The position numbers were made by a program, and so were the translations under genes. Of a stretch of 64,000 bases of DNA, positions 1 to 64,000 are shown piece by piece (position 1 is the first letter of the stretch; every line of letters starts with the position of its first letter). The notes beneath the pieces are model-generated. The model searched no databases. It was not told the origin of the DNA and worked only from the letters and a program-made list of their open reading frames with translations. Location: assembly GCF_000016645.1 (NCBI RefSeq), contig NC_009441.1, forward strand, positions 3,100,001 through 3,164,000, given 5' to 3'. This DNA is from Flavobacterium johnsoniae UW101. GTDB lineage: Bacteria; Bacteroidota; Bacteroidia; Flavobacteriales; Flavobacteriaceae.

Positions 1-2
1 CT

Positions 3-110
3 TTGACGAACTCTTATGAAAATATCAAGTTGTTGTTTGAGGAGAAAGAAAAACCATTGGAAAAGCTTGCTTCGCCTATTGCGTATCGATCTGGGCCAGA
101 ATCTAAATAA
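3..110 (+). CDS. C-terminal end of an unidentified protein (cut by window edge)
   Basis: The frame is open from base 3 to a TAA at 108-110 and gives 35 residues ending in RSGPESK. The fragment is charged (EEKEKPLEK) and I recognise no family. It is the only frame without early stops here, so it is probably the end of a gene that starts left of the window. Function cannot be inferred from this piece. Confidence 0.4.
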   Translation: MTNSYENIKLLFEEKEKPLEKLASPIAYRSGPESK

Positions 111-157
111 CGAGTAATTTTAAAATAGAAATTTAATATTTCGTGTATTAAAAATCG

Positions 158-165
158 TACTTTTG
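158..165 (+). promoter_or_regulatory. Bacteroidota-type -7 box
   Basis: TACTTTTG matches the Bacteroidota TAnnTTTG -7 consensus about 105 bp upstream of the XRE regulator. The -33 TTG is not clean, so the promoter is possible rather than certain. Confidence 0.35.
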
Positions 166-269
166 TTTGGTAAGCAAAAAATGATTATAATACGTTTTGA
201 TGGTAGGATACAATTTAATTTTGTTTTTTACCAGTTACTTGATATTGCCATTAATATTATCTTTGAATT

Positions 270-659
270 ATGAGCACATTTACAAAACCAAGCCATATAG
301 GGCGAAAAATAAGCCGAATTCGTGAACTTCGTGACATGAAGCAAGAAGCTTTGGCACAAGCTTTAGGAACGAGCCAGCAGACTATTTCTGCTTTGGAAAA
401 TAGTGAAGAAATTGATGATGAAAAGCTAAAACAAATTGCAAAAGCCTTAGGAGTAAGTGTTGAAGCACTGAAAAACTTTTCAGACGAAGCAGCAATTAAT
501 TATTTCAATAATTTCTATGATAATAGTAACGGGACTAATTTCGGAACTAATAATAATTGCACTTTTAATCCTTTAGATAAATTGATTGAAGCTTATGAAG
601 AAAATAAAAAGCTTTACGAGCGTTTGGTTCAAGCTGAAAAAATAAAGTGGAGTATTTAG
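270..659 (+). CDS. XRE-family helix-turn-helix regulator
   Basis: A 129-aa cytoplasmic DNA-binding protein. Residues about 10-65 form a classic XRE/Cro HTH: IGRKISRIRELRDMKQEALA, then a recognition-helix segment GTSQQTISALE. A low-complexity Asn-rich linker follows (about 80-97), then a charged helix at 103-127 that could mediate dimerisation. It is probably autoregulatory or controls nearby genes, but no operator could be tied to it. It is a single-gene unit with its own terminator at 704-746. The fold is clear; the target is unknown. Confidence 0.85.
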   Translation: MSTFTKPSHIGRKISRIRELRDMKQEALAQALGTSQQTISALENSEEIDDEKLKQIAKALGVSVEALKNFSDEAAINYFNNFYDNSNGTNFGTNNNCTFNPLDKLIEAYEENKKLYERLVQAEKIKWSI

Positions 660-703
660 AAAAAATATTGAAGGATAAATAAGTTTTTTATTCCTTCTTA
701 AAT

Positions 704-746
704 TTAAAAAAGCCTAATAAAAGTTGTTTTTATTAGGCTTTTTTTG
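704..746. terminator. Intrinsic terminator, bidirectional
   Basis: The arms AAAGCCTAATAAAA and TTTTATTAGGCTTT enclose a 4-base loop and have A- and T-runs on both sides. It closes the XRE gene. Confidence 0.85.
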
Positions 747-772
747 TTGTTTTTAGGTTTTATCTTTTTGCT

Positions 773-795
773 GGCACGAGCATCTCGCTCGTGTC
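773..795. repeat. Short palindromic (REP-like) element
   Basis: CACGAGC-ATCTC-GCTCGTG is an extragenic hairpin. Related GC-rich hairpins occur at about 4962-4980 and 5047-5060, within the effector locus. The remaining 796-967 is AT-rich with no gene. Confidence 0.5.
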
Positions 796-967
796 TTTTT
801 TATTGTATTGATTTTGATTGTGTTAAGAGCAGATAATTAACTTAAGATTATGCTTAAGAATAATAAATGCATCTATTTCTTGTGTTAAAATTTAAAAAAT
901 TGAAAGAAAATATTTATATATTTTATTTTTAATTAAGTAAAAAGATTACATTTAACCTTTGATTAAA

Positions 968-1001
968 TTGTAGATTATAATCTACAATTGCTTTGCAATT
1001 G
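968..1001. promoter_or_regulatory. Perfect 20-bp palindrome plus adjacent inverted repeat
   Basis: TTGTAGATTATAATCTACAA (968-987) is a perfect palindrome. It overlaps a second perfect inverted repeat, CAATTGC-TTT-GCAATTG (985-1001). Both lie just upstream of the effector operon (first ATG at 1026). They could be an operator for a dimeric regulator or a 5' RNA hairpin; this is inference. Confidence 0.5.
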
Positions 1002-1025
1002 AAATTAATAACCGCTGTTAATGAT

Positions 1026-1175
1026 ATGGAAAAAGACGAAGACAAAGAAAAAAGGAAACAACAAGTTTTATTTGTAAACCAGGATTATGTACTGCCGTTT
1101 CGGCCTCTTGAACTCAATCACCAGTATTCAGTTTTGTACACAAATCAGTATAGACAATGGAATATCTCTTTTTAG
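1026..1175 (+). CDS. Small hypothetical protein leading the effector operon
   Basis: A 49-aa reading frame from ATG 1026. An upstream in-frame TTG at 993 sits inside the inverted repeat and is less likely as a start. The N-terminus is very charged (MEKDEDKEKRKQQ) and the rest polar/aromatic, ending NQYRQWNISF. It has no signal peptide or membrane segment. It lies 24 bp before the PAAR-like gene in the same direction, suggesting a role in spike or effector handling. No family is recognised. Confidence 0.5.
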   Translation: MEKDEDKEKRKQQVLFVNQDYVLPFRPLELNHQYSVLYTNQYRQWNISF

Positions 1176-1199
1176 TATAAAAATAAAACCTAACACATT

Positions 1200-1685
1200 A
1201 TGAAAAAACATGTTGTTGTAGACGGTGCTTTGTGCAAGTGTAAGTTTAGCGAAGATCAAAAAGCCACAGATATTTTACTGGTAAAATCGCAGAAAAAGCA
1301 TTTTGCAAATGATAAAGGAGCTGATAAAAAACTTATTGCCACAACAAAAGACGTCAATCAAACCTTAAAGAAAGGCACATTTGGCAAATGCACTTTGCAG
1401 CCAACATCAGGAGGGAATGCTCCTTGTGTAGCAGTGCCACTAAAATGGGATAATCCCTATGAAAAAATTACACTGAGCAATCAGGGGAAAATTTTAACCG
1501 AAGACAGTAAAGCGGCATGTAATATAGGCGGACCGGGCTGTATTGAGATTTTTAAACACGGACAGACAGCCGAAGTTGGAATGCAGCAGATACAGAAAGC
1601 AGATCGTGATGCATTAAAACAAATAAATCCGCTGTTAAATCCCGATGATTTAGATGAAAACGATATTTGTTTTTTTATAAAATAA
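1200..1685 (+). CDS. DUF4280 PAAR-like spike protein
   Basis: A 161-aa protein with the pattern of DUF4280 (PAAR-like) proteins. The start reads HVVVDGALCKCKFSE, followed by GTFGKCTLQP, a central NAPCVAVPLKW and GGPGCIEIFKHGQ near the C-terminus. Several Cys residues (in CKC, GKC, APC, AACNI and PGC) could stabilise the fold. In Bacteroidota, DUF4280 proteins sit beside T6SS subtype iii or polymorphic-toxin genes and are thought to cap the VgrG spike and dock an effector. Here the effector starts 8 bp downstream. No VgrG or other T6SS gene is in the window, so this is an orphan spike/effector cassette. Confidence 0.85.
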   Translation: MKKHVVVDGALCKCKFSEDQKATDILLVKSQKKHFANDKGADKKLIATTKDVNQTLKKGTFGKCTLQPTSGGNAPCVAVPLKWDNPYEKITLSNQGKILTEDSKAACNIGGPGCIEIFKHGQTAEVGMQQIQKADRDALKQINPLLNPDDLDENDICFFIK

Positions 1686-1693
1686 GAAGAATT

Positions 1694-4063
1694 ATGGCAA
1701 AACTAAAAATATTTGGAAAAGCCAATCCTGTGGTTGGTACTAAAGAATTTTACTCAATTAAAGATCTTTTTGGAAATTTAGCTTCTGCTCAATTCAACGA
1801 ACCAAATTTTGAAAGCATATCAGATGATCAGGTAAAATGGAGTGTCTGGGTATTAAACGGTAAAACCTGGAAAAAAACTACTGAAAATAATGAAACCGGC
1901 ATAACAGTATGTTATATGTTTTCTCAAAAAAGTTTAAAGAGAAAAAGCATAAGAATGCTCGTTGAAGTCAATGGCGAAAAAGCAGTTCTTGATATTGTAA
2001 CACAAAAAGCATCTCAAGGAAAAATACTGCATGTAGATTTATTAGACAATAATTATAATAAACCTGTCAGACCATTTGCTTATGGCGACTGGATTATTGC
2101 ACGTGTACATTGTGTTGATATGGAGCTGATGCCTGTAAAGGTAACTTTATGGGAAGACGACGGCGATAAAGCCAAACAAAATTCAACAAATGTAAAAATA
2201 GAGATTAAGAAAGGCGATGTATTAAACGGCAAGGCCGATGTTGCTTTTTATCTGGATCCAAGTCATAAATGGCTTGCAAATGCTAAACTGGCTCCCGGAG
2301 ATGAAAACGAAGGAGAATTTCATGAATATTATGTAACAGCAGAAATTTTTGAAAAAGTCTCTAAAAGAATTGCCAGTAAAAATACCAATGTGCCAAACCC
2401 TGATTATAAAAAAGAACCAGAAGCAAAAAAACAAACTCCGGCAGAACAAAAAGGACCGTCTAAAAAAGAAACCAAAAAGATAGCCCTGTCAGACAAAAAA
2501 GTTCAGGATTATCATGAGCAGAAAATTGTTGTGAAAAATGAGATCTCTAAAAATCCTGTCTGGGAAAAGATTAATAGTCTGATGATGGTTGATGTTGGGG
2601 ATTCTATTTGGAATAAGAATCAAGAAAAACATATCTGTCCCAATTGTCTTAAAGATATTACTTTGCATCAATTTAATTTAATGTTTCCTAATTCTACAAA
2701 TTTGTTTAATAAAGGGGAAAATGGGCTTTCTAATACAACGTTACAAGAGTTTATTAATGCATTGAATTCAACCTTAAAAGAATTTAAAATAAATACTTGT
2801 ACTAGAAAAGCATTTTTTCTTGCTCAAATAACAAGAGAGACGGGAGACTTTACTAGAATTGATGAAAATCTAAATTATAAAACGGAAAAAGCATTACACA
2901 ATTTTTGGTCTAAAGGCAGTCATCCATTGTTGTATTCCCAAGCGACTGCTTTTTTTGATGCCCCTGAAAAGTTAGGTAATTATGTTTATAGAGATATTGG
3001 AGAGAATGGTAATGAAAATAGTGGAGATGGATATAAGTTTAGAGGACGAGGATTAATACAAATAACTAGAAAAAAAGGTTATCGAAGATTTGGGGAATAT
3101 TGTGGTATAAATTTAACAACTAATCCTGACTTATTATTAAATGATTTGAATCTATTGGTACGTTCAGCTGGGTGGTATTGGCAGCAAGGAGTTCTTTTGA
3201 AAGATGGTTCAGAAAAAGATATAAATACCATTGCAGATCTTGAAGATTTTACGAAAACAACGAATCTAGTTCATGGTTCTACTTCCGACGTGAAGCAACG
3301 TGAAAATATTCTAAATAAAATAAAGTATGTTCTTAAAACTGATCAATGTAAAAAAACAACAGTTGAAATATTATCTGATGCTGATGTTGAATATCATATT
3401 TTTTATACTGGTATTTTAAAATATAAAGTACAAAATGAAAAAAGAGAGAATGCATCTTACTATTATCACGATAGTTCGGCTACTGTACATGAAATTGGAA
3501 AATATGAATTAAAAAAAATAAGTGACAATTATGGAGGTCAGTATAAAGATAGATTAGGAAGCTCTAACATTTATTTGTTTGATATTAGAAATCTAAATAA
3601 CTATCATCGAGGTAATATTAAATTTACTTTAAAAATGAACCCAGGGACAGATAGGTTTTATATGAATGATGTTACTGTTGCTTCATTTATAGGAGCAATG
3701 TTGGATTGTAGTTTTACAGATTTTATCTTCAATGGATTTAGTGATCACTTAGGTCGCTCTATTGGCAATAGTAAATCTCATAAAAATGGTATGAATGGAG
3801 ATCTTAGATACTTAAGAAAAGATAAATCAGGAAAGAATGTCCATTTGTCTTTAGAATCTGAATTAGGAGATCCGTGTGGATGGAAAGGGATGGATGAAAA
3901 AAGACAAAATGAATTTAATGATGCATTATTTAAATATGGATGGAAAAATATGCTTTCATGGAAGTATAATAAAAAGCTATTACATCATTCAATACATTAT
4001 GAAGATCACCATCATCACTTACACATACAATCTTTTGAACCTAATTTAAAAAAAATAAAATGA
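1694..4063 (+). CDS. Bifunctional peptidoglycan-hydrolase effector (GH19-like + LAS peptidase)
   Basis: 789 aa from ATG 1694 (MAKLKIFGKANPVVG), 8 bp after the spike gene. There is no signal peptide. Residues 1-240 look like a tail/Ig-like delivery region with PFAYGDWIIARV. A Lys/Pro-rich linker spans about 245-285. A CPNC motif lies near 314. A GH19-type lysozyme domain covers about 350-545, with general acid E382 in ITRETGD and the GDGYKFRGRG/LIQIT block near 444-457. The C-terminal 650-789 carries the LAS/MepA zinc signature: H696-x6-D703 in SHKNGMNGDLRY and HxH at 775-777 in EDHHHHLHIQ. The protein should cut both glycan strands and peptide cross-links. It is probably a contractile-system toxin delivered to the rival's periplasm. 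Delivery route is inferred; both catalytic motifs are visible. Confidence 0.8.
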   Translation: MAKLKIFGKANPVVGTKEFYSIKDLFGNLASAQFNEPNFESISDDQVKWSVWVLNGKTWKKTTENNETGITVCYMFSQKSLKRKSIRMLVEVNGEKAVLDIVTQKASQGKILHVDLLDNNYNKPVRPFAYGDWIIARVHCVDMELMPVKVTLWEDDGDKAKQNSTNVKIEIKKGDVLNGKADVAFYLDPSHKWLANAKLAPGDENEGEFHEYYVTAEIFEKVSKRIASKNTNVPNPDYKKEPEAKKQTPAEQKGPSKKETKKIALSDKKVQDYHEQKIVVKNEISKNPVWEKINSLMMVDVGDSIWNKNQEKHICPNCLKDITLHQFNLMFPNSTNLFNKGENGLSNTTLQEFINALNSTLKEFKINTCTRKAFFLAQITRETGDFTRIDENLNYKTEKALHNFWSKGSHPLLYSQATAFFDAPEKLGNYVYRDIGENGNENSGDGYKFRGRGLIQITRKKGYRRFGEYCGINLTTNPDLLLNDLNLLVRSAGWYWQQGVLLKDGSEKDINTIADLEDFTKTTNLVHGSTSDVKQRENILNKIKYVLKTDQCKKTTVEILSDADVEYHIFYTGILKYKVQNEKRENASYYYHDSSATVHEIGKYELKKISDNYGGQYKDRLGSSNIYLFDIRNLNNYHRGNIKFTLKMNPGTDRFYMNDVTVASFIGAMLDCSFTDFIFNGFSDHLGRSIGNSKSHKNGMNGDLRYLRKDKSGKNVHLSLESELGDPCGWKGMDEKRQNEFNDALFKYGWKNMLSWKYNKKLLHHSIHYEDHHHHLHIQSFEPNLKKIK

Positions 4064-4911
4064 GATTTTTTAAAATTATAACAATCTGTTTTTTGGGATA
4101 TTTGATAATTTCTTGTAAAAGAGACAATAGTAAGAAAAATGAAATTACTAAAGAAATAAAAAGTAAATCTGTTACAGATACTTTAATAACTGACATTGAT
4201 TTAAAAAAAATAGGAAAAGAAATAGCAGGAAGAGAAAAAAAGGACATGATAGACAAATATTATTATGCTATAAACAGAGAAGTTGAAAGACCTGAAATGG
4301 CAGATTCATTTATGTCAAATATTGATTCATTGTTTAAAATTTATCATTATAAAGTATTTGTTATAAATAGTATAAAAATTAATTCTTATGTTGTTAAAAT
4401 ACTTTTTGAAGATGCTCAATATATATCAATACTTTTAATACTGAATAAAGAAAATTATCCCAACAATTGTTTAGTAGTTTATGAAAATTTAAAATCAGAA
4501 GTAAACTATAATTGTTATTCTAAAATTACGAACAATATAATAACTATTAATAAAGTTGGCAATTCAAAAAAAACAATCGAAAAGTATATTATAGAACAGA
4601 ATAATTTTTTAGAATATTTTGAAAATTCACAAATTGATATTCCAAAATGGGGACAAGAAGAAATTATTTATACAAAAGACGGACAAGATTCTACATATGA
4701 ATATCAGTATATATTGGAAGGGAAAATAAAAAATCACCTTAAGCATGGTGTTTGGGATGAGAAGAAATACATTCTCCAATACAACAAATCTGTTTGGCTT
4801 CATGGTGAATATATAAATGGCTTAAGAAATGGTGAATGGATTTATGATGAAGGAGATCCATTTAGTAAAACGGAAGTCTATGATATGGGAAAACTAATAA
4901 AAATATATTAA
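4060..4911 (+). CDS. Lipoprotein with MORN-like tail, probable immunity protein
   Basis: 283 aa. The start overlaps the effector stop in an ATGA junction, implying translational coupling. It has a short lipoprotein signal (FLGYLIISC, Cys20) followed by a charged, Lys-rich segment. The C-terminal 60 residues contain MORN/YwqK-like repeats: GKIKNHLKHGVW and GEYINGLRNGEW. Immunity proteins against periplasmic peptidoglycan hydrolases are commonly lipoproteins encoded right after the toxin, so immunity to the 1694-4063 effector is the best reading. It is inferred from position and export, not from a recognised immunity family. Confidence 0.65.
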   Translation: MRFFKIITICFLGYLIISCKRDNSKKNEITKEIKSKSVTDTLITDIDLKKIGKEIAGREKKDMIDKYYYAINREVERPEMADSFMSNIDSLFKIYHYKVFVINSIKINSYVVKILFEDAQYISILLILNKENYPNNCLVVYENLKSEVNYNCYSKITNNIITINKVGNSKKTIEKYIIEQNNFLEYFENSQIDIPKWGQEEIIYTKDGQDSTYEYQYILEGKIKNHLKHGVWDEKKYILQYNKSVWLHGEYINGLRNGEWIYDEGDPFSKTEVYDMGKLIKIY

Positions 4912-5043
4912 TTAAAAACTTCCTCCGCTACCTTAGCGCTGGCAGGCTGATCATTTTCTCATCTAGTGTGAGCGTCACGCTTGTAATAATTAGTTTTGAA
5001 TAGATTTCTGAAAAATATTAAATTAATAATTTAGATTGTGTTC

Positions 5044-5190
5044 ATGAGCGAGATTCTCGCGTTAGCATGGGGTGGAGATTGGAAAAGTTTTATTGATAAA
5101 CCTCACTTTGAAATGACATTTGGAAAAACAACTCAAGATTTAAGAGAATTGCTTGAAATTCACAATGATTATACTAAGATTCCTTTGTAA
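5044..5190 (+). pseudogene. Displaced C-terminal fragment of an M15-family peptidase
   Basis: 48 codons in frame to the TAA. The segment AWGGDWKSFIDKPHFEMTFG is the hallmark C-terminus of M15C L-Ala-D-Glu/endolysin peptidases (WGGDW...PHFE, whose His is a zinc ligand). The upstream catalytic H/D part is absent; the fragment begins inside a short palindrome (GCGAGA/TCTCGC, 5049-5060). It precedes a second lipoprotein by 11 bp. I read it as the tip of another effector left behind by recombination, an orphan toxin end. Confidence 0.65.
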
Positions 5191-5200
5191 TTAAAAATTT

Positions 5201-5995
5201 ATGAAAAAAATAGAAAATTTAATTTTTTTAATTGTATTGATAGTGTTGTGTTCTTGTAAACACAAAGAAGAATATCAATACAAAAGCACTATGGTGAAGA
5301 AAGATTCTCTACTATTAATTAAAGATACAGCTATATATGGAGAATCATCTGAGGGAACAGAAGCTAAACTATTTAAAAAATTATACAGTTGCGATTCTAT
5401 AATGAATATAGAAACTTTTGGAGAAATGGGCAATTCAAAATACATATTTAGATTTAATAAAAAAATATTATATGTAAGGCATATTACAAATCATTACCAA
5501 GAGCCTATTTATATGAATTCAACTCCCAAAATAATAAAAAAGGATACAGTAATATTAAACAATTCTAACAGAAATAAGTTTACAGCTCTTTTTTACGAAT
5601 ATAAAAGCTATTTTATTAAATCAAAAAACAAAAAAGATAAGAATTTTTTAAATCAAAAGTGGTATGGAACATATTTATTTACCATGAATGAGGATAGTGA
5701 TGATTGGCGAGACTTACATGATATTTCCATTACCATAAATAAAGATTCTTTAATTTATTCCGCTAAAGGATTTCAGTTATATCAATTGTATAACCTCTCT
5801 GTAGTTGAAAAAAATGACACATTAAGATTAACATTTGAAAAAGATTTAAATAATACAAATAGTTGGGCGTTGAAAAAAACTAAAAATTTTGGAATAATTA
5901 CTTTTAACAATGGGTGCTATAAATGGGTATGTCCATATATTGATATTAGCTTTAATAATGGAAAAAATAGTACTTACATTTTAAAGAAAGAATAA
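5201..5995 (+). CDS. Lipoprotein, probable immunity to the displaced M15 tip
   Basis: 264 aa with a clear lipoprotein signal (NLIFLIVLIVLCSC, Cys at 19) and a mature region rich in Lys, Asn and Tyr. There is no recognised domain. It lies 11 bp after the M15 fragment, mirroring the effector/lipoprotein arrangement at 1694-4911. By position it is the cognate immunity gene for a toxin whose body has been lost. Retaining the immunity gene after toxin loss would protect against kin that still deliver it. Function is inferred only from context. Confidence 0.6.
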   Translation: MKKIENLIFLIVLIVLCSCKHKEEYQYKSTMVKKDSLLLIKDTAIYGESSEGTEAKLFKKLYSCDSIMNIETFGEMGNSKYIFRFNKKILYVRHITNHYQEPIYMNSTPKIIKKDTVILNNSNRNKFTALFYEYKSYFIKSKNKKDKNFLNQKWYGTYLFTMNEDSDDWRDLHDISITINKDSLIYSAKGFQLYQLYNLSVVEKNDTLRLTFEKDLNNTNSWALKKTKNFGIITFNNGCYKWVCPYIDISFNNGKNSTYILKKE

Positions 5996-5996
5996 A

Positions 5997-6283
5997 AAAG
6001 GATCTTCTAAAAAAGAAATCAGAGTACTTACCTTTATTTTTTATTATGAAGAATAGATCTTCCAAAAATTGAGGGTCTTAGTTTTAGCGAAGACACAAGA
6101 ATTAAAGCCTTGTATTGTTATTATGCTGCAAAAATTGACAAAAATTATATGTTTTCCTTTTTTCCAAAATTGGATGATGAGAAATTAGAAGAAGAATTCA
6201 AAAGAAACAACTACTAAAACATTCCCGATTTTAAAGAATTATTTGAAGATACTAAAAATGGTGGTATTGGTTTACCTATGTAA
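5997..6283 (+). pseudogene. Decayed third effector tip
   Basis: Two overlapping frames look like one broken gene. The first (5997-6056) reads KGSSKKEIRVLTFIFYYEE and stops at TAG; its start resembles the linker KGPSKKETKKIAL of the intact effector, and the DNA matches too (compare about 2452-2478). The second frame (6050-6283) reads IDLPKIEGLSFSEDTRIKAL onward, has an internal TAA at 6215 and ends at 6283. This suggests backbone linker joined to an unrelated C-terminal domain, now frameshifted. The domain is not identified. Confidence 0.5.
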
Positions 6284-6382
6284 AAGTTAAGTTTATGCTT
6301 TTCAATCTCTGAACTATGCACGAACAAGACAGTTCTCGTCAGCGGGGTAAGCTTTAGGAAGCGTGGGTGCGCTGTTAAGGTT

Positions 6383-6397
6383 CGTACAAATTATACG
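6383..6397 (+). repeat. 15-bp direct repeat, left copy
   Basis: CGTACAAATTATACG, identical to 6772-6786. The unit is itself partly palindromic (CGTA...TACG). The two copies bracket the structured non-coding segment. Confidence 0.6.
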
Positions 6398-6406
6398 AAA
6401 AAAATA

Positions 6407-6436
6407 TTGCATTGAAACAAAATAATTGTACTTTTG
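6407..6436 (+). promoter_or_regulatory. Bacteroidota-type promoter for a non-coding transcript
   Basis: TTG (6407-6409), exactly 19 bases, then TACTTTTG (6429-6436). This matches the -33 TTG / -7 TAnnTTTG pattern of Bacteroidota sigma-A. The start site would be near 6443 and no ORF follows. Confidence 0.55.
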
Positions 6437-6442
6437 TCATAT

Positions 6443-6680
6443 TATTGACAATTAAAAATTTGTCAATCTGTTGGGGTTTTCAAAAAAAGAAAACCCGATA
6501 GTTGGTAGCTATCGAGTTTTTTAGAAAATTACAGCATCCTTTCAAATAACTGTTGGATTAGTATTATGACTGCGTTTTTAAAAACGAATACTAACCACTT
6601 ACGTACGAACCCTGCCATCCTAGATGGCTTTGCGGGTTCTCGAGAAATAAAACTCATATTGTTACGTATATCTTCATACG
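6443..6680 (+). ncRNA. Candidate structured RNA with four hairpins
   Basis: Immediately after the promoter there are four hairpins and no ORF. They are (1) TTGACA/TGTCAA, 6445-6466; (2) AAAAC-CGATAG/CTATCG-GTTTT, 6488-6522, terminator-like; (3) TTAGTATT/AATACTAA enclosing CGTTTTTAAAAACG, 6558-6594; (4) GAACCC-GCCATC/GATGGC-GGGTTC, 6607-6639. The 3' end is not defined; hairpin 2 could terminate a short form. It may belong to a known Bacteroidota RNA family that I cannot name by eye. The remainder of 6284-7098 holds the flanking repeats and a REP-like element but no gene. Confidence 0.45.
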
Positions 6681-6771
6681 CTTAATGTCTTTGTTGATTA
6701 CAAATATACTTCATTCTTCTTTTGTATACAAGGTTTCAATATTTGCTAAGTGCCGTACTTATTAACATTGG

Positions 6772-6786
6772 CGTACAAATTATACG
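6772..6786 (+). repeat. 15-bp direct repeat, right copy
   Basis: A second identical CGTACAAATTATACG, 389 bp after the copy at 6383. Together they delimit the candidate RNA element. Confidence 0.6.
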
Positions 6787-7008
6787 TTTCTTTTGATTTA
6801 TTAAAGGGAGTGTTTTGAGATAGATATGATATATTGTAGTATCTATTTTGCAATTTTTGTATTTTAATAAAATATAGTCTTTTAGTTGTTGATAACTTCT
6901 CTTTATTTTTTTAGAATATTTTTTTCTTCATCCGAATATTTACTTTTTTTTTGGTTTTCTAAACTGCAATATCATATAGTTGGATTCGATCACGCAAATT
7001 TATTTCCG

Positions 7009-7033
7009 ATAGCGCGGATTTGTAATCCGTGCC
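7009..7033. repeat. REP-like palindrome
   Basis: GCGCGGATT-TGT-AATCCGTGC is a short GC-rich hairpin in AT-rich intergenic DNA. This exact type (GCGGATTTGTAATCCG) is familiar from many Bacteroidota genomes. Confidence 0.6.
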
Positions 7034-7098
7034 CACAAAGTAAAACATCCTAACTTTTTATAGTTGCTTTCGTTGCATGAAAAAATTGCAAATCTGAA

Positions 7099-7437
7099 TT
7101 ATTGTGATTTTAAATGTTTAATAAAATTATCCAATAAACCTTGAATTTGCTGACTAGCAACAGGATTTACAGAATGTACATTAAATTTTAAATTCTGTAA
7201 ATCAATTCCAGATTCATAAACCAGCCATTTGGCGCAAGCGTAAACATCTTCAGCAACTTGATGATTTGTGTCGAGACCTAAATCATTATCAAAACTAATT
7301 AACTCAGGAAGTCCTTTTTCTAGAATTACTTTTTTAAAATCATTGAAATTTCTAACAACAACGAAATCGTCATTAGTTAATTTTTTGTAAACCATGTTTA
7401 CATCTTTAATATCGTCAAGAAAAAGTTTGTATGGCAT
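7099..7437 (-). CDS. Cyclic-phosphate-processing receiver (cREC) domain protein
   Basis: 112 aa from the ATG at 7437 (MPYKLFLDDIKDV). An upstream ATG at 7473 is part of the palindromic repeat at 7468-7567, so the inner start is preferred. The domain signature is present: LFLDD at residues 4-8, DDFVVVRNFNDF, ISFDNDLG and the C-terminal FNVHSVNPVASQQI. cREC domains are receiver-like folds predicted to act in nucleotide or cyclic-phosphate processing. It stands alone with no partner in the window. The family call is good; the role is unknown. Confidence 0.75.
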   Translation of the reverse strand: MPYKLFLDDIKDVNMVYKKLTNDDFVVVRNFNDFKKVILEKGLPELISFDNDLGLDTNHQVAEDVYACAKWLVYESGIDLQNLKFNVHSVNPVASQQIQGLLDNFIKHLKSQ

Positions 7438-7467
7438 TTTCAATTTTTTAAAAATTACATAATATTT

Positions 7468-7567
7468 TGTCATTTCGAAGAACGAGAAATCACACTAGTA
7501 ATTCCACACAGAATATTGACAATCTTTATAGAGTTCCGAGTGCGATTTCTCCTTCGTCGAAATGACA
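7468..7567. repeat. MITE-like element with 28-bp inverted ends
   Basis: A 100-bp element. The left end TGTCATTTCGAAGAACGAGA and the right end, read in reverse as TGTCATTTCGACGAAGGAGA, match at about 25 of 28 positions overall. It has no coding capacity. Similar GTCATTTCGACGAAGGAG palindromes are common between genes in Bacteroidota. Confidence 0.7.
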
Positions 7568-7585
7568 AGCTTTGCGGTTAAAAAA

Positions 7586-9313
7586 CTAAAGCACCCTATA
7601 AACAGGATACTGCATATGCGCTTTTTCATAATAAGCAGAATGCTTGTAAATCCAATCCAATTGTGCTTCGGCGTTTTTAGCAAACTCGCGGTCGTTTTGT
7701 TTTTTAGTTTCTAATTCTGCATTTAGAGCTGGATTTTCTTTTAAAAGTTGTCCGGCAGTATCTTCAAAAATATATTCAGAATAATGTTCTTTTTGCTGTA
7801 AAATTGGGTCGAAGAAATTCCAGTTAAAAAACGAATCAACACCTTCTGGTTCAAAAGCTTCTACGATATATTTTACGCCTTTTTGGTTCGTTGGCACGAT
7901 GTAATCACCTTTGGCGAAAGCCATTTTAACGATTTTAGAAGTTACGGTTGTGTTTCTGTGTAAATAATGCCCTTCGTAAGCAGAGGGAACCGTTTTAAAA
8001 TCGGCAATTCTGTAGCTTTCGACTTCTATAATTGTATCGTTTTTAATTTGTTTAAACGAGATATTGTTGTTTTTCAAAAGATCAATAATATTCCAATATC
8101 CTCTCGGCACAATATAAGCTGTAGGAATCACAACTTCTTTAATTGATTTGAATTCTTTAATGTACGGAACGTCTTTTTTGTACGGTTTTGTGCGGTCGTA
8201 ATACAAACGATTTCCTGTTGTAGCGTCGCTTTTTTTGTAACCCGCTTCATATCCTAAAAACGAAAAGGTGGTGGCTTTTGTGCTGTCTAATTCCCATTTT
8301 AAAGTGTATGATTTTTTTGGCTGATATTGCTCTAAATTTTTTACTCTTAAATTTTTAATTTTTTGATAATTTGCATCGGTAAAATCCAAAGTCGATTTCA
8401 TGTATTCGTAGGTCATTTTTACACGTTCGGCATATTTTTTCAGCATGTGCGTTTCTACCACAAAACCAATTGTATTAAACAGCGAAGTATAACCCGTTGT
8501 ATATCGCGGACTATCGACAAACTGCCCAAAACCTTTGTCTGGAGTATCTTTAAAAGAATCGACATAAGGCGTAGTTTCGATTTTCTTTTTCTGAAGATCT
8601 TTTACCAAAGCCGGCATCATTTCGTTGTTCATAAAATCACCCAAAACCGTTCCCAGTTTATTATGCTGTGTCATGATATACGTCAATTTGTATTGATAAT
8701 CAGAACCGTTGCTTACGTGATTGTCGATAAAAACATCGGCATTTATTTTCTGGAAAATCTCCACAAAACTTTTTGTGTTTCGGGTATCTGACTTCATTAA
8801 ATCACGGTTCAAATCGTAGTTTCTGGCATTTCCTCTAAATCCATAAATCTCTGGCCCGTCTTGGTTGGTACGCGTTGTCGAATTTCGGTTTAAAGCACCG
8901 CCAATATTATAAACTGGAATGGTAACCAAAACGGTATTTTTTGGTGCTTTCATTTTTCCTGTTGCCAAATCTCTGTAAAACTGCATTGTTGCGTCAATTC
9001 CGTCTGGTTCTCCAGCGTGGATTCCGTTATTAACGAATAAAACGGCTTTTGTTTTCTGTATTTTATCAAAATCAAATTCCTTGTCAGGATTAAAGGTGAT
9101 CATGTGCAGAGGTTCTCCAGAATCTGTCAGTCCCATTTCCTTCATTTGAATGGTTGGAAAATCAGCTGCAAGCATTTTAAAATAAGCAATTGTTTCCTGA
9201 TACGAAGCAGATTGATTTCCGTTTCCTTTCTCAAAAAACGTATCGTATTTTTTAGTGTTTTGTGCAGTAATGGTTATAGTGAGAAGTGAAAAAAGAAATG
9301 TAAAAAGTTTCAT
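7586..9313 (-). CDS. Secreted M14-family zinc carboxypeptidase
   Basis: 575 aa from ATG 9313 (MKLFTFLFSLLTITITAQ), chosen because it begins at a clean signal peptide. The M14 zinc site is visible: H99-x-x-E102 in IHAGEPDG, the third ligand H199 in FIDNHVSNG, and NRD near residue 169. Catalytic Glu287 lies in FVVETHML. Enzymes of this class trim C-terminal residues from peptides in the periplasm or outside. It is followed by a repeat element and appears to be a single-gene unit. The C-terminal 250 residues form a family-typical accessory region with no other motif recognised. Confidence 0.88.
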   Translation of the reverse strand: MKLFTFLFSLLTITITAQNTKKYDTFFEKGNGNQSASYQETIAYFKMLAADFPTIQMKEMGLTDSGEPLHMITFNPDKEFDFDKIQKTKAVLFVNNGIHAGEPDGIDATMQFYRDLATGKMKAPKNTVLVTIPVYNIGGALNRNSTTRTNQDGPEIYGFRGNARNYDLNRDLMKSDTRNTKSFVEIFQKINADVFIDNHVSNGSDYQYKLTYIMTQHNKLGTVLGDFMNNEMMPALVKDLQKKKIETTPYVDSFKDTPDKGFGQFVDSPRYTTGYTSLFNTIGFVVETHMLKKYAERVKMTYEYMKSTLDFTDANYQKIKNLRVKNLEQYQPKKSYTLKWELDSTKATTFSFLGYEAGYKKSDATTGNRLYYDRTKPYKKDVPYIKEFKSIKEVVIPTAYIVPRGYWNIIDLLKNNNISFKQIKNDTIIEVESYRIADFKTVPSAYEGHYLHRNTTVTSKIVKMAFAKGDYIVPTNQKGVKYIVEAFEPEGVDSFFNWNFFDPILQQKEHYSEYIFEDTAGQLLKENPALNAELETKKQNDREFAKNAEAQLDWIYKHSAYYEKAHMQYPVYRVL

Positions 9314-9350
9314 GGTTTTGGTTTTATAGTAAATCAAATATATAGTTTTT

Positions 9351-9535
9351 TGTTTCAAGTTTCAGGTTTCAAGTTTGATGTGCGTCGTGTTTTTTTAACC
9401 GCAAAGAGCGCAAAGGGTTACGCAAAGTTCGCAAAGTTTATGTTCAAGGCATTGCGAACTTTGCGTTTTTTAAAACCTAGTATATATAATTCCTTGCGCT
9501 CTTTGCGGTTAAATAAACTTGAAACCTGAAACAAG
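9351..9535. repeat. Long nested inverted repeat
   Basis: The outer arms TTTCAAGTTTCAGGTTTCAA (from 9352) and AACTTGAAACCTGAAAC (to about 9533) enclose inner arms TTAACCGCAAAGAGCGCAAAG (9395-9415) and CTTTGCGCTCTTTGCGGTTAA (about 9492-9512). The centre repeats GCAAAGTT/AACTTTGC. This is a typical Flavobacterium intergenic palindrome, and between M14 and helicase genes it may act as a transcription barrier. Confidence 0.7.
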
Positions 9536-9572
9536 AAAAACTTGAAACAACTTTTTTGACTACTTTTGCAAA

Positions 9573-10934
9573 ATGAATAAAAATCACCATTCCAACAATA
9601 TACTTTCGAATTTAGGGATTCAGAGCCTGAACGAAATGCAGGAAACTGCTCAGGATGTAATTCTGAACGATAATAACGTTTTACTGCTTTCGCCAACGGG
9701 ATCAGGAAAAACGCTGGCATTTTTGCTTCCGGTTTTAGAATTATTACAGCCTGAAATTCTTTCGGTTCAATGTTTAATTTTGGTTCCGTCGCGCGAATTG
9801 GGACTTCAGATTGAACAGGTTTGGAAGAAAATGGGAACGCAGTACAAAGTAAACATTTGTTACGGCGGACACTCTATTGATACTGAAATCAAAAATTTAA
9901 GCAATCCTCCGGCAGTTTTAATTGGAACGCCTGGAAGAATTGCCGATCATATTGACAGAGAAACTTTTAGAACTGATAAAATTCAGACTTTAATTTTAGA
10001 TGAATTTGACAAATCGCTTCAATTAGGGTTTCACGAGCAGATGTCCTTTATTATTGGCAGATTACCAAAAGTAAATAAACGGGTTTTGGTTTCAGCAACT
10101 TCTGATATTGAAATTCCAAAATATACACGAGTGGTAAACCCAACGGTTTTGGATTTTATTCCGGAAGAAGAGGAGAAAGCAAATCTTTCGATGAAAATGA
10201 TTGTTTCGCCAAGTAAAGATAAATTAGAAAGCTTGTTTAATTTAATCTGCTCTTTAAAATCAGAGTCGGCTATTATTTTTTGTAATCATCGTGATGCTGC
10301 AGAACGCATCAGTGACACTTTGAACGAAAAAGGCATTTATGCTACTTATTATCATGGCGGAATGGATCAGGACGAACGTGAACGTGCTTTGATTCAGTTT
10401 AGAAACGGAAGCATCAGCTACCTCATTACAACAGATCTTGCCGCACGCGGACTGGATATTCCTGAAATGAAACATGTTATTCATTATCATTTACCTTTAA
10501 AAGAAGACGAGTTTACGCATCGTAACGGACGTACAGCACGTATGCAGGCAACAGGAACGGCTTATATTATTGTTCACGAAAGTGAGAAAAAACTAGATTA
10601 TATCGATTATGATATGCAGGTTTTAGACGTTAAAAATATAACGTCGCTGCCTAAACCTCCGCAATTTCAAACTATATACATTAGCGGTGGTAAAAAGACA
10701 AAATTAAATAAGTTTGATATCGTAGGTTTCTTTTCTCAAAAAGGGAAATTAGAAAAAGACGATTTAGGACTTATCGAAGTAAAAGATTTTGTTTCGTTTG
10801 CAGCAGTAAAATTCGGTAAGGTAAAAGATCTGCTGAAAGCGGTAAAAGATGAAAAAATGAAGGGTAAAAAATTTAAAATTGAAGTTGCCCGCAACGTTAT
10901 AAAGAAAGAAGAAGATAAAAATAAGAAATTTTAG
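9573..10934 (+). CDS. DEAD-box ATP-dependent RNA helicase with DbpA-type RNA-binding tail
   Basis: 453 aa. Superfamily-2 motifs appear in order: motif I SPTGSGKT (40-47), PSRELG (72-77), TPGR (119-122), motif II as DEFD (143-146), a DEFD variant of DEAD, SAT, then the C-terminal helicase lobe with TTDLAARGLD and HRNGRTAR. Residues about 375-450 (YISGGKKTKLNKFDIVGFFS) match the DbpA RNA-binding fold that targets 23S rRNA. A role in ribosome assembly is likely. A DbpA-like name is reasonable, but orthology was not tested. Confidence 0.9.
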   Translation: MNKNHHSNNILSNLGIQSLNEMQETAQDVILNDNNVLLLSPTGSGKTLAFLLPVLELLQPEILSVQCLILVPSRELGLQIEQVWKKMGTQYKVNICYGGHSIDTEIKNLSNPPAVLIGTPGRIADHIDRETFRTDKIQTLILDEFDKSLQLGFHEQMSFIIGRLPKVNKRVLVSATSDIEIPKYTRVVNPTVLDFIPEEEEKANLSMKMIVSPSKDKLESLFNLICSLKSESAIIFCNHRDAAERISDTLNEKGIYATYYHGGMDQDERERALIQFRNGSISYLITTDLAARGLDIPEMKHVIHYHLPLKEDEFTHRNGRTARMQATGTAYIIVHESEKKLDYIDYDMQVLDVKNITSLPKPPQFQTIYISGGKKTKLNKFDIVGFFSQKGKLEKDDLGLIEVKDFVSFAAVKFGKVKDLLKAVKDEKMKGKKFKIEVARNVIKKEEDKNKKF

Positions 10935-11110
10935 CCTTTTTGAGATAGCTGTACAGAGTTATGGTTTGGTTTATGTGCTTGTAAATCAGTTTTTTATAAT
11001 TTACTGAAGAAGATTAACAATTTTGTGTTAAAAAAATAATGATTTGATAGGTGTTTTTTCAATATTTCTGTGTTTTTTTGTTGCAGTAAAATTGTAACCC
11101 CAAATTCACT

Positions 11111-11557
11111 ATGAAAAAGATTATTACCATTGCCATTTTGTTCTTTAGTTTTGTTTCGTTTGCGCAAATTAAAGTTATTGAAACAGTTCCTGTAGAAAAA
11201 TTAGGAAAAGTAAATAATAACTACATTCAGAAAATTGGAGACGAATATACAGTGTATTACACTAGTATTTTAAACGATGATGATTCTTCACCTTTAAGAA
11301 AATTTAGTTTCAAAAATGTTAATAATGATTATACTAATCTTTACAACATTATCGTAGGTGGTTTTACAGCTGCTCCGTTATATGACATTAAATTAGAATT
11401 GCCAAACAACTACATCTGGTTACACTACACAGGAAACGTTGTTCCAGACAAAGCTACAGTTCAGTTCATGGTTTCCAGCAAAGACAGAGATTCTGCTACA
11501 AACAGCGTTTCTGAGCCATTCGTAAAAGATCAAATCAATAAATTATTCCAAAAATAA
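11111..11557 (+). CDS. Small secreted protein of unknown function
   Basis: 148 aa with a clear signal peptide MKKIITIAILFFSFVSFAQ. The mature part is about 129 aa with no Cys and no recognised domain; it has beta-rich patterns such as YTVYYTSILNDDDSS and IWLHYTGNVVPDKATVQFMV. It is probably a periplasmic or surface protein and a single gene with its own downstream terminator. Confidence 0.75.
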   Translation: MKKIITIAILFFSFVSFAQIKVIETVPVEKLGKVNNNYIQKIGDEYTVYYTSILNDDDSSPLRKFSFKNVNNDYTNLYNIIVGGFTAAPLYDIKLELPNNYIWLHYTGNVVPDKATVQFMVSSKDRDSATNSVSEPFVKDQINKLFQK

Positions 11558-11628
11558 TTCTTTTTTAGGTTCAAAGCCTCAGAGAAACAAAGGGACAAAG
11601 TTTTTTTTAACATATCTCTTATTAGTAT

Positions 11629-11664
11629 AAAAAAAAGCTGCTCATATTGAGCAGCTTTTTTTAT
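11629..11664. terminator. Bidirectional intrinsic terminator
   Basis: AAAAAAGCTGCTCA-TAT-TGAGCAGCTTTTTT, between the convergent secreted-protein and PhnA genes. Confidence 0.9.
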
Positions 11665-11734
11665 TTTAGGTAAAGGTTCAGAGGTTTAATTTCAATTTAA
11701 AACTTTGAACCTTTGTTACTTTGTCTCTCAAAAA

Positions 11735-12313
11735 CTATATCTTTTTCACATACTGCGTAATAATCACAATCTGCTGTCCATCAACTTTTCCTTCGATGTA
11801 TTCAGCGTTTTCGTGGTCTAAACGAATATTACGAACAGCAGTTCCTTGTTTGGCAACCATGCTTGATCCTTTTACTTTTAGATCTTTAATTAAAACTACA
11901 GAATCTCCGTGTTGTAAAACCACGCCGTTACTGTCGCGGTGAACCAGTTTATTTTCGTCATCTTCGCCTTCTCCGGTTGCTTTTGCCCATTCAAGAGTAT
12001 CTTCGTCTAAATACATCATATCAAGCAATTCCTGAGGCCATCCTGCAGCACGTAAACGGCTCAACATTCTCCAGGCTGCAACCTGAACCGGAATATTTTC
12101 GTTCCACATACTGTCATTAAGACATCTCCAGTGATTTAAATCGACATTGTCAGGGTTTTCAATTTGGTCAATACAGGTGTTACAGGCAAATACAGCTTCA
12201 TCAATGCCTCCTTTTTTAGTTGGAAGTACTTGATAAACTTTTAAATTTTCTTCAGCGCCGCAAAGCTCACATTTAGATCCGCTTCGTTTGCTTAATTCTC
12301 TTTCGATACTCAT
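11735..12313 (-). CDS. PhnA-domain protein
   Basis: 192 aa. The N-terminus has a zinc-ribbon CELCGAEENL (Cys16/19) with a second pair ACNTC. The C-terminal PhnA/YjdM domain starts near RDSNGVVLQHGDSVVLIKDL and includes VKGSSMVAKQGTAVRNIRL. Despite the name, PhnA proteins are not proven phosphonate enzymes, and the family's role is unclear. It is a single-gene unit convergent with the preceding gene. Confidence 0.85.
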   Translation of the reverse strand: MSIERELSKRSGSKCELCGAEENLKVYQVLPTKKGGIDEAVFACNTCIDQIENPDNVDLNHWRCLNDSMWNENIPVQVAAWRMLSRLRAAGWPQELLDMMYLDEDTLEWAKATGEGEDDENKLVHRDSNGVVLQHGDSVVLIKDLKVKGSSMVAKQGTAVRNIRLDHENAEYIEGKVDGQQIVIITQYVKKI

Positions 12314-12430
12314 TGTTTGGTGTTTATTTTAAAAATGCGAAATTACTTATAATTTGCTTCGCTGGCAAATTTATGCTTTTGATTGTTGTATATGCGATTG
12401 CTTGGTGTCTCGCAATGCCGTTTAGAGTTT

Positions 12431-12889
12431 TTATTTCTTAACCCGAACCGCATCCGGAACCAGCATTTCATATTCGCCTCCATGACGCAATACATCACGC
12501 ACAATGCTCGAACTGATAAAAGAGGTACTTGCGGCTGTCAATAAGAAAACTGTTTCTATTTTAGAAAGTTTTCTGTTGGTATGTGCAATTGCTTTTTCAA
12601 ATTCGAAATCGGCAGGGTTGCGCAGACCTCTTAAAATGAAATGAGCTTTTTGCTTTTTAGCCAAATCAATGGTTAAACCTTCATAAGTTATTACCGAAAC
12701 TTTTGGCTCGTCTTTAAAAGTTTCTTCAATAAAGCGTTTTCTTTCTTCTAATGAAAACATGTATTTTTTTTCGGCGTTTACACCAATAGCAATTACAATT
12801 TCATCAAATAAAGGGATTCCTCTTTTGATAATATCTTCGTGTCCAAGTGTAATAGGATCAAATGATCCTGGAAATATGGCTTTTCTCAT
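12431..12889 (-). CDS. coaD: Phosphopantetheine adenylyltransferase
   Basis: 152 aa, full length for CoaD. The nucleotidyltransferase signature FPGSFDPITLGHEDII is at 6-21, followed by RGLRNPADFEFEKAIAHTNR and the ISSSIVRDV motif near 125-133. It transfers AMP from ATP to 4'-phosphopantetheine, the penultimate step of coenzyme A synthesis in the cytoplasm. It lies 90 bp upstream in map order of DUF421, same strand. Confidence 0.95.
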   Translation of the reverse strand: MRKAIFPGSFDPITLGHEDIIKRGIPLFDEIVIAIGVNAEKKYMFSLEERKRFIEETFKDEPKVSVITYEGLTIDLAKKQKAHFILRGLRNPADFEFEKAIAHTNRKLSKIETVFLLTAASTSFISSSIVRDVLRHGGEYEMLVPDAVRVKK

Positions 12890-12979
12890 TTTTTTGAGGT
12901 TCTAAGGTTCTGATATTTTAAGTTGCTATACCAATAGTTATCGGGATTAAGCTTTGCTTTTGGAATTTGGATTTTTATT

Positions 12980-13672
12980 TTAGGTTATTCTAAGGGTTTT
13001 GATTGCTGGAACCCATTCATCTTTATGGCAGATTTCGCAGCTTGCGGTTCCTTTTTTTACTTCTTCTGTATGACCGCAGAAAGTACAGGCATAAATCCCG
13101 TCTGTTGCGATTATTTTACTTTTTTCATTAAATAAACCGGGTAAAATAGGCAGTCCGTGTTTCACTTCTTTATCTTCATAGAAAAACACACTTATTTCGC
13201 CGCTTGGTTCTATAAAAGCATGTTTTACCTGTCCTAAATGTTCGATTGATTTTACGCGGAGTTCAGAGAAAAATTCGTCTTGTGCCAAAGTTTCTTTTTT
13301 AAAACTCGATACAGAAAACTTACCGTCGTTGATTAAGCATTCGGTTTTGCCTTCTATAAACTCTTCAAATTTTTTGCTCTTTCCGGTAAGCCAGGTTACA
13401 GAACGATAAAGGGTAATAATTACCAAAAAAACAATTGCCGCAGGCACGATTCCAACATCTTCATAAAACATTGGGTCGCCCGCAGCAGAACCTAATGCAA
13501 TGATAATTACGGTTTCGAAAATAGATAATTGTTTTACGCCTCGTTTACCGGCTAGTTTTAACGTTAGCAGTAAAATGGTAAACATTACTGTCGAACGAAA
13601 TATTACTTCCAGAAGAAAAACCTCTGGCAGTTCGTTAAAAAAGAGCCTATTCCATTCGAAGATTTCTTTCAT
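12980..13672 (-). CDS. DUF421 (YetF-type) membrane protein with zinc-ribbon tail
   Basis: 230 aa. Three N-terminal membrane segments (about 22-100: RSTVMFTILLLTLKLAGKRG, ETVIIIALGSAAG, AAIVFLVIITLY) precede the cytoplasmic DUF421 domain with LINDGKF...LRVKSIEHLGQVKHAFIEPS. The C-terminal 45 residues add two CxxC pairs (ACTFCGH and SCEICH), a rubredoxin/zinc-ribbon-like tail absent from most YetF proteins. Function is unknown; the metal-binding tail suggests a redox or metal-sensing addition. Confidence 0.85.
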   Translation of the reverse strand: MKEIFEWNRLFFNELPEVFLLEVIFRSTVMFTILLLTLKLAGKRGVKQLSIFETVIIIALGSAAGDPMFYEDVGIVPAAIVFLVIITLYRSVTWLTGKSKKFEEFIEGKTECLINDGKFSVSSFKKETLAQDEFFSELRVKSIEHLGQVKHAFIEPSGEISVFFYEDKEVKHGLPILPGLFNEKSKIIATDGIYACTFCGHTEEVKKGTASCEICHKDEWVPAIKTLRIT

Positions 13673-13679
13673 TTTTTTT

Positions 13680-13806
13680 AAGGTGCTAAGGTTCTAAGCT
13701 GCTAAGATTCTAAGGTTTTGACTTTACTTTGTTTAGTCTGATATTTATAGGTTTAAAAAATAAGGTGCTAAGATCTTATAACCTTAGCACCTTAGTATCT
13801 TAGAAC
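13680..13806. repeat. Word-based inverted repeats
   Basis: AAGGTGCTAAG occurs at 13680 and 13762, and the complement CTTAGCACCTT at 13783. Variants of GGTTCTAAG and CTTAGAACC surround them. The pair at 13763-13792 can form a terminator-like hairpin after ddl/before DUF421. Confidence 0.6.
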
Positions 13807-13808
13807 CT

Positions 13809-14780
13809 TTATGCAAGCGATAATTCAATAGCATTTGTAAATAAATCTTCCAGAGAAATTCCGGCTGCTTTTGCTTGCTGCGGAATCAAACTTTCGGTTG
13901 TTAAACCCGGAATAGTGTTCATTTCAAGCATATACGGTTCGTTGTCTACAATGATGAATTCGCTTCGTGAGAATCCTTTCATTTTTAAAACTTCGTAAGC
14001 ACGTTTTGCAGTTTCTCCCACTTTTTGAGTCAGCTCGTCTGAGATTCTCGCTGGTGTTATTTCTTGTGATTTTCCTTCGTATTTTGCCTCGTAATCGAAG
14101 AAATCATTGTCTGAAACAATTTCTGTAATTGGCAATACTTTGATTTCGCCTTTGTAATTGATTACGCCGACAGAAACTTCAGTTCCGTCAAGGAAACTTT
14201 CGATGATGATTTCGTTATCTTCTTTATACGCAACTTCAATTGCAATTGGAAGTTCGGCCTCAGATTTTACTTTAGAAATTCCGAAACTAGAACCCGCTTT
14301 GTTTGGTTTTACGAAACAAGGAAGCCCAACTTTTTTAACGATTTCGGCAGTATTGATTTCGTCGCCTTTGTTTAAGTAATAAGAAATTGCCGTTTTGATT
14401 CCGTATGGTTTTAAAACCGATAATAAATCTCTTTTATTAAATGTTAATGCCGATTGGTAATAATCGCATGAAGACTGCGGCAATCCAATTAATTCAAAAT
14501 AAGCCTGCATTAATCCATCTTCGCCCGGAGTTCCGTGAATGGCATTGAAAACGCAGTCGAAAGTAATTTTTTCGCCGTTTACCGTTACAGAAAAATCGTT
14601 TCTGTCAATTGGAAATTCGGCGTCATTTGCGTCTACATAAACCCATTTCTCTTTAAAGATATGAATTCGGAATCCGTTGTATTTTGTTTTGTCAAGATAT
14701 TGGTACACAACGTTTCCGCTGATAAGCGAAATTTTGTATTCGCTTGAATATCCGCCCATGATGATGGCAATGTTTTTCAT
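13809..14780 (-). CDS. ddl: D-alanine--D-alanine ligase
   Basis: 323 aa. The N-terminal block is IAIIMGGYSSEYKISLISG, with the ATP-grasp region CFVKPNKAGSSFGISKVKSE and EIIIESFLDGTEVSVGVI, and the C-terminal metal/substrate block EPYMLEMNTIPGLTTESLIP. It joins two D-Ala for peptidoglycan precursors. It is divergent from the PASTA-protein gene, with 231 bp between. All core motifs are intact. Confidence 0.95.
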   Translation of the reverse strand: MKNIAIIMGGYSSEYKISLISGNVVYQYLDKTKYNGFRIHIFKEKWVYVDANDAEFPIDRNDFSVTVNGEKITFDCVFNAIHGTPGEDGLMQAYFELIGLPQSSCDYYQSALTFNKRDLLSVLKPYGIKTAISYYLNKGDEINTAEIVKKVGLPCFVKPNKAGSSFGISKVKSEAELPIAIEVAYKEDNEIIIESFLDGTEVSVGVINYKGEIKVLPITEIVSDNDFFDYEAKYEGKSQEITPARISDELTQKVGETAKRAYEVLKMKGFSRSEFIIVDNEPYMLEMNTIPGLTTESLIPQQAKAAGISLEDLFTNAIELSLA

Positions 14781-15011
14781 TGACTTTTATTTATTTGTTT
14801 AATCGTTAATTTGTTTATTTTTTCTGCGCATTACACAAATCGCCGCAAATTGTTTTTTTTCAATCGGTTTATATCTGTGTCATCTGTGTGCCAATTACAT
14901 TGAGCGCTCTCTAAGCTTGCGTTCCTGAAAAAGACTTTCCTGTTTTAAACAAAATTATCATTTTTTTTGAAATGAAATACTTTATCTTTGCGTTCATCTA
15001 AAAATAAATTT

Positions 15012-15629
15012 ATGAGTTTACGTAAGTATTTAACCAGCCGTGTGTTTTTTTTACAAGTGTTAGGTGCAGCTGCTATTATTGCTGTTTTAGGATATTTGTT
15101 TATGCATTGGCTGACGTTTACAACTGATCACGGACACGAAATTGCGGTTCCGAATCTGGCCAGATTAACTGAAGAACAAGTTGAACAAAAACTAGACGAA
15201 CTGGACTTAGATTATGTGCTTTTGGATAGTGTTGATTACAGAAGTGAATACCCGAAATTTAGTGTTGTAGAGCAGGATCCGCTGCCGGGAACTAAAGTAA
15301 AAGTAGGAAGAAAAATATATATTAAAATTAATTCGTCTGGATTCTCATCTGTTAAGATTCCTGATTTAATTGAAAAAACATATCGTGAAGCGGTTCCAAC
15401 TTTAAAAGCTTTAGGACTTGAACCGGGAACGATTACGTATATTCCAAATCTTGGAAAAGATATGGTTCTTGAAATGCGTTACAAAGGCAGAAATTTAAAA
15501 GTAGGAGACCGTGTATTGAAAGCATCTAAAATTGATTTGGTTTTAGGTGACGGAAAAGCGAGTTATGTAGATGACAGCCAGGCAGACAGTACGACAGTGC
15601 CTGTAGAAACCCCACAAGATGAACAATAA
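15012..15629 (+). CDS. PASTA-domain membrane protein
   Basis: 205 aa from ATG 15012 (MSLRKYLTSRVFFLQ). One membrane helix lies near 15-35 (VLGAAAIIAVLGYLFMHWL), then two or three periplasmic PASTA repeats: VPNLARLTEEQVEQKLDELD with EQDPLPGTKVKVGRKI, and IPDLIEKTYREAVPTLKALG. PASTA domains bind peptidoglycan stem peptides; no kinase domain is attached. Its stop overlaps the RluD-type gene by 11 bp, so the two are translationally coupled, as often seen in Bacteroidota. Confidence 0.88.
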   Translation: MSLRKYLTSRVFFLQVLGAAAIIAVLGYLFMHWLTFTTDHGHEIAVPNLARLTEEQVEQKLDELDLDYVLLDSVDYRSEYPKFSVVEQDPLPGTKVKVGRKIYIKINSSGFSSVKIPDLIEKTYREAVPTLKALGLEPGTITYIPNLGKDMVLEMRYKGRNLKVGDRVLKASKIDLVLGDGKASYVDDSQADSTTVPVETPQDEQ

Positions 15630-16662
15630 TATTGAAGAAAATTTAGATCTGGAAGACGAATTATTCGAACATTACAGATTTGAAGTCCCAAAAGGTCAGG
15701 CGTTTTTGCGTATTGACAAATATTTAATGTATTTGATTCCAAATGCCACACGAAATAAAATTCAGAATGCGGCAACAGACGGAAACATTTTTGTAAATGA
15801 TATTCCGGTAAAATCAAATTATAAAGTAAAACCTTTTGATGTGATAACGATTATGTTGTCGCATCCGCCATTTGAAAATCATATTCTTCCAGAAGATATT
15901 CCGTTGAATATTGTTTATGAAGATGATGCTCTTTTGCTGATTAATAAAGAGCCGGGAATGGTTGTGCATCCGGGTCACGGAAATTATACAGGAACTCTTG
16001 TAAATGCTTTGGCGCATCATTTTGATAATCTGCCAATGAACAGCAGCGAGCGTCCAGGTTTGGTTCACAGAATTGATAAAGATACATCTGGACTTTTGGT
16101 TGTGGCTAAAACCGAAGCAGCAATGACGCATTTGGCAAAACAATTTGAAGCCAAAACAACAGAACGTGAATATATTGCCCTTGTTTGGGGAAATGTTGCT
16201 GCTGAGAGCGGTACAATTGAAGGAAATCTTGCCAGACATTTAAAAGACCGTATGCAGATGGCAGTTTTCGCTGATCCTGAGATTGGAAAACCTGCTATTA
16301 CGCATTATAAAGTTTTGGAACGTTTTGGTTACGTAACTTTGATTTCCTGCAAATTAGAAACGGGTAGAACACACCAGATTCGCGCGCACATGAAACATAT
16401 CGGTCACCCTTTATTTAATGATGAACGTTACGGCGGTCATTTGATTTTGAAAGGGACGACGTTTACAAAGTACAAACAGTTTATTGAAAATTGTTTTAAA
16501 GCATTACCACGTCAGGCACTGCATGCTAAAACACTTGGATTTGTTCATCCGAATACGGGAGAATTAATGCGTTTTGATACAGAACTGCCTCAGGATTTTC
16601 AGGATTGTATTGAGAAATGGCGTACGTATGTGAAATCGCATAATACAGAAGATGATAATTAG
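15619..16662 (+). CDS. rluD: RluA-family 23S rRNA pseudouridine synthase, RluD-like
   Basis: 347 aa. An N-terminal S4 RNA-binding domain (about 30-90, RIDKYLMYLIPNATRNKIQN) is followed by the catalytic motif LVHRIDKDTSGLLVVAK with the essential Asp, and GRTHQIRAHMKHIGHPL. It converts uridines in helix 69 of 23S rRNA if RluD-like; RluD is inferred from S4 plus length. It overlaps the PASTA gene and is followed by a strong terminator. Confidence 0.9.
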   Translation: MNNNIEENLDLEDELFEHYRFEVPKGQAFLRIDKYLMYLIPNATRNKIQNAATDGNIFVNDIPVKSNYKVKPFDVITIMLSHPPFENHILPEDIPLNIVYEDDALLLINKEPGMVVHPGHGNYTGTLVNALAHHFDNLPMNSSERPGLVHRIDKDTSGLLVVAKTEAAMTHLAKQFEAKTTEREYIALVWGNVAAESGTIEGNLARHLKDRMQMAVFADPEIGKPAITHYKVLERFGYVTLISCKLETGRTHQIRAHMKHIGHPLFNDERYGGHLILKGTTFTKYKQFIENCFKALPRQALHAKTLGFVHPNTGELMRFDTELPQDFQDCIEKWRTYVKSHNTEDDN

Positions 16663-16702
16663 ATAATTTGTCAATTAGAAAATTAGATAATTTCTTAATA
16701 TT

Positions 16703-16732
16703 AAAAAAGCTCCCGATTGGGAGCTTTTTTTG
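16703..16732. terminator. Intrinsic terminator
   Basis: AAAAAAGCTCCC-GATT-GGGAGCTTTTTT, ending the PASTA/rluD operon. Confidence 0.92.
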
Positions 16733-16829
16733 TTTTTTACCTTTAAGATATTAAAGTTAGTTAAGTATACTTAATTAAACGGAATACCTTAATTGCCTTA
16801 ATGTCTTAATGGTAAACCTAAACTTTTTT

Positions 16830-17441
16830 TTACAGCGTTTTAATGCTTAAATCAATTATTTTGACTTCTCCGTTGGTAAGGAAACCTAGTTTTCCTTTTT
16901 GACTTAAATTGCTTTTTTCAAGAGAACATTCCAGTGCTGTTTTGTTATCTACAGAAAAAAACAACTGATTATTTTGTACTTTAATTTTTATCGTATACCA
17001 TTTGTTATTCTGCAATTCCAGATTTTTTTTAAACAATGTTGGTCCGCCACGTTTGCCATATTCGTCACTGTTTTTATGGTAAACGCCTTTTCCTATTACG
17101 ATGTTCTGATCAATTTGATAAAGATAGGTTCTAATGTAATTTTCTTTATCTGAGTTTAACATGACTTCAAACAAAGATTCTTTGGTCATATTGACTTTAA
17201 AATTAATCTCGTAATTTTTTGGAAGCTGTTTTTTAGACATCAAAACACCCCAATGAGATGGGCCTCCGTTACCGATTAAGGTATCGTTTTTGCGAATCCA
17301 TTCGTTTGAATTGATGCTCCAGTTTGATTTTAATTCTCCAGAATCTGAAAGCTTATATTCTTTCTTTACTGTTGAAATTGTGCCGGAACATGAAAACAGT
17401 AAAAACTGCAGGATCAATATTCCAATTATTTTGAGTTTCAT
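16830..17441 (-). CDS. Lipoprotein with concanavalin-like domain
   Basis: 203 aa with lipoprotein signal LILQFLLFSC (Cys18). The rest resembles the jelly-roll of DUF1080/3-keto-disaccharide-hydrolase-type proteins: WIRKNDTLIGNGGPSHWGVL, YEINFKVNM, NNKWYTIKIKVQNNQLFFSV and GKLGFLTNGEVKIIDLSI. It may bind or process sugars at the outer membrane. It is adjacent (6 bp) to the ABC ATPase gene on the same strand, so cotranscribed. Substrate is unknown. Confidence 0.7.
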   Translation of the reverse strand: MKLKIIGILILQFLLFSCSGTISTVKKEYKLSDSGELKSNWSINSNEWIRKNDTLIGNGGPSHWGVLMSKKQLPKNYEINFKVNMTKESLFEVMLNSDKENYIRTYLYQIDQNIVIGKGVYHKNSDEYGKRGGPTLFKKNLELQNNKWYTIKIKVQNNQLFFSVDNKTALECSLEKSNLSQKGKLGFLTNGEVKIIDLSIKTL

Positions 17442-17447
17442 TATGTT

Positions 17448-18689
17448 TTAATTTAATTCTGAATGGTATTTTATGTTACCAATTGATCCTGTTGGTGCTG
17501 GTAAAAGTTCAAATACCGAAGTAGGAGCAAGACCTTGTTCTATTCTGTGAGAAACATATAAAATCGTCACCTTTGTCTGCTGTTTTATGGTATTGATAAG
17601 CTGAATTACCAAATCGACATTTTCGTCGTCTAAACCTTCTACAGGTTCATCCAGAATTAATAAAGGCGGATGTTTTAAAACAGCACGAACAATTAAGGCA
17701 ACTCTTTGCTGGCCCAGTGTTAAATCTATAAAACGTTTTTTTCTTAAATGGCTCATTTCAATTACCTCAAGCCATTGCGAAACTATATTTTGTTGATGTG
17801 TTGTCGGCTCAGTATAAAGTCCGATCTGATCGAAAAATCCAGAAAGAATCATTTGCTCCACAGTGTGGCCTTTTTGAAATAAATCCATCATAGAAGTTGT
17901 ATAAATTCCGATTTGCTTTTTAATGTCCCAGACACTTTCTCCGGTGCCTTTTTTTCTTCCAAACAAATACAAATCCTGTCCAAATCCTTTTGGATTATCT
18001 CCTGTAATTAAGGATAAAATTGTGCTTTTTCCTGAGCCATTCGGGCCAATTAACTGCCAGAATTCACCTTGTTTTATAGTCCACGAAATATTGTCTATAA
18101 TTTTTCTTTCATCATAACTAACCGAAATATTTTCCAGTTTTATTAATACACTTTCGTGAAAAGAATGCGGTTCAATCGCTTTTGGAATTGCCGCTGTATT
18201 TAAGGTTTTAAAATGATTTTCGGTTTTTGAAATTGGGTGAAACTCAAAAGTATTATCTTTAATTAGTGCTTTATTAGGCACAAATTCAAGAACATCAACT
18301 ACACGGTTCAAAAGCTGAATTATGGCAATATCCTGGATTAAATCTTTTAAAGAATCGGCTAAAATTACTCTCGAAGCCTGATCTAAATGATCAAACGGAT
18401 TATCAAAAATGATAAAATCCGGTTTTTGATTAATGCAGTATTTTAAAAATTCTTTTTTGCGTTCTCCAGATGAAAAAGTTCGTAATTGCCTGTGCGATTC
18501 TGGAGAAGCTTCTACGCTGTCGTATTGGTATTCTTTTTCAATGAATTTTTCGATTGCGATATCAGAGAACAAAATTCCTTTTTGATTATTAAAAACGGCT
18601 AATTCTCCTTTTGCTTCGCCGTTAAGTATGCTGTCTATAAAAGCTTTTTTATCTACCTGATTAGATAAAAGTATATCCCAGTGCTGCAT
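17448..18689 (-). CDS. Tandem ABC ATPase, ModF-like, with degenerate first half
   Basis: 413 aa. The C-terminal domain is a full ABC ATPase: Walker A IGPNGSGKST, signature LTLGQQRVALIVRAVL, Walker B LLILDEPVEGLDD and H-loop VSHR. The N-terminal domain keeps a signature (FSSGERKKEFL) and Walker B (PDFIIFDNPFDHLD) but has no Walker A P-loop, so it probably cannot bind ATP normally. There are no membrane segments. The layout recalls ModF/PhrA-type soluble ATPases of unsettled function. Confidence 0.85.
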   Translation of the reverse strand: MQHWDILLSNQVDKKAFIDSILNGEAKGELAVFNNQKGILFSDIAIEKFIEKEYQYDSVEASPESHRQLRTFSSGERKKEFLKYCINQKPDFIIFDNPFDHLDQASRVILADSLKDLIQDIAIIQLLNRVVDVLEFVPNKALIKDNTFEFHPISKTENHFKTLNTAAIPKAIEPHSFHESVLIKLENISVSYDERKIIDNISWTIKQGEFWQLIGPNGSGKSTILSLITGDNPKGFGQDLYLFGRKKGTGESVWDIKKQIGIYTTSMMDLFQKGHTVEQMILSGFFDQIGLYTEPTTHQQNIVSQWLEVIEMSHLRKKRFIDLTLGQQRVALIVRAVLKHPPLLILDEPVEGLDDENVDLVIQLINTIKQQTKVTILYVSHRIEQGLAPTSVFELLPAPTGSIGNIKYHSELN

Positions 18690-18724
18690 TTTTGTGTTTT
18701 CTATTTTTTAAACTGTTTTAAGCA

Positions 18725-18870
18725 TTTTTAACACATAGTAACATAGCTTTTTGAAACTTAAATAAAGGCGTTTCACTTGCATTAACAAACATAGTTTGCT
18801 ATGTGTTAGAAGCGTGCTTCTTTTTATGCTCTTTTATACACAATAAAAATCTATGTTTCTTATGTGTTAT
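18725..18870. repeat. Inverted 'AACACATAG' words
   Basis: TTTTAACACATAGTAACATAG near 18727 pairs with CTATGTGTTA near 18800, and a further TTATGTGTTA is near 18860. It is a simple intergenic inverted repeat with no gene in it. Confidence 0.5.
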
Positions 18871-18879
18871 AAAAAGAGA

Positions 18880-19731
18880 TTATTGTCTTTCTTTAGTTGC
18901 CATTTCGCGGTCATTTCTGGACCATTCACTCCATGAACCTACATAAAGCTTTGGAATTTCAATTCCGGCATAATCCATTGCTAAAAGCGTATGACAGGCC
19001 GTAACACCTGAACCGCAATGTACGATTATATTTTCGGATGGTTTGTTTTTTAGAACAGAGTTGTATTTTTCGGCTAAAATTTCTGCTGGTTTAAAAAGAC
19101 CGTTTTCATCCAGGTTTTCACTAAACGGAACATTTACAGCTCCGGGAATATGTCCGGCGATTAAATCTAAAGGTTCTGTAAGCCCGTCAAAACGATTTTT
19201 ATCTCTCACATCGATTACGATATTCTCACTGTTATTTCGAACTTTTTCTACTTCTTCAATATCGGCAGTTTTTAATTTCCATTCTGAAACGGGATATTTT
19301 TCGGCTGCTTCAAAAGTTTCGATTTCTGAACTCACAGGAAAACCCGCTTTTACAGCTTCTTGTAAACCTCCATTTACAACCTGAACTTTTTCGTGTCCTG
19401 CAGCTCTCAGCATCCACCAAAATCTTGAAGCAGCGTTTGAGGCGTTTTTATCATCGTAAATTATAATATGAGAAGAAGGTGAAATGCCGAGTTTAGAAAG
19501 TACTTCAGAAAATTTAGAAAAAGACGGCAGCGGATGTCTTCCGCCATTTGCCGGATCTTCAACTGCTGCTAAATCTTTATTTAAATCAACATAACGAGCA
19601 CCTTTTAAATGCTCTTTATTATAGTTTTCTTCGGCATTAATTCCTGCTCTGGCATCGATTAAAATGATTTCTGACGGATTTAATTTTAATAATTCGTCTG
19701 TATTGATGATAGAAGAAAGTTTTACAGCCAT
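18880..19731 (-). CDS. Two-domain rhodanese sulfurtransferase
   Basis: 283 aa from ATG 19731 (MAVKLSSIINTDEL); the longer frame overlaps the upstream gene and lacks homology. Two rhodanese domains are present: an inactive N-terminal one (IILIDARAG...NKEHLKGARYVDL) and a catalytic one ending in the active loop HCGSGVTACHTLLAM with the persulfide Cys. The loop CGSGVTAC fits the TST/SseA class, which moves sulfane sulfur from thiosulfate or mercaptopyruvate. Its start lies 1 bp after the ThuA stop, so it is in an operon. Confidence 0.92.
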   Translation of the reverse strand: MAVKLSSIINTDELLKLNPSEIILIDARAGINAEENYNKEHLKGARYVDLNKDLAAVEDPANGGRHPLPSFSKFSEVLSKLGISPSSHIIIYDDKNASNAASRFWWMLRAAGHEKVQVVNGGLQEAVKAGFPVSSEIETFEAAEKYPVSEWKLKTADIEEVEKVRNNSENIVIDVRDKNRFDGLTEPLDLIAGHIPGAVNVPFSENLDENGLFKPAEILAEKYNSVLKNKPSENIIVHCGSGVTACHTLLAMDYAGIEIPKLYVGSWSEWSRNDREMATKERQ

Positions 19732-19732
19732 T

Positions 19733-20590
19733 TTATTTAATTTTTTTAGAATTCCCCAGCCAAAGCAATTCATTAAGAATTAATTGGTTTTGTGTTTTAT
19801 TATCAAAAGTGTAGGAAAGTGTTTTATTGGTTTTGCCTTCGTAATCAATATCATTATGCCCCATATTTACATAGAACATTTTATATTTTGTATTGGTCCA
19901 GACTACAGGATAATAACCGCTGTGCCAGATTTCGTGTGCTTTTGGCCCGGTTCCTAAAGGGAAACTGCTTTCGTCTATTGCCAAAAGAATTTTTATATCT
20001 GGATTTTTGGTTAAATCATTGCTCCATCTGTACCATTCGTTTGGTGCCGAAGTAAAAGTTTTAGGAAGGTTTTTAGTTGCCGGATGCTGGTTTTCGACTC
20101 TTAAAACCGCCGATGTTGGTTTCCAGGTATTACTTCCGTATTCGCCGGAACCCAAAAATGTATTGTGATACCAATCCCAATTTTGCGGATAACTTGAATC
20201 TTTTAAAGCAAAGGCAGAAAAATGGAATCCGATAAAACCGCCGCCATTTTCCATGTATTTTCGAAAAGCTTCACGCTGTTCTGGAGCTTCAGGTCTTGTA
20301 TCTAAAAATAGAACAACCTGATAATCGGCTAAAAAATTTGCATTTAAATTATTCCAATTGCTTGTAGAATCGTAAACAAAATGATTTTCCTGAGCAATTT
20401 TTGGAAACCATTTATTGGCTTCATGCACAAAACTTATATGCGCCTGATCGTTTTTGGCAGTATAAAAAGCAATAACCTTAAACTTCGTTTTTTCTTTTTT
20501 ATGCTGAGAAAATCCTGTAAAACAAACTAAAAAAAGCATCAAAAAGATACCTTTTTTAGCTGTTGAATAAATTGAATTAAAATTTGTCAT
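19733..20590 (-). CDS. Secreted ThuA-domain protein
   Basis: 285 aa with signal peptide GIFLMLFLVCFTGFSQ. ThuA-like (class I glutamine-amidotransferase fold) features are KFKVIAFYTA at the start, YQVVLFLDTRPE, YMENGGGFIGFHFSAF and PVVWTNTKYKMFYVNMGHND. ThuA proteins are linked to trehalose or sugar metabolism; enzymatic activity is not settled. It lies in a same-strand run with the sulfurtransferase and DUF1398 gene (8 bp upstream gap). Confidence 0.88.
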   Translation of the reverse strand: MTNFNSIYSTAKKGIFLMLFLVCFTGFSQHKKEKTKFKVIAFYTAKNDQAHISFVHEANKWFPKIAQENHFVYDSTSNWNNLNANFLADYQVVLFLDTRPEAPEQREAFRKYMENGGGFIGFHFSAFALKDSSYPQNWDWYHNTFLGSGEYGSNTWKPTSAVLRVENQHPATKNLPKTFTSAPNEWYRWSNDLTKNPDIKILLAIDESSFPLGTGPKAHEIWHSGYYPVVWTNTKYKMFYVNMGHNDIDYEGKTNKTLSYTFDNKTQNQLILNELLWLGNSKKIK

Positions 20591-20598
20591 TTTAGAAT

Positions 20599-20988
20599 TT
20601 ATTCTGGAATTTTCTCGATTAAAATTTCATTTTCAGCACTGTCAAAATACGTGCAGGTCATTTCGATAATATCAACTCTCCATTTTGCAATACCGCATTG
20701 TCCTGCATGATTACAGAAAGTTAAGTAATCTGTTTCACCCTGCTGATGTTTTACAAGAAATTCAATAAAAAGCTCTTTATTGACCGTTGCCGCAACTGAA
20801 ATAAGATTATATTTTTCGTCAGATGTAACGATATAGCCATTTACACCATAGTATTCAACGTGTCCGTCATTCACAAAAGTGTCATAACCTTTTACACCCA
20901 GAATAATTAAATCTTGTATATAATTTGGAAAATCAGCACCGCTTTTTACTTTAGAATGTGCTTCTTTGATTTGGTCGATTGTAAACAT
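20599..20988 (-). CDS. DUF1398 family protein
   Basis: 129 aa, cytoplasmic. The family pattern is visible: N-terminal FTIDQIKEAHSKVKSGADFP, GVKGYDTFVNDGHVEYYG and the C-terminal FCNHAGQCGIAKWRVD with CTYFDSAENEI. DUF1398 (YbcV-like, sometimes called phage envelope protein) has no known role. It is first in the DUF1398-ThuA-sulfurtransferase run. Confidence 0.8.
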   Translation of the reverse strand: MFTIDQIKEAHSKVKSGADFPNYIQDLIILGVKGYDTFVNDGHVEYYGVNGYIVTSDEKYNLISVAATVNKELFIEFLVKHQQGETDYLTFCNHAGQCGIAKWRVDIIEMTCTYFDSAENEILIEKIPE

Positions 20989-21051
20989 ATTATTTTAATT
21001 TTAGATTAGTTATATAGGTTTCCAGCGCAATTGCCTTGCATTGAAAAAAAA

Positions 21052-22044
21052 TTATTGTTTCAAAAATACGATTAATGGTTTTATAAATTGATCGAAAGAT
21101 TCGATGTGAGGTAAATGTCCTGTATTTGGAATCTTCACTAATTTCGAATTTGGAATTGCTTTTTGAGTTTTTTTGCCCAGTTCAGCATAATTTCCCATTG
21201 TTTTTCTCACTTCTTCAGAAACTAACGGTTTTCCAATTGCTGTTTTGTCTCTTGTTCCGATGATTAAAAGCGTTGGACTTTTGATGTTTTTAAATTCGTA
21301 TAAAACAGGCTGCGTAAAAATCATGTCATACATCAAAGCCGAATTCCAGGCCACTTTATTGTAATCCGGATCTGTTGTCCAGCCGGCGCCGAGCTCTGCC
21401 CATTTTTGGTAATCAGCATTCCATTTTCCATCATAATAATTTTCCATTTGGTATTTTTTGATGCCTTCATAATTTTGCTTTAATTCAGATTCGTACCACC
21501 AATCGACGGGTTTGTATGGAACTACAAGTTTCCAGTCTTCAAGACCAATTGGGTTTTCGAGAACTAATTTTTCAGCTGTTTCAGGATACATCAAAGTAAA
21601 TCTTGCGGCTAACATTCCGCCCATAGAATGGCCTAAAATGGTAGTTTTTGCAATACCTAAATGATCGAGTAATTTTTTAGTGTTTTCTGCAAACTGCTGG
21701 AACGTATATTGAAAATTATCCGGTTTTGATGATTTTCCAAAACCAATCTGATCCGGAACAATAACACGAAAACCTTCTTTTGTAAGTGCTTTTATTGTAG
21801 TTTCCCAATAAGCACCGTTAAAGTTTTTTCCGTGAAAAAGAACGATGTTTTTATTGTTGTAATTATCGGGTTTTATATCCATATACGCCATTTTTAAATT
21901 TTGACGCTGAATATTCAATTCTAAAAACTGAACTGAAAATGGATAATCGTAATTTGTTAAATTTATGTCTAACGATTTTATTTTTTCTTTCTGAGAGAAA
22001 GAAAACAGCGGTAACAAAAGTATTAATGCCTGAATAATTTTCAT
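21052..22044 (-). CDS. Secreted alpha/beta hydrolase
   Basis: 330 aa with signal peptide IIQALILLLPLFSFS. The hydrolase fold shows oxyanion HGKNFNGAYW, nucleophile elbow GHSMGG (Ser catalytic), GTRDKTAIGKP near the acid residue, and final HLPHIESF with the catalytic His. It is probably a periplasmic esterase or lactonase; the substrate cannot be read from sequence. Confidence 0.9.
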   Translation of the reverse strand: MKIIQALILLLPLFSFSQKEKIKSLDINLTNYDYPFSVQFLELNIQRQNLKMAYMDIKPDNYNNKNIVLFHGKNFNGAYWETTIKALTKEGFRVIVPDQIGFGKSSKPDNFQYTFQQFAENTKKLLDHLGIAKTTILGHSMGGMLAARFTLMYPETAEKLVLENPIGLEDWKLVVPYKPVDWWYESELKQNYEGIKKYQMENYYDGKWNADYQKWAELGAGWTTDPDYNKVAWNSALMYDMIFTQPVLYEFKNIKSPTLLIIGTRDKTAIGKPLVSEEVRKTMGNYAELGKKTQKAIPNSKLVKIPNTGHLPHIESFDQFIKPLIVFLKQ

Positions 22045-22139
22045 TTTGACGCTTTTTTTGGGTTAAGAATTATAAAATTACGTCATGCATTTTTAAAAGC
22101 AAGAATTTAAATCTTAAAATTATCAGAAAAAATGTGAAT

Positions 22140-22976
22140 CTACTTTTTAAGCGTTACAACCCGCTGTGGATAGGGAATGTCGATTCCTGATTCATCAAAA
22201 CGTTTCTTGATACTTTGCAGTAAATCGCAGTACATCACAAAACCATCTGTAGAATTTTTTGCCCAGGCCCATGCTTTTAAAGTTACGCTCGAATCTGCCA
22301 GAGCCACAACTCTTGCTGTCACCAAAGATGTTTTTGCTTTTTTATTTTCGGCAGTTCTGGTATCAATAAAAAGAGGATGTTTAGCAATTTCATCTTGCAT
22401 TATTTCAAGGGCTTTTTCAACATCAGATTCGTAACCAATACCTATTTCGATTATTTTACAGCATTTGGTGTCATGCATATTGGTATTTACAATAATTTGA
22501 GCGCTGATAACAGAGTTTGGAATTATAATTCGATTGTTTTCGGCATCTTTTAAAACGACCTGCCTTAGGTTGATATCTTCTACAGTACCTACAAAATTGT
22601 TGATCGTGATTTTATCGTTAATTCTAAAAGGTTTAAAAATCACCAAAAAAATACCGCTCACAATATTACTCAAAGCCTGTTGCGAAGCAAGACCGGCAAC
22701 TAATGAAATAACTCCTGCTCCCGCTAAAAACGAATGCCCGATAATTTTAAATTCTGGAATTTGAATTAAAGCAAAAGCAAAACCCAGAATATAAATTACA
22801 GTTATAATTAAATGTTTTAAGAACTTAAATCCCGTGGCATCATATTCTTTATTAGTTAGTTTTCGGTACAAAAAATAACGTAACAATTTGTCTGTTACTG
22901 CTCCCAGAATAATGGTTGTAATGGCTATTATAAAAATAATGATGCCTATTCTAAAGTCTTTTGCAAAGTCGAACAT
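22140..22976 (-). CDS. MscS-type mechanosensitive channel
   Basis: 278 aa. Three membrane segments (about 10-35, 55-75, 80-105) lead into the conserved pore/beta region GAGVISLVAGLASQQALSNI and VIFKPFRINDKITINNFVGT, then VEDINLRQVVLKDAENNRII and IIPNSVI. This is the MscS core that opens under osmotic downshock. It is a single-gene unit, divergent from the lyase. Confidence 0.93.
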   Translation of the reverse strand: MFDFAKDFRIGIIIFIIAITTIILGAVTDKLLRYFLYRKLTNKEYDATGFKFLKHLIITVIYILGFAFALIQIPEFKIIGHSFLAGAGVISLVAGLASQQALSNIVSGIFLVIFKPFRINDKITINNFVGTVEDINLRQVVLKDAENNRIIIPNSVISAQIIVNTNMHDTKCCKIIEIGIGYESDVEKALEIMQDEIAKHPLFIDTRTAENKKAKTSLVTARVVALADSSVTLKAWAWAKNSTDGFVMYCDLLQSIKKRFDESGIDIPYPQRVVTLKK

Positions 22977-23273
22977 ACCTTTTTACTATTTTAAATTGAT
23001 GCTTAACAAAGTTATTGTTATTAGCGAAAATACCCGATATCAAAGTAATAATTTTAAGATTGAAATAACTGAATTGAGTTAGACTGCCTAAAATTATTTA
23101 TAATCTTTATTGTGTTAAAAATATGATTTAAATTTAAAAAAGCATCTGCGAGCTTCAGTTACATTATTTGAATTTAAATGAAATTTCTATTTCAGTTTTA
23201 ATAATGTAAAATATTGATAATTAGAATTGTAAAACAGGATTGAACAGGACAGTCTCATTTGGTCTAATGGCTA

Positions 23274-23308
23274 ATTTGGTTATAACTATTTAACCATTAT
23301 AACCAAAT
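23274..23308. promoter_or_regulatory. Perfect 12-bp inverted repeat just before the lyase start codon
   Basis: ATTTGGTTATAA (23274-23285), 11-base spacer, TTATAACCAAAT (23297-23308), 4 bases before ATG 23313. It could be an operator or an mRNA stem-loop limiting ribosome access. The rest of the 335-bp gap from 22977 is AT-rich with no gene. Confidence 0.65.
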
Positions 23309-23312
23309 CACT

Positions 23313-26312
23313 ATGAGAAAAACTACCTCAAGTTTTAAGCTTATGCTTAAAATTTTTATGAATTGCTGGCTGATTGTATCTGCTGGAAATGTAAAAGCCC
23401 AGACTCTGGCATTTCCGGAAGCAACGGGTTTTGGCCGATTTACGACCGGAGCGCGCGGTGCGGCAAATCCGCAGATTTATTTAGTAACTAATTTAAATGA
23501 CAGCGGTCCGGGTTCGTTTCGTGATGCTGTGAGCCAGGAAGGAAGATTCGTGATTTTTAAAGTTGGCGGTATCGTAAATCTCCAGACTCAGGTTGTGGTT
23601 GCCGCTAATACCACTATTGCAGGACAAACGGCAACAGGCGAAGGAATTGTATTTTTAGGCCCAAGAGTTACCTTTACCGGAGCGAGTAATACAATTGCCC
23701 GATATCTTCGTATTCGATACGGCGGAACGGCTCAAAATCAAGATGCATCTGGATTGGCAAACGGTGCCAATATGATTTTTGATCACATGACTTTTACCTG
23801 GGGAACCGATGAAGTTTTTTCAATTAACTGGGATAACAAAGGTTTAAGTCCGGATAATATTACGATACAAAATTCGATCATAGGGCAGGGACTGCATCGA
23901 CATAATCATTCGGCAGGAGGATTGATTCAGCCTTCTGGCGGAAAAATAAGTTTAATAGGCAATTTATACATCTGTAATAAAACCCGAAACAATAAAATTA
24001 AAGGTATTAACGAGTTTGTAAATAATGTGGTTTACAATTGGGGAAATTACGGAAACACCTACGGACACACAGAGTCTGGCGATGCCTACATTATGGGCGG
24101 CGATTCTGCCGGAAGTTCAGATGTAAATATTATCAATAATTATTTCATTGGCGGTCCTAATACAAGCAATACCGTTTCTACGCCTTTTAATCGCGGAAAT
24201 GACAATTTCTCGTTGTATGGATCTGGAAATTATTTTGATAATAATAAAGACGGAGTACTGAACGGAACTCTGGTTCCGTCAGATTTAACAGGATATCCAA
24301 CAGGAAATGCCTCGACCATTCTTTCTGCGCCGTATGATTATCCAATGAAAAACACCACTTTAACGGCTCAGGATGCTTATAATAAAATTGTTTCGAGTGT
24401 TGGAGCGTCATATCCAAGAAGAGATCAGGTTGACAATTTAATGATTTCTGATTTGATGTCTAAAGGAACAACAGCATCGTATGTGTATGTGCAGACAGAT
24501 TTAACAACGCAATTTGGTTTTACAAACGGAGGCGCAGGACACGTTTACGGCGCGCCGTCACCTTTAGATTCAGATAATGACGGAATGCCGGATGCTTGGG
24601 AAGATGCTAACGGATTGGATAAAAATAATAGTGCCGATGCTTTGGCTGTAAGTACATCGCATTCGCCGTATTTTAATATTGAAGTTTACATTAACGGTTT
24701 GACGAATGTAACCCCGCCGGATTTTATTATGCCGCCTTCAAATGTCAATTTTACTAATGTGGTTTCGACTGAAATACCGCCATCGAGTTCGTTTACTATA
24801 AATTGGAATGATAATGCAGGAAACGAAACCAATTATGTTTTAGAACGTTCTTTAAACGGAACTGATTTTACGGTTTTAAGTACTTTAGGACCAAATGTAA
24901 CGACTTACAATGAAGTAAATTTAGTACCGAATACGCAGTATTTTTATCGTGTAAAAGCAATAAATGCGACAGAATCATCGGTTTATACCCAAGTTGTTTC
25001 TGTAACCACACCGCCAATTCCGTCGGCGCCAGCCAAAGTAACAAATCCAACGCCCGTTAGCGCTGTTTCGAATGTAGAATTATCAAACGGTAATTTGACT
25101 TTAAAGTGGAGCGGAAGTTCTAATACCACAACATATTCTGTTTATTTTGGAACAAATACTTCAAGCCTGAATAAGCTGGCAGATGTGCCGTATTCAGCCA
25201 GCCCATTGTATCAGGTTACAGGTTTAAATTCGGCTGTAAATTATTATTGGAGAGTAGATGCGGTAAATGCCAAAGGAACAGCAACAGGCGATGTTTGGAG
25301 TTTTAGCGCCTTAACGCCAAGTCTTGTTGGTCATTGGCCGTTTAAGGAAGCTGCACTTCAGGGAGAAGAAATTGCAGATATTTCGAGTTATGCCAATCAT
25401 GGAATTTTAGATCCTGATTTTGATAATGCAAATGTAAGAGTAGCAGGAAAAGCCAATAATGCGATCGATTTTTCGACTTCTGCCAATAACAAATCGATGG
25501 TAAATATTCCAAATCAGGATTATTTGCTGTTTGATAAAAACTCGTTTACGCTTTCATTTTGGATGAAAGCTGCACCGGCTTTACTGCCAAGTTCTTCTGC
25601 CACGAGTATTTATGTTTTGTGCAAAGGTTCTTTTACAAAAAATACAACAACAGGTGCTACGGGAAGAAGATATAATGTTGAGATTAAAGGAGGCCTTTTG
25701 CGTTTTGCAATTGATGATGATAAAACGAAAAAAGAAGTAACTACGGCTGCAGCCAAATATTTTACAGACGAATGGGTAAATGTGGTCATTATGAGAGATA
25801 TTCCGGCGCATAAAATCAGGATTTATACAAACGGTATTTTTTCTGCCGAATTGGATGAAACAGCCGTAACCGGAATTTCTGAAGAAACGGATTTGATTAT
25901 TGGAAATATCGGCGAAATTGAGTTAACATCCGGAACGGCTCCAGCGCCCTATAAAGGACAATTTGATGAATTACAGATTTTTAATTATCCTCTAAATCCC
26001 ACAGAAGTTGCTGCCTTGTTTACACAGGATTTTTTAAGCACAAATAAATTTAATCAGGGAAAAAGTATCGTAAAAGTATATCCAAATCCGGTGAAAGATC
26101 AAATATTTATTACTGTTCCAGGTCATACATTTGCATCGGCAACCGCTTCATTAAGTGATATTACAGGAAAAACGATTATTAGAGAAAAAATCATTTCTGA
26201 TGAAAACGGAGTTTTTACTTTGAATGTTGGAAATAGAAAAATAACCGGGCTTTATATTTTGAATATTTCGGGAGAAAATTTCAGCACTAATTTTAAAGTT
26301 TTAGCCGAATAA
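23313..26312 (+). CDS. Secreted PL1-type pectate lyase-like protein with T9SS tail
   Basis: 999 aa. Signal peptide about 1-29. A PL1-type beta-helix spans about 30-380: FPEATGFGRFTTGARGAANP, NDSGPGSFRDAV, NTTIAGQTATGEGI and MIFDHMTFTWGTDE. A calcium-binding-like DSDNDGMPDAWEDANGLDKN lies near 425, two Fn3-like modules about 470-670, and a LamG/concanavalin domain about 675-905 (VGHWPFKE...YKGQFDELQIFNYPL). The end (VKVYPNPVKDQIFI onward) is a type A T9SS sorting domain. It likely degrades pectin-like polysaccharide at the cell surface. Catalytic residues were not assigned. Confidence 0.88.
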   Translation: MRKTTSSFKLMLKIFMNCWLIVSAGNVKAQTLAFPEATGFGRFTTGARGAANPQIYLVTNLNDSGPGSFRDAVSQEGRFVIFKVGGIVNLQTQVVVAANTTIAGQTATGEGIVFLGPRVTFTGASNTIARYLRIRYGGTAQNQDASGLANGANMIFDHMTFTWGTDEVFSINWDNKGLSPDNITIQNSIIGQGLHRHNHSAGGLIQPSGGKISLIGNLYICNKTRNNKIKGINEFVNNVVYNWGNYGNTYGHTESGDAYIMGGDSAGSSDVNIINNYFIGGPNTSNTVSTPFNRGNDNFSLYGSGNYFDNNKDGVLNGTLVPSDLTGYPTGNASTILSAPYDYPMKNTTLTAQDAYNKIVSSVGASYPRRDQVDNLMISDLMSKGTTASYVYVQTDLTTQFGFTNGGAGHVYGAPSPLDSDNDGMPDAWEDANGLDKNNSADALAVSTSHSPYFNIEVYINGLTNVTPPDFIMPPSNVNFTNVVSTEIPPSSSFTINWNDNAGNETNYVLERSLNGTDFTVLSTLGPNVTTYNEVNLVPNTQYFYRVKAINATESSVYTQVVSVTTPPIPSAPAKVTNPTPVSAVSNVELSNGNLTLKWSGSSNTTTYSVYFGTNTSSLNKLADVPYSASPLYQVTGLNSAVNYYWRVDAVNAKGTATGDVWSFSALTPSLVGHWPFKEAALQGEEIADISSYANHGILDPDFDNANVRVAGKANNAIDFSTSANNKSMVNIPNQDYLLFDKNSFTLSFWMKAAPALLPSSSATSIYVLCKGSFTKNTTTGATGRRYNVEIKGGLLRFAIDDDKTKKEVTTAAAKYFTDEWVNVVIMRDIPAHKIRIYTNGIFSAELDETAVTGISEETDLIIGNIGEIELTSGTAPAPYKGQFDELQIFNYPLNPTEVAALFTQDFLSTNKFNQGKSIVKVYPNPVKDQIFITVPGHTFASATASLSDITGKTIIREKIISDENGVFTLNVGNRKITGLYILNISGENFSTNFKVLAE

Positions 26313-26321
26313 ACAGCAGAA

Positions 26322-26365
26322 AAAAATCCAAAAACATAACTCTAAATTATGTTTTTGGATTTTAT
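26322..26365. terminator. Bidirectional intrinsic terminator
   Basis: AATCCAAAAACATAA and TTATGTTTTTGGATT flank a 7-base loop, with A and T tracts, between convergent lyase and thioesterase genes. Confidence 0.9.
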
Positions 26366-26377
26366 ATTTTTTAAAAC

Positions 26378-26815
26378 TTAAAGTCCAACAAAATCATCGC
26401 TTTTTGGGAAAATACTTAAAGCCTGAATTGCGATTTCAGGAGTTGGAGAAGCCAGTTTTCTTAGTTTTGTATCCATCCATGCTCCATCAACGGTAATGGT
26501 GGCGCAAAGTGTGTCGTCTTCTCTTCTAAACTCATGAATAATTGACCAGCGGGAAGCATCGGCCTTCATTTTTGATGTTTTAGTATGAATGAAGATTTTG
26601 TCTGAAAGTTTTAATTCTTTTCTAAAAACACATTCTTCTCTAAATAAAACCGGTCCAAAACCCTGCGTTTGCATTACTTTTAAAGTTAATCCTAATTCTT
26701 CAAGGATTTCAATACGATGTTGTGCGCCAAAATCGTAATAAGCGCTGTGGCGCACGTGAAAATTGGGATCAAGATCTGACCAGCGTAAAGATATTTCTTT
26801 TATAAATGATGCCAT
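26378..26815 (-). CDS. Hotdog-fold acyl-CoA thioesterase
   Basis: 145 aa. The 4-hydroxybenzoyl-CoA-thioesterase-like N-terminus is LRWSDLDPNFHVRHSAYYDF, where the family has D-x-(D/N)-x-H-V-N; Asn is replaced by Arg here. GFGPVLFREECVFRKELKL follows. It probably hydrolyses an acyl-CoA in the cytoplasm; substrate unknown. It is a single gene. Confidence 0.82.
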   Translation of the reverse strand: MASFIKEISLRWSDLDPNFHVRHSAYYDFGAQHRIEILEELGLTLKVMQTQGFGPVLFREECVFRKELKLSDKIFIHTKTSKMKADASRWSIIHEFRREDDTLCATITVDGAWMDTKLRKLASPTPEIAIQALSIFPKSDDFVGL

Positions 26816-26920
26816 TTTGTAGTTGTAATTTTAATGAGAATCGAAATTACGAATAAAAAATAAACGAATAGCATGAAATTGCTATGCGTGCATATTTTTT
26901 TTATTTTTTTTCTAACTTTT

Positions 26921-28192
26921 CTAAGATTCTATTTGTTCTGGTTTAGAGTTTAATTTTTTAACAATAAATGGAAGTGTAAGTCCCTGCCCAATAAGCGTAA
27001 AAAGCACTACGGCGACAGAAATAAAAATAATTGCGTTACGTTCAGGAAACGGATTTCCGTCTTCAAGAAACCTTGGAAGCCCAATGGCAATGGCAAGTGA
27101 TACAATACCGCGCATTCCTGACCATCCTAAAATTATACTGTTCTTAAAGTCTAAAAGAGCATCTTCGCTGATTTTTCTTCTTCCTTTTCGATTTTTTTGA
27201 AACGCTTTTTGAAGATTAATTTTTTGAAGAAATATCCTTACGAATCGTATCAATAAGGCAACGATGGTTATAATGAATGCATAGCCAATATAAGGTAATA
27301 TCATATCATCTTCAATATCCTTTAATACATATCTAAAATTAAGTCCAATCAGGATAAAGATTAATCCGTTTAATAAAAAGATGATAATATCCCATAAACT
27401 TCGGGAACTGTTTTTTAAACTTTCAGGAAATATTTTTTTGCTGAAACGCGCAATCGCCAACCCGGAAATAACCACGGCAATAACTCCGGAAACATGTAAA
27501 TGCTCTGCAATTAAATAAGTTACAAAAGGCATTAAAAGCATGAAACTAATCGTGACATTTGAATTTTTGTGGACTTTTTTTAAAATAACAGCCAGAATTT
27601 TTGACATTACAAATCCTGCCAGAAAACCTCCTCCTAATAATAAAATAAACTGCAGTGCTGCCTGCCAGATTATAAAAGCAGATCCCAGTACGGCAGCAAC
27701 AGCAAATCTGTAAGCTACTAATGCCGAAGCATCATTTATCAAACTTTCGCCTTCAAGAATGGTAATGGTTTTATGAGATATTCCTAATCCTTTTGTGATA
27801 CTTACAGCGGCAACGGCATCGGTTGCAGAAAGAATAGCTCCGAGTACAAATGCGAGAGGCCAGGTTATATTAGGAATCATATAATGAGCCACAACAGCAA
27901 TCCAGAATGTAGTAAGAAAAACTAAAGTAATGGCTAGTGTGCTTATCGTATTGATATTGGTTTTGAAATCTTTAGGAGAGATATTAAATGATGCATCATA
28001 TAATAATGGCGGCAGAAATAATAAAAAAATAATTTCAGGATTGATTTCAATTTCGGTCATCGTTGGAATAAAACCAATGGCAATTCCCACAATCACTAAA
28101 AGAATAGGGTAGGGAAGTTTTGCTTTATCAGCAAAGGCAGATAGTCCGATAACAATGGCAAGTATGAATATAATGATGCTGTAATTTTCCAT
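26921..28192 (-). CDS. CPA1-type Na+/H+ antiporter
   Basis: 423 aa, polytopic with about 12 membrane helices. Family landmarks are FLLFLPPLLYDASFNISP, AFVLGAILSATDAVAAVSI (ion-binding TDA region), LEGESLINDASALVAYR (the ND motif) and GWSGMRGIVSLAIAIGLP. It is predicted to exchange Na+ (or K+) for H+ at the inner membrane for pH and salt homeostasis. It is a single gene. Confidence 0.93.
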   Translation of the reverse strand: MENYSIIIFILAIVIGLSAFADKAKLPYPILLVIVGIAIGFIPTMTEIEINPEIIFLLFLPPLLYDASFNISPKDFKTNINTISTLAITLVFLTTFWIAVVAHYMIPNITWPLAFVLGAILSATDAVAAVSITKGLGISHKTITILEGESLINDASALVAYRFAVAAVLGSAFIIWQAALQFILLLGGGFLAGFVMSKILAVILKKVHKNSNVTISFMLLMPFVTYLIAEHLHVSGVIAVVISGLAIARFSKKIFPESLKNSSRSLWDIIIFLLNGLIFILIGLNFRYVLKDIEDDMILPYIGYAFIITIVALLIRFVRIFLQKINLQKAFQKNRKGRRKISEDALLDFKNSIILGWSGMRGIVSLAIAIGLPRFLEDGNPFPERNAIIFISVAVVLFTLIGQGLTLPFIVKKLNSKPEQIES

Positions 28193-28291
28193 TTTTTAGA
28201 TTTAGAAAAATGCTAATGTAATTAATTTCGGTATTTAATTAAAAATATTCTGATTTGGTAAATGTAAAAGTTCTAATGAAAATTATTGACT

Positions 28292-28371
28292 TAGCCCCGA
28301 TAGAAGCGGCATCCTTTTATGGCGTTGTTCGCCATAAAAGATACAGCGGAGAGCGGGAAACAGCTCCTGAA
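28292..28371. repeat. Flavobacterium intergenic repeat with hairpin
   Basis: The element starts AGCCCCGATAGAAGCGGCAT, contains the stem CTTTTATGGCG/CGCCATAAAAG, then ATACAGCGGAGAGCGGGA. This block is a very common dispersed repeat in Flavobacterium. It lies in the 361-bp gap before dnaK. Confidence 0.7.
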
Positions 28372-28401
28372 TAATGACATGGAAATTAGTATTATGCCAC
28401 G

Positions 28402-28503
28402 AATGTCAGTCTTGAAAAATGTCATGTTGTCAGATGATTATTAATGTGTCAATACCAAAACTGACATTTTACTTTGGTTTTTTATATTGGCACAAAGATT
28501 GAC
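28402..28503 (+). promoter_or_regulatory. dnaK upstream control region
   Basis: Repeated TGTCA/TGACA words (28404, 28420, 28427, 28447, 28461) include an inverted pair AATGTCAG...CTGACATT. A -24/-12-like element follows: TGGCAC (28488-28493), 5 bases, TTGA (28499). This resembles a sigma-54 site except for GA instead of GC at -12. No CIRCE element is present. Which factor acts is inference. Confidence 0.4.
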
Positions 28504-28553
28504 TTATGCCACCTGAGTTATAAAAAAATAAATCAAAATTAAATATATAAAAA

Positions 28554-30437
28554 ATGGGTAAAATAATCGGAATTGACTTAGGTACGACGAACTCTTGTGT
28601 TTCTGTAATGGAAGGTAACGAAGCAGTTGTTATCCCTAATGCAGAAGGAAAAAGAACGACTCCATCTATCATCGCTTTTGTTGAAGGTGGCGAAATTAAA
28701 GTAGGGGATCCTGCAAAAAGACAAGCAGTAACGAATCCTACAAAAACGATTGCTTCTATTAAACGTTTTATGGGACACACTTTTGCTGAAACTCAAGATG
28801 AGGCAAAAAGAGTTCCTTACAGTGTTGTAAAAGGTGACAACAATACGCCGCGTGTGGATATTGACGGTCGTTTATACACTGCTCAAGAATTGTCTGCAAT
28901 GACACTTCAAAAAATGAAAAAAACTGCTGAAGACTATTTAGGTCAAACAGTAACTGAGGCAGTTATTACAGTTCCTGCTTACTTTAACGATGCTCAGCGT
29001 CAGGCTACAAAAGAAGCTGGTGAAATCGCTGGTCTTAAAGTTATGCGTATCATCAACGAGCCAACTGCTGCTGCACTTGCTTACGGATTAGATAAAAAAG
29101 GAAATGATCAAAAAATTGCTGTTTACGATTTAGGTGGAGGTACTTTTGATATCTCTGTTCTGGAATTAGGAGACGGTGTGTTTGAAGTATTATCTACAAA
29201 TGGTGATACTCACTTAGGTGGTGATGATTTTGACCAGGTTATTATTGACTGGTTAGCTGACGAATTCAAAACTGAAGAAGGTATTGATTTACGTTTAGAT
29301 CCAATGTCATTACAGCGTTTAAAAGAAGCTGCTGAGAAAGCTAAGATTGAATTATCATCTTCTGCTGAAACAGAAATCAACTTACCATACGTAACTGCTA
29401 CTGCTTCTGGACCAAAACACTTAGTGAAAAAATTATCTAGAGCTAAATTTGAGCAATTATCTGATACTTTAGTAAAACGTTCTATGGAGCCAGTTGCTAA
29501 AGCATTAAAAGATGCAGGTTTATCTACATCTGATATCGACGAAGTAATCCTTGTTGGAGGTTCTACTCGTATGCCAAGAATCGCTGACGAAGTTGAAAAA
29601 TTCTTCGGTAAAAAAGCTTCTAAAGGTGTTAACCCTGATGAGGTTGTTGCTATTGGAGCTGCTATTCAAGGTGGAGTTTTATCTGGAGATGTAAAAGATG
29701 TATTGTTACTTGACGTAACACCTCTTTCTTTAGGTATCGAAACTATGGGTGGTGTATTGACTAAATTAATCGAATCTAACACAACTATCCCAACTAAAAA
29801 ATCTCAAGTATTCTCTACTGCTGCTGATTCTCAACCATCTGTTGAAATCCACGTATTACAAGGAGAAAGAGCTATGGCTGCTGATAACAAAACTATCGGT
29901 CGTTTCCACTTAGACGGTATCCCGCCAGCACCAAGAGGAGTTCCTCAAATCGAAGTAACTTTCGATATCGATGCTAATGGTATCATCAAAGTTTCTGCAA
30001 CTGACAAAGGAACAGGAAAATCTCACGATATCCGTATCGAAGCTTCTTCTGGATTAACAGCTGAAGAAATCGAAAAAATGAAAAAAGATGCTGAAGCTAA
30101 CGCTGATGCTGACAGAATTGCAAAAGAAAGAGCTGAGAAATTGAACGAAGCTGATAGTACTATTTTCCAAACTGAATCTCAATTGAAAGAGTTAGGAGAT
30201 AAATTAACAGACGATCAAAAAACAGCTATTGAATATGCTTTAACTGAATTGAGAATGGCTCACCAATCTCAAGATCTTGATGCAATCCAAAAAGGATTAG
30301 ACAATGTAAATGCAGCTTGGAAAACAGCTACAGAAGCAATGTACGCTCAAGGTGGTGACCAAGGTCAACAAGCTGCTCCACAACAAGAGCAGTCAGGAGA
30401 CAACGTAGAAGACGTTGAATTCGAAGAAGTCAAATAA
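28554..30437 (+). CDS. dnaK: Molecular chaperone DnaK (Hsp70)
   Basis: 627 aa, full length. N-terminal ATPase: [51 protein letters not shown] and [11 protein letters not shown]. The substrate-binding domain begins near [17 protein letters not shown] and includes [17 protein letters not shown]. The acidic tail ends [12 protein letters not shown]. It folds and protects proteins with DnaJ and GrpE, neither of which is nearby. Strongly optimised codons fit high expression. It is a monocistronic gene with a strong terminator; the accessory island begins directly after. Confidence 0.98.
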
Positions 30438-30469
30438 GTACTGATTAACATCAGTTAACAATAAGTGTT

Positions 30470-30506
30470 AAACCGCTGTAAACGTAAAGTTTACAGCGGT
30501 TTTTCT
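30470..30506. terminator. dnaK intrinsic terminator
   Basis: AAACCGCTGTAAAC-gtaaa-GTTTACAGCGGTTTTT: a 14-bp perfect stem and U-run. Confidence 0.95.
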
Positions 30507-30553
30507 TTTTTATGCATTTTTGTTTCTGCTGTTTTTTAATCGTTTTTTATCAT

Positions 30554-30622
30554 ATATTTGTACCATATTTGTACCGGCACTTAAAGGGAGACAAAGTGTC
30601 CCTTATGTACCCTTATAGTACC
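30554..30622. promoter_or_regulatory. Phased GTACC repeats around a hairpin, possible integrase arm sites or operator
   Basis: ATATTTGTACC is repeated in exact tandem (30554-30564, 30565-30575), followed by the hairpin AAGGG-ag-ACA-aag-TGT-CCCTT (30584-30604), then two more GTACC at 30607 and 30618, again 11 bp apart. It lies between the dnaK terminator and the recombinase module. Spacing by one helical turn suits recombinase arm or excisionase sites; an operator is the alternative. Confidence 0.5.
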
Positions 30623-30642
30623 TTAATTAGGCGACAAAGGCG

Positions 30643-31197
30643 ATGAAAAGAAGAAATAAACAATGTCTTAACTGCGGGGAGGAATTTCTGCCCAAGACCG
30701 TGGCTTCTGTCTACTGCTCACATATTTGCAGCAAAAAAGCATACAAACGGAAGATTAAGCTGCTTAAAATTGAAGACGAGGTCAAAGCTCTGATAAATAA
30801 AATACCCGAGAACAGAGCATTTATTTCTGTTCCTGAAGCTGGCATGCTTTTTGGCATTGCGAAAAAGACCCTTTACAGGCTTGTCGGCCAGGGAAAAATT
30901 CCTTCAGTCAATCTTGGAACCCGTCTTGTAAGGATCGACCGCAGAGTCATGGAAGGGATGTTCGGCCCTGCCCGAAGCCTGCCGCAGGCTGAGAGCGCAC
31001 CGAAGAAAAAATTATACAGCCTTGAAAAAGAAGACTGCTATTCGATTGGTGAAATTGCTCAGAGATTTCAGATATCGGAAGGTTCTGTCTACAGCCATAT
31101 CAGGAAATATTCAATACCTACCAGGCAGATCGGAAAGCATGTATATGCTCCAAAAAGCGAAATTGATAACTTGTATAACGGAAATGATTTTATATGA
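30643..31197 (+). CDS. Zinc-ribbon, double-HTH DNA-binding protein (excisionase-like)
   Basis: 184 aa. The N-terminus is a zinc-ribbon CLNCGEEFLP with YCSHICSKKA (four Cys). Two MerR/excisionase-type HTH segments follow: FISVPEAGMLFGIAKKTLYR (about 60-105) and YSIGEIAQRFQISEGSVYSH (about 127-180). Its stop overlaps the recombinase start (ATGA), so they are coupled. The likely job is directionality control or regulation of the recombinase. The triple architecture is uncommon for a simple Xis. Confidence 0.8.
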   Translation: MKRRNKQCLNCGEEFLPKTVASVYCSHICSKKAYKRKIKLLKIEDEVKALINKIPENRAFISVPEAGMLFGIAKKTLYRLVGQGKIPSVNLGTRLVRIDRRVMEGMFGPARSLPQAESAPKKKLYSLEKEDCYSIGEIAQRFQISEGSVYSHIRKYSIPTRQIGKHVYAPKSEIDNLYNGNDFI

Positions 31198-32453
31198 AAC
31201 AATTAGCAAAAACCAAGGTGACTGTGCGCCTGCGAAAAGCAGAAGACCGAGAGGAATGGTATGTCTACATAGAAAGCTATCCTGTTGAGGTTTCCGGAAG
31301 GAAAACGCCACAGAGAATCCGTGAATACTTAAACAGAACCGTAAAAACCGTGGAGTGGGACAAGCAGAGAACCGCCCGTACAGATTCCCAGGGCATAAAA
31401 TCCTATAAGCCCAGACGCAGCGATAACGGAATAATAATCACCAGAAGCGAAACCGACCGTGAAATTATGCTCTATGCCGACGGAGTGCGTAAAATCAGGC
31501 AGAAAGAATACGATAATACAGATCTGTACAGTGATGCCGAGAACCTATTGGCTGAACAGAAAGAAAAAGCAAAAGAGGATTTTATCAGATACATTGCCTC
31601 TGTGGCAGCAAAAAGGCATGCCCGAAGCTCAAAATCCATTATGATCAATTGGGAGCGGACCATAGAGTTTTTAAAAAGCTATTCCAAAGGCAGGCTGGTG
31701 TTTTCCCAGATTGACAGCAGAATGGCGGAAGATTTTAAGCTGTTTCTGCTGGCTGCGCCGCTCGGAGGAGGCAAAAAAGGGATACTTTCCCGCAACACTG
31801 CAGCAAGGTATTTTTCCATATTTAAAGCTGCTTTAAAACAGGCCTTTATCGACGGATATCTAACCGTTGATTTGTCTTCAAAAATAAAAGGCATACCTGA
31901 GCAGGAATCAAGACGCGAATATCTTACCATTAAAGAATTGAACGTGCTGGCTGAAATGCCCTGCGAAAAAGATGTCCTTAAAAGAGCCGCGCTTTTCTCA
32001 GCGCTTACCGGCCTGCGGCATTCCGACATCCAGAAGCTCCGCTGGAAAGAGATAAGCCTTGAAGACGACATGGCCAAACTGCATTTCACCCAGAAAAAAA
32101 CAAGGGGTGTCGAGTATATGCCTATTTCTGAGCAGGCTTTGCAGCTCTGCGGAGAGCCAAGACTTCCCGGGCAGCTTGTTTTTGAGGATCTGCCGGACCC
32201 GTCGTGGATTTCACGTCCTCTGAAAAAATGGGTTGAATCTGCCGGCATAAAAAAAAACATTACCTTCCACTGCTTCCGACATACATTTGCAACACTGCAG
32301 CTCTCAAGCGGGACAGACATCTATACGGTCAGCAAAATGCTGGGGCATACCAACGTAAAAACTACTCAAATCTACGCCAAAGTAATAGATGAGAAGAAAA
32401 ACAGAGCTTCGCAGGCAATACAATTGGAATCTTTAAAGAAAAGAGCGCAATGA
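31194..32453 (+). CDS. Tyrosine recombinase / integrase
   Basis: 419 aa. A SAM-like core-binding domain spans about 120-225 and a catalytic domain about 235-415. Arg in the box ALTGLRHSDIQKL, HCFRHTFATLQ (H-x-x-R), GHTNVKTTQIYAKV with His and the nucleophilic Tyr. It should integrate or excise this element by site-specific recombination. It overlaps the genes on both sides by 4 bp (ATGA), forming a three-gene operon. Codon use is more GC-rich than the left arm, consistent with transfer. Confidence 0.93.
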   Translation: MKQLAKTKVTVRLRKAEDREEWYVYIESYPVEVSGRKTPQRIREYLNRTVKTVEWDKQRTARTDSQGIKSYKPRRSDNGIIITRSETDREIMLYADGVRKIRQKEYDNTDLYSDAENLLAEQKEKAKEDFIRYIASVAAKRHARSSKSIMINWERTIEFLKSYSKGRLVFSQIDSRMAEDFKLFLLAAPLGGGKKGILSRNTAARYFSIFKAALKQAFIDGYLTVDLSSKIKGIPEQESRREYLTIKELNVLAEMPCEKDVLKRAALFSALTGLRHSDIQKLRWKEISLEDDMAKLHFTQKKTRGVEYMPISEQALQLCGEPRLPGQLVFEDLPDPSWISRPLKKWVESAGIKKNITFHCFRHTFATLQLSSGTDIYTVSKMLGHTNVKTTQIYAKVIDEKKNRASQAIQLESLKKRAQ

Positions 32454-33199
32454 AAATAAAGTACTTCGAATATATTGCAGTTTACCTGTCTGTTTTTTTA
32501 GTCTGTGTCTTTGTCGGTGCAATCGGAAGACTGGTGCTTCTGGAAAAAGGTGCGGATGAATATACGGCCGGCGTTTTCTTTTGGATCAGCACTGGATTTG
32601 GAGTTTTAATGTTTGCAATTCTAAGTTTGTTTCTAAACGGTTTGGCCGAGAGATTGGTGAATCGTTTTTTGAAGACTGAAAAAAAGCAATCGCCTGAAAG
32701 CTTCATTACAAGTGAGGATCTTGTAAAAATAGAAGAAGGGCTTGATAATAATTTAATTACGCCCAAAATGCCTGAAAATAAAAATGCTGCCATTGACATT
32801 CAGAAGATAAGGGAGGAGCGGCAAAATGCAGCCAGAAATCAAAAACAGGCCAGAATTGATACAGCCATCCGTTATGCGCATAAGGAGTTTGCGCCGTATG
32901 TGTCGGATCATGATCTGGAGCAGTTGGGCAGCAATATACTCATATATGCTGAAGGCCTAAATTTTGAAAAGATTAAACCGGTAAAAGTAAAAGAGCTGTC
33001 CAATCTGGATCTGTATCATTTTGGCTGGAATATCTGGAATTATTTTAAAGTCAGCAGACAAGACACAGCCGCACAATTTCTAAAGCTCACTTTTACTGAA
33101 GCTTTAAAAGATGTCGAGCAGAAGAGCATTAAAACGCATCTCAAAGATGATGAACAGAAAGGGCTTTTAAAGATTATGGAGGATCTTGCAGATTTTTAA
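32450..33199 (+). CDS. Membrane protein of the integrase operon, unknown function
   Basis: 249 aa with two N-terminal membrane helices (about 8-30, YIAVYLSVFLVCVFVGAIG; about 43-65) and a long charged cytoplasmic part with helical, Gln/Lys-rich segments (RQNAARNQKQARIDTAIRYA). The start overlaps the integrase stop by 4 bp. It is recognised as element-borne only from position; no family identified. Confidence 0.7.
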   Translation: MKIKYFEYIAVYLSVFLVCVFVGAIGRLVLLEKGADEYTAGVFFWISTGFGVLMFAILSLFLNGLAERLVNRFLKTEKKQSPESFITSEDLVKIEEGLDNNLITPKMPENKNAAIDIQKIREERQNAARNQKQARIDTAIRYAHKEFAPYVSDHDLEQLGSNILIYAEGLNFEKIKPVKVKELSNLDLYHFGWNIWNYFKVSRQDTAAQFLKLTFTEALKDVEQKSIKTHLKDDEQKGLLKIMEDLADF

Positions 33200-33312
33200 A
33201 TACTAATAGATATTGGCATTAAGCGCCGTGTTTTTCAAGTGTTTCTGCTTTGAAGAGCGACACAGCAGAAACACTTTTTTCATTTGCACCATAACTGTTA
33301 AAAACGATAGCT

Positions 33313-33645
33313 ATGGACATTAACGAAATCTCTTTTGAGAACCTGCCCAAAGCAGTAGCGCATTTAGTGAAAGAAATTGCCGAGATCAAACTTCTGATTC
33401 AGAATGTGCAGGTATATGAATCTAAAGAAAAAAGCATTCCTATCGGGGTTGAAGAAGCAAGCAGGCTGATAGGGAAAGCAAAGCCTACAATTTACGGTCT
33501 TGTAAGGCAGAGAAAAATCCCGTGCTATAAGTATGGTAAAAAACTTTATTTTTTTGAAGAGGAACTTTTAGAATGGATTTCTAAAGGGAAAAAGAAAACA
33601 ATACAGGAAATCGAATCAGCAGCATCGAAGTATAAACGTAATTGA
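33313..33645 (+). CDS. Excisionase-like helix-turn-helix protein
   Basis: 110 aa. The N-terminal part is a short coiled coil (VKEIAEIKLLIQNVQVYESK). The C-terminal HTH_17-type domain is GVEEASRLIGKAKPTIYGLV with RQRKIPCYKYGKKLYFFEEE. Such proteins usually lie just inside Bacteroidota integrative elements and act as Xis or regulators. No mobilisation or replication gene follows; the DNA from 33646 on looks decayed. Confidence 0.8.
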   Translation: MDINEISFENLPKAVAHLVKEIAEIKLLIQNVQVYESKEKSIPIGVEEASRLIGKAKPTIYGLVRQRKIPCYKYGKKLYFFEEELLEWISKGKKKTIQEIESAASKYKRN

Positions 33646-33951
33646 AATAAATAGCCGGCAAGGATAGCTTTGCCGTTCAATTAGATCCTCACTACTCTAG
33701 AAGGTGCAGCAGAAAGTTGCTAAAAACACCAGTTTTCGGACTCAGAAGCCCAATCGGCGTCTTTTGGCTGTGGTTATAGCACAGAACAGACTTCTGCAAG
33801 ATTTATGGGAGATTTAAAGGCAGTATCTTAATTTCTCTTCTATCCTTCTGCTTTCAAGATGTTTTTTTAAATAAGCTGCGGTATGTGTATAATTAAATAA
33901 TTTATCCCTTATTGCCCGTAAATTATTTTAAAGATGAAGACCGAAATGCAA
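33646..33951. other. Gene-free stretch between excisionase and transposase
   Basis: About 300 bp without an acceptable ORF. It is more GC-rich at first (AAATAGCCGGCAAGGATAGC) and AT-rich near the transposase. It probably holds the left end of the IS and the truncated end of the integrative element; I could not define terminal inverted repeats. Confidence 0.3.
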
Positions 33952-35073
33952 TCATATGCAATGCAGTTTGTCAAACTCTTCGATTGTTCTATAATTTAGA
34001 TATGAATGCCTTCTCTTTTTATTATACCAGTTTTCAATGTACTGGTAAACTTGGACTCTCATTTGTTCTCTTGGAAGAGGCTTATTCCCGTTAATTAGTT
34101 CTCTTTTCAAATTGCCGAAAAAGCTTTCGGAAACTGCATTGTCATTATGATTCTGCTTGCGGCTCATACTGCGTCTTACAAATTTATAAGAGTCTAAAGT
34201 TTCAGTAAAAATTTTATTGGCATATTGGACCCCTCTGTCAGAGTGAAAAATTAAGTCTTGAGTAATATTCCTGTTTTTAACGGCCATTTCCCAAGCAGGT
34301 AAAGTAGTTTCTTTTGTGCTCATGCTGTCTGCTAAACTCCATCCAATGATTTTCCTGTCAAATAAATCCAAGACGATTGTAAGATACAGGAAGCCTTTCT
34401 CTGCTGCGATATAGGTAATGTCTGAAACCCATGCTTTAGCGGGCTGATTAATTGTGAATTCCCTGTTTAAGATATTTTGTGCAATATAATGATTGTGAAC
34501 TGAATCAGTTGTTATAGTGAATCTGGATTTAGCTCTTCGGCGCAGTCCCAGTGCATTCATGTATATTCTAATCTGCGATTCTCCCACTTTAAATCCCCGG
34601 CATTGAAGTACTTTTGCAATTTTCCTGTATCCATATGTTTTCTTAAACTCATAATATACCGCTGCAACTTCTTCTTTTAAGAGAATTATTTGAGACTGCT
34701 TATCCGATATTTCCTTTTTTTTTAGTTTGTAATAGGCACGCTGGGATATCTGCAGTAATGCACACATTTTACCAATAGGATATTTCGATGAATTATTTTC
34801 AATGAATCTTTTAGTCATTACTTTTCCTTGAGCGGCGAACTCACTGCCATTTTTTAAAATCTCAAGTGTAAGCAGCGAATCTTTAATTTTTTTGTTGAGC
34901 TCTATAATTACAGCATCCTTCGGTGCTAATTTTAGGTGTTCATATTTTTTCCGCCATTTGCCCAAGCTGGTGCGATTTATGCCGAGCTCTCTCTCGACAC
35001 TGCTGATCTCCCCCCGCTCAAAACTTAACCTGACGGCCTGCTCTTTAAAATGGTCTTCATATTTTCTTTTCAC
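33952..35073 (-). CDS. IS3-family transposase (single-frame OrfA-OrfB type)
   Basis: 373 aa. The N-terminal HTH is YEDHFKEQAVRLSFERGEIS; the HTH_21 region is PIGKMCALLQISQRAYYKLK. The rve/DDE domain has D218 (WVSDITYIA), D279 (HSDRGVQYANK) and E about 316 (NDNAVSESFFGNLKREL). All catalytic residues are present, so it is probably active. Unlike most IS3 elements, the OrfA and OrfB parts are in one frame, needing no programmed frameshift. It lies 18 bp from a diverged relative on the same strand. Confidence 0.9.
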   Translation of the reverse strand: MKRKYEDHFKEQAVRLSFERGEISSVERELGINRTSLGKWRKKYEHLKLAPKDAVIIELNKKIKDSLLTLEILKNGSEFAAQGKVMTKRFIENNSSKYPIGKMCALLQISQRAYYKLKKKEISDKQSQIILLKEEVAAVYYEFKKTYGYRKIAKVLQCRGFKVGESQIRIYMNALGLRRRAKSRFTITTDSVHNHYIAQNILNREFTINQPAKAWVSDITYIAAEKGFLYLTIVLDLFDRKIIGWSLADSMSTKETTLPAWEMAVKNRNITQDLIFHSDRGVQYANKIFTETLDSYKFVRRSMSRKQNHNDNAVSESFFGNLKRELINGNKPLPREQMRVQVYQYIENWYNKKRRHSYLNYRTIEEFDKLHCI

Positions 35074-35091
35074 AGCTTAAAGTTTTATAAT

Positions 35092-36231
35092 TTATAACGT
35101 TACGACTTTTGAATTGAGATTTTCAATATAGTGAGCTACTTTGTCTTCCATATCCTTTTTTGTTGGAAGACTGTTTAAATTAACAAGTTCCGATTTAATG
35201 GAAATAAAAAAGCTCCTAGGGACAGCATTGTCTAAATGATTTCCTGCCCGGGCCATACTTCTTATAATATGCTCATAAGAGTTTAATTTACGAGTGAAAA
35301 TTTTATTGGCGTATTGAGATGATCTGTCAGAATGAAATATAAGCCCTTTTTTTGTTCCGCGGTTTTGAACAGCCATTTCCCAGGCAGGCATGGAGGTTTC
35401 TCTTATTGTCAAATGTTCGCTTAGATTCCATCCGATAATTTTTCTGTCGAATAAGTCTATGATAATTGTCAGGTACAGCAGCCCCTGGGCTGTTTCCAGA
35501 CTCGCTATGCCCGTTACCCAGATCAGAGAAGGTTTGTCGGCTTTAAACTGTCTATTTAAAACGTTAGGAAAAATACAAGGATTATGAGCATTAAATCGTA
35601 TACCGGATTTGACCTTGTTCTTTGTGCTGTGCTTACTGACAAGGCCCAGTCTTTTCATATACCAGGATACTGCGCACAATTTTAATTGAATGCCCCGGCT
35701 TTGTAATTCTGCTGCAATTTTTGCATTACCGTACATCTCTTTGTATTCATAGAATATAGAAGTTATTTCTTTCTCTAATAAAATTGTCTTACGTTTTCTG
35801 GGAGAAAGTATTTTGTTTTTCCAGTTAATATAAGTAGCCGGCATTATACCTAAAACTTGACACATTCTCCAAAGTGAATATTTATCTAGATTATTTTCAA
35901 TAAAGTGAAAAATATGCGGCTTGCCTTGATGGATATATCTGCCTGCGCTTTGTAATATTTCAATTTGAATTTCAACCTTTTTTAGTTTTCTTCTCAGTGC
36001 GAGCTTAAGTTCTGCAATCCGTTTTTGTTCAGGAGTTCTGCCGCAAAAGCTTTTTGATCCGTCTTTGCTAAGTTCATTCCGCCATCTGTAAATATTCGTT
36101 GTAGGTACGCCAAGTTGTTTTGCCGCTTTAAAAAAATTTGTTTCAAGTCCCAGTTTGACAGCATTCACTCTGAAATCACGGTCATAAATTTTATACTTCT
36201 CCATCTCTTGAAGTTTTGATACTGTGATCAC
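35092..36231 (-). CDS. IS3-type transposase relative with lost catalytic residues
   Basis: 379 aa (a second possible ATG at 36204, MEKYKIYDRDF). It aligns along its length with the neighbour: HTH, then YLTIIIDLFDRKIIGWNLSE, MPAWEMAVQNR and FHSDRSSQYANKIFT. But the first Asp is Gly241 (WVTGIASLE) and the Glu block reads NAVPRSFF, with Arg in place of Glu; only D302 remains. The C-terminus stops early at YIENLNSKVVTL, lacking the RRHSYLNYRT-type end, right where the other IS begins. It is an inactive, truncated or repurposed transposase with an uninterrupted frame. Confidence 0.85.
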   Translation of the reverse strand: MITVSKLQEMEKYKIYDRDFRVNAVKLGLETNFFKAAKQLGVPTTNIYRWRNELSKDGSKSFCGRTPEQKRIAELKLALRRKLKKVEIQIEILQSAGRYIHQGKPHIFHFIENNLDKYSLWRMCQVLGIMPATYINWKNKILSPRKRKTILLEKEITSIFYEYKEMYGNAKIAAELQSRGIQLKLCAVSWYMKRLGLVSKHSTKNKVKSGIRFNAHNPCIFPNVLNRQFKADKPSLIWVTGIASLETAQGLLYLTIIIDLFDRKIIGWNLSEHLTIRETSMPAWEMAVQNRGTKKGLIFHSDRSSQYANKIFTRKLNSYEHIIRSMARAGNHLDNAVPRSFFISIKSELVNLNSLPTKKDMEDKVAHYIENLNSKVVTL

Positions 36232-36510
36232 GTGAATTTAAGAAATAATAATGATTTAGATATAGAAATAATAGAAGATAATAACATGCTTAGATATATC
36301 ATTATGGGGCATGCTTTTTTTAACATTCCGGCCTGCGGAAAATATCAGTAAAATTATTATCTTTGATCAAATAAGAAGCAATGAGCAGTTTTAATTTTGC
36401 AGGGCTTCAGCGCCTTACCATTAAAAAAAAGCAACAATTCTTTTATCAGCATTCAATACCTGTACGCAGTCTTTTATAAACAAACTAAGTTAATTCCGGG
36501 TTTATGCCCG

Positions 36511-36541
36511 AGCCCGCCGGCAGTATGCCGGCGAGCTTTTT
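36511..36541. terminator. GC-rich hairpin, terminator-like
   Basis: AGCcCGCCGGCA-GTA-TGCCGGCGaGCT followed by TTTTT. The 12-bp stem has one mismatch. No clear gene precedes it, which is odd. Confidence 0.7.
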
Positions 36542-36791
36542 ACTGAAAGACCAGCCCGGACGTTATCAGCCTTTTTACTCCTTGAGATGCGGCGCAGGGG
36601 CGCGGGCTTTTAAATAACCGCTGTTTTTTTGCTGGTCCGCTGTGATATTAGGCTGTCTTTTGGCGGGCTTCAGCTCTGCTTTCTTCAAATTATACCAGAT
36701 TTTTCAATTTTCTGTAAAGCATTTGTATAGGCCCGTTTGCCTTTCTCTGCACTTTGACAAGTGACGTAAAATCGCAGCAGCAGGGAAATTT

Positions 36792-36929
36792 ATGGCGATT
36801 TTAGCAGCATCAAAAACGCAGTTCGGAAAACTTCTCAAAGTAAATAAGAAAATCACCTCTGCCAATGCTTATGCCAGAATACGATTAAGGGCTTCACGTT
36901 ATGCAGCCTTAAATGAAACGGCCACATAA
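36792..36929 (+). CDS. Possible small basic protein
   Basis: 45 aa from ATG to TAA, Lys/Arg/Ala-rich (KVNKKITSANAYARIRLRAS). No signal, membrane helix or family is recognised. It could be a real small DNA- or RNA-binding protein or a fragment of a lost gene. Confidence 0.3.
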   Translation: MAILAASKTQFGKLLKVNKKITSANAYARIRLRASRYAALNETAT

Positions 36930-37470
36930 ATATTTTCGATTTTAGATTCAACAGTATGTACTGCAGATCTAGGCGATGTATTTGATTTATCCTTTACCGC
37001 AGCAGAAATTGTTCAATATTCTTCTGGACCAGTCAGCTGCAGGAGCCGGACCGGCAGCCATTATACTGCTATCTTTACCGGCTGGTCTTACGCCGGCAGA
37101 AAGGAATGGTAATACATGGTTTACTGTTCCAAAGTCTCCGCCTGGACCGGGTAGACAAAGCTCGGGAGCATCGATCAGAAAAGAGATTCTGGCTATTGGC
37201 ATTACAATACTCAAGAGCCCTTGTGTAAGCCCCTTTTTTTTGATAAATTCCTATTATGATTTTAAGTGAATCTTTTCATTGTTCGAATATGGAATCTGCA
37301 GTGGAAATTAGAAAGCAGGACTTATTACAACAAACAGCCTTGATCTCAGACAAGTTGTTGCTGCATCAAGGAACATGCTGAACAGATTACTGCAGTCAAA
37401 CCCCGTGGACAGCCGTATAAATTATAGAAAATAAAAAACTCAAATTCAGGCGTTTCTAATTAAATATACC

Positions 37471-37478
37471 TATCTTTG
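37471..37478 (+). promoter_or_regulatory. -7 box of the cold-shock gene
   Basis: TATCTTTG fits TAnnTTTG, 19 bp before the ATG at 37498, implying a very short leader. The -33 element is weak. Confidence 0.5.
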
Positions 37479-37497
37479 AATAATTAAATACATTAAA

Positions 37498-37689
37498 ATG
37501 CAAGAAGGTACAGTAAAATTTTTCAATGAAGAAAAGGGATTCGGATTCATAACTCCTAATAATGGAGGAGCCGAAGTTTTTGTTCATGCTTCAGGACTGT
37601 CAGAAAGCATCCGTCAAGACGATGCAGTACGATATGACATCGAAGAAGGCCGTAAAGGTCCAAACGCAGTAAACGTAGTTGTAGCATAA
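37498..37689 (+). CDS. Cold-shock domain protein (CspA family)
   Basis: 63 aa. A single cold-shock domain with both RNA-binding motifs: RNP1 KGFGFITP and RNP2 EVFVHASGL. It binds single-stranded RNA/DNA and melts RNA structure in the cytoplasm. Unlike classical cspA, its leader appears short, so the usual cold-sensing long 5'UTR is not seen. It has its own terminator and sits isolated in the island. Confidence 0.92.
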   Translation: MQEGTVKFFNEEKGFGFITPNNGGAEVFVHASGLSESIRQDDAVRYDIEEGRKGPNAVNVVVA

Positions 37690-37715
37690 CCATACTATCA
37701 CAGTGAGCTTGTAAA

Positions 37716-37743
37716 GGCGCCTGCTCAAGCAGGCGTCTTTTTT
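37716..37743. terminator. Intrinsic terminator after csp
   Basis: CGCCTGCT-CA-AGCAGGCG followed by TCTTTTTT. Confidence 0.88.
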
Positions 37744-37983
37744 ATTGGCAGAACTGATTATTTCCGAGCGCCGCTTAAAGTATTTTTTATAGACTCCGAT
37801 TCTGTGAACATAACTGCCGGAACTTATAATTTTCATATTCGTATTTCCAAAATTTAGTGTGCAGATTATTAAATCAGAGTATTCTTCTTTTTTTTTTGAT
37901 TTGATTCCAGTAATTTTTTGCAGGTTTTGACCATTGGCAATTGCTGATTTACTTGATAATTTCAAAGGACAGTTTTTTACAGG

Positions 37984-38271
37984 TTAATTGGACAATATTC
38001 TATGATTTATCTGGATCAGGCCTTTGGCGGTTATGCAGCTTTCATCTGAAGCCTGATCAAGGACAATATATCCCAGATCTTCCAATAGGATCAGAGCATC
38101 GAGTATTTTTGCCTGATTTTCCCTCTGTACAGATATATTTTCGCTAAATGTTTTCAGTACATTATAAGGGGGTATCACAAGTGGCGCAAGCGCTTCCAGT
38201 TTGCAGCTCCCAGGGTAACTTTCTGCAAGTTTACTCAGTATCCTTTCAAAATAAACGTATGGTGTTTCCAA
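37984..38271 (-). CDS. Hypothetical protein with winged-helix-like pattern
   Basis: 95 aa. The only in-frame start nearby is TTG at 38271, which weakens the call. The helical segment FERILSKLAESYPGS and the C-terminal AKILDALILLEDLGYIVLDQ with ESCITAKGLIQINHRIL resemble a winged-helix fold ending in a beta-wing. It may be a small regulator. No partner gene is adjacent. Confidence 0.45.
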   Translation of the reverse strand: METPYVYFERILSKLAESYPGSCKLEALAPLVIPPYNVLKTFSENISVQRENQAKILDALILLEDLGYIVLDQASDESCITAKGLIQINHRILSN

Positions 38272-38562
38272 TGTATAATAGTTTAAAATAATGGCATAAC
38301 AGCTTAGAATAAAGATACAAAGATTTGATTGTTCTTTAATAAGTTTTTAAATATTTTCCCTTACATTCGATTTGAAGCGCGTATACAAAAGGGGCAGATT
38401 ATAGAATAAATTTGGTCCTGTCGGATCGGTTAACTAACTATTATCTTTTTACCTTCAAAATATATTTTATGAATACAAAAGGGGGTAAAGATGGATTTTA
38501 AAGAGCCGTACAATAGTGGCAATTTTAAACTGAATACCCATGATAAAAATTTTTTAATACAG

Positions 38563-38655
38563 TTTCGAACTTGATCTTCTTAGGGCTTGATTTTACTATG
38601 CTTATCGTTTCCTAAAACTGCAGGTGCCACGATTTTGCGACAAAATTTAAATTAC
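38563..38655 (+). repeat. Dispersed repeat family, copy A
   Basis: It starts GTTTCGAACTTGATCTTCTT and ends with GGTGCCACGATTTTGCGACA. In one frame it reads SNLIFLGLDF, comparable to copies B and D. Confidence 0.45.
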
Positions 38656-39008
38656 TAAACATTTATAAAAAACTGATCTTATTTTTACTGTCCAAAAAAT
38701 AGCGGCTCCACTTTTAAACAAGAAAATAAATGACGCTTTTCTGGTTTCTATTTTTTTTTGGGACGTAGTTTATACAGCCGTATTCATTTAAATCTTTTAT
38801 GCACCTGTGATACGCGGCAGGGCCGGTTGTACTACTTTAGGTTTAATGTTGTTTTTCAGGAGCTTTTTCCTGCTATCCGCTGCAATCTTTTGTGCCGAAC
38901 ACCGGCGCAGAAGGATTTCCGCTGCTATCGGGGCTAAAAAAATGCTAACGGCTGTTAGAGATAAATCAATTTTGAAGCTCAGTAGAATAACAGTAAAACT
39001 GCGTAATA

Positions 39009-39100
39009 CAGTTTCAAACCTAAGCTCATCAGCAATTGATTTGCTGGGTTTCTGTTTTTCAAAAACGCAATGTGCCACGAATTTGCCGCAAAACTCAGAT
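39009..39100 (+). repeat. Dispersed repeat family, copy B
   Basis: It starts AGTTTCAAACCTAAGCTCAT and contains CAGCAATTGATTTGCTGG and ATGTGCCACGAATTTGCCGC. It reads SNLSSSAIDLLGFCF. It is closest to copy D, 16.4 kb away. Confidence 0.55.
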
Positions 39101-39269
39101 TAATGATTTTTAGAACAATTTTGATGTAGTAATGTTTCGAACCTCAAGTTTTAAATGTTTGTTTCACAGAGTTTTAATTTGGTTCCTGAAAATGATGCAC
39201 CGATTCTGCACCCGGAATCTAGTTTATCCATTAGAATGTTTTTTATTATGCCAGATATCATTCGGTCCG

Positions 39270-39352
39270 CCATTCGAACCTAAGCAGAGAAGAGTTTGAT
39301 TTTAATGATTTAAGAGGCATATGAAAAGTTATGCGCCACGAGTATGCCACAA
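39270..39352 (+). repeat. Dispersed repeat family, copy C
   Basis: It starts CCATTCGAACCTAAGCAGAG and ends TATGCGCCACGAGTATGCCA + CAAAACTTA. It lies 210 bp from the end of ietS. Confidence 0.5.
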
Positions 39353-39564
39353 AACTTATCTCGATGAAAAAACCGATATAGTTCGCCTTAATTATTTGTT
39401 GAAGAAATTGTATCAAGTGTACCTTTATCAATAACCAGTTTTACAACAATTTGTTCTTCAGAATATCCGTCACGTGTAATTGCAGTTGTTAGGTCGCTTT
39501 ATCTGACGTTCAGAATCTTGTAATTCAAGTGTCAACACACGAACGTAACTTTGTATTAATTAAA

Positions 39565-42030
39565 TTAAGTTTCTGTTTCAATTTCGATTTCATTTGCGAT
39601 TCTAATACTTTCATAGATCGGAATGTTTTGTCCCAAAACTTCAATTGATACGGTGAAGGCATAAGGTATATTTGATCCAGTTCTATCCCAGCCTTTATGT
39701 GCTCTAACTGCAAAACTTAGCTCGTCTGGAAGTTCATAAGCTTTTAATATTACCCAATCTTTTTGAACGGTATTGTTTGTTCTATTTATGTCTTTAATTG
39801 TTCCCCAATGGCTTCTCTCTCGAATTTTCCAGTTGATTACTCCCTCTTGATGTTCTTCCTCATCTTGAATTGTCGGTTCATCAACGAGACTTCTTTTAAC
39901 AAATTGATTATGATTTTCGTTTAATCTTGAGGATGTCCAATCTAACCATGTTGACAAATAAGATTTTATTTTTTGTCTTGTTCTTCGAACTTTTGCAGTA
40001 AATGTTAACGTGACCTCTATTAGAACATCAAAATCGTTTGCAGGGTTGTTTAGCTCATTAGGAATTATTAGAGAATATATATGTCCTTCCTCAGTGGCTA
40101 GGTTTCCAGTATTGTAAAAAGTTATTCTGCTTTCAGTGTTTTTAGTTACTCGCTCTAATGATGGTAGTCCATAACCATAAAGTTTAATACTTTCGGTTGT
40201 GGGATTTAGAAAATAAGTATTAGGTAATCTTGCTCCTTGAACTATAAAGGCTCTAATTAGGTTGTTGCCTTCTTCTGGATATAGTTTTTGTAGTTGAGCG
40301 GCAATATGAGTCACTTTAGGGGCGGAAAATGATGTGCCTGAGACATCTTTTCCATACGCACTACCACCATGTAATGTAGATCTTATAAGTTCTGGAAGTG
40401 TTTCATCTGTTCCCGTAATAAGGCTTAGTCCATTTTTTGAAACAGTCAGCCCACCTCCATATTCAACAACATCAGGTTTAATAATATTCCAGATACCTGT
40501 TCCAATTCTCGAAAATGCAGAAATATCGTTTATACCGCCAAGAGATTTTCTTGTATCATCTTCAAAATCTGCATGATGATTAATAGATCCTACTGTTAAT
40601 CCAAAAGCACTATGGGCTGGATTGGCAATATTGCAAAAGCGAGAGAATAGATAATCGGGATAGTTCTTTCCTTCTTTAATATAATTTCTTATGTCCGATT
40701 TTTCTAAGTTTCCAGTTGAAATTATAAATAAAACATCTTGATCATGTGTTAGTGTGTCGATAATTCCTGCCCATGTTGACATGTGTTTTTTTCTAAAAGG
40801 AACTGTGGAATTTACGGAGAGATTAAAGATCTTGCAGTCTTTGTTTTCTTCTACAATTTGCTTCATCAGTTGGGCAGGATACTTGTGATGAAGTTTATTG
40901 TCGTCAAATAATATTCTGAGATTTCGAATAAAACACGGTAGTTGATATGGAAATTCTATATCTGAAATGTTTTTAGGATAAAGTATAGCACCTGCAACTT
41001 TAGTTCCGTGTCCGCCTCCTTGAACATGGTCTGATGCAGAACTTACTCCATTGACGTAGCATTTAGAATTTTTACTATCAATTGCAAGTTCAATGTATTT
41101 ATGATTTTCCATTATTCCGCTATCAATTACTCCAATGATTGGAGAATCTTTTTCTGGGGCTAATATCTCACTTTGAATAGCGTCTGTATCTATATCTTTT
41201 CCTTGTACTCCAAGAATTGTTTCAGTTTCATTTACTTCAAAAACATATTGGTAATTAACGACTAAATCTTTTAATCCCTTGCCACTAATTGTGACTTCGC
41301 AACTAAAGCTGTCATCTAGTTCAATATATGAAGTATTTAAACTTCCATAAGAGTTGATGAAAGATTCAAAATGATCTTGTCTTTCAAAAAGCTTTTCCTC
41401 TCGATGTATGATATATGCTTGGTATTTCTCCAAACGCTTAATTCCTCCTTTTTTTGCTCGGTCTGGTTCTTTTTTAACTGGAAAATCAAATGCAATTCCT
41501 ACTTCAACTGTGTAGTTGTCATTGTCGTCAATATTGTGCCAATTCTCAAATAAATTATCTGACAATATATGTTTTGGTTTCCATTCTTCACGATTTCCAT
41601 CAATGATATTCCACAAGTCTGCTATTTTTGCAGTACCATGTGAAGAATTTGCAAATCCAATTATCTTCTGTTCAAGTGCCCTTAAGCTATCAAAAGATGC
41701 GCCTACAATGAATCCCTCTTCTTCTTCTGAAATTATCTCAATTCCAAACTCATGTAAATCAAACTCAGGATTATTTAATAAGCTAGGATTAAGCTGGATA
41801 AGTACTGGAACAATGTCTTTATCTAAGTTTGCAAGTTCCATTGAATCTCGCATCTTAAATAAGTCTTCCCAATTTGATCTTACATTTGAAGTTTTAGAAA
41901 AAAGAGAATCTCGATGTCCTTGTCTGTTTGCTTTATTTTCTTCAGTTGTAGCATTTGGCTTGCCGCCTCCAAACAGACGAGGTTTGCCAGAAACCTTTTG
42001 GATGAAATTTAGATGAGGGAACTGTTCCAT
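39565..42030 (-). CDS. ietS: IetS-like S8 subtilisin protease of an anti-phage system
   Basis: 821 aa. The subtilisin triad is intact: D303 (IGVIDSGIM), H341 (GGGHGTKVAGA) and S567 (VSGTSFSAPKV), with oxyanion Asn441 (IISTGN). A 290-residue N-terminal extension with no signal peptide and a 200-residue C-terminal region surround it, so it is a cytoplasmic protease. It starts 5 bp after the AAA ATPase gene, matching the two-gene IetAS defence system (ATPase + subtilisin). The model is that the ATPase gates the protease upon infection; the trigger and target are unknown. Confidence 0.85.
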   Translation of the reverse strand: MEQFPHLNFIQKVSGKPRLFGGGKPNATTEENKANRQGHRDSLFSKTSNVRSNWEDLFKMRDSMELANLDKDIVPVLIQLNPSLLNNPEFDLHEFGIEIISEEEEGFIVGASFDSLRALEQKIIGFANSSHGTAKIADLWNIIDGNREEWKPKHILSDNLFENWHNIDDNDNYTVEVGIAFDFPVKKEPDRAKKGGIKRLEKYQAYIIHREEKLFERQDHFESFINSYGSLNTSYIELDDSFSCEVTISGKGLKDLVVNYQYVFEVNETETILGVQGKDIDTDAIQSEILAPEKDSPIIGVIDSGIMENHKYIELAIDSKNSKCYVNGVSSASDHVQGGGHGTKVAGAILYPKNISDIEFPYQLPCFIRNLRILFDDNKLHHKYPAQLMKQIVEENKDCKIFNLSVNSTVPFRKKHMSTWAGIIDTLTHDQDVLFIISTGNLEKSDIRNYIKEGKNYPDYLFSRFCNIANPAHSAFGLTVGSINHHADFEDDTRKSLGGINDISAFSRIGTGIWNIIKPDVVEYGGGLTVSKNGLSLITGTDETLPELIRSTLHGGSAYGKDVSGTSFSAPKVTHIAAQLQKLYPEEGNNLIRAFIVQGARLPNTYFLNPTTESIKLYGYGLPSLERVTKNTESRITFYNTGNLATEEGHIYSLIIPNELNNPANDFDVLIEVTLTFTAKVRRTRQKIKSYLSTWLDWTSSRLNENHNQFVKRSLVDEPTIQDEEEHQEGVINWKIRERSHWGTIKDINRTNNTVQKDWVILKAYELPDELSFAVRAHKGWDRTGSNIPYAFTVSIEVLGQNIPIYESIRIANEIEIETET

Positions 42031-42035
42031 TTTTG

Positions 42036-43034
42036 TTATCTATTCATAGCTTTGTTTTCGTCTAAGGCGCTATTCAGATCGTCGATAGAAATTTCTAGAC
42101 TTGAACTTATTACTGCTTTTTTTGCCGCGTCATTAGCTATTTTCACAACTATTGCATAAGACATCCCCTTCATTTTTTCTGCATAATATTCAAGATTAAT
42201 ATTCTTGTTTATTTTTAATGCGGAGAAAGAAATTTTTAATAATTCTACGACCTCATTGTGGGATGGCTTTGGAAGCTCAATGAAGTCATCAAATCTTCTA
42301 AAAAGAGCTTGGTCAAGACTGCCCTCTAAATTTGTTGTAGCGATTAATATCCCTTCGCCTTCATATTCTTCTAATAGACCTAGAAGTATGTTGACAATTC
42401 TATGAATCTCTCCAACATCATTTGAATTAGTGTTTCTTTGTTTACCGATTATATCAAATTCATCTAGAAGAAGTACACATGGGTAATCTTGAATGCTTTC
42501 AAAAAGATTTTGTAGGTTTGATGCAGATTCTCCTAAATACGATGAAATTATTGAATCGAATCTAACTTTGTAAAAAGGAAGTCCTAAGTTCCATGCAATT
42601 CTCTCTGCCGCCATGCTTTTACCACATCCAGAAGAACCGTATAATAATGCTTTTTTACGAGGTTTTAAACCGTGATTTGCAAGTCTTTCTCTCGCTAAAT
42701 ATTCTTTTTCTATTCTTAGTAATTTATTTTCAACAGAACTAGGAAGAACCATTTCATGTCTTAAATTTTCATGAGGGATATGAACAGCAAGAGGTAGTTT
42801 GTATCTTCTGTCAACGGGAACTTTATAAGTAAAATCTTTTGCTACTTTTAAGGTAGGTTTGTATTCGTTTGATTTAGAGATATTTGCTAGTAGTATACTA
42901 TTTAGTCTTTCAGCAAGTTTAGAATGTCCTTTTTTCTTTTCATCCTCAATTATGCTAAAAGCTATTTTTATCAAGGTTTGATCTTGATCTCCTTCAATAG
43001 ATTTAAACAATCTAGTTAATAATGCTTGGTTCAT
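42036..43034 (-). CDS. ietA: IetA-like AAA ATPase of an anti-phage system
   Basis: 332 aa. One AAA domain: Walker A GSSGCGKS (133-140), Walker B CVLLLDEFD (Asp191-Glu192), sensor-1 Asn235 (IATTN) and arginine finger FRRFDD (246-247). The N-terminal 120 residues are helical. No membrane or signal segment is seen. It is the promoter-proximal gene of the pair with the S8 protease, the IetAS gene order. It probably forms a hexameric ring that controls the protease. Confidence 0.85.
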   Translation of the reverse strand: MNQALLTRLFKSIEGDQDQTLIKIAFSIIEDEKKKGHSKLAERLNSILLANISKSNEYKPTLKVAKDFTYKVPVDRRYKLPLAVHIPHENLRHEMVLPSSVENKLLRIEKEYLARERLANHGLKPRKKALLYGSSGCGKSMAAERIAWNLGLPFYKVRFDSIISSYLGESASNLQNLFESIQDYPCVLLLDEFDIIGKQRNTNSNDVGEIHRIVNILLGLLEEYEGEGILIATTNLEGSLDQALFRRFDDFIELPKPSHNEVVELLKISFSALKINKNINLEYYAEKMKGMSYAIVVKIANDAAKKAVISSSLEISIDDLNSALDENKAMNR

Positions 43035-43097
43035 GATTTTTAACCTTTTTGCAAATATATAAAAAATTAAGCGACACCTTTTTATGCGATAATTCTA

Positions 43098-43199
43098 ATA
43101 TCTAAAATAGCAAAAATAAATTCCTTAATGTGCTAAAAAACTACATTTTTTAGCATTGGAAGAAACATACTTTTTCTGGGCTAAAAATATAGCTTTGAA
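43098..43199. promoter_or_regulatory. Inverted-repeat cluster upstream of ietA
   Basis: TGCTAAAAAA-CTACA-TTTTTTAGCA (43131-43155) is a perfect 10-bp inverted repeat. Nearby are AAAATAGCAAAAATAA (about 43105) and GCTAaaaataTAGC (about 43180). Repeated TAGCA/TGCTA half-sites suggest an operator for the defence genes; no regulator is adjacent. Confidence 0.5.
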
Positions 43200-43218
43200 T
43201 TTAATTTAGCGTAAGTAA

Positions 43219-44430
43219 AAATACCTTATTTCAACCCGAATTTTGAGGAATAGCCTCTGGCAAAGTGATATTCAAATAGAAGGAGATCCGCAGGCTCAGC
43301 AGGATGTTAGAAGCATGCTTTATCATCTTTATTCTTTCACAAGAAAAAGCACATCTCTTTCTCCGTCGCCAATGGGGCTCAGCGGGCTGGGATATAACGG
43401 ACATGTGTTTTGGGATACCGAAATCTGGATGTTTCCTCCCATGCTGCTGCTCCATCCTGAAATAGCAAAAAGCATGATTGAGTATCGTTTTCAGAGGCTG
43501 GATGCAGCCCGTAAAAAAGCTGCTTTATATGGATATGACGGGGCAATGTATCCTTGGGAAAGCGCAGATTCAGGATCTGAAGAAACTCCGGTCAATGCTT
43601 TAACGGGTGCATTTGAACACCATATCACGGGAGATGTTGCAATTGCTGCCTGGCAGTATTACCTGGTTACAGGGGACAAGGAATGGCTGAAAGAAAAAGG
43701 GTGGCCGATATTAAAAGCAACTGCAGAATTTTGGGCGAGCAGAGTAGAGAAGAATAATAAAGGTGATTATGAAATAAAGAATGTCGTTGCAACAGATGAA
43801 TGGGCTGAGAATATCGACAACAATGCTTATACAAATGGAATAGCGATCCGAAATCTGCAGTACGCATCTAAATGCGCAGCTGTATTGGGCATAACAGCTC
43901 CAAAAGAATGGAATCTGATTGCTGCTAAAATCCCAATTTCAAAAATGGGCAATGGCGTGACAAGAGAACATGACAGCTATTCGGATCAAAGTATCAAGCA
44001 GGCTGACGTGAATCTGCTGGCATATCCATTGCAGATCATAACTGACAGAAATCAAATAGAAAAGGATTTAAAATTTTATGAAACTAAAATACCCCATTCC
44101 GATACACCAGCTATGACACAGGCCATATTTTCACTGCTATACAGCCGTTTAGGAGACAGCGATCAGGCTTATCATTGGTTTAAAGATGCCTATGAGCCAA
44201 ATCTTAATCCTCCCTTCAGGGTCATTGCAGAATGTAAAGGCGGTGAAAACCCTTATTTTGCAACCGGCGCCGGCGGTGTTCTGCAGGCAGTCATGATGGG
44301 ATTCGGAGGCTTGGATATAGATGGAGGCGGAGGTATTAAACAAGTTAAAACAGTACTGCCTAAAAATTGGAAAAAATTAACAATAATGGGAGTTGGAACA
44401 GAAAAAAAGACTTTCATTAAAACTCAGTAA
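43219..44430 (+). pseudogene. 5'-truncated GH65 glycoside hydrolase
   Basis: The open frame begins after a stop at 43216 without a credible start (only a TTG at 43243). It encodes about 395 aa of a GH65 (acid-trehalase/kojibiose type) catalytic barrel: LSGLGYNGHVFWDTEIWMFP, PWESADSG, AFEHHITGDVA and VVATDEWAENIDNNAYTNG with the general-acid Glu. The N-terminal beta-sandwich and barrel start (roughly 250-300 residues) are missing, cut at the ietAS side. It ends with a good terminator. It is probably inactive. Confidence 0.8.
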
Positions 44431-44457
44431 ATTTTGTACCTTAATTAGTAAAAGTGT

Positions 44458-44497
44458 AAAAAAGGCGGTTTAGGTAATTCCAATACCGCCTTTTTTT
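44458..44497. terminator. Intrinsic terminator after GH65 remnant
   Basis: AAGGCGGT and ACCGCCTT, 15-base loop, A and T tracts on both sides. Confidence 0.85.
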
Positions 44498-44858
44498 GGT
44501 AGATTAGTTAAAGTTTTTGTACTTAAATGGTATTATAGAATATTTTCTAAATTTTATTAAAATAGAGATAATTACTTTGCTGTAGTTCCAAAAAGGGCAT
44601 TCAGGTAGGTGAGAAGGAAGCTAAAATTATATTAAAATTACTATATTTAGTATTAAAAAAATACGATAAAGCAGTAGAGAAAAATATCTATATCCTTAGC
44701 GGGATTTCGAACCATGCTCATGCTTCGATTAAATCTCTAATAGCAACACTTTAAGCCTGTTTATTTCAAACAGGCTAAGAATTTCTTGTGAAAAAATCGA
44801 ACCAAAAATATTAAGCTGCAAAGACTTGAAAAATCTATATGTTTGTGCATAAAAAAAG

Positions 44859-45017
44859 AGACAACTATTTGCTAGTACTTTTGTGAATGATCTAGGAGTG
44901 AAAGGGGTAGGAGAAATCGGTATTGTCGGGATGCCTCCCGCCATTTCAAATGCTGTATTTCACGCTACAGTAAGACGCATCAACGAATTGCCAATCCACT
45001 TTGACAAGCTCCTATAA
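44859..45017 (+). pseudogene. C-terminal remnant of a xanthine dehydrogenase molybdenum subunit
   Basis: The frame reading STFVNDLGVKGVGEIGIVG then MPPAISNAVFHATVRRINEL to a TAA at 45015 matches the C-terminus of molybdopterin-binding xanthine/aldehyde dehydrogenase subunits (GxKGxGEIGIVG). Everything upstream is gone. The 680-bp gap 44431-45110 also holds a hairpin (AGCCTGTTT/AAACAGGCT, 44752-44775) and a 50-60-codon open frame ending at 44754 that I cannot identify. Confidence 0.6.
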
Positions 45018-45110
45018 AAATAGAATTAAGATTTAAATAAAAGAAAAAACCTCTGGAGCCTCAACTGCAGAGGGTTTTAATATTTTAAAACAATTATTGC
45101 TGCTGTTTTT

Positions 45111-46115
45111 TTACGGATTTCCCTCGCCGCCACTTGAGCCGTAGATCTGTCCGGTAGCAAAACTGGCGTCTTCAGCTGCCAGCTGTACATAAATTGAAGC
45201 CAATTCAGCGGGCTGGCCGGGTCTTCCCAAAGGAGTCTGCGACCCAAAATTCTTAAGTTTTTCCATTGTCGCCCCGCCGCTTACCTGCAGGGCCGTCCAT
45301 ACAGGTCCAGGAGCCACTCCATTGACCCTGATTCCTTTCGGTCCTAACTGTTTTGCCAGAGATTTAATATAGTTTGTGGTGGCTGCTTTGGTCTGGGCAT
45401 AATCGTATAAATCTTCCGTAGGAGCATAAGCCTGTACTGAGCTGGTACCTATAATTGAGGATCCAGGCTTCAAATAGGGAAGCGCCGCTTTTATAATCCA
45501 AAACGGAGCATAGATATTAGTTTTCATTGTCCAGTCAAATTCCTCTGAAGTAATATCCAGAATGGATTCATGTGTCTGCTGTCTTGCGGCATTATTCACT
45601 ACGATGTCAAGGCCTCCGAGCGCTTCAGCCGCCTGATCGACAAGTGATTTGCAGAATTCCTCGTCGCGCAGATCTCCCGGAATGGCTACTGCCTTTCTTC
45701 CTGCAGCTTTTATCAGCTGGATGACTTCCTGTGCGTCTTGTTCTTCAGTCGGGTAGTAATTTATGGCAACATCTGCGCCTTCTCTTGCGTAGGCAATAGC
45801 TGCAGCCCTTCCCATACCGGAATCCCCTCCGGTTATAAGTGCTTTGCGATTCTTCAGACGGCCGGCTCCTTTGTAGCTCTTCTCTCCATGATCAGGCTTA
45901 GGATCCATTCTGCTGACAAGACCGGGCCATGGCTGTGTCTGTTCTTTAAAGGGAGGTGCCGCATATTTAGTAGTGGGATTTTGTATTTCTGCCGAGCGGC
46001 TGATATTCTCATTTCCCAGATCGGTTCTATTTTTATCATTTAACGCTGTTTCTCCAAGTGGTGATTCTACACCAGTCTTTTCGGCGTTTTGGGCTGTATT
46101 ATTTTTATTTTCCAT
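45111..46115 (-). CDS. SDR oxidoreductase, general-stress type
   Basis: 334 aa. A 90-residue polar N-terminal extension precedes a classical SDR domain: GGDSGMGRAAAIAYAREGA (NAD(P)-binding), NNAA, catalytic Ser in IIGTSS and Y-x-x-x-K in YDYAQTKAAT. The C-terminal FATGQIYGSSGGEGNP block is typical of the GSP39/YhdF/YghA group. Such enzymes are stress-induced; the substrate is unknown. It is one of a same-strand set (45.1-52.3 kb). Confidence 0.9.
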   Translation of the reverse strand: MENKNNTAQNAEKTGVESPLGETALNDKNRTDLGNENISRSAEIQNPTTKYAAPPFKEQTQPWPGLVSRMDPKPDHGEKSYKGAGRLKNRKALITGGDSGMGRAAAIAYAREGADVAINYYPTEEQDAQEVIQLIKAAGRKAVAIPGDLRDEEFCKSLVDQAAEALGGLDIVVNNAARQQTHESILDITSEEFDWTMKTNIYAPFWIIKAALPYLKPGSSIIGTSSVQAYAPTEDLYDYAQTKAATTNYIKSLAKQLGPKGIRVNGVAPGPVWTALQVSGGATMEKLKNFGSQTPLGRPGQPAELASIYVQLAAEDASFATGQIYGSSGGEGNP

Positions 46116-46253
46116 AATAATTTAATTTATGAGGTTAAAAAATCTATTCTATCACATTGATTATTAATCAAATTTCAACAGAGAAGTAATTGCTCTTTTT
46201 TCATTTTTATATCAATTTATTGCATGATCTGCTTTGTAAGCTGTTTTAGTTTT

Positions 46254-46700
46254 TTATAAAAATAATCGGTATACCAAAAAAGCGGTGACTCCAAAGATTA
46301 CATGAACTGCAAACAGCTGGGCGTAGTAGCCCTTGTAATCGATATTTGGTTTCTGGTGAACTATCTTAAATAAAACAATCCATCCTATTATTCCAAGCAT
46401 GCCGCTTGCTGCTCCCAGCATAATACTGGATAAAATTGTTGCATCAAGGATTTTATGCGACCATAAAAGATGGTATGCAGTGACAAAAGCTAAACCAATG
46501 ACATAATGTAAAACCCAGCCCAGCATATTTTTAGCATCAGAACTTATATTCAAGTGCAGCTGCTTGAGAATGTAAGCCAGTAAAATTGGTTCCTTGTATA
46601 TTTCCCTTGCAGCTGCAGAGACTGCATAACTGCATAATGTCATAACTGTTGTAGCTGCGGCAGAAGATAACAAGACCTGTAATATACTGTGAGAATCCAT
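46254..46700 (-). CDS. Four-helix membrane protein, unknown function
   Basis: 148 aa with four hydrophobic segments (about 8-30, 58-78, 88-112, 128-147). LGWVLHYVIGLAFVTAYHLL and GIIGWIVLFKI are the most distinctive. It is 12 bp downstream of the FAD/Rieske gene, so cotranscribed. It may be a small redox-partner or quinone-linked membrane protein, but this is inference. Confidence 0.7.
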   Translation of the reverse strand: MDSHSILQVLLSSAAATTVMTLCSYAVSAAAREIYKEPILLAYILKQLHLNISSDAKNMLGWVLHYVIGLAFVTAYHLLWSHKILDATILSSIMLGAASGMLGIIGWIVLFKIVHQKPNIDYKGYYAQLFAVHVIFGVTAFLVYRLFL

Positions 46701-46712
46701 AGTTTTTATTTG

Positions 46713-48293
46713 TTATTTTACTGTGATTGGTTTTAAATTCTTATCTGCAGGCCCGTTCATTACAGTTCCGTCCGTGGCAAATCTGGATCCATGGCAGGGA
46801 CAATCAAAAGATTTCTCGTCGCTGTTCCACTGCACTATGCAGCCCAGATGGGGACAAACTGCTGAAAATGCTTTAAGGGTCTTGTCATAATCACGGTAGA
46901 CCGCAACTTTTTTTAATCCCGAAGAGATAATACCGCCTTCACCCGGCTTGAGATCAGCTGTACTTTTTAAGTCTGATGAGGATATCCAGTCCAGATATTG
47001 TGAAGCCATATTTGCAGCTTCTTTTGTAAAATCATAAGCCGTTTTCACAGTAATTCTGGAAGGGCTGTAAAGATCTTCATATTTATTTTTAATCCCTAAA
47101 ATGGCATCGCTGATTATTGCTGCGCCAATGGTTGCATGCGTCATACCATTTCCTGAGTCACCTGTAATGATATAAATATTTTCATCTCCGGGATTCCTGC
47201 CCATAAAGCCCAGTGAGTCCACAGGTTCCATTACCTGGCCTGACCATTTATAGGTAATCTCGTCTAGCACTGGGAAATAGCTTCGTGTCCACTGTTCGAG
47301 CTTTTCATACCTTTCAGATTCGCTGATTCCTTCTTCATCAGACTGGCCTGTTTTATGATCCTCACCTCCAGATATAAGGAGATCGTGCGTATCGTCAAAG
47401 CTTTCAACCCTTACATAATGGTACGGCTGGGCAGTCCACTTAGAAGCGGCATCCCCCGTATCCCACCAAAGTGAGTACGGCAGCTTTCCTTTCGGTATCT
47501 TTCCCGCGATAACGTAAGTTCTGTAGGCTGCCTGTTTGGTATGCATGGTAAACAGGTCATTTACCGGGCTGTTGGTTGCCACAACAACTGTTTCCGCACT
47601 AAAGATGTAATTATTGACTAACGCTCCTTCTTGTGATATTTTTTCAGCGCGCGCTTCGGTATAAATCACGCCTCCCAGCGACTGTACAGCTCGGGCCAGT
47701 CCATCCAGATACTGCAGAATATGAAACTGTGCCTGATTGTAAAAAGCTAGACAGGGTGTAGTATCACCGTCTGCTATACCAGGTGTCCTGTTTAAGATGC
47801 CTGTATTGAGACCTGCATTCTGAGTGGCTTTAAATTCTTTCTGAAGGTTTTTCTCGTCATCGCTTGGATGAAGAAAAAGATATCCGTTTACCCTTTTAAA
47901 AGAGCAGTCGATATTTAAGTCTTTGATATTTTTTTCAATTTGGGATATGGCCGCCGTATGGCTTTCTGCTGCCAGTTTTGCTCCATCCTTTCCAAAAGTA
48001 TCCTGCAGAAAATAGTATCGGTCGTCCAGTGCACTGGTCAGGTGTGCAGTAGTGCGGCCGGATTCCCCGCTGCCTATGAAACCGTCTTCTACCAAAACTA
48101 CTTTTTTCCCTGCCTTGACAAGATTATAAGCTGTTGTAAGGCCGGCTATGCCGCCTCCAATGATCAAAACCTCAGTTTCTATATTCCTGATGGGTTTTTC
48201 AAAAGAAGTGTTGGGCGCAGTATCGATCCAGTACGATACATTTTCTCCAGAAGTAATAGTTCCGTCATTTAAATTTTCATCCGCATTTTTCAT
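46713..48293 (-). CDS. FAD-dependent oxidoreductase with C-terminal Rieske domain
   Basis: 526 aa. A DAO-type FAD domain starts near residue 40 (VLIIGGGIAGLTTAYNLVKA) with ESGRTTAHLTSALDDRYYF and a late FAD motif IITGDSGNGMTHATIGAAI. The last 100 residues are a Rieske [2Fe-2S] centre: CPHLGC and CPCHGSRF supply the Cys/His ligands. It is likely a cytoplasmic oxidase or dehydrogenase linking an organic substrate to one-electron transfer. It is in an operon with the membrane protein. Confidence 0.92.
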   Translation of the reverse strand: MKNADENLNDGTITSGENVSYWIDTAPNTSFEKPIRNIETEVLIIGGGIAGLTTAYNLVKAGKKVVLVEDGFIGSGESGRTTAHLTSALDDRYYFLQDTFGKDGAKLAAESHTAAISQIEKNIKDLNIDCSFKRVNGYLFLHPSDDEKNLQKEFKATQNAGLNTGILNRTPGIADGDTTPCLAFYNQAQFHILQYLDGLARAVQSLGGVIYTEARAEKISQEGALVNNYIFSAETVVVATNSPVNDLFTMHTKQAAYRTYVIAGKIPKGKLPYSLWWDTGDAASKWTAQPYHYVRVESFDDTHDLLISGGEDHKTGQSDEEGISESERYEKLEQWTRSYFPVLDEITYKWSGQVMEPVDSLGFMGRNPGDENIYIITGDSGNGMTHATIGAAIISDAILGIKNKYEDLYSPSRITVKTAYDFTKEAANMASQYLDWISSSDLKSTADLKPGEGGIISSGLKKVAVYRDYDKTLKAFSAVCPHLGCIVQWNSDEKSFDCPCHGSRFATDGTVMNGPADKNLKPITVK

Positions 48294-48511
48294 ATTCTAT
48301 TTCTTAAAAGTTAAAGGTGAACTTTATGCTTCAAAATTAAAAAAGCATTAACGTTCTGTCTTACAGACTGCAATTCGAACTTTACAACATTGCCAGTTTG
48401 ACCTGCTGGAGATAGCGCTGTTGCCGTGCTGTTTTTTCATTTTATTAAATAAGGCCTTAGAAATAAGTATAATTATTTCCAAGACCTTTAAGTAGTAGAG
48501 ATTATAAACGG

Positions 48512-49081
48512 TTACTCTGCCGCTGTACTATTTATAGCATTCAGTGCCACATCGTTTAAAAGGCAGTCTGCTTCTTTTTCTTCAGCCAGCGTCTGAATCA
48601 ATAATTTTGCGGCATCATTTTCCCCAAGGGTTTTGGCAAAAGCGGCCAAAGTTCCGTATGTGGCAATTTCATAATGCTCAATTTTTTGTGAAGCTGCAAT
48701 AATTCCGGCATCGCGAACTGCTCCAGGTTCCGTTTCTTCCAAAATGCTGTCGCCTTCCTTGAGCAGTCCGGCCATCGCCTCGCATTTTTTTCCTTCAGCT
48801 TTTTCGCCCAGAAAATCAAAAACCTTTTCCAGTCTTGCTACCTGATTTTGGGTTACAGCGTGGTGTTCTTTTATAGCCGAAACCAGTGCTGGGTCAGTTG
48901 CATTGGCCTGCATTTTAGGCAGAGCCGTTACCAATGCGTTTTCAGCCCAGTAGATGTCTTTCAGACTGTCAATAAATAATTCCTTCAATTCCGAGGCGGC
49001 TCCCGTTTTCGGCTGGACAACAGCATTTTTTACGTTTTTTTCAGCCGTATCTTTAGTATTTTTTGTTTCTGTATTTTTCAT
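48512..49081 (-). CDS. DUF892 (YciE-type) ferritin-like protein
   Basis: 189 aa. After a short Lys/Thr-rich tail, the domain reads LKELFIDSLKDIYWAENALV, EHHAVTQNQVARLEKVFDFL, IIAASQKIEHYEIATYGTLA and LAEEKEADCLLNDVAL. The ferritin-like Glu/His residues (E in YWAEN, E-H-H, IEHYE, EEKE) can hold a di-iron site. It is a stress protein of uncertain enzymology. A close paralogue lies at 61611-62264. Confidence 0.9.
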   Translation of the reverse strand: MKNTETKNTKDTAEKNVKNAVVQPKTGAASELKELFIDSLKDIYWAENALVTALPKMQANATDPALVSAIKEHHAVTQNQVARLEKVFDFLGEKAEGKKCEAMAGLLKEGDSILEETEPGAVRDAGIIAASQKIEHYEIATYGTLAAFAKTLGENDAAKLLIQTLAEEKEADCLLNDVALNAINSTAAE

Positions 49082-49098
49082 GATTTATATTTTTAGTA

Positions 49099-49470
49099 TT
49101 AGTTGTAAAGGTTAGGTTCGCGCTCCCAGAATCTGTGTTTTCCCATTGCTGCGATAAAGTCTGCTGCAAATTTTTCAGTTCCTGCTTCTTTGGCAATCAC
49201 AATACCTTTGTCTTCGTTAGTTATTTTGGATGCAAAGGATGCGGCGCTCAGCACAGCCTCAGCTCTGCCGTCGGCTCCGATTACCTTGCAGTGCTTGTAA
49301 GCATCGTTCAAAAATTCGTTTACCTCATCACTGTCCGCCAGTACGCTGAGTCCAAGACCGTCAGGAATGTAAACAGCATCAAATAGAACAGAGGCAGCGG
49401 TCAGAAAACTAAAATCTGCATGAATTTCCCCGTCAGTATCCGTAATCACAGTTTTGAAAGGAGGACTGCC
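49099..49470 (-). pseudogene. C-terminal fragment of a large-subunit catalase
   Basis: About 120 aa (the best start within it is GTG at 49449) matching only the flavodoxin/GATase-like C-terminal domain of KatE/HPII catalases: FSFLTAASVLFDAVYIPDG, EFLNDAYKHCKVIGADG and the final MGKHRFWEREPN. The heme-binding catalase core is absent; the frame runs straight into the end of the upstream gene. It has no catalase activity. It could be expressed as a lone domain because it keeps its frame. Confidence 0.7.
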
Positions 49471-49472
49471 GA

Positions 49473-50432
49473 TTAAAATTCTATCTCTGCACCTTCTGCT
49501 ACAAGACGAAACAACGGTTCGAATTTTCTTAACTGGTGATCCAGATTCTCTTCCAGAGCTACGGGACCTATGCTTCCCTGGAGGCAGTATAATTTTTCCT
49601 GATCGGTAACCATAAACTGCATCATGCGCACTTTCATTTTATTTACCGCAATATCAAGTGTTTCTTCTACCTCAACCATTATTCCGGGAATGTCGTCTAT
49701 TGTTACTTCTTCTATTCTTATCAATCGCGCAGTCGGAGGAATCATTTCAGAAACAGACTTTTCATTAAGATGCAGATTACGGTCTTCTTTGGCAAGCTTA
49801 TGAATTACCATCATGATTTTTTCGTTTCCCTTCCCGTCAAAGCTTGTAAACTGCTGGACCGTTGCGGGCATTTCACCTTCCTGAGCGATCCAGCTTTTAG
49901 GTACGGGAAAGGTTACTATCGATTCATCTGCTTTTGGATGGCCCTGGGTTGTGAAGTTTTTGATGTGGCCGTCGATTATTTCCTGATGGGGAACATCCTG
50001 ATAGGCGAAAGAAATGATGCCTTTGGGAATATTGGCATGTTCATCCATATCTATCTTGTCCCTGACCGACTCCAAAAAATCGATGGCATGTTCTTTCTTT
50101 TGGATTGGCTCCTTCAGCTGATCCTCGGCCAGCAGCCTTATGTTTTTTTTAAGGATGGAGAATTGATCTTCTTTTAGTTCATTCCTGAGATACTGCTCTA
50201 TATTTTTTTCTGCCCGTCCATATATTGCCTGAGCTTTTTTCTCCAAAGATCTTACCTCTTGGGCAACCACAGGGAACTGCGCAGCCACTTTTGCAAGGGA
50301 AGCTTTCTGTCCTTGAATAAATGCATATGTTTCAATAGCCAGCTGTACCTTAGGTGTATATCGCTGATTCTGCGGATAACATAGGCCGGAAGCTGCAAAA
50401 CAAAATATAAGCAATAGCGTTTTCATTGGCAA
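49473..50432 (-). CDS. Secreted protein of unknown function
   Basis: 319 aa (an alternative start at MKTLLL, 50426) with signal peptide LLLIFCFAASGLC. The mature N-terminal half is helical and Gln/Lys-rich (QPVVAQ-type segments, AEKNIEQYLRNEL). The C-terminal half (IVTFPVPKSWIAQEGEMPAT, FTSFDGKGNEKIMMVIHKLA, IPGIMVEVEETL) resembles DUF1795/PsbP-like folds found in lipoproteins. It is probably periplasmic. Function is unknown. The C-terminus abuts the catalase fragment, so it may itself be altered. Confidence 0.7.
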   Translation of the reverse strand: MPMKTLLLIFCFAASGLCYPQNQRYTPKVQLAIETYAFIQGQKASLAKVAAQFPVVAQEVRSLEKKAQAIYGRAEKNIEQYLRNELKEDQFSILKKNIRLLAEDQLKEPIQKKEHAIDFLESVRDKIDMDEHANIPKGIISFAYQDVPHQEIIDGHIKNFTTQGHPKADESIVTFPVPKSWIAQEGEMPATVQQFTSFDGKGNEKIMMVIHKLAKEDRNLHLNEKSVSEMIPPTARLIRIEEVTIDDIPGIMVEVEETLDIAVNKMKVRMMQFMVTDQEKLYCLQGSIGPVALEENLDHQLRKFEPLFRLVAEGAEIEF

Positions 50433-50763
50433 GATCTACAAATTAAGCTAATTATTGATTGAGGCCGGTCAAAATAATCTCCATGCAAAACTTAAAAAAA
50501 CATTATAGTAAGACCCACTTTATAAGTTCATATCAATTTGTAAAAATATAATGTGAAGCGATGTTTGCTTCATATAATTCAAAATTTTTCTTATATAATT
50601 TTCATTTAAAAAGCATGATATGATATTTTTATGCGATTCACCGACGGTAAGTGTTCAGTTGAAATAGCATAACCACAAAAGCTGAAAATAAGACGCGTTA
50701 AATGAATTATGGAAGTAAGTCGCCGCTCTGAATTGAATGGGCAAAACATAAGTTATTGAATAT
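50433..50763. other. Intergenic region, no gene seen
   Basis: AT-rich 330 bp between the secreted protein and the corA remnant. No ORF, hairpin or clear promoter was found. Confidence 0.4.
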
Positions 50764-51665
50764 TTACAGCCACTTTTTTCTTTTGAACCAGAAGAAAATC
50801 AATACAGATACGACAAACATAGCTATTATGGTCAGGGGGTAGCCTAAAGGAGATTCGAGCTCGGGCATGAATTTGAAATTCATCCCATAAATGCCGACAA
50901 TAAAAGTAAGAGGCATAAAGAACACTGAAAATACCGTCAGCAGCTTCATTACATCATTAGTTTTTCTGGCAGAAAGAGAAAGATAGATATTAAGAAGATT
51001 ATTGGCGTCTTCCTGCACCTGGTCATAGAGCAGTACCAGTTTGGTATGCAGATCCCTAACATCCTGGTGGAGCGGACGTTCTTCGGTATCGGCTTTGATG
51101 GAGTTTACCACTTCATTGCTCAGCAGCAATAATTTTTTATATAGGCCGGCCCTCTTTTTCAGATAGTAGATATCTTCGATCATATCATCGGGTATATTTT
51201 TTTTCAAAAACAATGTAGATTCGTAAGAATCGATATCGGCAGAAAGTTTATGGCGGGCTCCTCAAAAGAACGCAGCGCATCGCCAACAATATGGATCGCG
51301 ATGCCTGATGCAGATTTTATTTTTCCCTTATTGACAAGATTGTCCATAATACTCTGGATCATGGGCTGTGCACAGCGATGTATGGTGATGATAAACTTAT
51401 CGGTAAAGAAAACGGCAATTTTACTGCTCAGGCTTTGTATGGTAGGCAGTTTCTGGCTCTCGTCATGAAGCAGCCTGATGATTAAAAAATGGGTGTCATT
51501 ATGCTCTTCATATTTTGGAAGATGGTCCGGGTCAAGGGAATCAAGCAGGGTATAGGAATTCAGACTGTATCTGCTGCTGACCGTTTCTATATCTTCATCG
51601 GATGGATCATATATATCGATCCAGGTAATATCGGTGCCTTTTATCTGGCAGGTGCTCAGTGCCAT
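50764..51665 (-). pseudogene. corA: Frameshifted CorA Mg2+/Co2+ transporter
   Basis: The frame from ATG 51665 (MALSTCQIKGTDITWIDIYD) encodes the cytoplasmic domain up to ALRSFEEPAIN, then shifts. A second frame continues KLSADIDSYESTLFLKKNIP to the two membrane helices, the YGMNF pore motif and the C-terminal WFKRKKWL. Loss of one A near 51247 (GCCATAAACTTT instead of GCCATAAAACTTT) explains the shift. Without it the protein would be about 300 aa, normal for CorA. It is a recent frameshift or sequencing error. Confidence 0.85.
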
Positions 51666-51681
51666 TGTCCTTTGGTTTATA

Positions 51682-51867
51682 TTATATTGAGATGTCCGGC
51701 GTAAGGCTCGTACGCCAGTATTCCACAATGTTTTTCATCATTATTTTATAGGTCGAAAAATCTTCTTCTTTCTTAAAATAGCCCTGCACATTGCAGTTGT
51801 AGGCTTTGACAACATTTTCCGGATTCCTTGAGGTTGAGAGAAAAATGTAAGGCACACATTTAGTATT
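51682..51867 (-). pseudogene. C-terminal fragment of a response-regulator receiver domain
   Basis: About 60 codons reading CVPYIFLSTSRNPENVVKAY, NVQGYFKKEEDFSTYKIMMK and NIVEYWRTSL, the second half of a CheY-like domain (beta4 Thr/Ser, beta5 Lys). The phosphoacceptor Asp half is missing. It directly abuts the broken dinB in a different frame. Confidence 0.7.
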
Positions 51868-52258
51868 TATTTCGGATGCGCTGCGCCAGCTCGTCGGTCC
51901 ACTTGTAGCTGCCGTAGAATTTGTCCATTCCGGTAATGTCCAGATAGAATTCATCAATAGAGGCCTTTTCCACCACCGGGGCTTTTTCCTGAATAATTTC
52001 TGTAACATCATGGGAGAGCCTTGAATAGAGTTCCATATCGCCTTTCATCACTTTGGCCTGCGGACAAAGCCTGAGCGCCATCTGGATGGGCATTGCCGAG
52101 CGCACCCCGAAACGCCGCGCCTCATAGGAGCAGGAGGCTACAACGCCACGCTCGCCCCCGCCGATAATGAGCGGAATGCCGTTAAGCTCTGAATTGGTAA
52201 GCCTTTCGCAGGAGACGAAAAAGGTGTTCATGTCAATGTGTACAATAGCCCGGTTCAT
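51860..52258 (-). pseudogene. dinB: 5' fragment of DNA polymerase IV
   Basis: 132 codons from ATG 52258 (MNRAIVHIDMNTFFVSCERL). Y-family palm motifs are present: DMNTFFVSCE, GIPLIIGGGERGVVASCSYE, ARRFGVRSAMP and KASIDEFYLDIT (catalytic Asp-Glu). The thumb, little finger and rest (about 250 residues) are gone: the frame ends RIRNKY-stop where the response-regulator fragment starts. A deletion fused the two. It is inactive. Confidence 0.8.
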
Positions 52259-52654
52259 AATCTTTATCATTTTATACCTGTCAAAATTAGTACAGATAAT
52301 AACAATTTTATGAAAACATAATGTTCTAAATAGTAACAAAAAATAGAAGCACTGATTTTACAGGCGGTCTTGATTATGCTGCAGTTTAAGCAGAAAGCCT
52401 TTATTCAGAATTTACAGCAGGGTCTGCAGTTCTTTTTTTTTGCACCGGCGCTGCAGCATATTCGGAACAGGCATTTCAGCCCACATAAATCATCTTTTTT
52501 TTTGCAAGTTTTTTCTTTTAAAAAAAAAAAGAGTTATCTTTACAGCTACCACCAAAAAAATGTAAATCTTCTTTCCAACCTAACCCTAAGTTTATTTTCT
52601 AACCGCTGCGACTTTCAGATCTATCTGTCTGGCCGCACTATAAATTTAAAAGTT
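52259..52654. other. Divergent intergenic region
   Basis: A 395-bp spacer between dinB remnant and the response regulator. TATCTTTA near 52533 is close to the TAnnTTTG -7 box and could drive the response regulator. An open frame running through it from 52370 lacks protein-like composition. Confidence 0.35.
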
Positions 52655-53104
52655 ATGCCGCAAAAGCAGAATTGGGAGAAAATTATTTATCTGGCTGAAG
52701 ATGACGAAGATGACAGACTGCTGTTTGCTGATGCTGTCGAAGAATTAAACCTGCCCATTTTGGTAGTGCAGACGGCAGACGGCTGCGAACTGCTGGAAAC
52801 CCTTGAAAAGGCGACGCATCTTCCTGAAACGATATTTCTGGATATCAATATGCCCCGAAAAAACGGATTTGAATGCCTTAAAGAAATTCGAAACGGCGGC
52901 AGCGATTTCAAAAATATAAAGATTATCATGCTGTCCACCAGCAGCAGTGCGATGCATATCCGGACCGCCTATAATCTCGGGGCGGATTATTATGCCGTAA
53001 AACCGCCTACCTTTATGGAATTGAAAGATCTTTTAATAGGGATTTTGGACAGGGACCTAAAAAGCTTAAGAAAAGAGATGGAAAAAAAACTGCCCGCCTG
53101 CTAA
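52655..53104 (+). CDS. Single-domain response regulator (Rcp/CheY-like)
   Basis: 149 aa from ATG 52655 (MPQKQNWEKIIYLAEDDEDD). Acidic pocket EDDEDD (about 15-20), phosphoacceptor Asp in ETIFLDINMPRKNGFECL, Ser/Thr in IIMLSTSSS and Lys in YYAVKPPTF. It has no output domain; it probably passes phosphate to or from hybrid kinases, as in Rcp1/bacteriophytochrome-type systems common in Bacteroidota. No kinase is nearby. The fragment at 51682 belongs to the same kind of protein. Confidence 0.88.
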   Translation: MPQKQNWEKIIYLAEDDEDDRLLFADAVEELNLPILVVQTADGCELLETLEKATHLPETIFLDINMPRKNGFECLKEIRNGGSDFKNIKIIMLSTSSSAMHIRTAYNLGADYYAVKPPTFMELKDLLIGILDRDLKSLRKEMEKKLPAC

Positions 53105-53175
53105 AGATAAAAATAATGATGAGGATCTGAATGCTTGCGGATCTTTAATCAGACAAGATCTTACAGGACGGGGCT

Positions 53176-53430
53176 TTATTTTTCAGGGACAGTTTCTTTT
53201 TCAGGGCTCCCTTGACTGGGCATGGTGCGTTTGATGTGCAGGTAAAAATCCTTGAGATGCCACCAGGCCGGGCATCTCTCTACAGGACCGTTGAAATTGC
53301 GGATGCCGATGTAGCAGCTCTTCAAAAAAAGCTGCGTATCTGTAATTTTTGCCCAAGGCTTCCATTCCACCTCAAGGGGAGGAGGAAACGCTTCAAAATG
53401 TCTTTTATATCTTCGTAATTCATGCTGCAA
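53176..53430 (-). CDS. Small conserved protein, DUF6965-like
   Basis: 84 aa. The pattern RRYKRHFEAFPPPLEVEWKP, AKITDTQLFLKSCYIGIRNF and AWWHLKDFYLHIKRTM recalls small Flavobacterium proteins annotated DUF6965 (a ~65-aa helical unit with ITDT-F-S). Function unknown. Arg/Lys-rich at both ends. Confidence 0.55.
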   Translation of the reverse strand: MQHELRRYKRHFEAFPPPLEVEWKPWAKITDTQLFLKSCYIGIRNFNGPVERCPAWWHLKDFYLHIKRTMPSQGSPEKETVPEK

Positions 53431-53951
53431 AAATAATCCAAAACCATATATCAGACAAGGCCGGCATTGCTTTTACAGCCCGCCGGGCTTCTGTTTTCGA
53501 TCAGGGTTTTCACTATTCTGGAGCCCAGCTGTTTGCCCGTATTTGACCTGTACTTTTTTGCCAGAATGATTTGGTTTTATATCGTTAAGGCCAAAGCGTG
53601 CTGCCTTTTTTTTTAAAGGACGTATAAATACCATTTGTACGCCGCCAGATCCGGAGAATGATTAAATCAAATTGTCAAAAGAATGGGCTTAAGCCTTAAA
53701 AAGCTGTAATTCTAAAAGGATATGCTGTAAGTGATCTGCCTTAGGTTTTGGTAAATTTGCTATATACTGGTAAAGGTAAACAGCAATTTAATCAGTCAGA
53801 AAAAAAACAGGGGACCGGCGGGGTTCGTCTGAAGGTTCTGTACAATGATTTAGTTAGTTACCGCATATCATTTCAGGCACCCGCCGGCTGCCAGAAAGCT
53901 CCTTTAATTTTGAGGGGCTTTTTTTGTCGGCGGACGTGCGCTGTAAACTTT
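53431..53951. other. Gene-poor stretch
   Basis: About 520 bp. On the minus strand 53465-53585 there are short frames such as KQLGSRIVKTLIENRSP that may be a relic. A weak terminator-like hairpin (AAAGCTCC/GGGGCTTTTTTT) lies at 53898-53930. No supported gene. Confidence 0.3.
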
Positions 53952-54044
53952 ATGCGCATCAAAGAAAAAACTGCAATTCTTTCATTTTTTTACTTTAGTA
54001 TTGTATTTATTTCAAGTGCAATTATTGGATTATCAGTGATTTAG
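53952..54044 (+). CDS. Possible 30-aa single-helix membrane peptide
   Basis: ATG to TAG, MRIKEKTAILSFFYFSIVFI then SSAIIGLSVI. A basic start and one membrane helix. Two similar mini-proteins occur at 54855 and 59046, which lends some weight. It is too short to be certain. Confidence 0.35.
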   Translation: MRIKEKTAILSFFYFSIVFISSAIIGLSVI

Positions 54045-54140
54045 TACTGTGTATTTTGTAAGAGCTGTATTTTAATTTTATAACGCAGCGGGGAAAAGCT
54101 CTGTTAAATTTGAAGTTTATACAAATAAAATTTAATTATT

Positions 54141-54596
54141 ATGAAAACAGCATACTCATCCACCGTTCCTAAGGAATTAAGCAGCGGCCTGATCATTTTT
54201 GCAGGAGTTGCGCTTTTCTTTTTACTCATGGAGTTTTTGAATCTCTCCCATGTATTTTATCTGCGTTTATTAAATGTGTTTTTTATATTTTACGGCGTAA
54301 ACAGGATTTTAAACATTAACCTTGCCCAAGGACAGAACAATTTTCTTTTTAATGCGGTATCAGCCATGATTACTTCGTTTATAGGCGTAGTGCTTAGTCT
54401 TGCTGCACTTATGATCTACAGTTATGCCCGGGGAGGTGACCATTACGTTGAATCCTTGTCCTAGACCTTTATGTTCGGAGCGGAACCTTCGGTTCCCATC
54501 TATATCCTTTGTCTTTTATTTGAAGGAAGCGCCTCGTGCATTGTGGTGACACTTGTTCTGATGCTCTGCAGAAACAGCAGGTTTAGAGCCGATTAA
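54141..54596 (+). pseudogene. Membrane protein interrupted by an in-frame TAG
   Basis: The first ORF (54141-54464, 107 aa) has three membrane helices (LIIFAGVALFFLLMEFL, FYLRLLNVFFIFYGVNRIL, MITSFIGVVLSLAALMIYSY) and ends ESLS-TAG. The same frame continues for 43 codons, TFMFGAEPSVPIYILCLLFE then GSASCIVVTLVLM, a fourth helix, to TAA 54594. The family in Flavobacterium normally has this last helix in one protein of about 150 aa, so the TAG (likely from CAG) is premature. A shortened product may still be made. Confidence 0.65.
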
Positions 54597-54854
54597 ATAT
54601 TTTGTTTTCAATTTGCGGCCTTTCATTGTAACAAGGATCTTTTTCTGCACATACGGAAGGATTTAATTTGTTGATTTTTAATTATGTAAGCATTCTGTCA
54701 AAAAAAATAGGGCTTTCTTTACCAGCTGGCTATTTTATAAAACAGGAATGCAGGATGTTCCAATTATGAAAAACCTGATTTTAAAGCTGTAAGCTTTTTA
54801 AATCATGGGGCAGTATTTTTACGTTTTATTTAAAAATTATAAAATCACAGCGTA

Positions 54855-54995
54855 ATGAAACTATTTAAAAGCAATAAAAAGCACATCATCGAGCGTGCAC
54901 AGCAATCACAGAAGAGAAAAGGAGCTATAATAAATGCAATGGTCATCTCAATAGTATTCTTTATTGCCGTGCTGCTGGTTTCAGTAATAGTGTAA
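54855..54995 (+). CDS. Small single-helix membrane protein
   Basis: 46 aa. A basic, polar N-terminus (MKLFKSNKKHIIERAQQSQK) precedes one helix (AMVISIVFFIAVLLVSVIV). It lies between membrane and lipoprotein genes of the stress region. Family unknown. Confidence 0.5.
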   Translation: MKLFKSNKKHIIERAQQSQKRKGAIINAMVISIVFFIAVLLVSVIV

Positions 54996-55130
54996 CGGCG
55001 GTCTATTTAAAAAAAACATGCTGATTTTTAGATTTTACCATACAGTTTTGTAATAAAACACTGAAATTATGTAAGAATATAAGCAGGTTTTCTTCTAACT
55101 TGGGATTTCAAACTAAAAAAATATATTGTT

Positions 55131-55340
55131 ATGAAAATCAATTTTAAATCTGGGTTTGCAGTTCTGCTGGTGCTTGCAGGGCTTTCCATTTCGTGTAAAA
55201 AAAATGAGACAGTTCCTGCTGAAACCAATGATACTTATGCAGACAGCTCTGCTGTTGTGGCTGATACCATCAGTACGGTTCCAGCCGATACTGTTGGGAC
55301 CGATACCTCTAAAACCATGACTCCGCCGCCAGCAAAGTAG
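55131..55340 (+). CDS. Small Thr/Asp-rich lipoprotein
   Basis: 69 aa. Lipoprotein signal VLLVLAGLSISC (Cys22), then a low-complexity Ala/Thr/Asp/Val tail (TYADSSAVVADTISTVPADT). It resembles the lipoprotein at 60905 in layout (SCKN, TDPYADE). Probably an unstructured outer-membrane-anchored stress protein. Confidence 0.7.
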   Translation: MKINFKSGFAVLLVLAGLSISCKKNETVPAETNDTYADSSAVVADTISTVPADTVGTDTSKTMTPPPAK

Positions 55341-55375
55341 GTTCTTAATTAAAATAAATGGTGATTATTAATTCG

Positions 55376-55411
55376 AAAAGCCTGCAGAAATTATATTTCT
55401 GCAGGCTTTTT
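55376..55411. terminator. Intrinsic terminator
   Basis: AAAAGCCTGCAGAAA and TTTCTGCAGGCTTTTT flank a short loop, after the lipoprotein. Confidence 0.92.
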
Positions 55412-55448
55412 AATTTTTTCCTGTTAGCCATTGCCTTGTAAATATTTG

Positions 55449-55546
55449 TATAAGTTTCTAACCTAAGCTTTTTAGCAATTGATTTTCCTGGATTCCTATT
55501 TTATGGAAAGGCAATGCGCCACGATTTGGCCACTAAACTTAGACCG
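55449..55546 (+). repeat. Dispersed repeat family, copy D
   Basis: AAGTTTCTAACCTAAGCTTT, then TTAGCAATTGATTTTCCTGG and ATGCGCCACGATTTGGCCAC. It reads SNLSFLAIDFPGFLF. Its ends TAAGTTT/AAACTTA are inverted. A fainter relative is at about 55615-55690 (ATTCGAAACC...GAATGTGCCAAGG). The rest of 55341-55783 holds no gene. Confidence 0.55.
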
Positions 55547-55783
55547 GTGAAATATCTTTAAAAGCCGCCTTAACTTTTTGTGGCAAAATTGAAGGCAACT
55601 CCAAATCTCGAAATATTCGAAACCATATTTATTTAAACTTGATTTTGCCAAATTTAAGATTTCAAAAAGAATGTGCCAAGGTGATTGGGGGAAATTATTG
55701 AGAACGGATTAAAAAACTGTATCTGTATCCATGAAATATATATTTACGGATCTTTATCAAAAGCTTGAATAAATGCGTTTCTA

Positions 55784-56542
55784 TTAAATGATCTGCAGGT
55801 GCGGACGGATCTGCATCGTAACGATATCGCATCTTTTTGGCTGCGAGAGACAAAACAAAGTGCTCATTGCAATATCGTAAGCTTCCAGCATCTCCAGTTT
55901 CTCAACTTTCTCGTGCTGCACTTTCTTCGGATCGGTCTGCATGTCGCTTGTTACAGCGCCCGGCTCAATAAGGGAAACCTTGATCCCAAGAGGATTTAGT
56001 TCCTTGCGCAGGGAGGTGCTGAATCCACGTATGGCTGTTTTTGTGGCTACATAAATAGTACTTTCCGGTGTGTGGCTTTCGGCGCTCATAGACCCAATAT
56101 TGATGATATGTCCTGATTTCTGCTTTTTCATTCGTACAGCAGCTGCCTGGGCAAAGGCAAGATAACCGGTAATGTTTGTATCGATAACATATTTGTAATC
56201 CTCATAAGCTTCCTCTATGAGTCCCGGGGCTGCCACGGCTGCATTATTGATAAGGATGTCAATTCCACCTAGCTCAGTATCTGCTATTGCCAGTATTTTA
56301 TCAATATCCTCCTTTTTGGTAACATCGGCCGGAGTACCGTAAAGCTCGCTGTCCGGAAACTGCTTTTTTATATCTGCCACGGCTTTTTCGAAATCTTTTT
56401 GATCCCTTCCAAAAATAAGTACCCGCCCGCCAAGAGAAATCAGAACATCGGCAATTGCTTTTCCTATTCCGGTTGTTCCCCCAGTTATAACTATTTTTTT
56501 ATCCTTAATATTCTGCCCAAAGTAATTTGTTAATTTTTCCAT
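55784..56542 (-). CDS. SDR-family oxidoreductase
   Basis: 252 aa from ATG 56542 (MEKLTNYFGQNIKDKKIVIT). A classical SDR: GGTTGIGKAIADVLISLGG, NNAAVA, catalytic Ser in INIGSMSAE and Y-x-x-x-K in YVATKTAIRG. EPGAVTSDMQTDP is the usual post-active-site loop. It is an NAD(P)-dependent reductase or dehydrogenase of unknown substrate, similar to 3-ketoacyl reductase-like SDRs. Confidence 0.9.
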   Translation of the reverse strand: MEKLTNYFGQNIKDKKIVITGGTTGIGKAIADVLISLGGRVLIFGRDQKDFEKAVADIKKQFPDSELYGTPADVTKKEDIDKILAIADTELGGIDILINNAAVAAPGLIEEAYEDYKYVIDTNITGYLAFAQAAAVRMKKQKSGHIINIGSMSAESHTPESTIYVATKTAIRGFSTSLRKELNPLGIKVSLIEPGAVTSDMQTDPKKVQHEKVEKLEMLEAYDIAMSTLFCLSQPKRCDIVTMQIRPHLQII

Positions 56543-56772
56543 TATATGTTTTATAAAGTGATTATTATCTATTATGTCCGGCATAGCAAAAAGTTTTGTG
56601 CCGGGAATACTACGGTCGATGAGATGAAAATTGGTCCGCACATCTTGTATTCTCTATGTATGATATCCTATACATCCGCATTTATAAAAGAAACTTAATT
56701 GCGATCATTCTTTTTTGTTGACCCTTATGTTCATCTTTCACCTTCTGTGCCTTTAAAGTGCAGGAGAAAAAA

Positions 56773-58965
56773 TTACCACTGAATTTTAACAGTACCCTGA
56801 CCTGAAATTTTATACTCGTGTATATTCGCATTTGCTGTAAAAGGTTTCTGTGTTTGCTTATCCTGCAAGACTTTCATTTTAATGCTGCTGTTTTTAATTT
56901 TTATAATTTTCAAATTGCAGTTCAAGTCTTTATTACCATCTAATTTTATGCTGACTGTATTTCCTCTTTTACTTTGGTGAATAATGGGATAATCAACAAA
57001 AAGTAAAAACTCATCACCGATTTTGATGTACTGCCTTGGCACGACACCAAAGGCCATTCCTGCGCCATAGACTTCCTGGCCTACTTGGCCGCTTTTCTCC
57101 CAGCCGTTATATAAATCCTCAAGTGGAATCCACAGATCAGCCTGAACTTCTCCGGTTTTAACTTTTTCAGAAATCATATCTAGAGGAAGCATTGCTGGAT
57201 AATAATAGGCAATCCTGCCGACAGCATATTTTATAAACTCGGGAATTAGGGTCCTCAGCGCCGGAAGAATCTCAACATCTTCTGCCTGAACTATATATTC
57301 TGACAAGGCAGCATAGACTTCCATCTCCTCATAAGCGGCGATATAAGGCGCATCATTTAAGGGAAAAATGGAGAAGAAATTGGTATAATTTTTACCAAAT
57401 CCGTACCTGCAGTCATAAAGCTGAATGTTTTTAAATAAGCCTGTCAGGCAGGTGTAACTTAAATCGAGGTAAAGTTTTTTATTGGTAATTTTGAATAATT
57501 CCAATAAAGCGCCGGCTGCAAAAGCAGTGTTATTGGCCTGATATAGAATATTTAATCCGAGGCCTTCCAGTTTTTTTGCCGCTTTTTCTGCTTCGTGCAG
57601 GTAACGTTTTTCTTTGGTTAATTTAAAAAGCAGGAGCATTAAATGCGCATATGCCCCCGGCACATCCCTTTCCCCGCCAGCGCCAGGTGCTGTTTCTTTT
57701 TTGATTACCTCAAGGGTTTCCATGTTATAAAATACAGGCCACTCATAATTAAAATGGTGTGCCGTTCTTATAGCATATTCTATCGAGTCAAGCACTAGTT
57801 TCTCTGCAGTTTTATCGCCCCGTAAAGCAAGTCGCGCAAGATTCATCAGCGGATGATGCAGATACCAGGAATCCATCACCATTTCTGTTTTCTGCTCCTC
57901 GGACTCGTCCAGTTTGTCGACCATCGAAGGAAGCCAGCGGTTAATGCAGTTTATTTTTTCATCATAAAATGCAGGTAATCCTTTAGTTAAATCTTCACAG
58001 ATAGGCTGTTTTTCGCCGCTCCATTTTTCATATTCCTTAAAAGGAGCCAGTACAGCAAGCTGCACCATACTTTCAGGCGGGGTTTCGTAGTCGCATAAGT
58101 AGGCATTTAAATACGGCAGGCCTTGCTTTTGCGTCCAGGAACCTTTATTATTCTTTAAATCTGAAACTACTTTCTGAGCGATTTCCGGCCAATTGTGATA
58201 TTCAATTCGCGGCTGTTCAAGCAATTTATATATCGTGACCAGGTTATTTAAAAAGTGCTCGCAGATTATTGTTGTTTGTTCAAATATTTCATTATGAAGA
58301 ACGACATAGGCATTCGAGATAGTGAATGCTTTTCCCGCCGGAAGAGGCAGTTTGTCAGTTGTTGGGAGCTGAAACCCGATTTCGGGCCAGCTTCCCCCGA
58401 CCGTATTTTTTGATTCCGTTTCCGTAGCTTCACAATATTCGGATAAGGAGGTAAGGTTTTGAAAATAAAAAAACGAACCTGTCTGCGGTTTTGTAATGCT
58501 CGCAAAAAGAAGTCCTGAACGGGATCCGAACTGTTCCATGTGAATTGTTCCTGCAGTATTGGCAATATTCCCGCTTTGCGTCAGCGGAATTATATCTCGC
58601 GGCCAAAATGGCATTAGAAGAGGGACATTAGCTGTAAAGGACGTGGTGTAATGTAAAACAGGTACTTCTGCAGAGGTAAAATCAACACGAACTTCATAAG
58701 TGCCAAGTCTGGAATTGAGTACTACGATAATAGTATCCTGGTCTTCAAAAAGATTGGTAACTTCAAAACAGCTGTTCATAGCAAATGCGGCGCGAAAGGC
58801 TATTTTTCCATTATCGGGCATAACGACAACAATCCAGAGCGAATCGCCCGTATTGTAAAATTGATAAGTGTATGAAAGAATTTTTTTCTCCCAAAGGATT
58901 TCACTATTTTCAATATCTGCCTGAGCAGTTGCGCTCCATGGTGTAACTGTATGCATTTTAATCAT
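56773..58965 (-). CDS. Large cytoplasmic protein with (alpha/alpha)-barrel look, function unknown
   Basis: About 730 aa from ATG 58965 (MIKMHTVTPWSATAQ; 58956 also possible). There is no signal peptide. Residues about 30-240 are beta-rich. The middle, about 270-600, is helical with repeats of aromatic-rich turns (NYEWPVFYNMETLEVIKKET, GAYAHLMLLLFKLTKEKRYL, YGFGKNYTNFFSIFPLND), resembling six-hairpin glycosidases such as GH88/GH127-like folds. The C-terminus is beta-rich. I cannot assign a GH family or catalytic residues. Confidence 0.65.
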   Translation of the reverse strand: MIKMHTVTPWSATAQADIENSEILWEKKILSYTYQFYNTGDSLWIVVVMPDNGKIAFRAAFAMNSCFEVTNLFEDQDTIIVVLNSRLGTYEVRVDFTSAEVPVLHYTTSFTANVPLLMPFWPRDIIPLTQSGNIANTAGTIHMEQFGSRSGLLFASITKPQTGSFFYFQNLTSLSEYCEATETESKNTVGGSWPEIGFQLPTTDKLPLPAGKAFTISNAYVVLHNEIFEQTTIICEHFLNNLVTIYKLLEQPRIEYHNWPEIAQKVVSDLKNNKGSWTQKQGLPYLNAYLCDYETPPESMVQLAVLAPFKEYEKWSGEKQPICEDLTKGLPAFYDEKINCINRWLPSMVDKLDESEEQKTEMVMDSWYLHHPLMNLARLALRGDKTAEKLVLDSIEYAIRTAHHFNYEWPVFYNMETLEVIKKETAPGAGGERDVPGAYAHLMLLLFKLTKEKRYLHEAEKAAKKLEGLGLNILYQANNTAFAAGALLELFKITNKKLYLDLSYTCLTGLFKNIQLYDCRYGFGKNYTNFFSIFPLNDAPYIAAYEEMEVYAALSEYIVQAEDVEILPALRTLIPEFIKYAVGRIAYYYPAMLPLDMISEKVKTGEVQADLWIPLEDLYNGWEKSGQVGQEVYGAGMAFGVVPRQYIKIGDEFLLFVDYPIIHQSKRGNTVSIKLDGNKDLNCNLKIIKIKNSSIKMKVLQDKQTQKPFTANANIHEYKISGQGTVKIQW

Positions 58966-59022
58966 TTTTAGTTTATAAAAAGTGATATCCAGTGAATAGG
59001 GAATGACAGATTCAGCCTGCAT

Positions 59023-59558
59023 TCAGAAGCACATCAAAATTATTCTCAGTTAAATAGAACAAAACCAGTCGCCGCCGCTCCTATAGAGAGCAGAAGAAAA
59101 TAAGTTAATAGGCCGTAATTTCTAAAAAAGGCATCCATCATCCGATTGGTTTTTATCAAATTTCGGCATAACGCTCATTTTTCTTCTTACATAATTTGTA
59201 CTAGTTTTTACAAGATTTTCCAATGCCAGAGAATTAGTCATAGTAAATGATTACTCTCCTGAAATGGCTTTGGGCCAAAGCTGAGCTCCAGAAAAAGAAC
59301 TGAGACAGTAAATAAAAATTTTGTACAAGCAATTTGTAAGGATACTATGCCTATCCGGATTTCTTGCGCGTGCCAATCGCGGCCCTCTAGGCTGATTCAT
59401 TATTACAAAATTGTCTGCAGGTAACTGTACATACATGATGCGGAGCGGGAACATACCTGCACAACAGTGTTTTATCTGTAAGAATTTAAACTTATCCTGT
59501 AAAATTAATCTCTTAAATTATAGTTACTTAGCTTTCTATTAATTTTAAAAAGGACATC
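59023..59558. other. Divergent intergenic region
   Basis: It separates the 730-aa protein from the dehydrogenase. It contains the possible mini-protein at 59046-59138 and otherwise no gene; promoters for both sides are expected but I see no clean TAnnTTTG. Confidence 0.35.
59046..59138 (-). CDS. Possible 30-aa membrane peptide
   Basis: ATG to TGA on the minus strand, MDAFFRNYGLLTYFLLLSIG then AAATGFVLFN: one membrane helix. An ATG directly upstream (59141) is also usable. Comparable peptides at 53952 and 54855. Confidence 0.35.
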   Translation of the reverse strand: MDAFFRNYGLLTYFLLLSIGAAATGFVLFN

Positions 59559-60725
59559 ATGAAAGCAGCAGTTATTCACGGACCTGGTTCGGTTAAATAT
59601 GATACGGTAGAAGATCCAAAAATCATAGCACAAGATGATATTATTCTAAAAGTTACTTCCACGGCAATATGCGGATCGGATCTGCATATTTATTCGGGTG
59701 CCATGCCAACAACTCCTATGGTGCTTGGCCATGAGTTTATGGGAATCGTGGAGGAAACAGGCTCGGCTGTCACCCATCTGAAAAGAGGGGACCGCGTTGT
59801 GGTTCCTTTCCCAATTGCCTGCGGGAATTGTTTTTTCTGCAATCACGATGTTCCGGGCAACTGTGAGCACAGCAATCCCGAACATTACGGTCCTGAGGGT
59901 GGAATTGTCACAGAGAAAGGCGGGGCACTTTTCGGTTATACAGACCTCTATGGCGGGTATGACGGAGGTCAAGCACAGTATGTGCGCGTACCATATGCCA
60001 ATTACGGACCCAGGGTTGTTCCCGAAGACCTAAGTGATGAGCAGCTTCTTTTTTTAACCGATATTTTCCCAACAGGGTATACCGGGGTTGACTGGGGGGA
60101 AGTCAAGGGCGGCGAAACCGTAGCGATATTTGGTTCCGGACCTGTTGGTATCATGGCTGCTAAAAGCGCCTGGCTTAGAGGCGCGGCGCAGGTAATTGTG
60201 GTTGATACACTTCAGTTTAGACTCGATAAAGCTAAAGCTACAGCGGGCTGTACCACAATTCTATGGGAGGATGGGCCTAAAGACGTTGTTGAACAGATAC
60301 GTTCTCTTACAAACGGCCGCGGTGCTGATGTCTGCATTGACGCCGTTGGATTTGAACCGGACCGTAATTTAGGTGACCGTATTAAGGCTACCATCAATTT
60401 CGAAAAAGGATCAACAAAAGTTTTAGAAGCCTGCATGAGCGCCGTAAGGAGAAGCGGAATTGTTTCTGTTTTGGGTGTTTATCCTGTCAACTATGATAAT
60501 TTTCCCATAGGACAGTTTTTTGATAAAGGGATAATCCTAAAAGGAGGGCAGGCTCCAGCGCACAAACACATTGATAAACTTTTAGAATATGTGGTTCAGG
60601 GAAAGGTAAAGCTTGATGACATTATAACGCACAGACTGCCGTTGAGTGAGATTTCACATGCTTACGATATTTTCAAAAAACGTGAAGACGGATGTGTAAA
60701 AGTAGTACTTGATCCGTGGAAATAG
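59559..60725 (+). CDS. Zinc-dependent alcohol dehydrogenase (formaldehyde dehydrogenase-like)
   Basis: 388 aa, medium-chain dehydrogenase. Catalytic zinc: AICGSDLHIYSG (Cys38) and GHEFMGIVEETG (His/Glu). Structural zinc: CGNCFFCNHDVPGNC (four Cys). Rossmann GSGPVGIMAAKSAW. The long insert and GADVCIDAVGFEPD resemble glutathione-independent formaldehyde dehydrogenases and related stress ADHs. It oxidises an alcohol or aldehyde using NAD(P). It is a single gene in the stress region. Confidence 0.92.
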   Translation: MKAAVIHGPGSVKYDTVEDPKIIAQDDIILKVTSTAICGSDLHIYSGAMPTTPMVLGHEFMGIVEETGSAVTHLKRGDRVVVPFPIACGNCFFCNHDVPGNCEHSNPEHYGPEGGIVTEKGGALFGYTDLYGGYDGGQAQYVRVPYANYGPRVVPEDLSDEQLLFLTDIFPTGYTGVDWGEVKGGETVAIFGSGPVGIMAAKSAWLRGAAQVIVVDTLQFRLDKAKATAGCTTILWEDGPKDVVEQIRSLTNGRGADVCIDAVGFEPDRNLGDRIKATINFEKGSTKVLEACMSAVRRSGIVSVLGVYPVNYDNFPIGQFFDKGIILKGGQAPAHKHIDKLLEYVVQGKVKLDDIITHRLPLSEISHAYDIFKKREDGCVKVVLDPWK

Positions 60726-60904
60726 AAATAATTCTTCAACGCGTCATGCTTATTATATTTTAAAACCGATTGCGTTAAATATAATTATCGCTCTGGTTAT
60801 TAATTGTTTAAAGTACTAAATCTGTAAATACTTCATTTAATGATATAACGATCTCAACTTCTAAGATATTAACTTTGAGGTTATTGAAACTAAAATAGTA
60901 CATT

Positions 60905-61198
60905 ATGAAAACAATATTAAAAACTTCATTCCTTACACTGATTTTTGCCCTGGTGCTATCTTGTAAAAACAATCAGAATTCCAGCACAGATCCATACGCA
61001 GATGAAACAGATTCAACACAGGCAGCTGTTGACAGCATTGGAGCTGACTCGGATACGACCCGTACAAGTACAAGTACAAATGGAACAACCGGTGCTACCG
61101 GCGAGGGTTCGACTGGTTCTGGTTCGGATGGAACTACGCAAAAAGGGACTACAACCATAAACAAAGATTCGACATCTAACAGTAAAGGCAGTAACTAG
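60905..61198 (+). CDS. Low-complexity Ser/Thr/Gly lipoprotein
   Basis: 97 aa. Lipoprotein signal LTLIFALVLSC (Cys20), then NSSTDPYADETDSTQ and a Ser/Thr/Gly-rich tail (STNGTTGATGEGSTGSGSDG). It is probably an unstructured, outer-membrane-anchored protein. Companion of the lipoprotein at 55131. Confidence 0.7.
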   Translation: MKTILKTSFLTLIFALVLSCKNNQNSSTDPYADETDSTQAAVDSIGADSDTTRTSTSTNGTTGATGEGSTGSGSDGTTQKGTTTINKDSTSNSKGSN

Positions 61199-61229
61199 CT
61201 GCCAAGGTTGATTATTTATATTTCTTTTT

Positions 61230-61262
61230 AAACCTGCATCCTGTTTGGATGCAGGTTTTTTT
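61230..61262. terminator. Intrinsic terminator
   Basis: AAACCTGCATCC-TGTTT-GGATGCAGGTTTTTTT after the lipoprotein. The remainder of 61199-61610 shows no gene. Confidence 0.92.
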
Positions 61263-61610
61263 GTGTGCATATTCATCTATCTTTTGGAAGTTAAACGTTT
61301 AAAAAGACCGTGCATCCTTGGTGCCTGCTGCCACATTTTATGCTTCTTACAGTTTTTCTCACACATAGTAAGCGCGACGGCGGTTTCCAGCAAACTGGTT
61401 CTTCCGAATACTAGCAGCCTTTAGTGTTTTTAAGTGTAATAGATTCGAATAATTATTGGCAGCTTTTGTTTCCGATGTATTAGTTCGCATCTGTAACCTG
61501 CTGATTTATATTGCTATGAGGTTTGAATACTGTAAGATATAACGGATCATTATGTAAGGCTCTCTGTTGATGGCTTTGTACATTTGGATATAATATTAAA
61601 TTAAAAAATT

Positions 61611-62264
61611 ATGGCAACTACAGCAAAAAAAACTACGGCGGATAAAGCAAAAAGTACGGCATCCAAAAGTACGGCATCCAAAAGTACTGCATCAAGAAAT
61701 ACTGCATCAAGAAATACTGCAAAAACAGCATCTAAGAGCGCAGACCGAAAAGTAAAAGCAAAATCGACTGCTGCCGATGGACTAAGAGAACTATTTGTAG
61801 ATTCATTGAAAGATATTTACTGGGCAGAAAAAGCCCTGACTAAAGCATTGCCAAAAATGGCTAAGAACTCGACTTCCGAGAACCTGATAACTGCTATCAA
61901 CGATCATCTTAGCGTTACAGAGGAACAGGTTAAGAGACTGGAGCAGGTTTTTTCTTTAATTGGCGAGAAGGCTGCGGCCAAGAAATGCGACGCAATGGAA
62001 GGACTTATCAAGGAAGGAGAAAGCATTATGGAAGAAACCGAAGCAGGACCTGTTCGTGACGCAGGAATCATAGCAGCGTCTCAGAAAATAGAGCATTACG
62101 AGATTGCAACATACGGTACATTGGCAGCTTTTGCTACTACACTTGGCGAAGATGATGCGGTACTGCTGCTGGAGAAAACATTGGCGGAGGAAAAAGAAGC
62201 AGATACACTGCTTACCGAGGCAGCCTATAATACCATCAATTTTGATGCAAACGAGGAAGATTAG
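61611..62264 (+). CDS. DUF892 ferritin-like protein with histone-like Lys/Ala/Ser tail
   Basis: 217 aa. Residues 1-55 are a basic low-complexity tail built from the repeat STASK/NTASR; residues 56-210 are the DUF892 four-helix domain: LRELFVDSLKDIYWAEKALT, EEQVKRLEQVFSLIGEKAAA, IIAASQKIEHYEIATYGTLA and LAEEKEADTLLTEAAY. It is closely related to the protein at 48512. The tail resembles histone H1-type DNA-binding tails and could tether a ferritin-like protein to DNA, in the manner of Dps tails. That link is inference. Confidence 0.9.
   Translation: MATTAKKTTADKAKSTASKSTASKSTASRNTASRNTAKTASKSADRKVKAKSTAADGLRELFVDSLKDIYWAEKALTKALPKMAKNSTSENLITAINDHLSVTEEQVKRLEQVFSLIGEKAAAKKCDAMEGLIKEGESIMEETEAGPVRDAGIIAASQKIEHYEIATYGTLAAFATTLGEDDAVLLLEKTLAEEKEADTLLTEAAYNTINFDANEED
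61651..61725 (+). repeat. Five tandem 15-bp coding repeats
   Basis: AAAGTACGGCATCCA twice, then AAAGTACTGCATCAA, GAAATACTGCATCAA and GAAATACTGCAAAAA. Each unit encodes five residues of the basic tail, so copy number may vary between strains. Confidence 0.8.
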
Positions 62265-62298
62265 GCCCAGGTATAATATCACTAATGACGATAATATA

Positions 62299-62333
62299 AA
62301 AGTTGGCCTGTACTGTGAGTACGGGCCTTTTCT
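62299..62333. terminator. Intrinsic terminator
   Basis: GGCCTGTAC-TGTGA-GTACGGGCC followed by TTTTC, after the DUF892 gene. The gap 62334-62604 has no gene. Confidence 0.8.
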
Positions 62334-62604
62334 ATAAGCGTTACTAGTATGCAGATTACCTGAAGTTCAGATTAGGTGTTGCAGTCCGGTTAATAAATAC
62401 AAAGACAGTACCTCGCAGGTTATATAATCTACAGTTCATCGAAAGGAAGGTGAAATTTACAGTCAGGCCTGCAGTCAGCCTATATTATTTGTATTAAAAA
62501 TTTATAAGAGATAGCCAGCTGATTCAAGTTTTGGAGTACTAATTTTTTTCATATATGATATTATACTTATTTTATTATGCAACATTTAAAAATTACAAGA
62601 ATAA

Positions 62605-62838
62605 ATGAAAGATTTATTAGAAAAATTTGAAAACGATTTGAAAATACATCTCGAAAGTACTTTTGCTTCGTCCAATTAGGAAGATTCGATCAGAAAATTG
62701 CACGAAACAGAGAAGACTGTCTTTGATTACGTCGACAATTACCTTTTGGAATCTTCCCTTATCGCAAAAGATGTAGAAAGATCTGCATAGCTGGTTTTGG
62801 ACGAATTTGCTAAATCAAAGATTAAATACATCCAATAA
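62605..62838 (+). pseudogene. Small helical protein gene with two in-frame TAG codons
   Basis: A 77-codon frame from ATG to TAA has TAG at 62677 and 62788 and no frameshift. It reads MKDLLEKFENDLKIHLESTF, EDSIRKLHETEKTVFDYVDN, YLLESSLIAKDVERSA and LVLDEFAKSKIKYIQ. Both TAGs fall where Gln (CAG) would fit. Family unknown. Otherwise intact, so the mutations are recent. Confidence 0.6.
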
Positions 62839-63105
62839 CCGACGAGTAAATTTAGTTTATAAAAATTTTCGTCCTCTCTCACTATCTAGTACTGCCAGTC
62901 AGGACTCAATTCTGCCTGCCAGACCCATTTTACCCATTCCAGTCCTAATTGAATTTTCCCATCTGCTGTAAATCCTATAAGTATTAGAGCATATCTTGTA
63001 ATTGATTACAATTTATTGATAATACTTTTGGATACGCAAATCCAGATCAATATTCTCATTTTAAAGTATTTGATCAGCTATTAAGAACTAATTAATTTAC
63101 GCTAT

Positions 63106-64000
63106 ATGAAAACGAAATACCAATTTACTGCATTTCTATGTGTGATGGGGCTGCTTTCCTACGGCCAGAAAGGCATACCTCCTAAAGAAGATACCAAGAA
63201 AGTGACCATTACCAATTTCCCTACCCATCTTGAGTACAGTTCCTCACTCTCATCGAGCCTTAAAACGGCAAATGGATGGCAGGCGACCCCTGCCGCGATG
63301 GGACTTGGAAAACCAAGGATGCTGTACATCGGCAAAAAAGGCCAGCTCTATGTTACAAGACGCGATGCGGGAGATGTGCTGATGCTGACCGATACCAACA
63401 ACGACGGCAGGTTTGACGATATGACCCGTGTAGCTGATTTTCCAGGAGTACATGGCATTACGGCCAAAGATGATTTTATGTACCTGTGCAATAACAACAA
63501 AGTACTTAGATATGCATTAAATGCTGATGGAACTTTGGGCAAGGCCGCCGATACGCTGATTAAAGATCTGCCGAGCGGCGGGCAGCATGCGAACCGCACG
63601 ATGGATTTCGGGCCTGACGGCAAATTGTATATCTCAGTGGGAAGCGTCTGCAACGACTGTAAGGAAAGCGATAAGGAAACTGCCGCCATGCTGCAGGTGG
63701 ATCCGCAGACTTGGAAAAGAACGCTTTATGCGTCAGGGCTTCGAAATACCATCGGTTTTGACTGGCAGCCTCAGACCAAAGAAATGTGGGGTGTGGACAA
63801 CGGCGGAGACACTAAAGGAGACGACTGGCCTCCCGAAGAATTAAATAAGATTATTATGGGAGGCAATTACGGATTTCCTTTCGCCTACGGCAAGAAGGAA
63901 GTGGACCAGAGCAGGGAAGACCCTGTGGGCAATACCAAGGAGGGCTGGGTCAAACCAACTCAGGCATCTATACTGGATTTCCCGGCGCACAGCGCCCCTA
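63106..64000 (+). CDS. PQQ-type sugar dehydrogenase, partial (runs off the window)
   Basis: 298 residues from ATG 63106 with signal peptide YQFTAFLCVMGLLSYGQ. The soluble glucose/sorbosone dehydrogenase beta-propeller pattern is MLYIGKKGQLYVTRRDAGDV, DTNNDGRFDDM, ANRTMDFGPDGKLYISVGSV, LRNTIGFDWQPQTKEMWGVD and NGGDTKGDDWPPEELN. It is likely a periplasmic PQQ-dependent oxidase of sugars. The C-terminal part lies outside the window. Confidence 0.88.
   Translation, partial: MKTKYQFTAFLCVMGLLSYGQKGIPPKEDTKKVTITNFPTHLEYSSSLSSSLKTANGWQATPAAMGLGKPRMLYIGKKGQLYVTRRDAGDVLMLTDTNNDGRFDDMTRVADFPGVHGITAKDDFMYLCNNNKVLRYALNADGTLGKAADTLIKDLPSGGQHANRTMDFGPDGKLYISVGSVCNDCKESDKETAAMLQVDPQTWKRTLYASGLRNTIGFDWQPQTKEMWGVDNGGDTKGDDWPPEELNKIIMGGNYGFPFAYGKKEVDQSREDPVGNTKEGWVKPTQASILDFPAHSAP

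Follow-up and report, generated by a model that had tools for sequence, protein, structure and literature searches.

The question raised by this locus of Flavobacterium johnsoniae UW101, a genetically tractable, non-pathogenic soil bacterium, is whether a single gene encodes a toxin with two different wall-cutting blades and, if so, how such a protein would be delivered and how its producer would survive it. The locus was analysed within the window, by which we mean the whole stretch of 64,000 nucleotides of DNA taken from the chromosome, and positions refer to it unless another locus is named. We consider it likely that the protein is an antibacterial cargo of a T6SS of subtype iii (T6SSiii), built from an Ig-like carrier and two wall-cutting blades and accompanied by a downstream immunity lipoprotein. 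According to this reading, the Ig-like carrier, with a DUF4280 tip and an adapter, would dock onto the VgrG spike as in BtpeA-BtaeB-BtapC, judging by homology and fold, and the effector would be fired into the periplasm of a neighbour. There, as its folds and conserved residues suggest, the GH19 blade would cleave the glycan strands, and peptide cross-links or stems would be cut by the MepA-like LAS blade, while a periplasmic lipoprotein encoded immediately downstream would protect the producer. The features of the locus are the following:

993..1175, forward strand: remnant of a T6SS adapter gene, gene start only (homologous stretch 1026-1142, by comparison with L009:3950-4813)
1200..1685, forward strand: DUF4280 PAAR-like spike-tip protein, 161 aa (PF14107, E 2.7e-18; PDB 9jg8_B, E 4.1e-14)
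1694..4063, forward strand: two-bladed effector, 789 aa (reading frame, Pfam and motif check; spacing to the neighbour genes)
1694..2629, forward strand: carrier module of the effector, aa 1-312, with Ig-like beta domains (aa 1-240) and a disordered linker
2636..3358, forward strand: GH19 domain of lysozyme/endolysin type, aa 315-555, with the conserved E382 (codon 2837-2839) and E391
3386..4060, forward strand: MepA-like metallopeptidase domain of LAS fold, aa 565-789, with putative metal or catalytic residues H696, D703, H775 and H777
4060..4911, forward strand: candidate immunity lipoprotein, 283 aa (4-base overlap with the effector stop; lipobox MRFFKIITICFLGYLIISC)
5201..5995, forward strand: second lipoprotein gene, 264 aa (lipobox; weak DUF5991 match, E 0.012, below the cut-off)

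These genes form an operon in the order truncated adapter, DUF4280, effector, lipoprotein and second lipoprotein, with the effector ATG lying 8 bases past the DUF4280 stop codon and the effector stop overlapping the ATG of the following gene. Counting from the ATG at 1694, all the residues named in a preliminary description of this DNA are in place (E382, D445 within GDGYKFRGRG, H696, D703, H775 and H777). Bare motifs are weak evidence, H-x6-D and HxH each occurring twice within the 789-aa effector, and since motifs this short recur within one protein, conservation is the proper test. In an alignment of 37 sequences, E382 and D703 do not vary at all, and conservation reaches at least 90% at H696, H772, H775 and H777. 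A second alignment, of 32 rows and built around the C-terminal domain, where H135, D142 and H214 stand for H696, D703 and H775, shows these three residues to be invariant and H772 and H777 to be at least 90% conserved.

The GH19 assignment was borne out by Pfam, where PF00182 scores 29.1 bits against a cut-off of 25.5. Both a GH19 fold match and conserved catalytic glutamates were found for residues 315-555, and the 37 aligned sequences conserve E382, E391 and the GDG-RGRG block. GH19 also includes chitinases, and relatives of the protein are named 'predicted chitinase' in databases, so that an effector directed at fungi or other chitin-bearing organisms might be envisaged. We regard this as highly improbable and rejected it: the folds and sequences nearest to the domain belong to phage endolysins and to the TseP lysozyme rather than to plant chitinases; at least one segment was assigned to a wall-enzyme family in 119 of the 120 carrier relatives analysed (the best 120 of 260); and a lipoprotein gene follows the effector.

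The C-terminal domain is more divergent. The preliminary description had pointed to Peptidase_M74 or M15, and neither of these Pfam families matches it at E values up to 1; it is thus filed here only as a MepA-like LAS fold, not as a family member. No convincing profile was obtained for it (best Pfam E 0.16, best PHROG E 0.019, nothing in NCBIfam up to E 1), and compared with the MepA murein endopeptidase (PDB 1u10, 1tzp) its identity is 10-11%, with no Pfam model matching at E up to 0.1. At the level of predicted structure there is a match to LAS peptidases, with the fold common to MepA and M15, even though the Foldseek E value against MepA is modest (8e-3). The H-x6-D and HxH ligand set, a putative metal site, is conserved. 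That this domain is a non-catalytic binding module with a LAS fold seems very unlikely. The effector carries two distinct wall-hydrolase-like domains in one protein, as had been proposed, GH19 by Pfam and LAS by predicted structure; attacking both kinds of bond might, as also suggested there, be harder to resist.

The LAS domain also occurs without the carrier. Among four loci inspected, it forms the end of an Rhs-like protein (L147), of a further large protein (L148) and of proteins of about 305-324 aa (L141, L145), one of the last two starting with a clear signal-peptide-like segment (Rhs and signal calls were made by eye). A lipoprotein gene comes next after the LAS protein in each of the four. 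Being accompanied by a lipoprotein outside the T6SSiii carrier, the LAS domain resembles a travelling toxin module.

With regard to delivery, it had been claimed that both enzymes sit behind a PAAR-like spike. They are not fused to it: DUF4280 is a separate gene (PF14107, 67 bits against a cut-off of 26.3), and the effector has its own carrier. Passages of PMC5014421 describe the PAAR-like fold of the DUF4280 family and name F. johnsoniae Fjoh_3275/Fte1 as a DUF4280 protein. DUF4280 lies directly upstream in 26 of 32 carrier loci, 2 of these from the same genome, and in 41 of 58 non-identical effectors, the other 17 being without it.

One of the closest known counterparts is the T6SS cargo complex of Bacteroides fragilis, BtaeB/BtpeA/BtapC (PDB 9jdh, 9jg8), for which the literature search found no accompanying paper. 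It resembles the system studied here in DUF4280 partner and adapter, and may do so in carrier fold. We take chain 9jg8_C to be BtaeB because it is the chain that the carrier fold matches. This match is by fold only, with a large rmsd, and when a 9-row carrier profile was run against the PDB sequences (hmmsearch, E up to 10), BtaeB was not listed and nothing notable appeared. Two differences stand out: 9jg8_C is named after one C39-like peptidase, whereas the window effector joins GH19 and LAS, and the DUF4280 of the window is a stand-alone gene, whereas its match in 9jg8_B covers residues 1-144 of a 608-aa 'DUF3289 family protein'. The C39-like end of 9jg8_C recurs as the second enzyme in carrier relatives of the window effector. 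As regards the adapter, a paralogue near the T6SS (L010:7602-8675) matches PDB 9jg8_A, 'Bacteroides T6SS Adapter Protein C', with E 2.5e-10. On this comparison, the effector most likely travels together with an adapter and the DUF4280 protein, in the manner of the B. fragilis complex.

The adapter gene beside the effector is itself truncated. What is left of it, 39 aa that are 87% identical to the beginning of the open frame L009:3950-4813, lacks the gene interior, so that the locus may rely on another adapter or be decaying. The second option, an orphan duplicate of the L009 island that lost its adapter and with it its delivery, draws on the roughly 725 adapter bases missing from the window relative to L009, where the frame is open and the island flanking the gap is 92% identical. 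We hold it to be unlikely, given that the DUF4280, effector and lipoprotein frames are open and as closely spaced as at other loci, and that open adapter frames exist at two paralogous loci of the same genome (L009, L010). Just upstream of the adapter, L009 and L010 encode similar multi-membrane-span proteins, as judged by eye (L009:2904-3902 and L010:8692-9663), and no NCBIfam model matched the latter.

The delivery machine assumed in our preferred reading is encoded in the genome. This single contig of 6,096,872 bases, with four DUF4280 matches and three carriers, encodes a T6SS of subtype iii, as the preliminary description had led us to expect. Both PF17541 and PF17561 were found, TssC reaching E 2e-236, with TssO, a gp25/TssE-type protein, VgrG and TssF above their cut-offs and TssK weak. 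The TssR profile PF17643 gave no match either in this genome or in the controls, so that its silence does not imply the absence of TssR. The third carrier paralogue (L010), with carrier, GH19-like and LAS segments, lies about 6 kb from tssC. According to in-house profiles, each of the three carrier proteins combines a GH19-like enzyme with a peptidase-like one (LAS in the window and in L010, M23 in L009); a Pfam search of the L010 protein gave no match. Delivery by an eCIS was set aside on the T6SSiii genes alone, these being present in the genome and near a paralogue. As for the remaining components, the fourth DUF4280 of the genome is part of a 1347-aa fusion (weak LysM, DUF4280, CHAP; L011:6265-10308), and a DUF3289 gene (L012:13195-14841), sharing its name with PDB chain 9jg8_B, adjoins vgrG.

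The carrier and the T6SSiii co-occur across the genus. Among 249 genomes, this one included, the carrier is present in 31 and TssC (PF17541) in 42, with 26 having both, 5 the carrier only, 16 TssC only and 202 neither (Fisher p 1.5e-19, uncorrected for relatedness). Of 43 carrier genes in TssC-positive genomes, 22 are no more than 30 kb away from tssC, in 19 of the 26 genomes; 48 of 49 carrier rows entered this count, 5 of them from TssC-negative genomes. The genomes with a carrier and no TssC match are G271, G275, G319, G370 and G446, and three of these five also lack an adjacent DUF4280 gene. A wider draw of 219 genomes from the family yielded the carrier in two, this one and G093, both with TssC, which was found in 25.

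The carrier search returned 260 proteins, of which the best 120 were analysed. Their C-terminal parts were segmented with in-house profiles and the segments named through Pfam or PDB matches of representatives rather than of all 120, so that the domain tallies rest on profiles built for the present analysis. Among these best 120 of 260, an assigned glycan cutter is paired with an assigned peptide or amide cutter (CHAP, LAS, M23, YkuD, VanY or Amidase_2) in 68, counting YkuD, an L,D-transpeptidase family in Pfam, in the peptide class. The glycan cutter comes first in all 68. Ten more contain segment D14, a match to the C39-like end of 9jg8_C (E 2.7e-18), bringing the figure to 78 of 120; altogether 48 have a glycan cutter with no assigned peptide cutter (these 10 included), 3 have a peptide cutter only and 1 has neither. 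The first slot of the 78 is filled by GH19, a lytic transglycosylase (D01; 9udh, E 4e-19) or a lambda-lysozyme-like domain (D15). No name was assigned to segments D02, D10, D16, D17, D23, D24, D26 and D28, and D21 corresponds to DUF5675.

Payload swapping is also visible at close range. Positions 1159-2622 share 92.4% DNA identity with the L009 island, up to codon 310 at the end of the carrier, and the payloads diverge beyond it, while P0014, also from F. johnsoniae, combines a 99% identical carrier with an M23 payload. The description of the two enzyme domains as independent was upheld in part: LAS is also paired with a lytic transglycosylase (P0068, P0071), but among the 165 proteins compared, the sole one to have a GH19 domain with 40% or more identity yet lack a LAS match is P0100, which ends inside GH19. 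This weakens the idea that both slots are shuffled fully independently. Near the junction between carrier and payload, 116 of 143 segmented relatives have a C-x(1,2)-C motif (aa 315-318, positions 2636-2647, in the window), which may be a zinc knuckle or a recombination point. As judged from sequence, a constant carrier, varied payloads and an adjacent candidate immunity gene conform to the pattern of polymorphic toxins, and a carrier joined to many different enzyme pairs would amount to interchangeable warheads on one chassis.

Single T6SS effectors cutting both glycan and peptide or amide bonds have already been published (PMC11893102, PMC11796386, PMC12135965). In TseP from Aeromonas dhakensis (PMC11893102) an amidase forms the N-terminus, binds VgrG2 and restores secretion as well, whereas the window effector keeps its carrier separate and has the LAS domain at its C-terminus. 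Tae17 from Acinetobacter baumannii (PMC11796386) is likewise a bifunctional T6SS wall hydrolase, with transglycosylase and amidase, but its enzymes are others, it is carried by VgrG17 and it does not belong to a Bacteroidota T6SSiii. The WHIX effectors (PMC12135965) resemble the window family in having a polymorphic carrier with wall-targeting toxins; among these toxins are chitinase-like/GH19 C-termini and 13 MepA-like N-termini, and most of the effectors have flanking genes that encode signal peptides. In their double-blade subclass the blades lie on either side of WHIX and Awe1 requires two immunity proteins, whereas in the window family both blades follow the carrier and a single neighbouring lipoprotein tends to go with the second of them. 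Judged by layout alone, the effector falls outside that subclass, both enzymes following the carrier and the upstream gene being DUF4280. No description of the carrier family was found in the open-access literature, a search outside which most subscription papers lie, and the parts seen of PMC10781749, PMC8651086, PMC11854122 and PMC11883445 name no such family. From its predicted features, the effector is distinct from the published two-blade ones in its Bacteroidota T6SSiii chassis, BtaeB-like carrier, separate DUF4280 tip, blade order and an immunity gene tending to follow the second blade. It would carry the two-blade principle, known from proteobacterial T6SS, over to T6SSiii, the distinct system of Bacteroidota, and its relatives offer a large natural collection of wall-cutting enzyme pairs whose neighbouring genes encode candidate immunity lipoproteins.

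An immunity-like arrangement was found across this set. The survey took in 83 stretches (L053-L132, L009, L010 and the window) with 81 effectors, 61 of them non-identical and near-identical ones kept. The gene after the effector shares its strand in 57 of 57 cases, no more than 30 bases away in 56 and encodes a lipoprotein in 52, against a background of 3 of 50 other window genes passing the same simple rule. The adjacent proteins were then compared for those 56 effectors that have two or more payload segments (in one of them, L077, a single domain is split in two), excluding pairs with payload identity above 90%. Homology was required over at least 50% of the lipoprotein length, since a shared C-terminal module of about 60 aa inflated the any-length comparison. 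By this measure, pairs with both end enzymes in common have homologous adjacent proteins in 53 of 73 cases; the figure is 9 of 34 where the last enzyme alone is common to the pair, 12 of 420 where the first alone is, and 8 of 1010 where neither is. The p value of this comparison, 4e-6, is indicative only, as effector pairs are not independent, and 25 of the 34 last-only pairs have different immunity families. Relatives of the window lipoprotein are present in only 5 of the 249 genomes, this one included. G294 has an 89% identical gene directly after a broken remnant of that effector's LAS domain, G296 has a broken relative beside a LAS tail, and G400, with two copies, and G274 have no LAS match anywhere in the genome. 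Because of this co-inheritance, the lipoprotein encoded at 4060-4911 most probably blocks the C-terminal LAS blade.

The difference between last-only and first-only pairs favours a different reading, which we rank as possible, if rather doubtful, namely that only the C-terminal blade is truly toxic and GH19 is an accessory wall opener or binder, naturally tolerated by self and thus requiring no immunity gene. The second downstream gene agrees with this: as a candidate immunity gene for the first blade it was rejected, being unlinked to the first enzyme (11 of 286 pairs with just the first in common against 17 of 633 with neither, 45 of the 61 effectors being usable) and to the last (0 of 22). 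PMC12135965 likewise describes an Awe1 N-terminal blade harmless to self and a toxic C-terminal one. Nevertheless, E382, E391 and the GDG-RGRG block of GH19 are conserved, the Tae17 transglycosylase weighed more than its amidase in the killing of E. coli (PMC11796386), and a single immunity protein could block both blades. Which blade the single immunity gene answers, and how the producer survives the other, can now be tested on our preferred two-blade effector. Tentatively, and with somewhat less than even confidence, we propose that Bacteroidota T6SSiii have a two-blade chassis of their own, composed of a BtaeB-like Ig carrier, a glycan cutter from at least three families, then a peptide or amide cutter from at least seven, and one lipoprotein answering the last blade only. 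If this were true, the first blade would open walls unopposed, with self surviving it in some other way, and rivals would be unable to gain immunity to it by acquiring one gene.

The downstream lipoproteins show two further traits. The module of about 60 aa at their C-terminus, with roughly 45-80% identity, is shared by otherwise different lipoproteins at L058, L082, L083, L084, L092 and L127 and, by eye, looks like a bacterial SH3 domain. Further arrays of lipoprotein genes lie downstream at L064 and at T6SS loci generally, and these look like orphan immunity genes.
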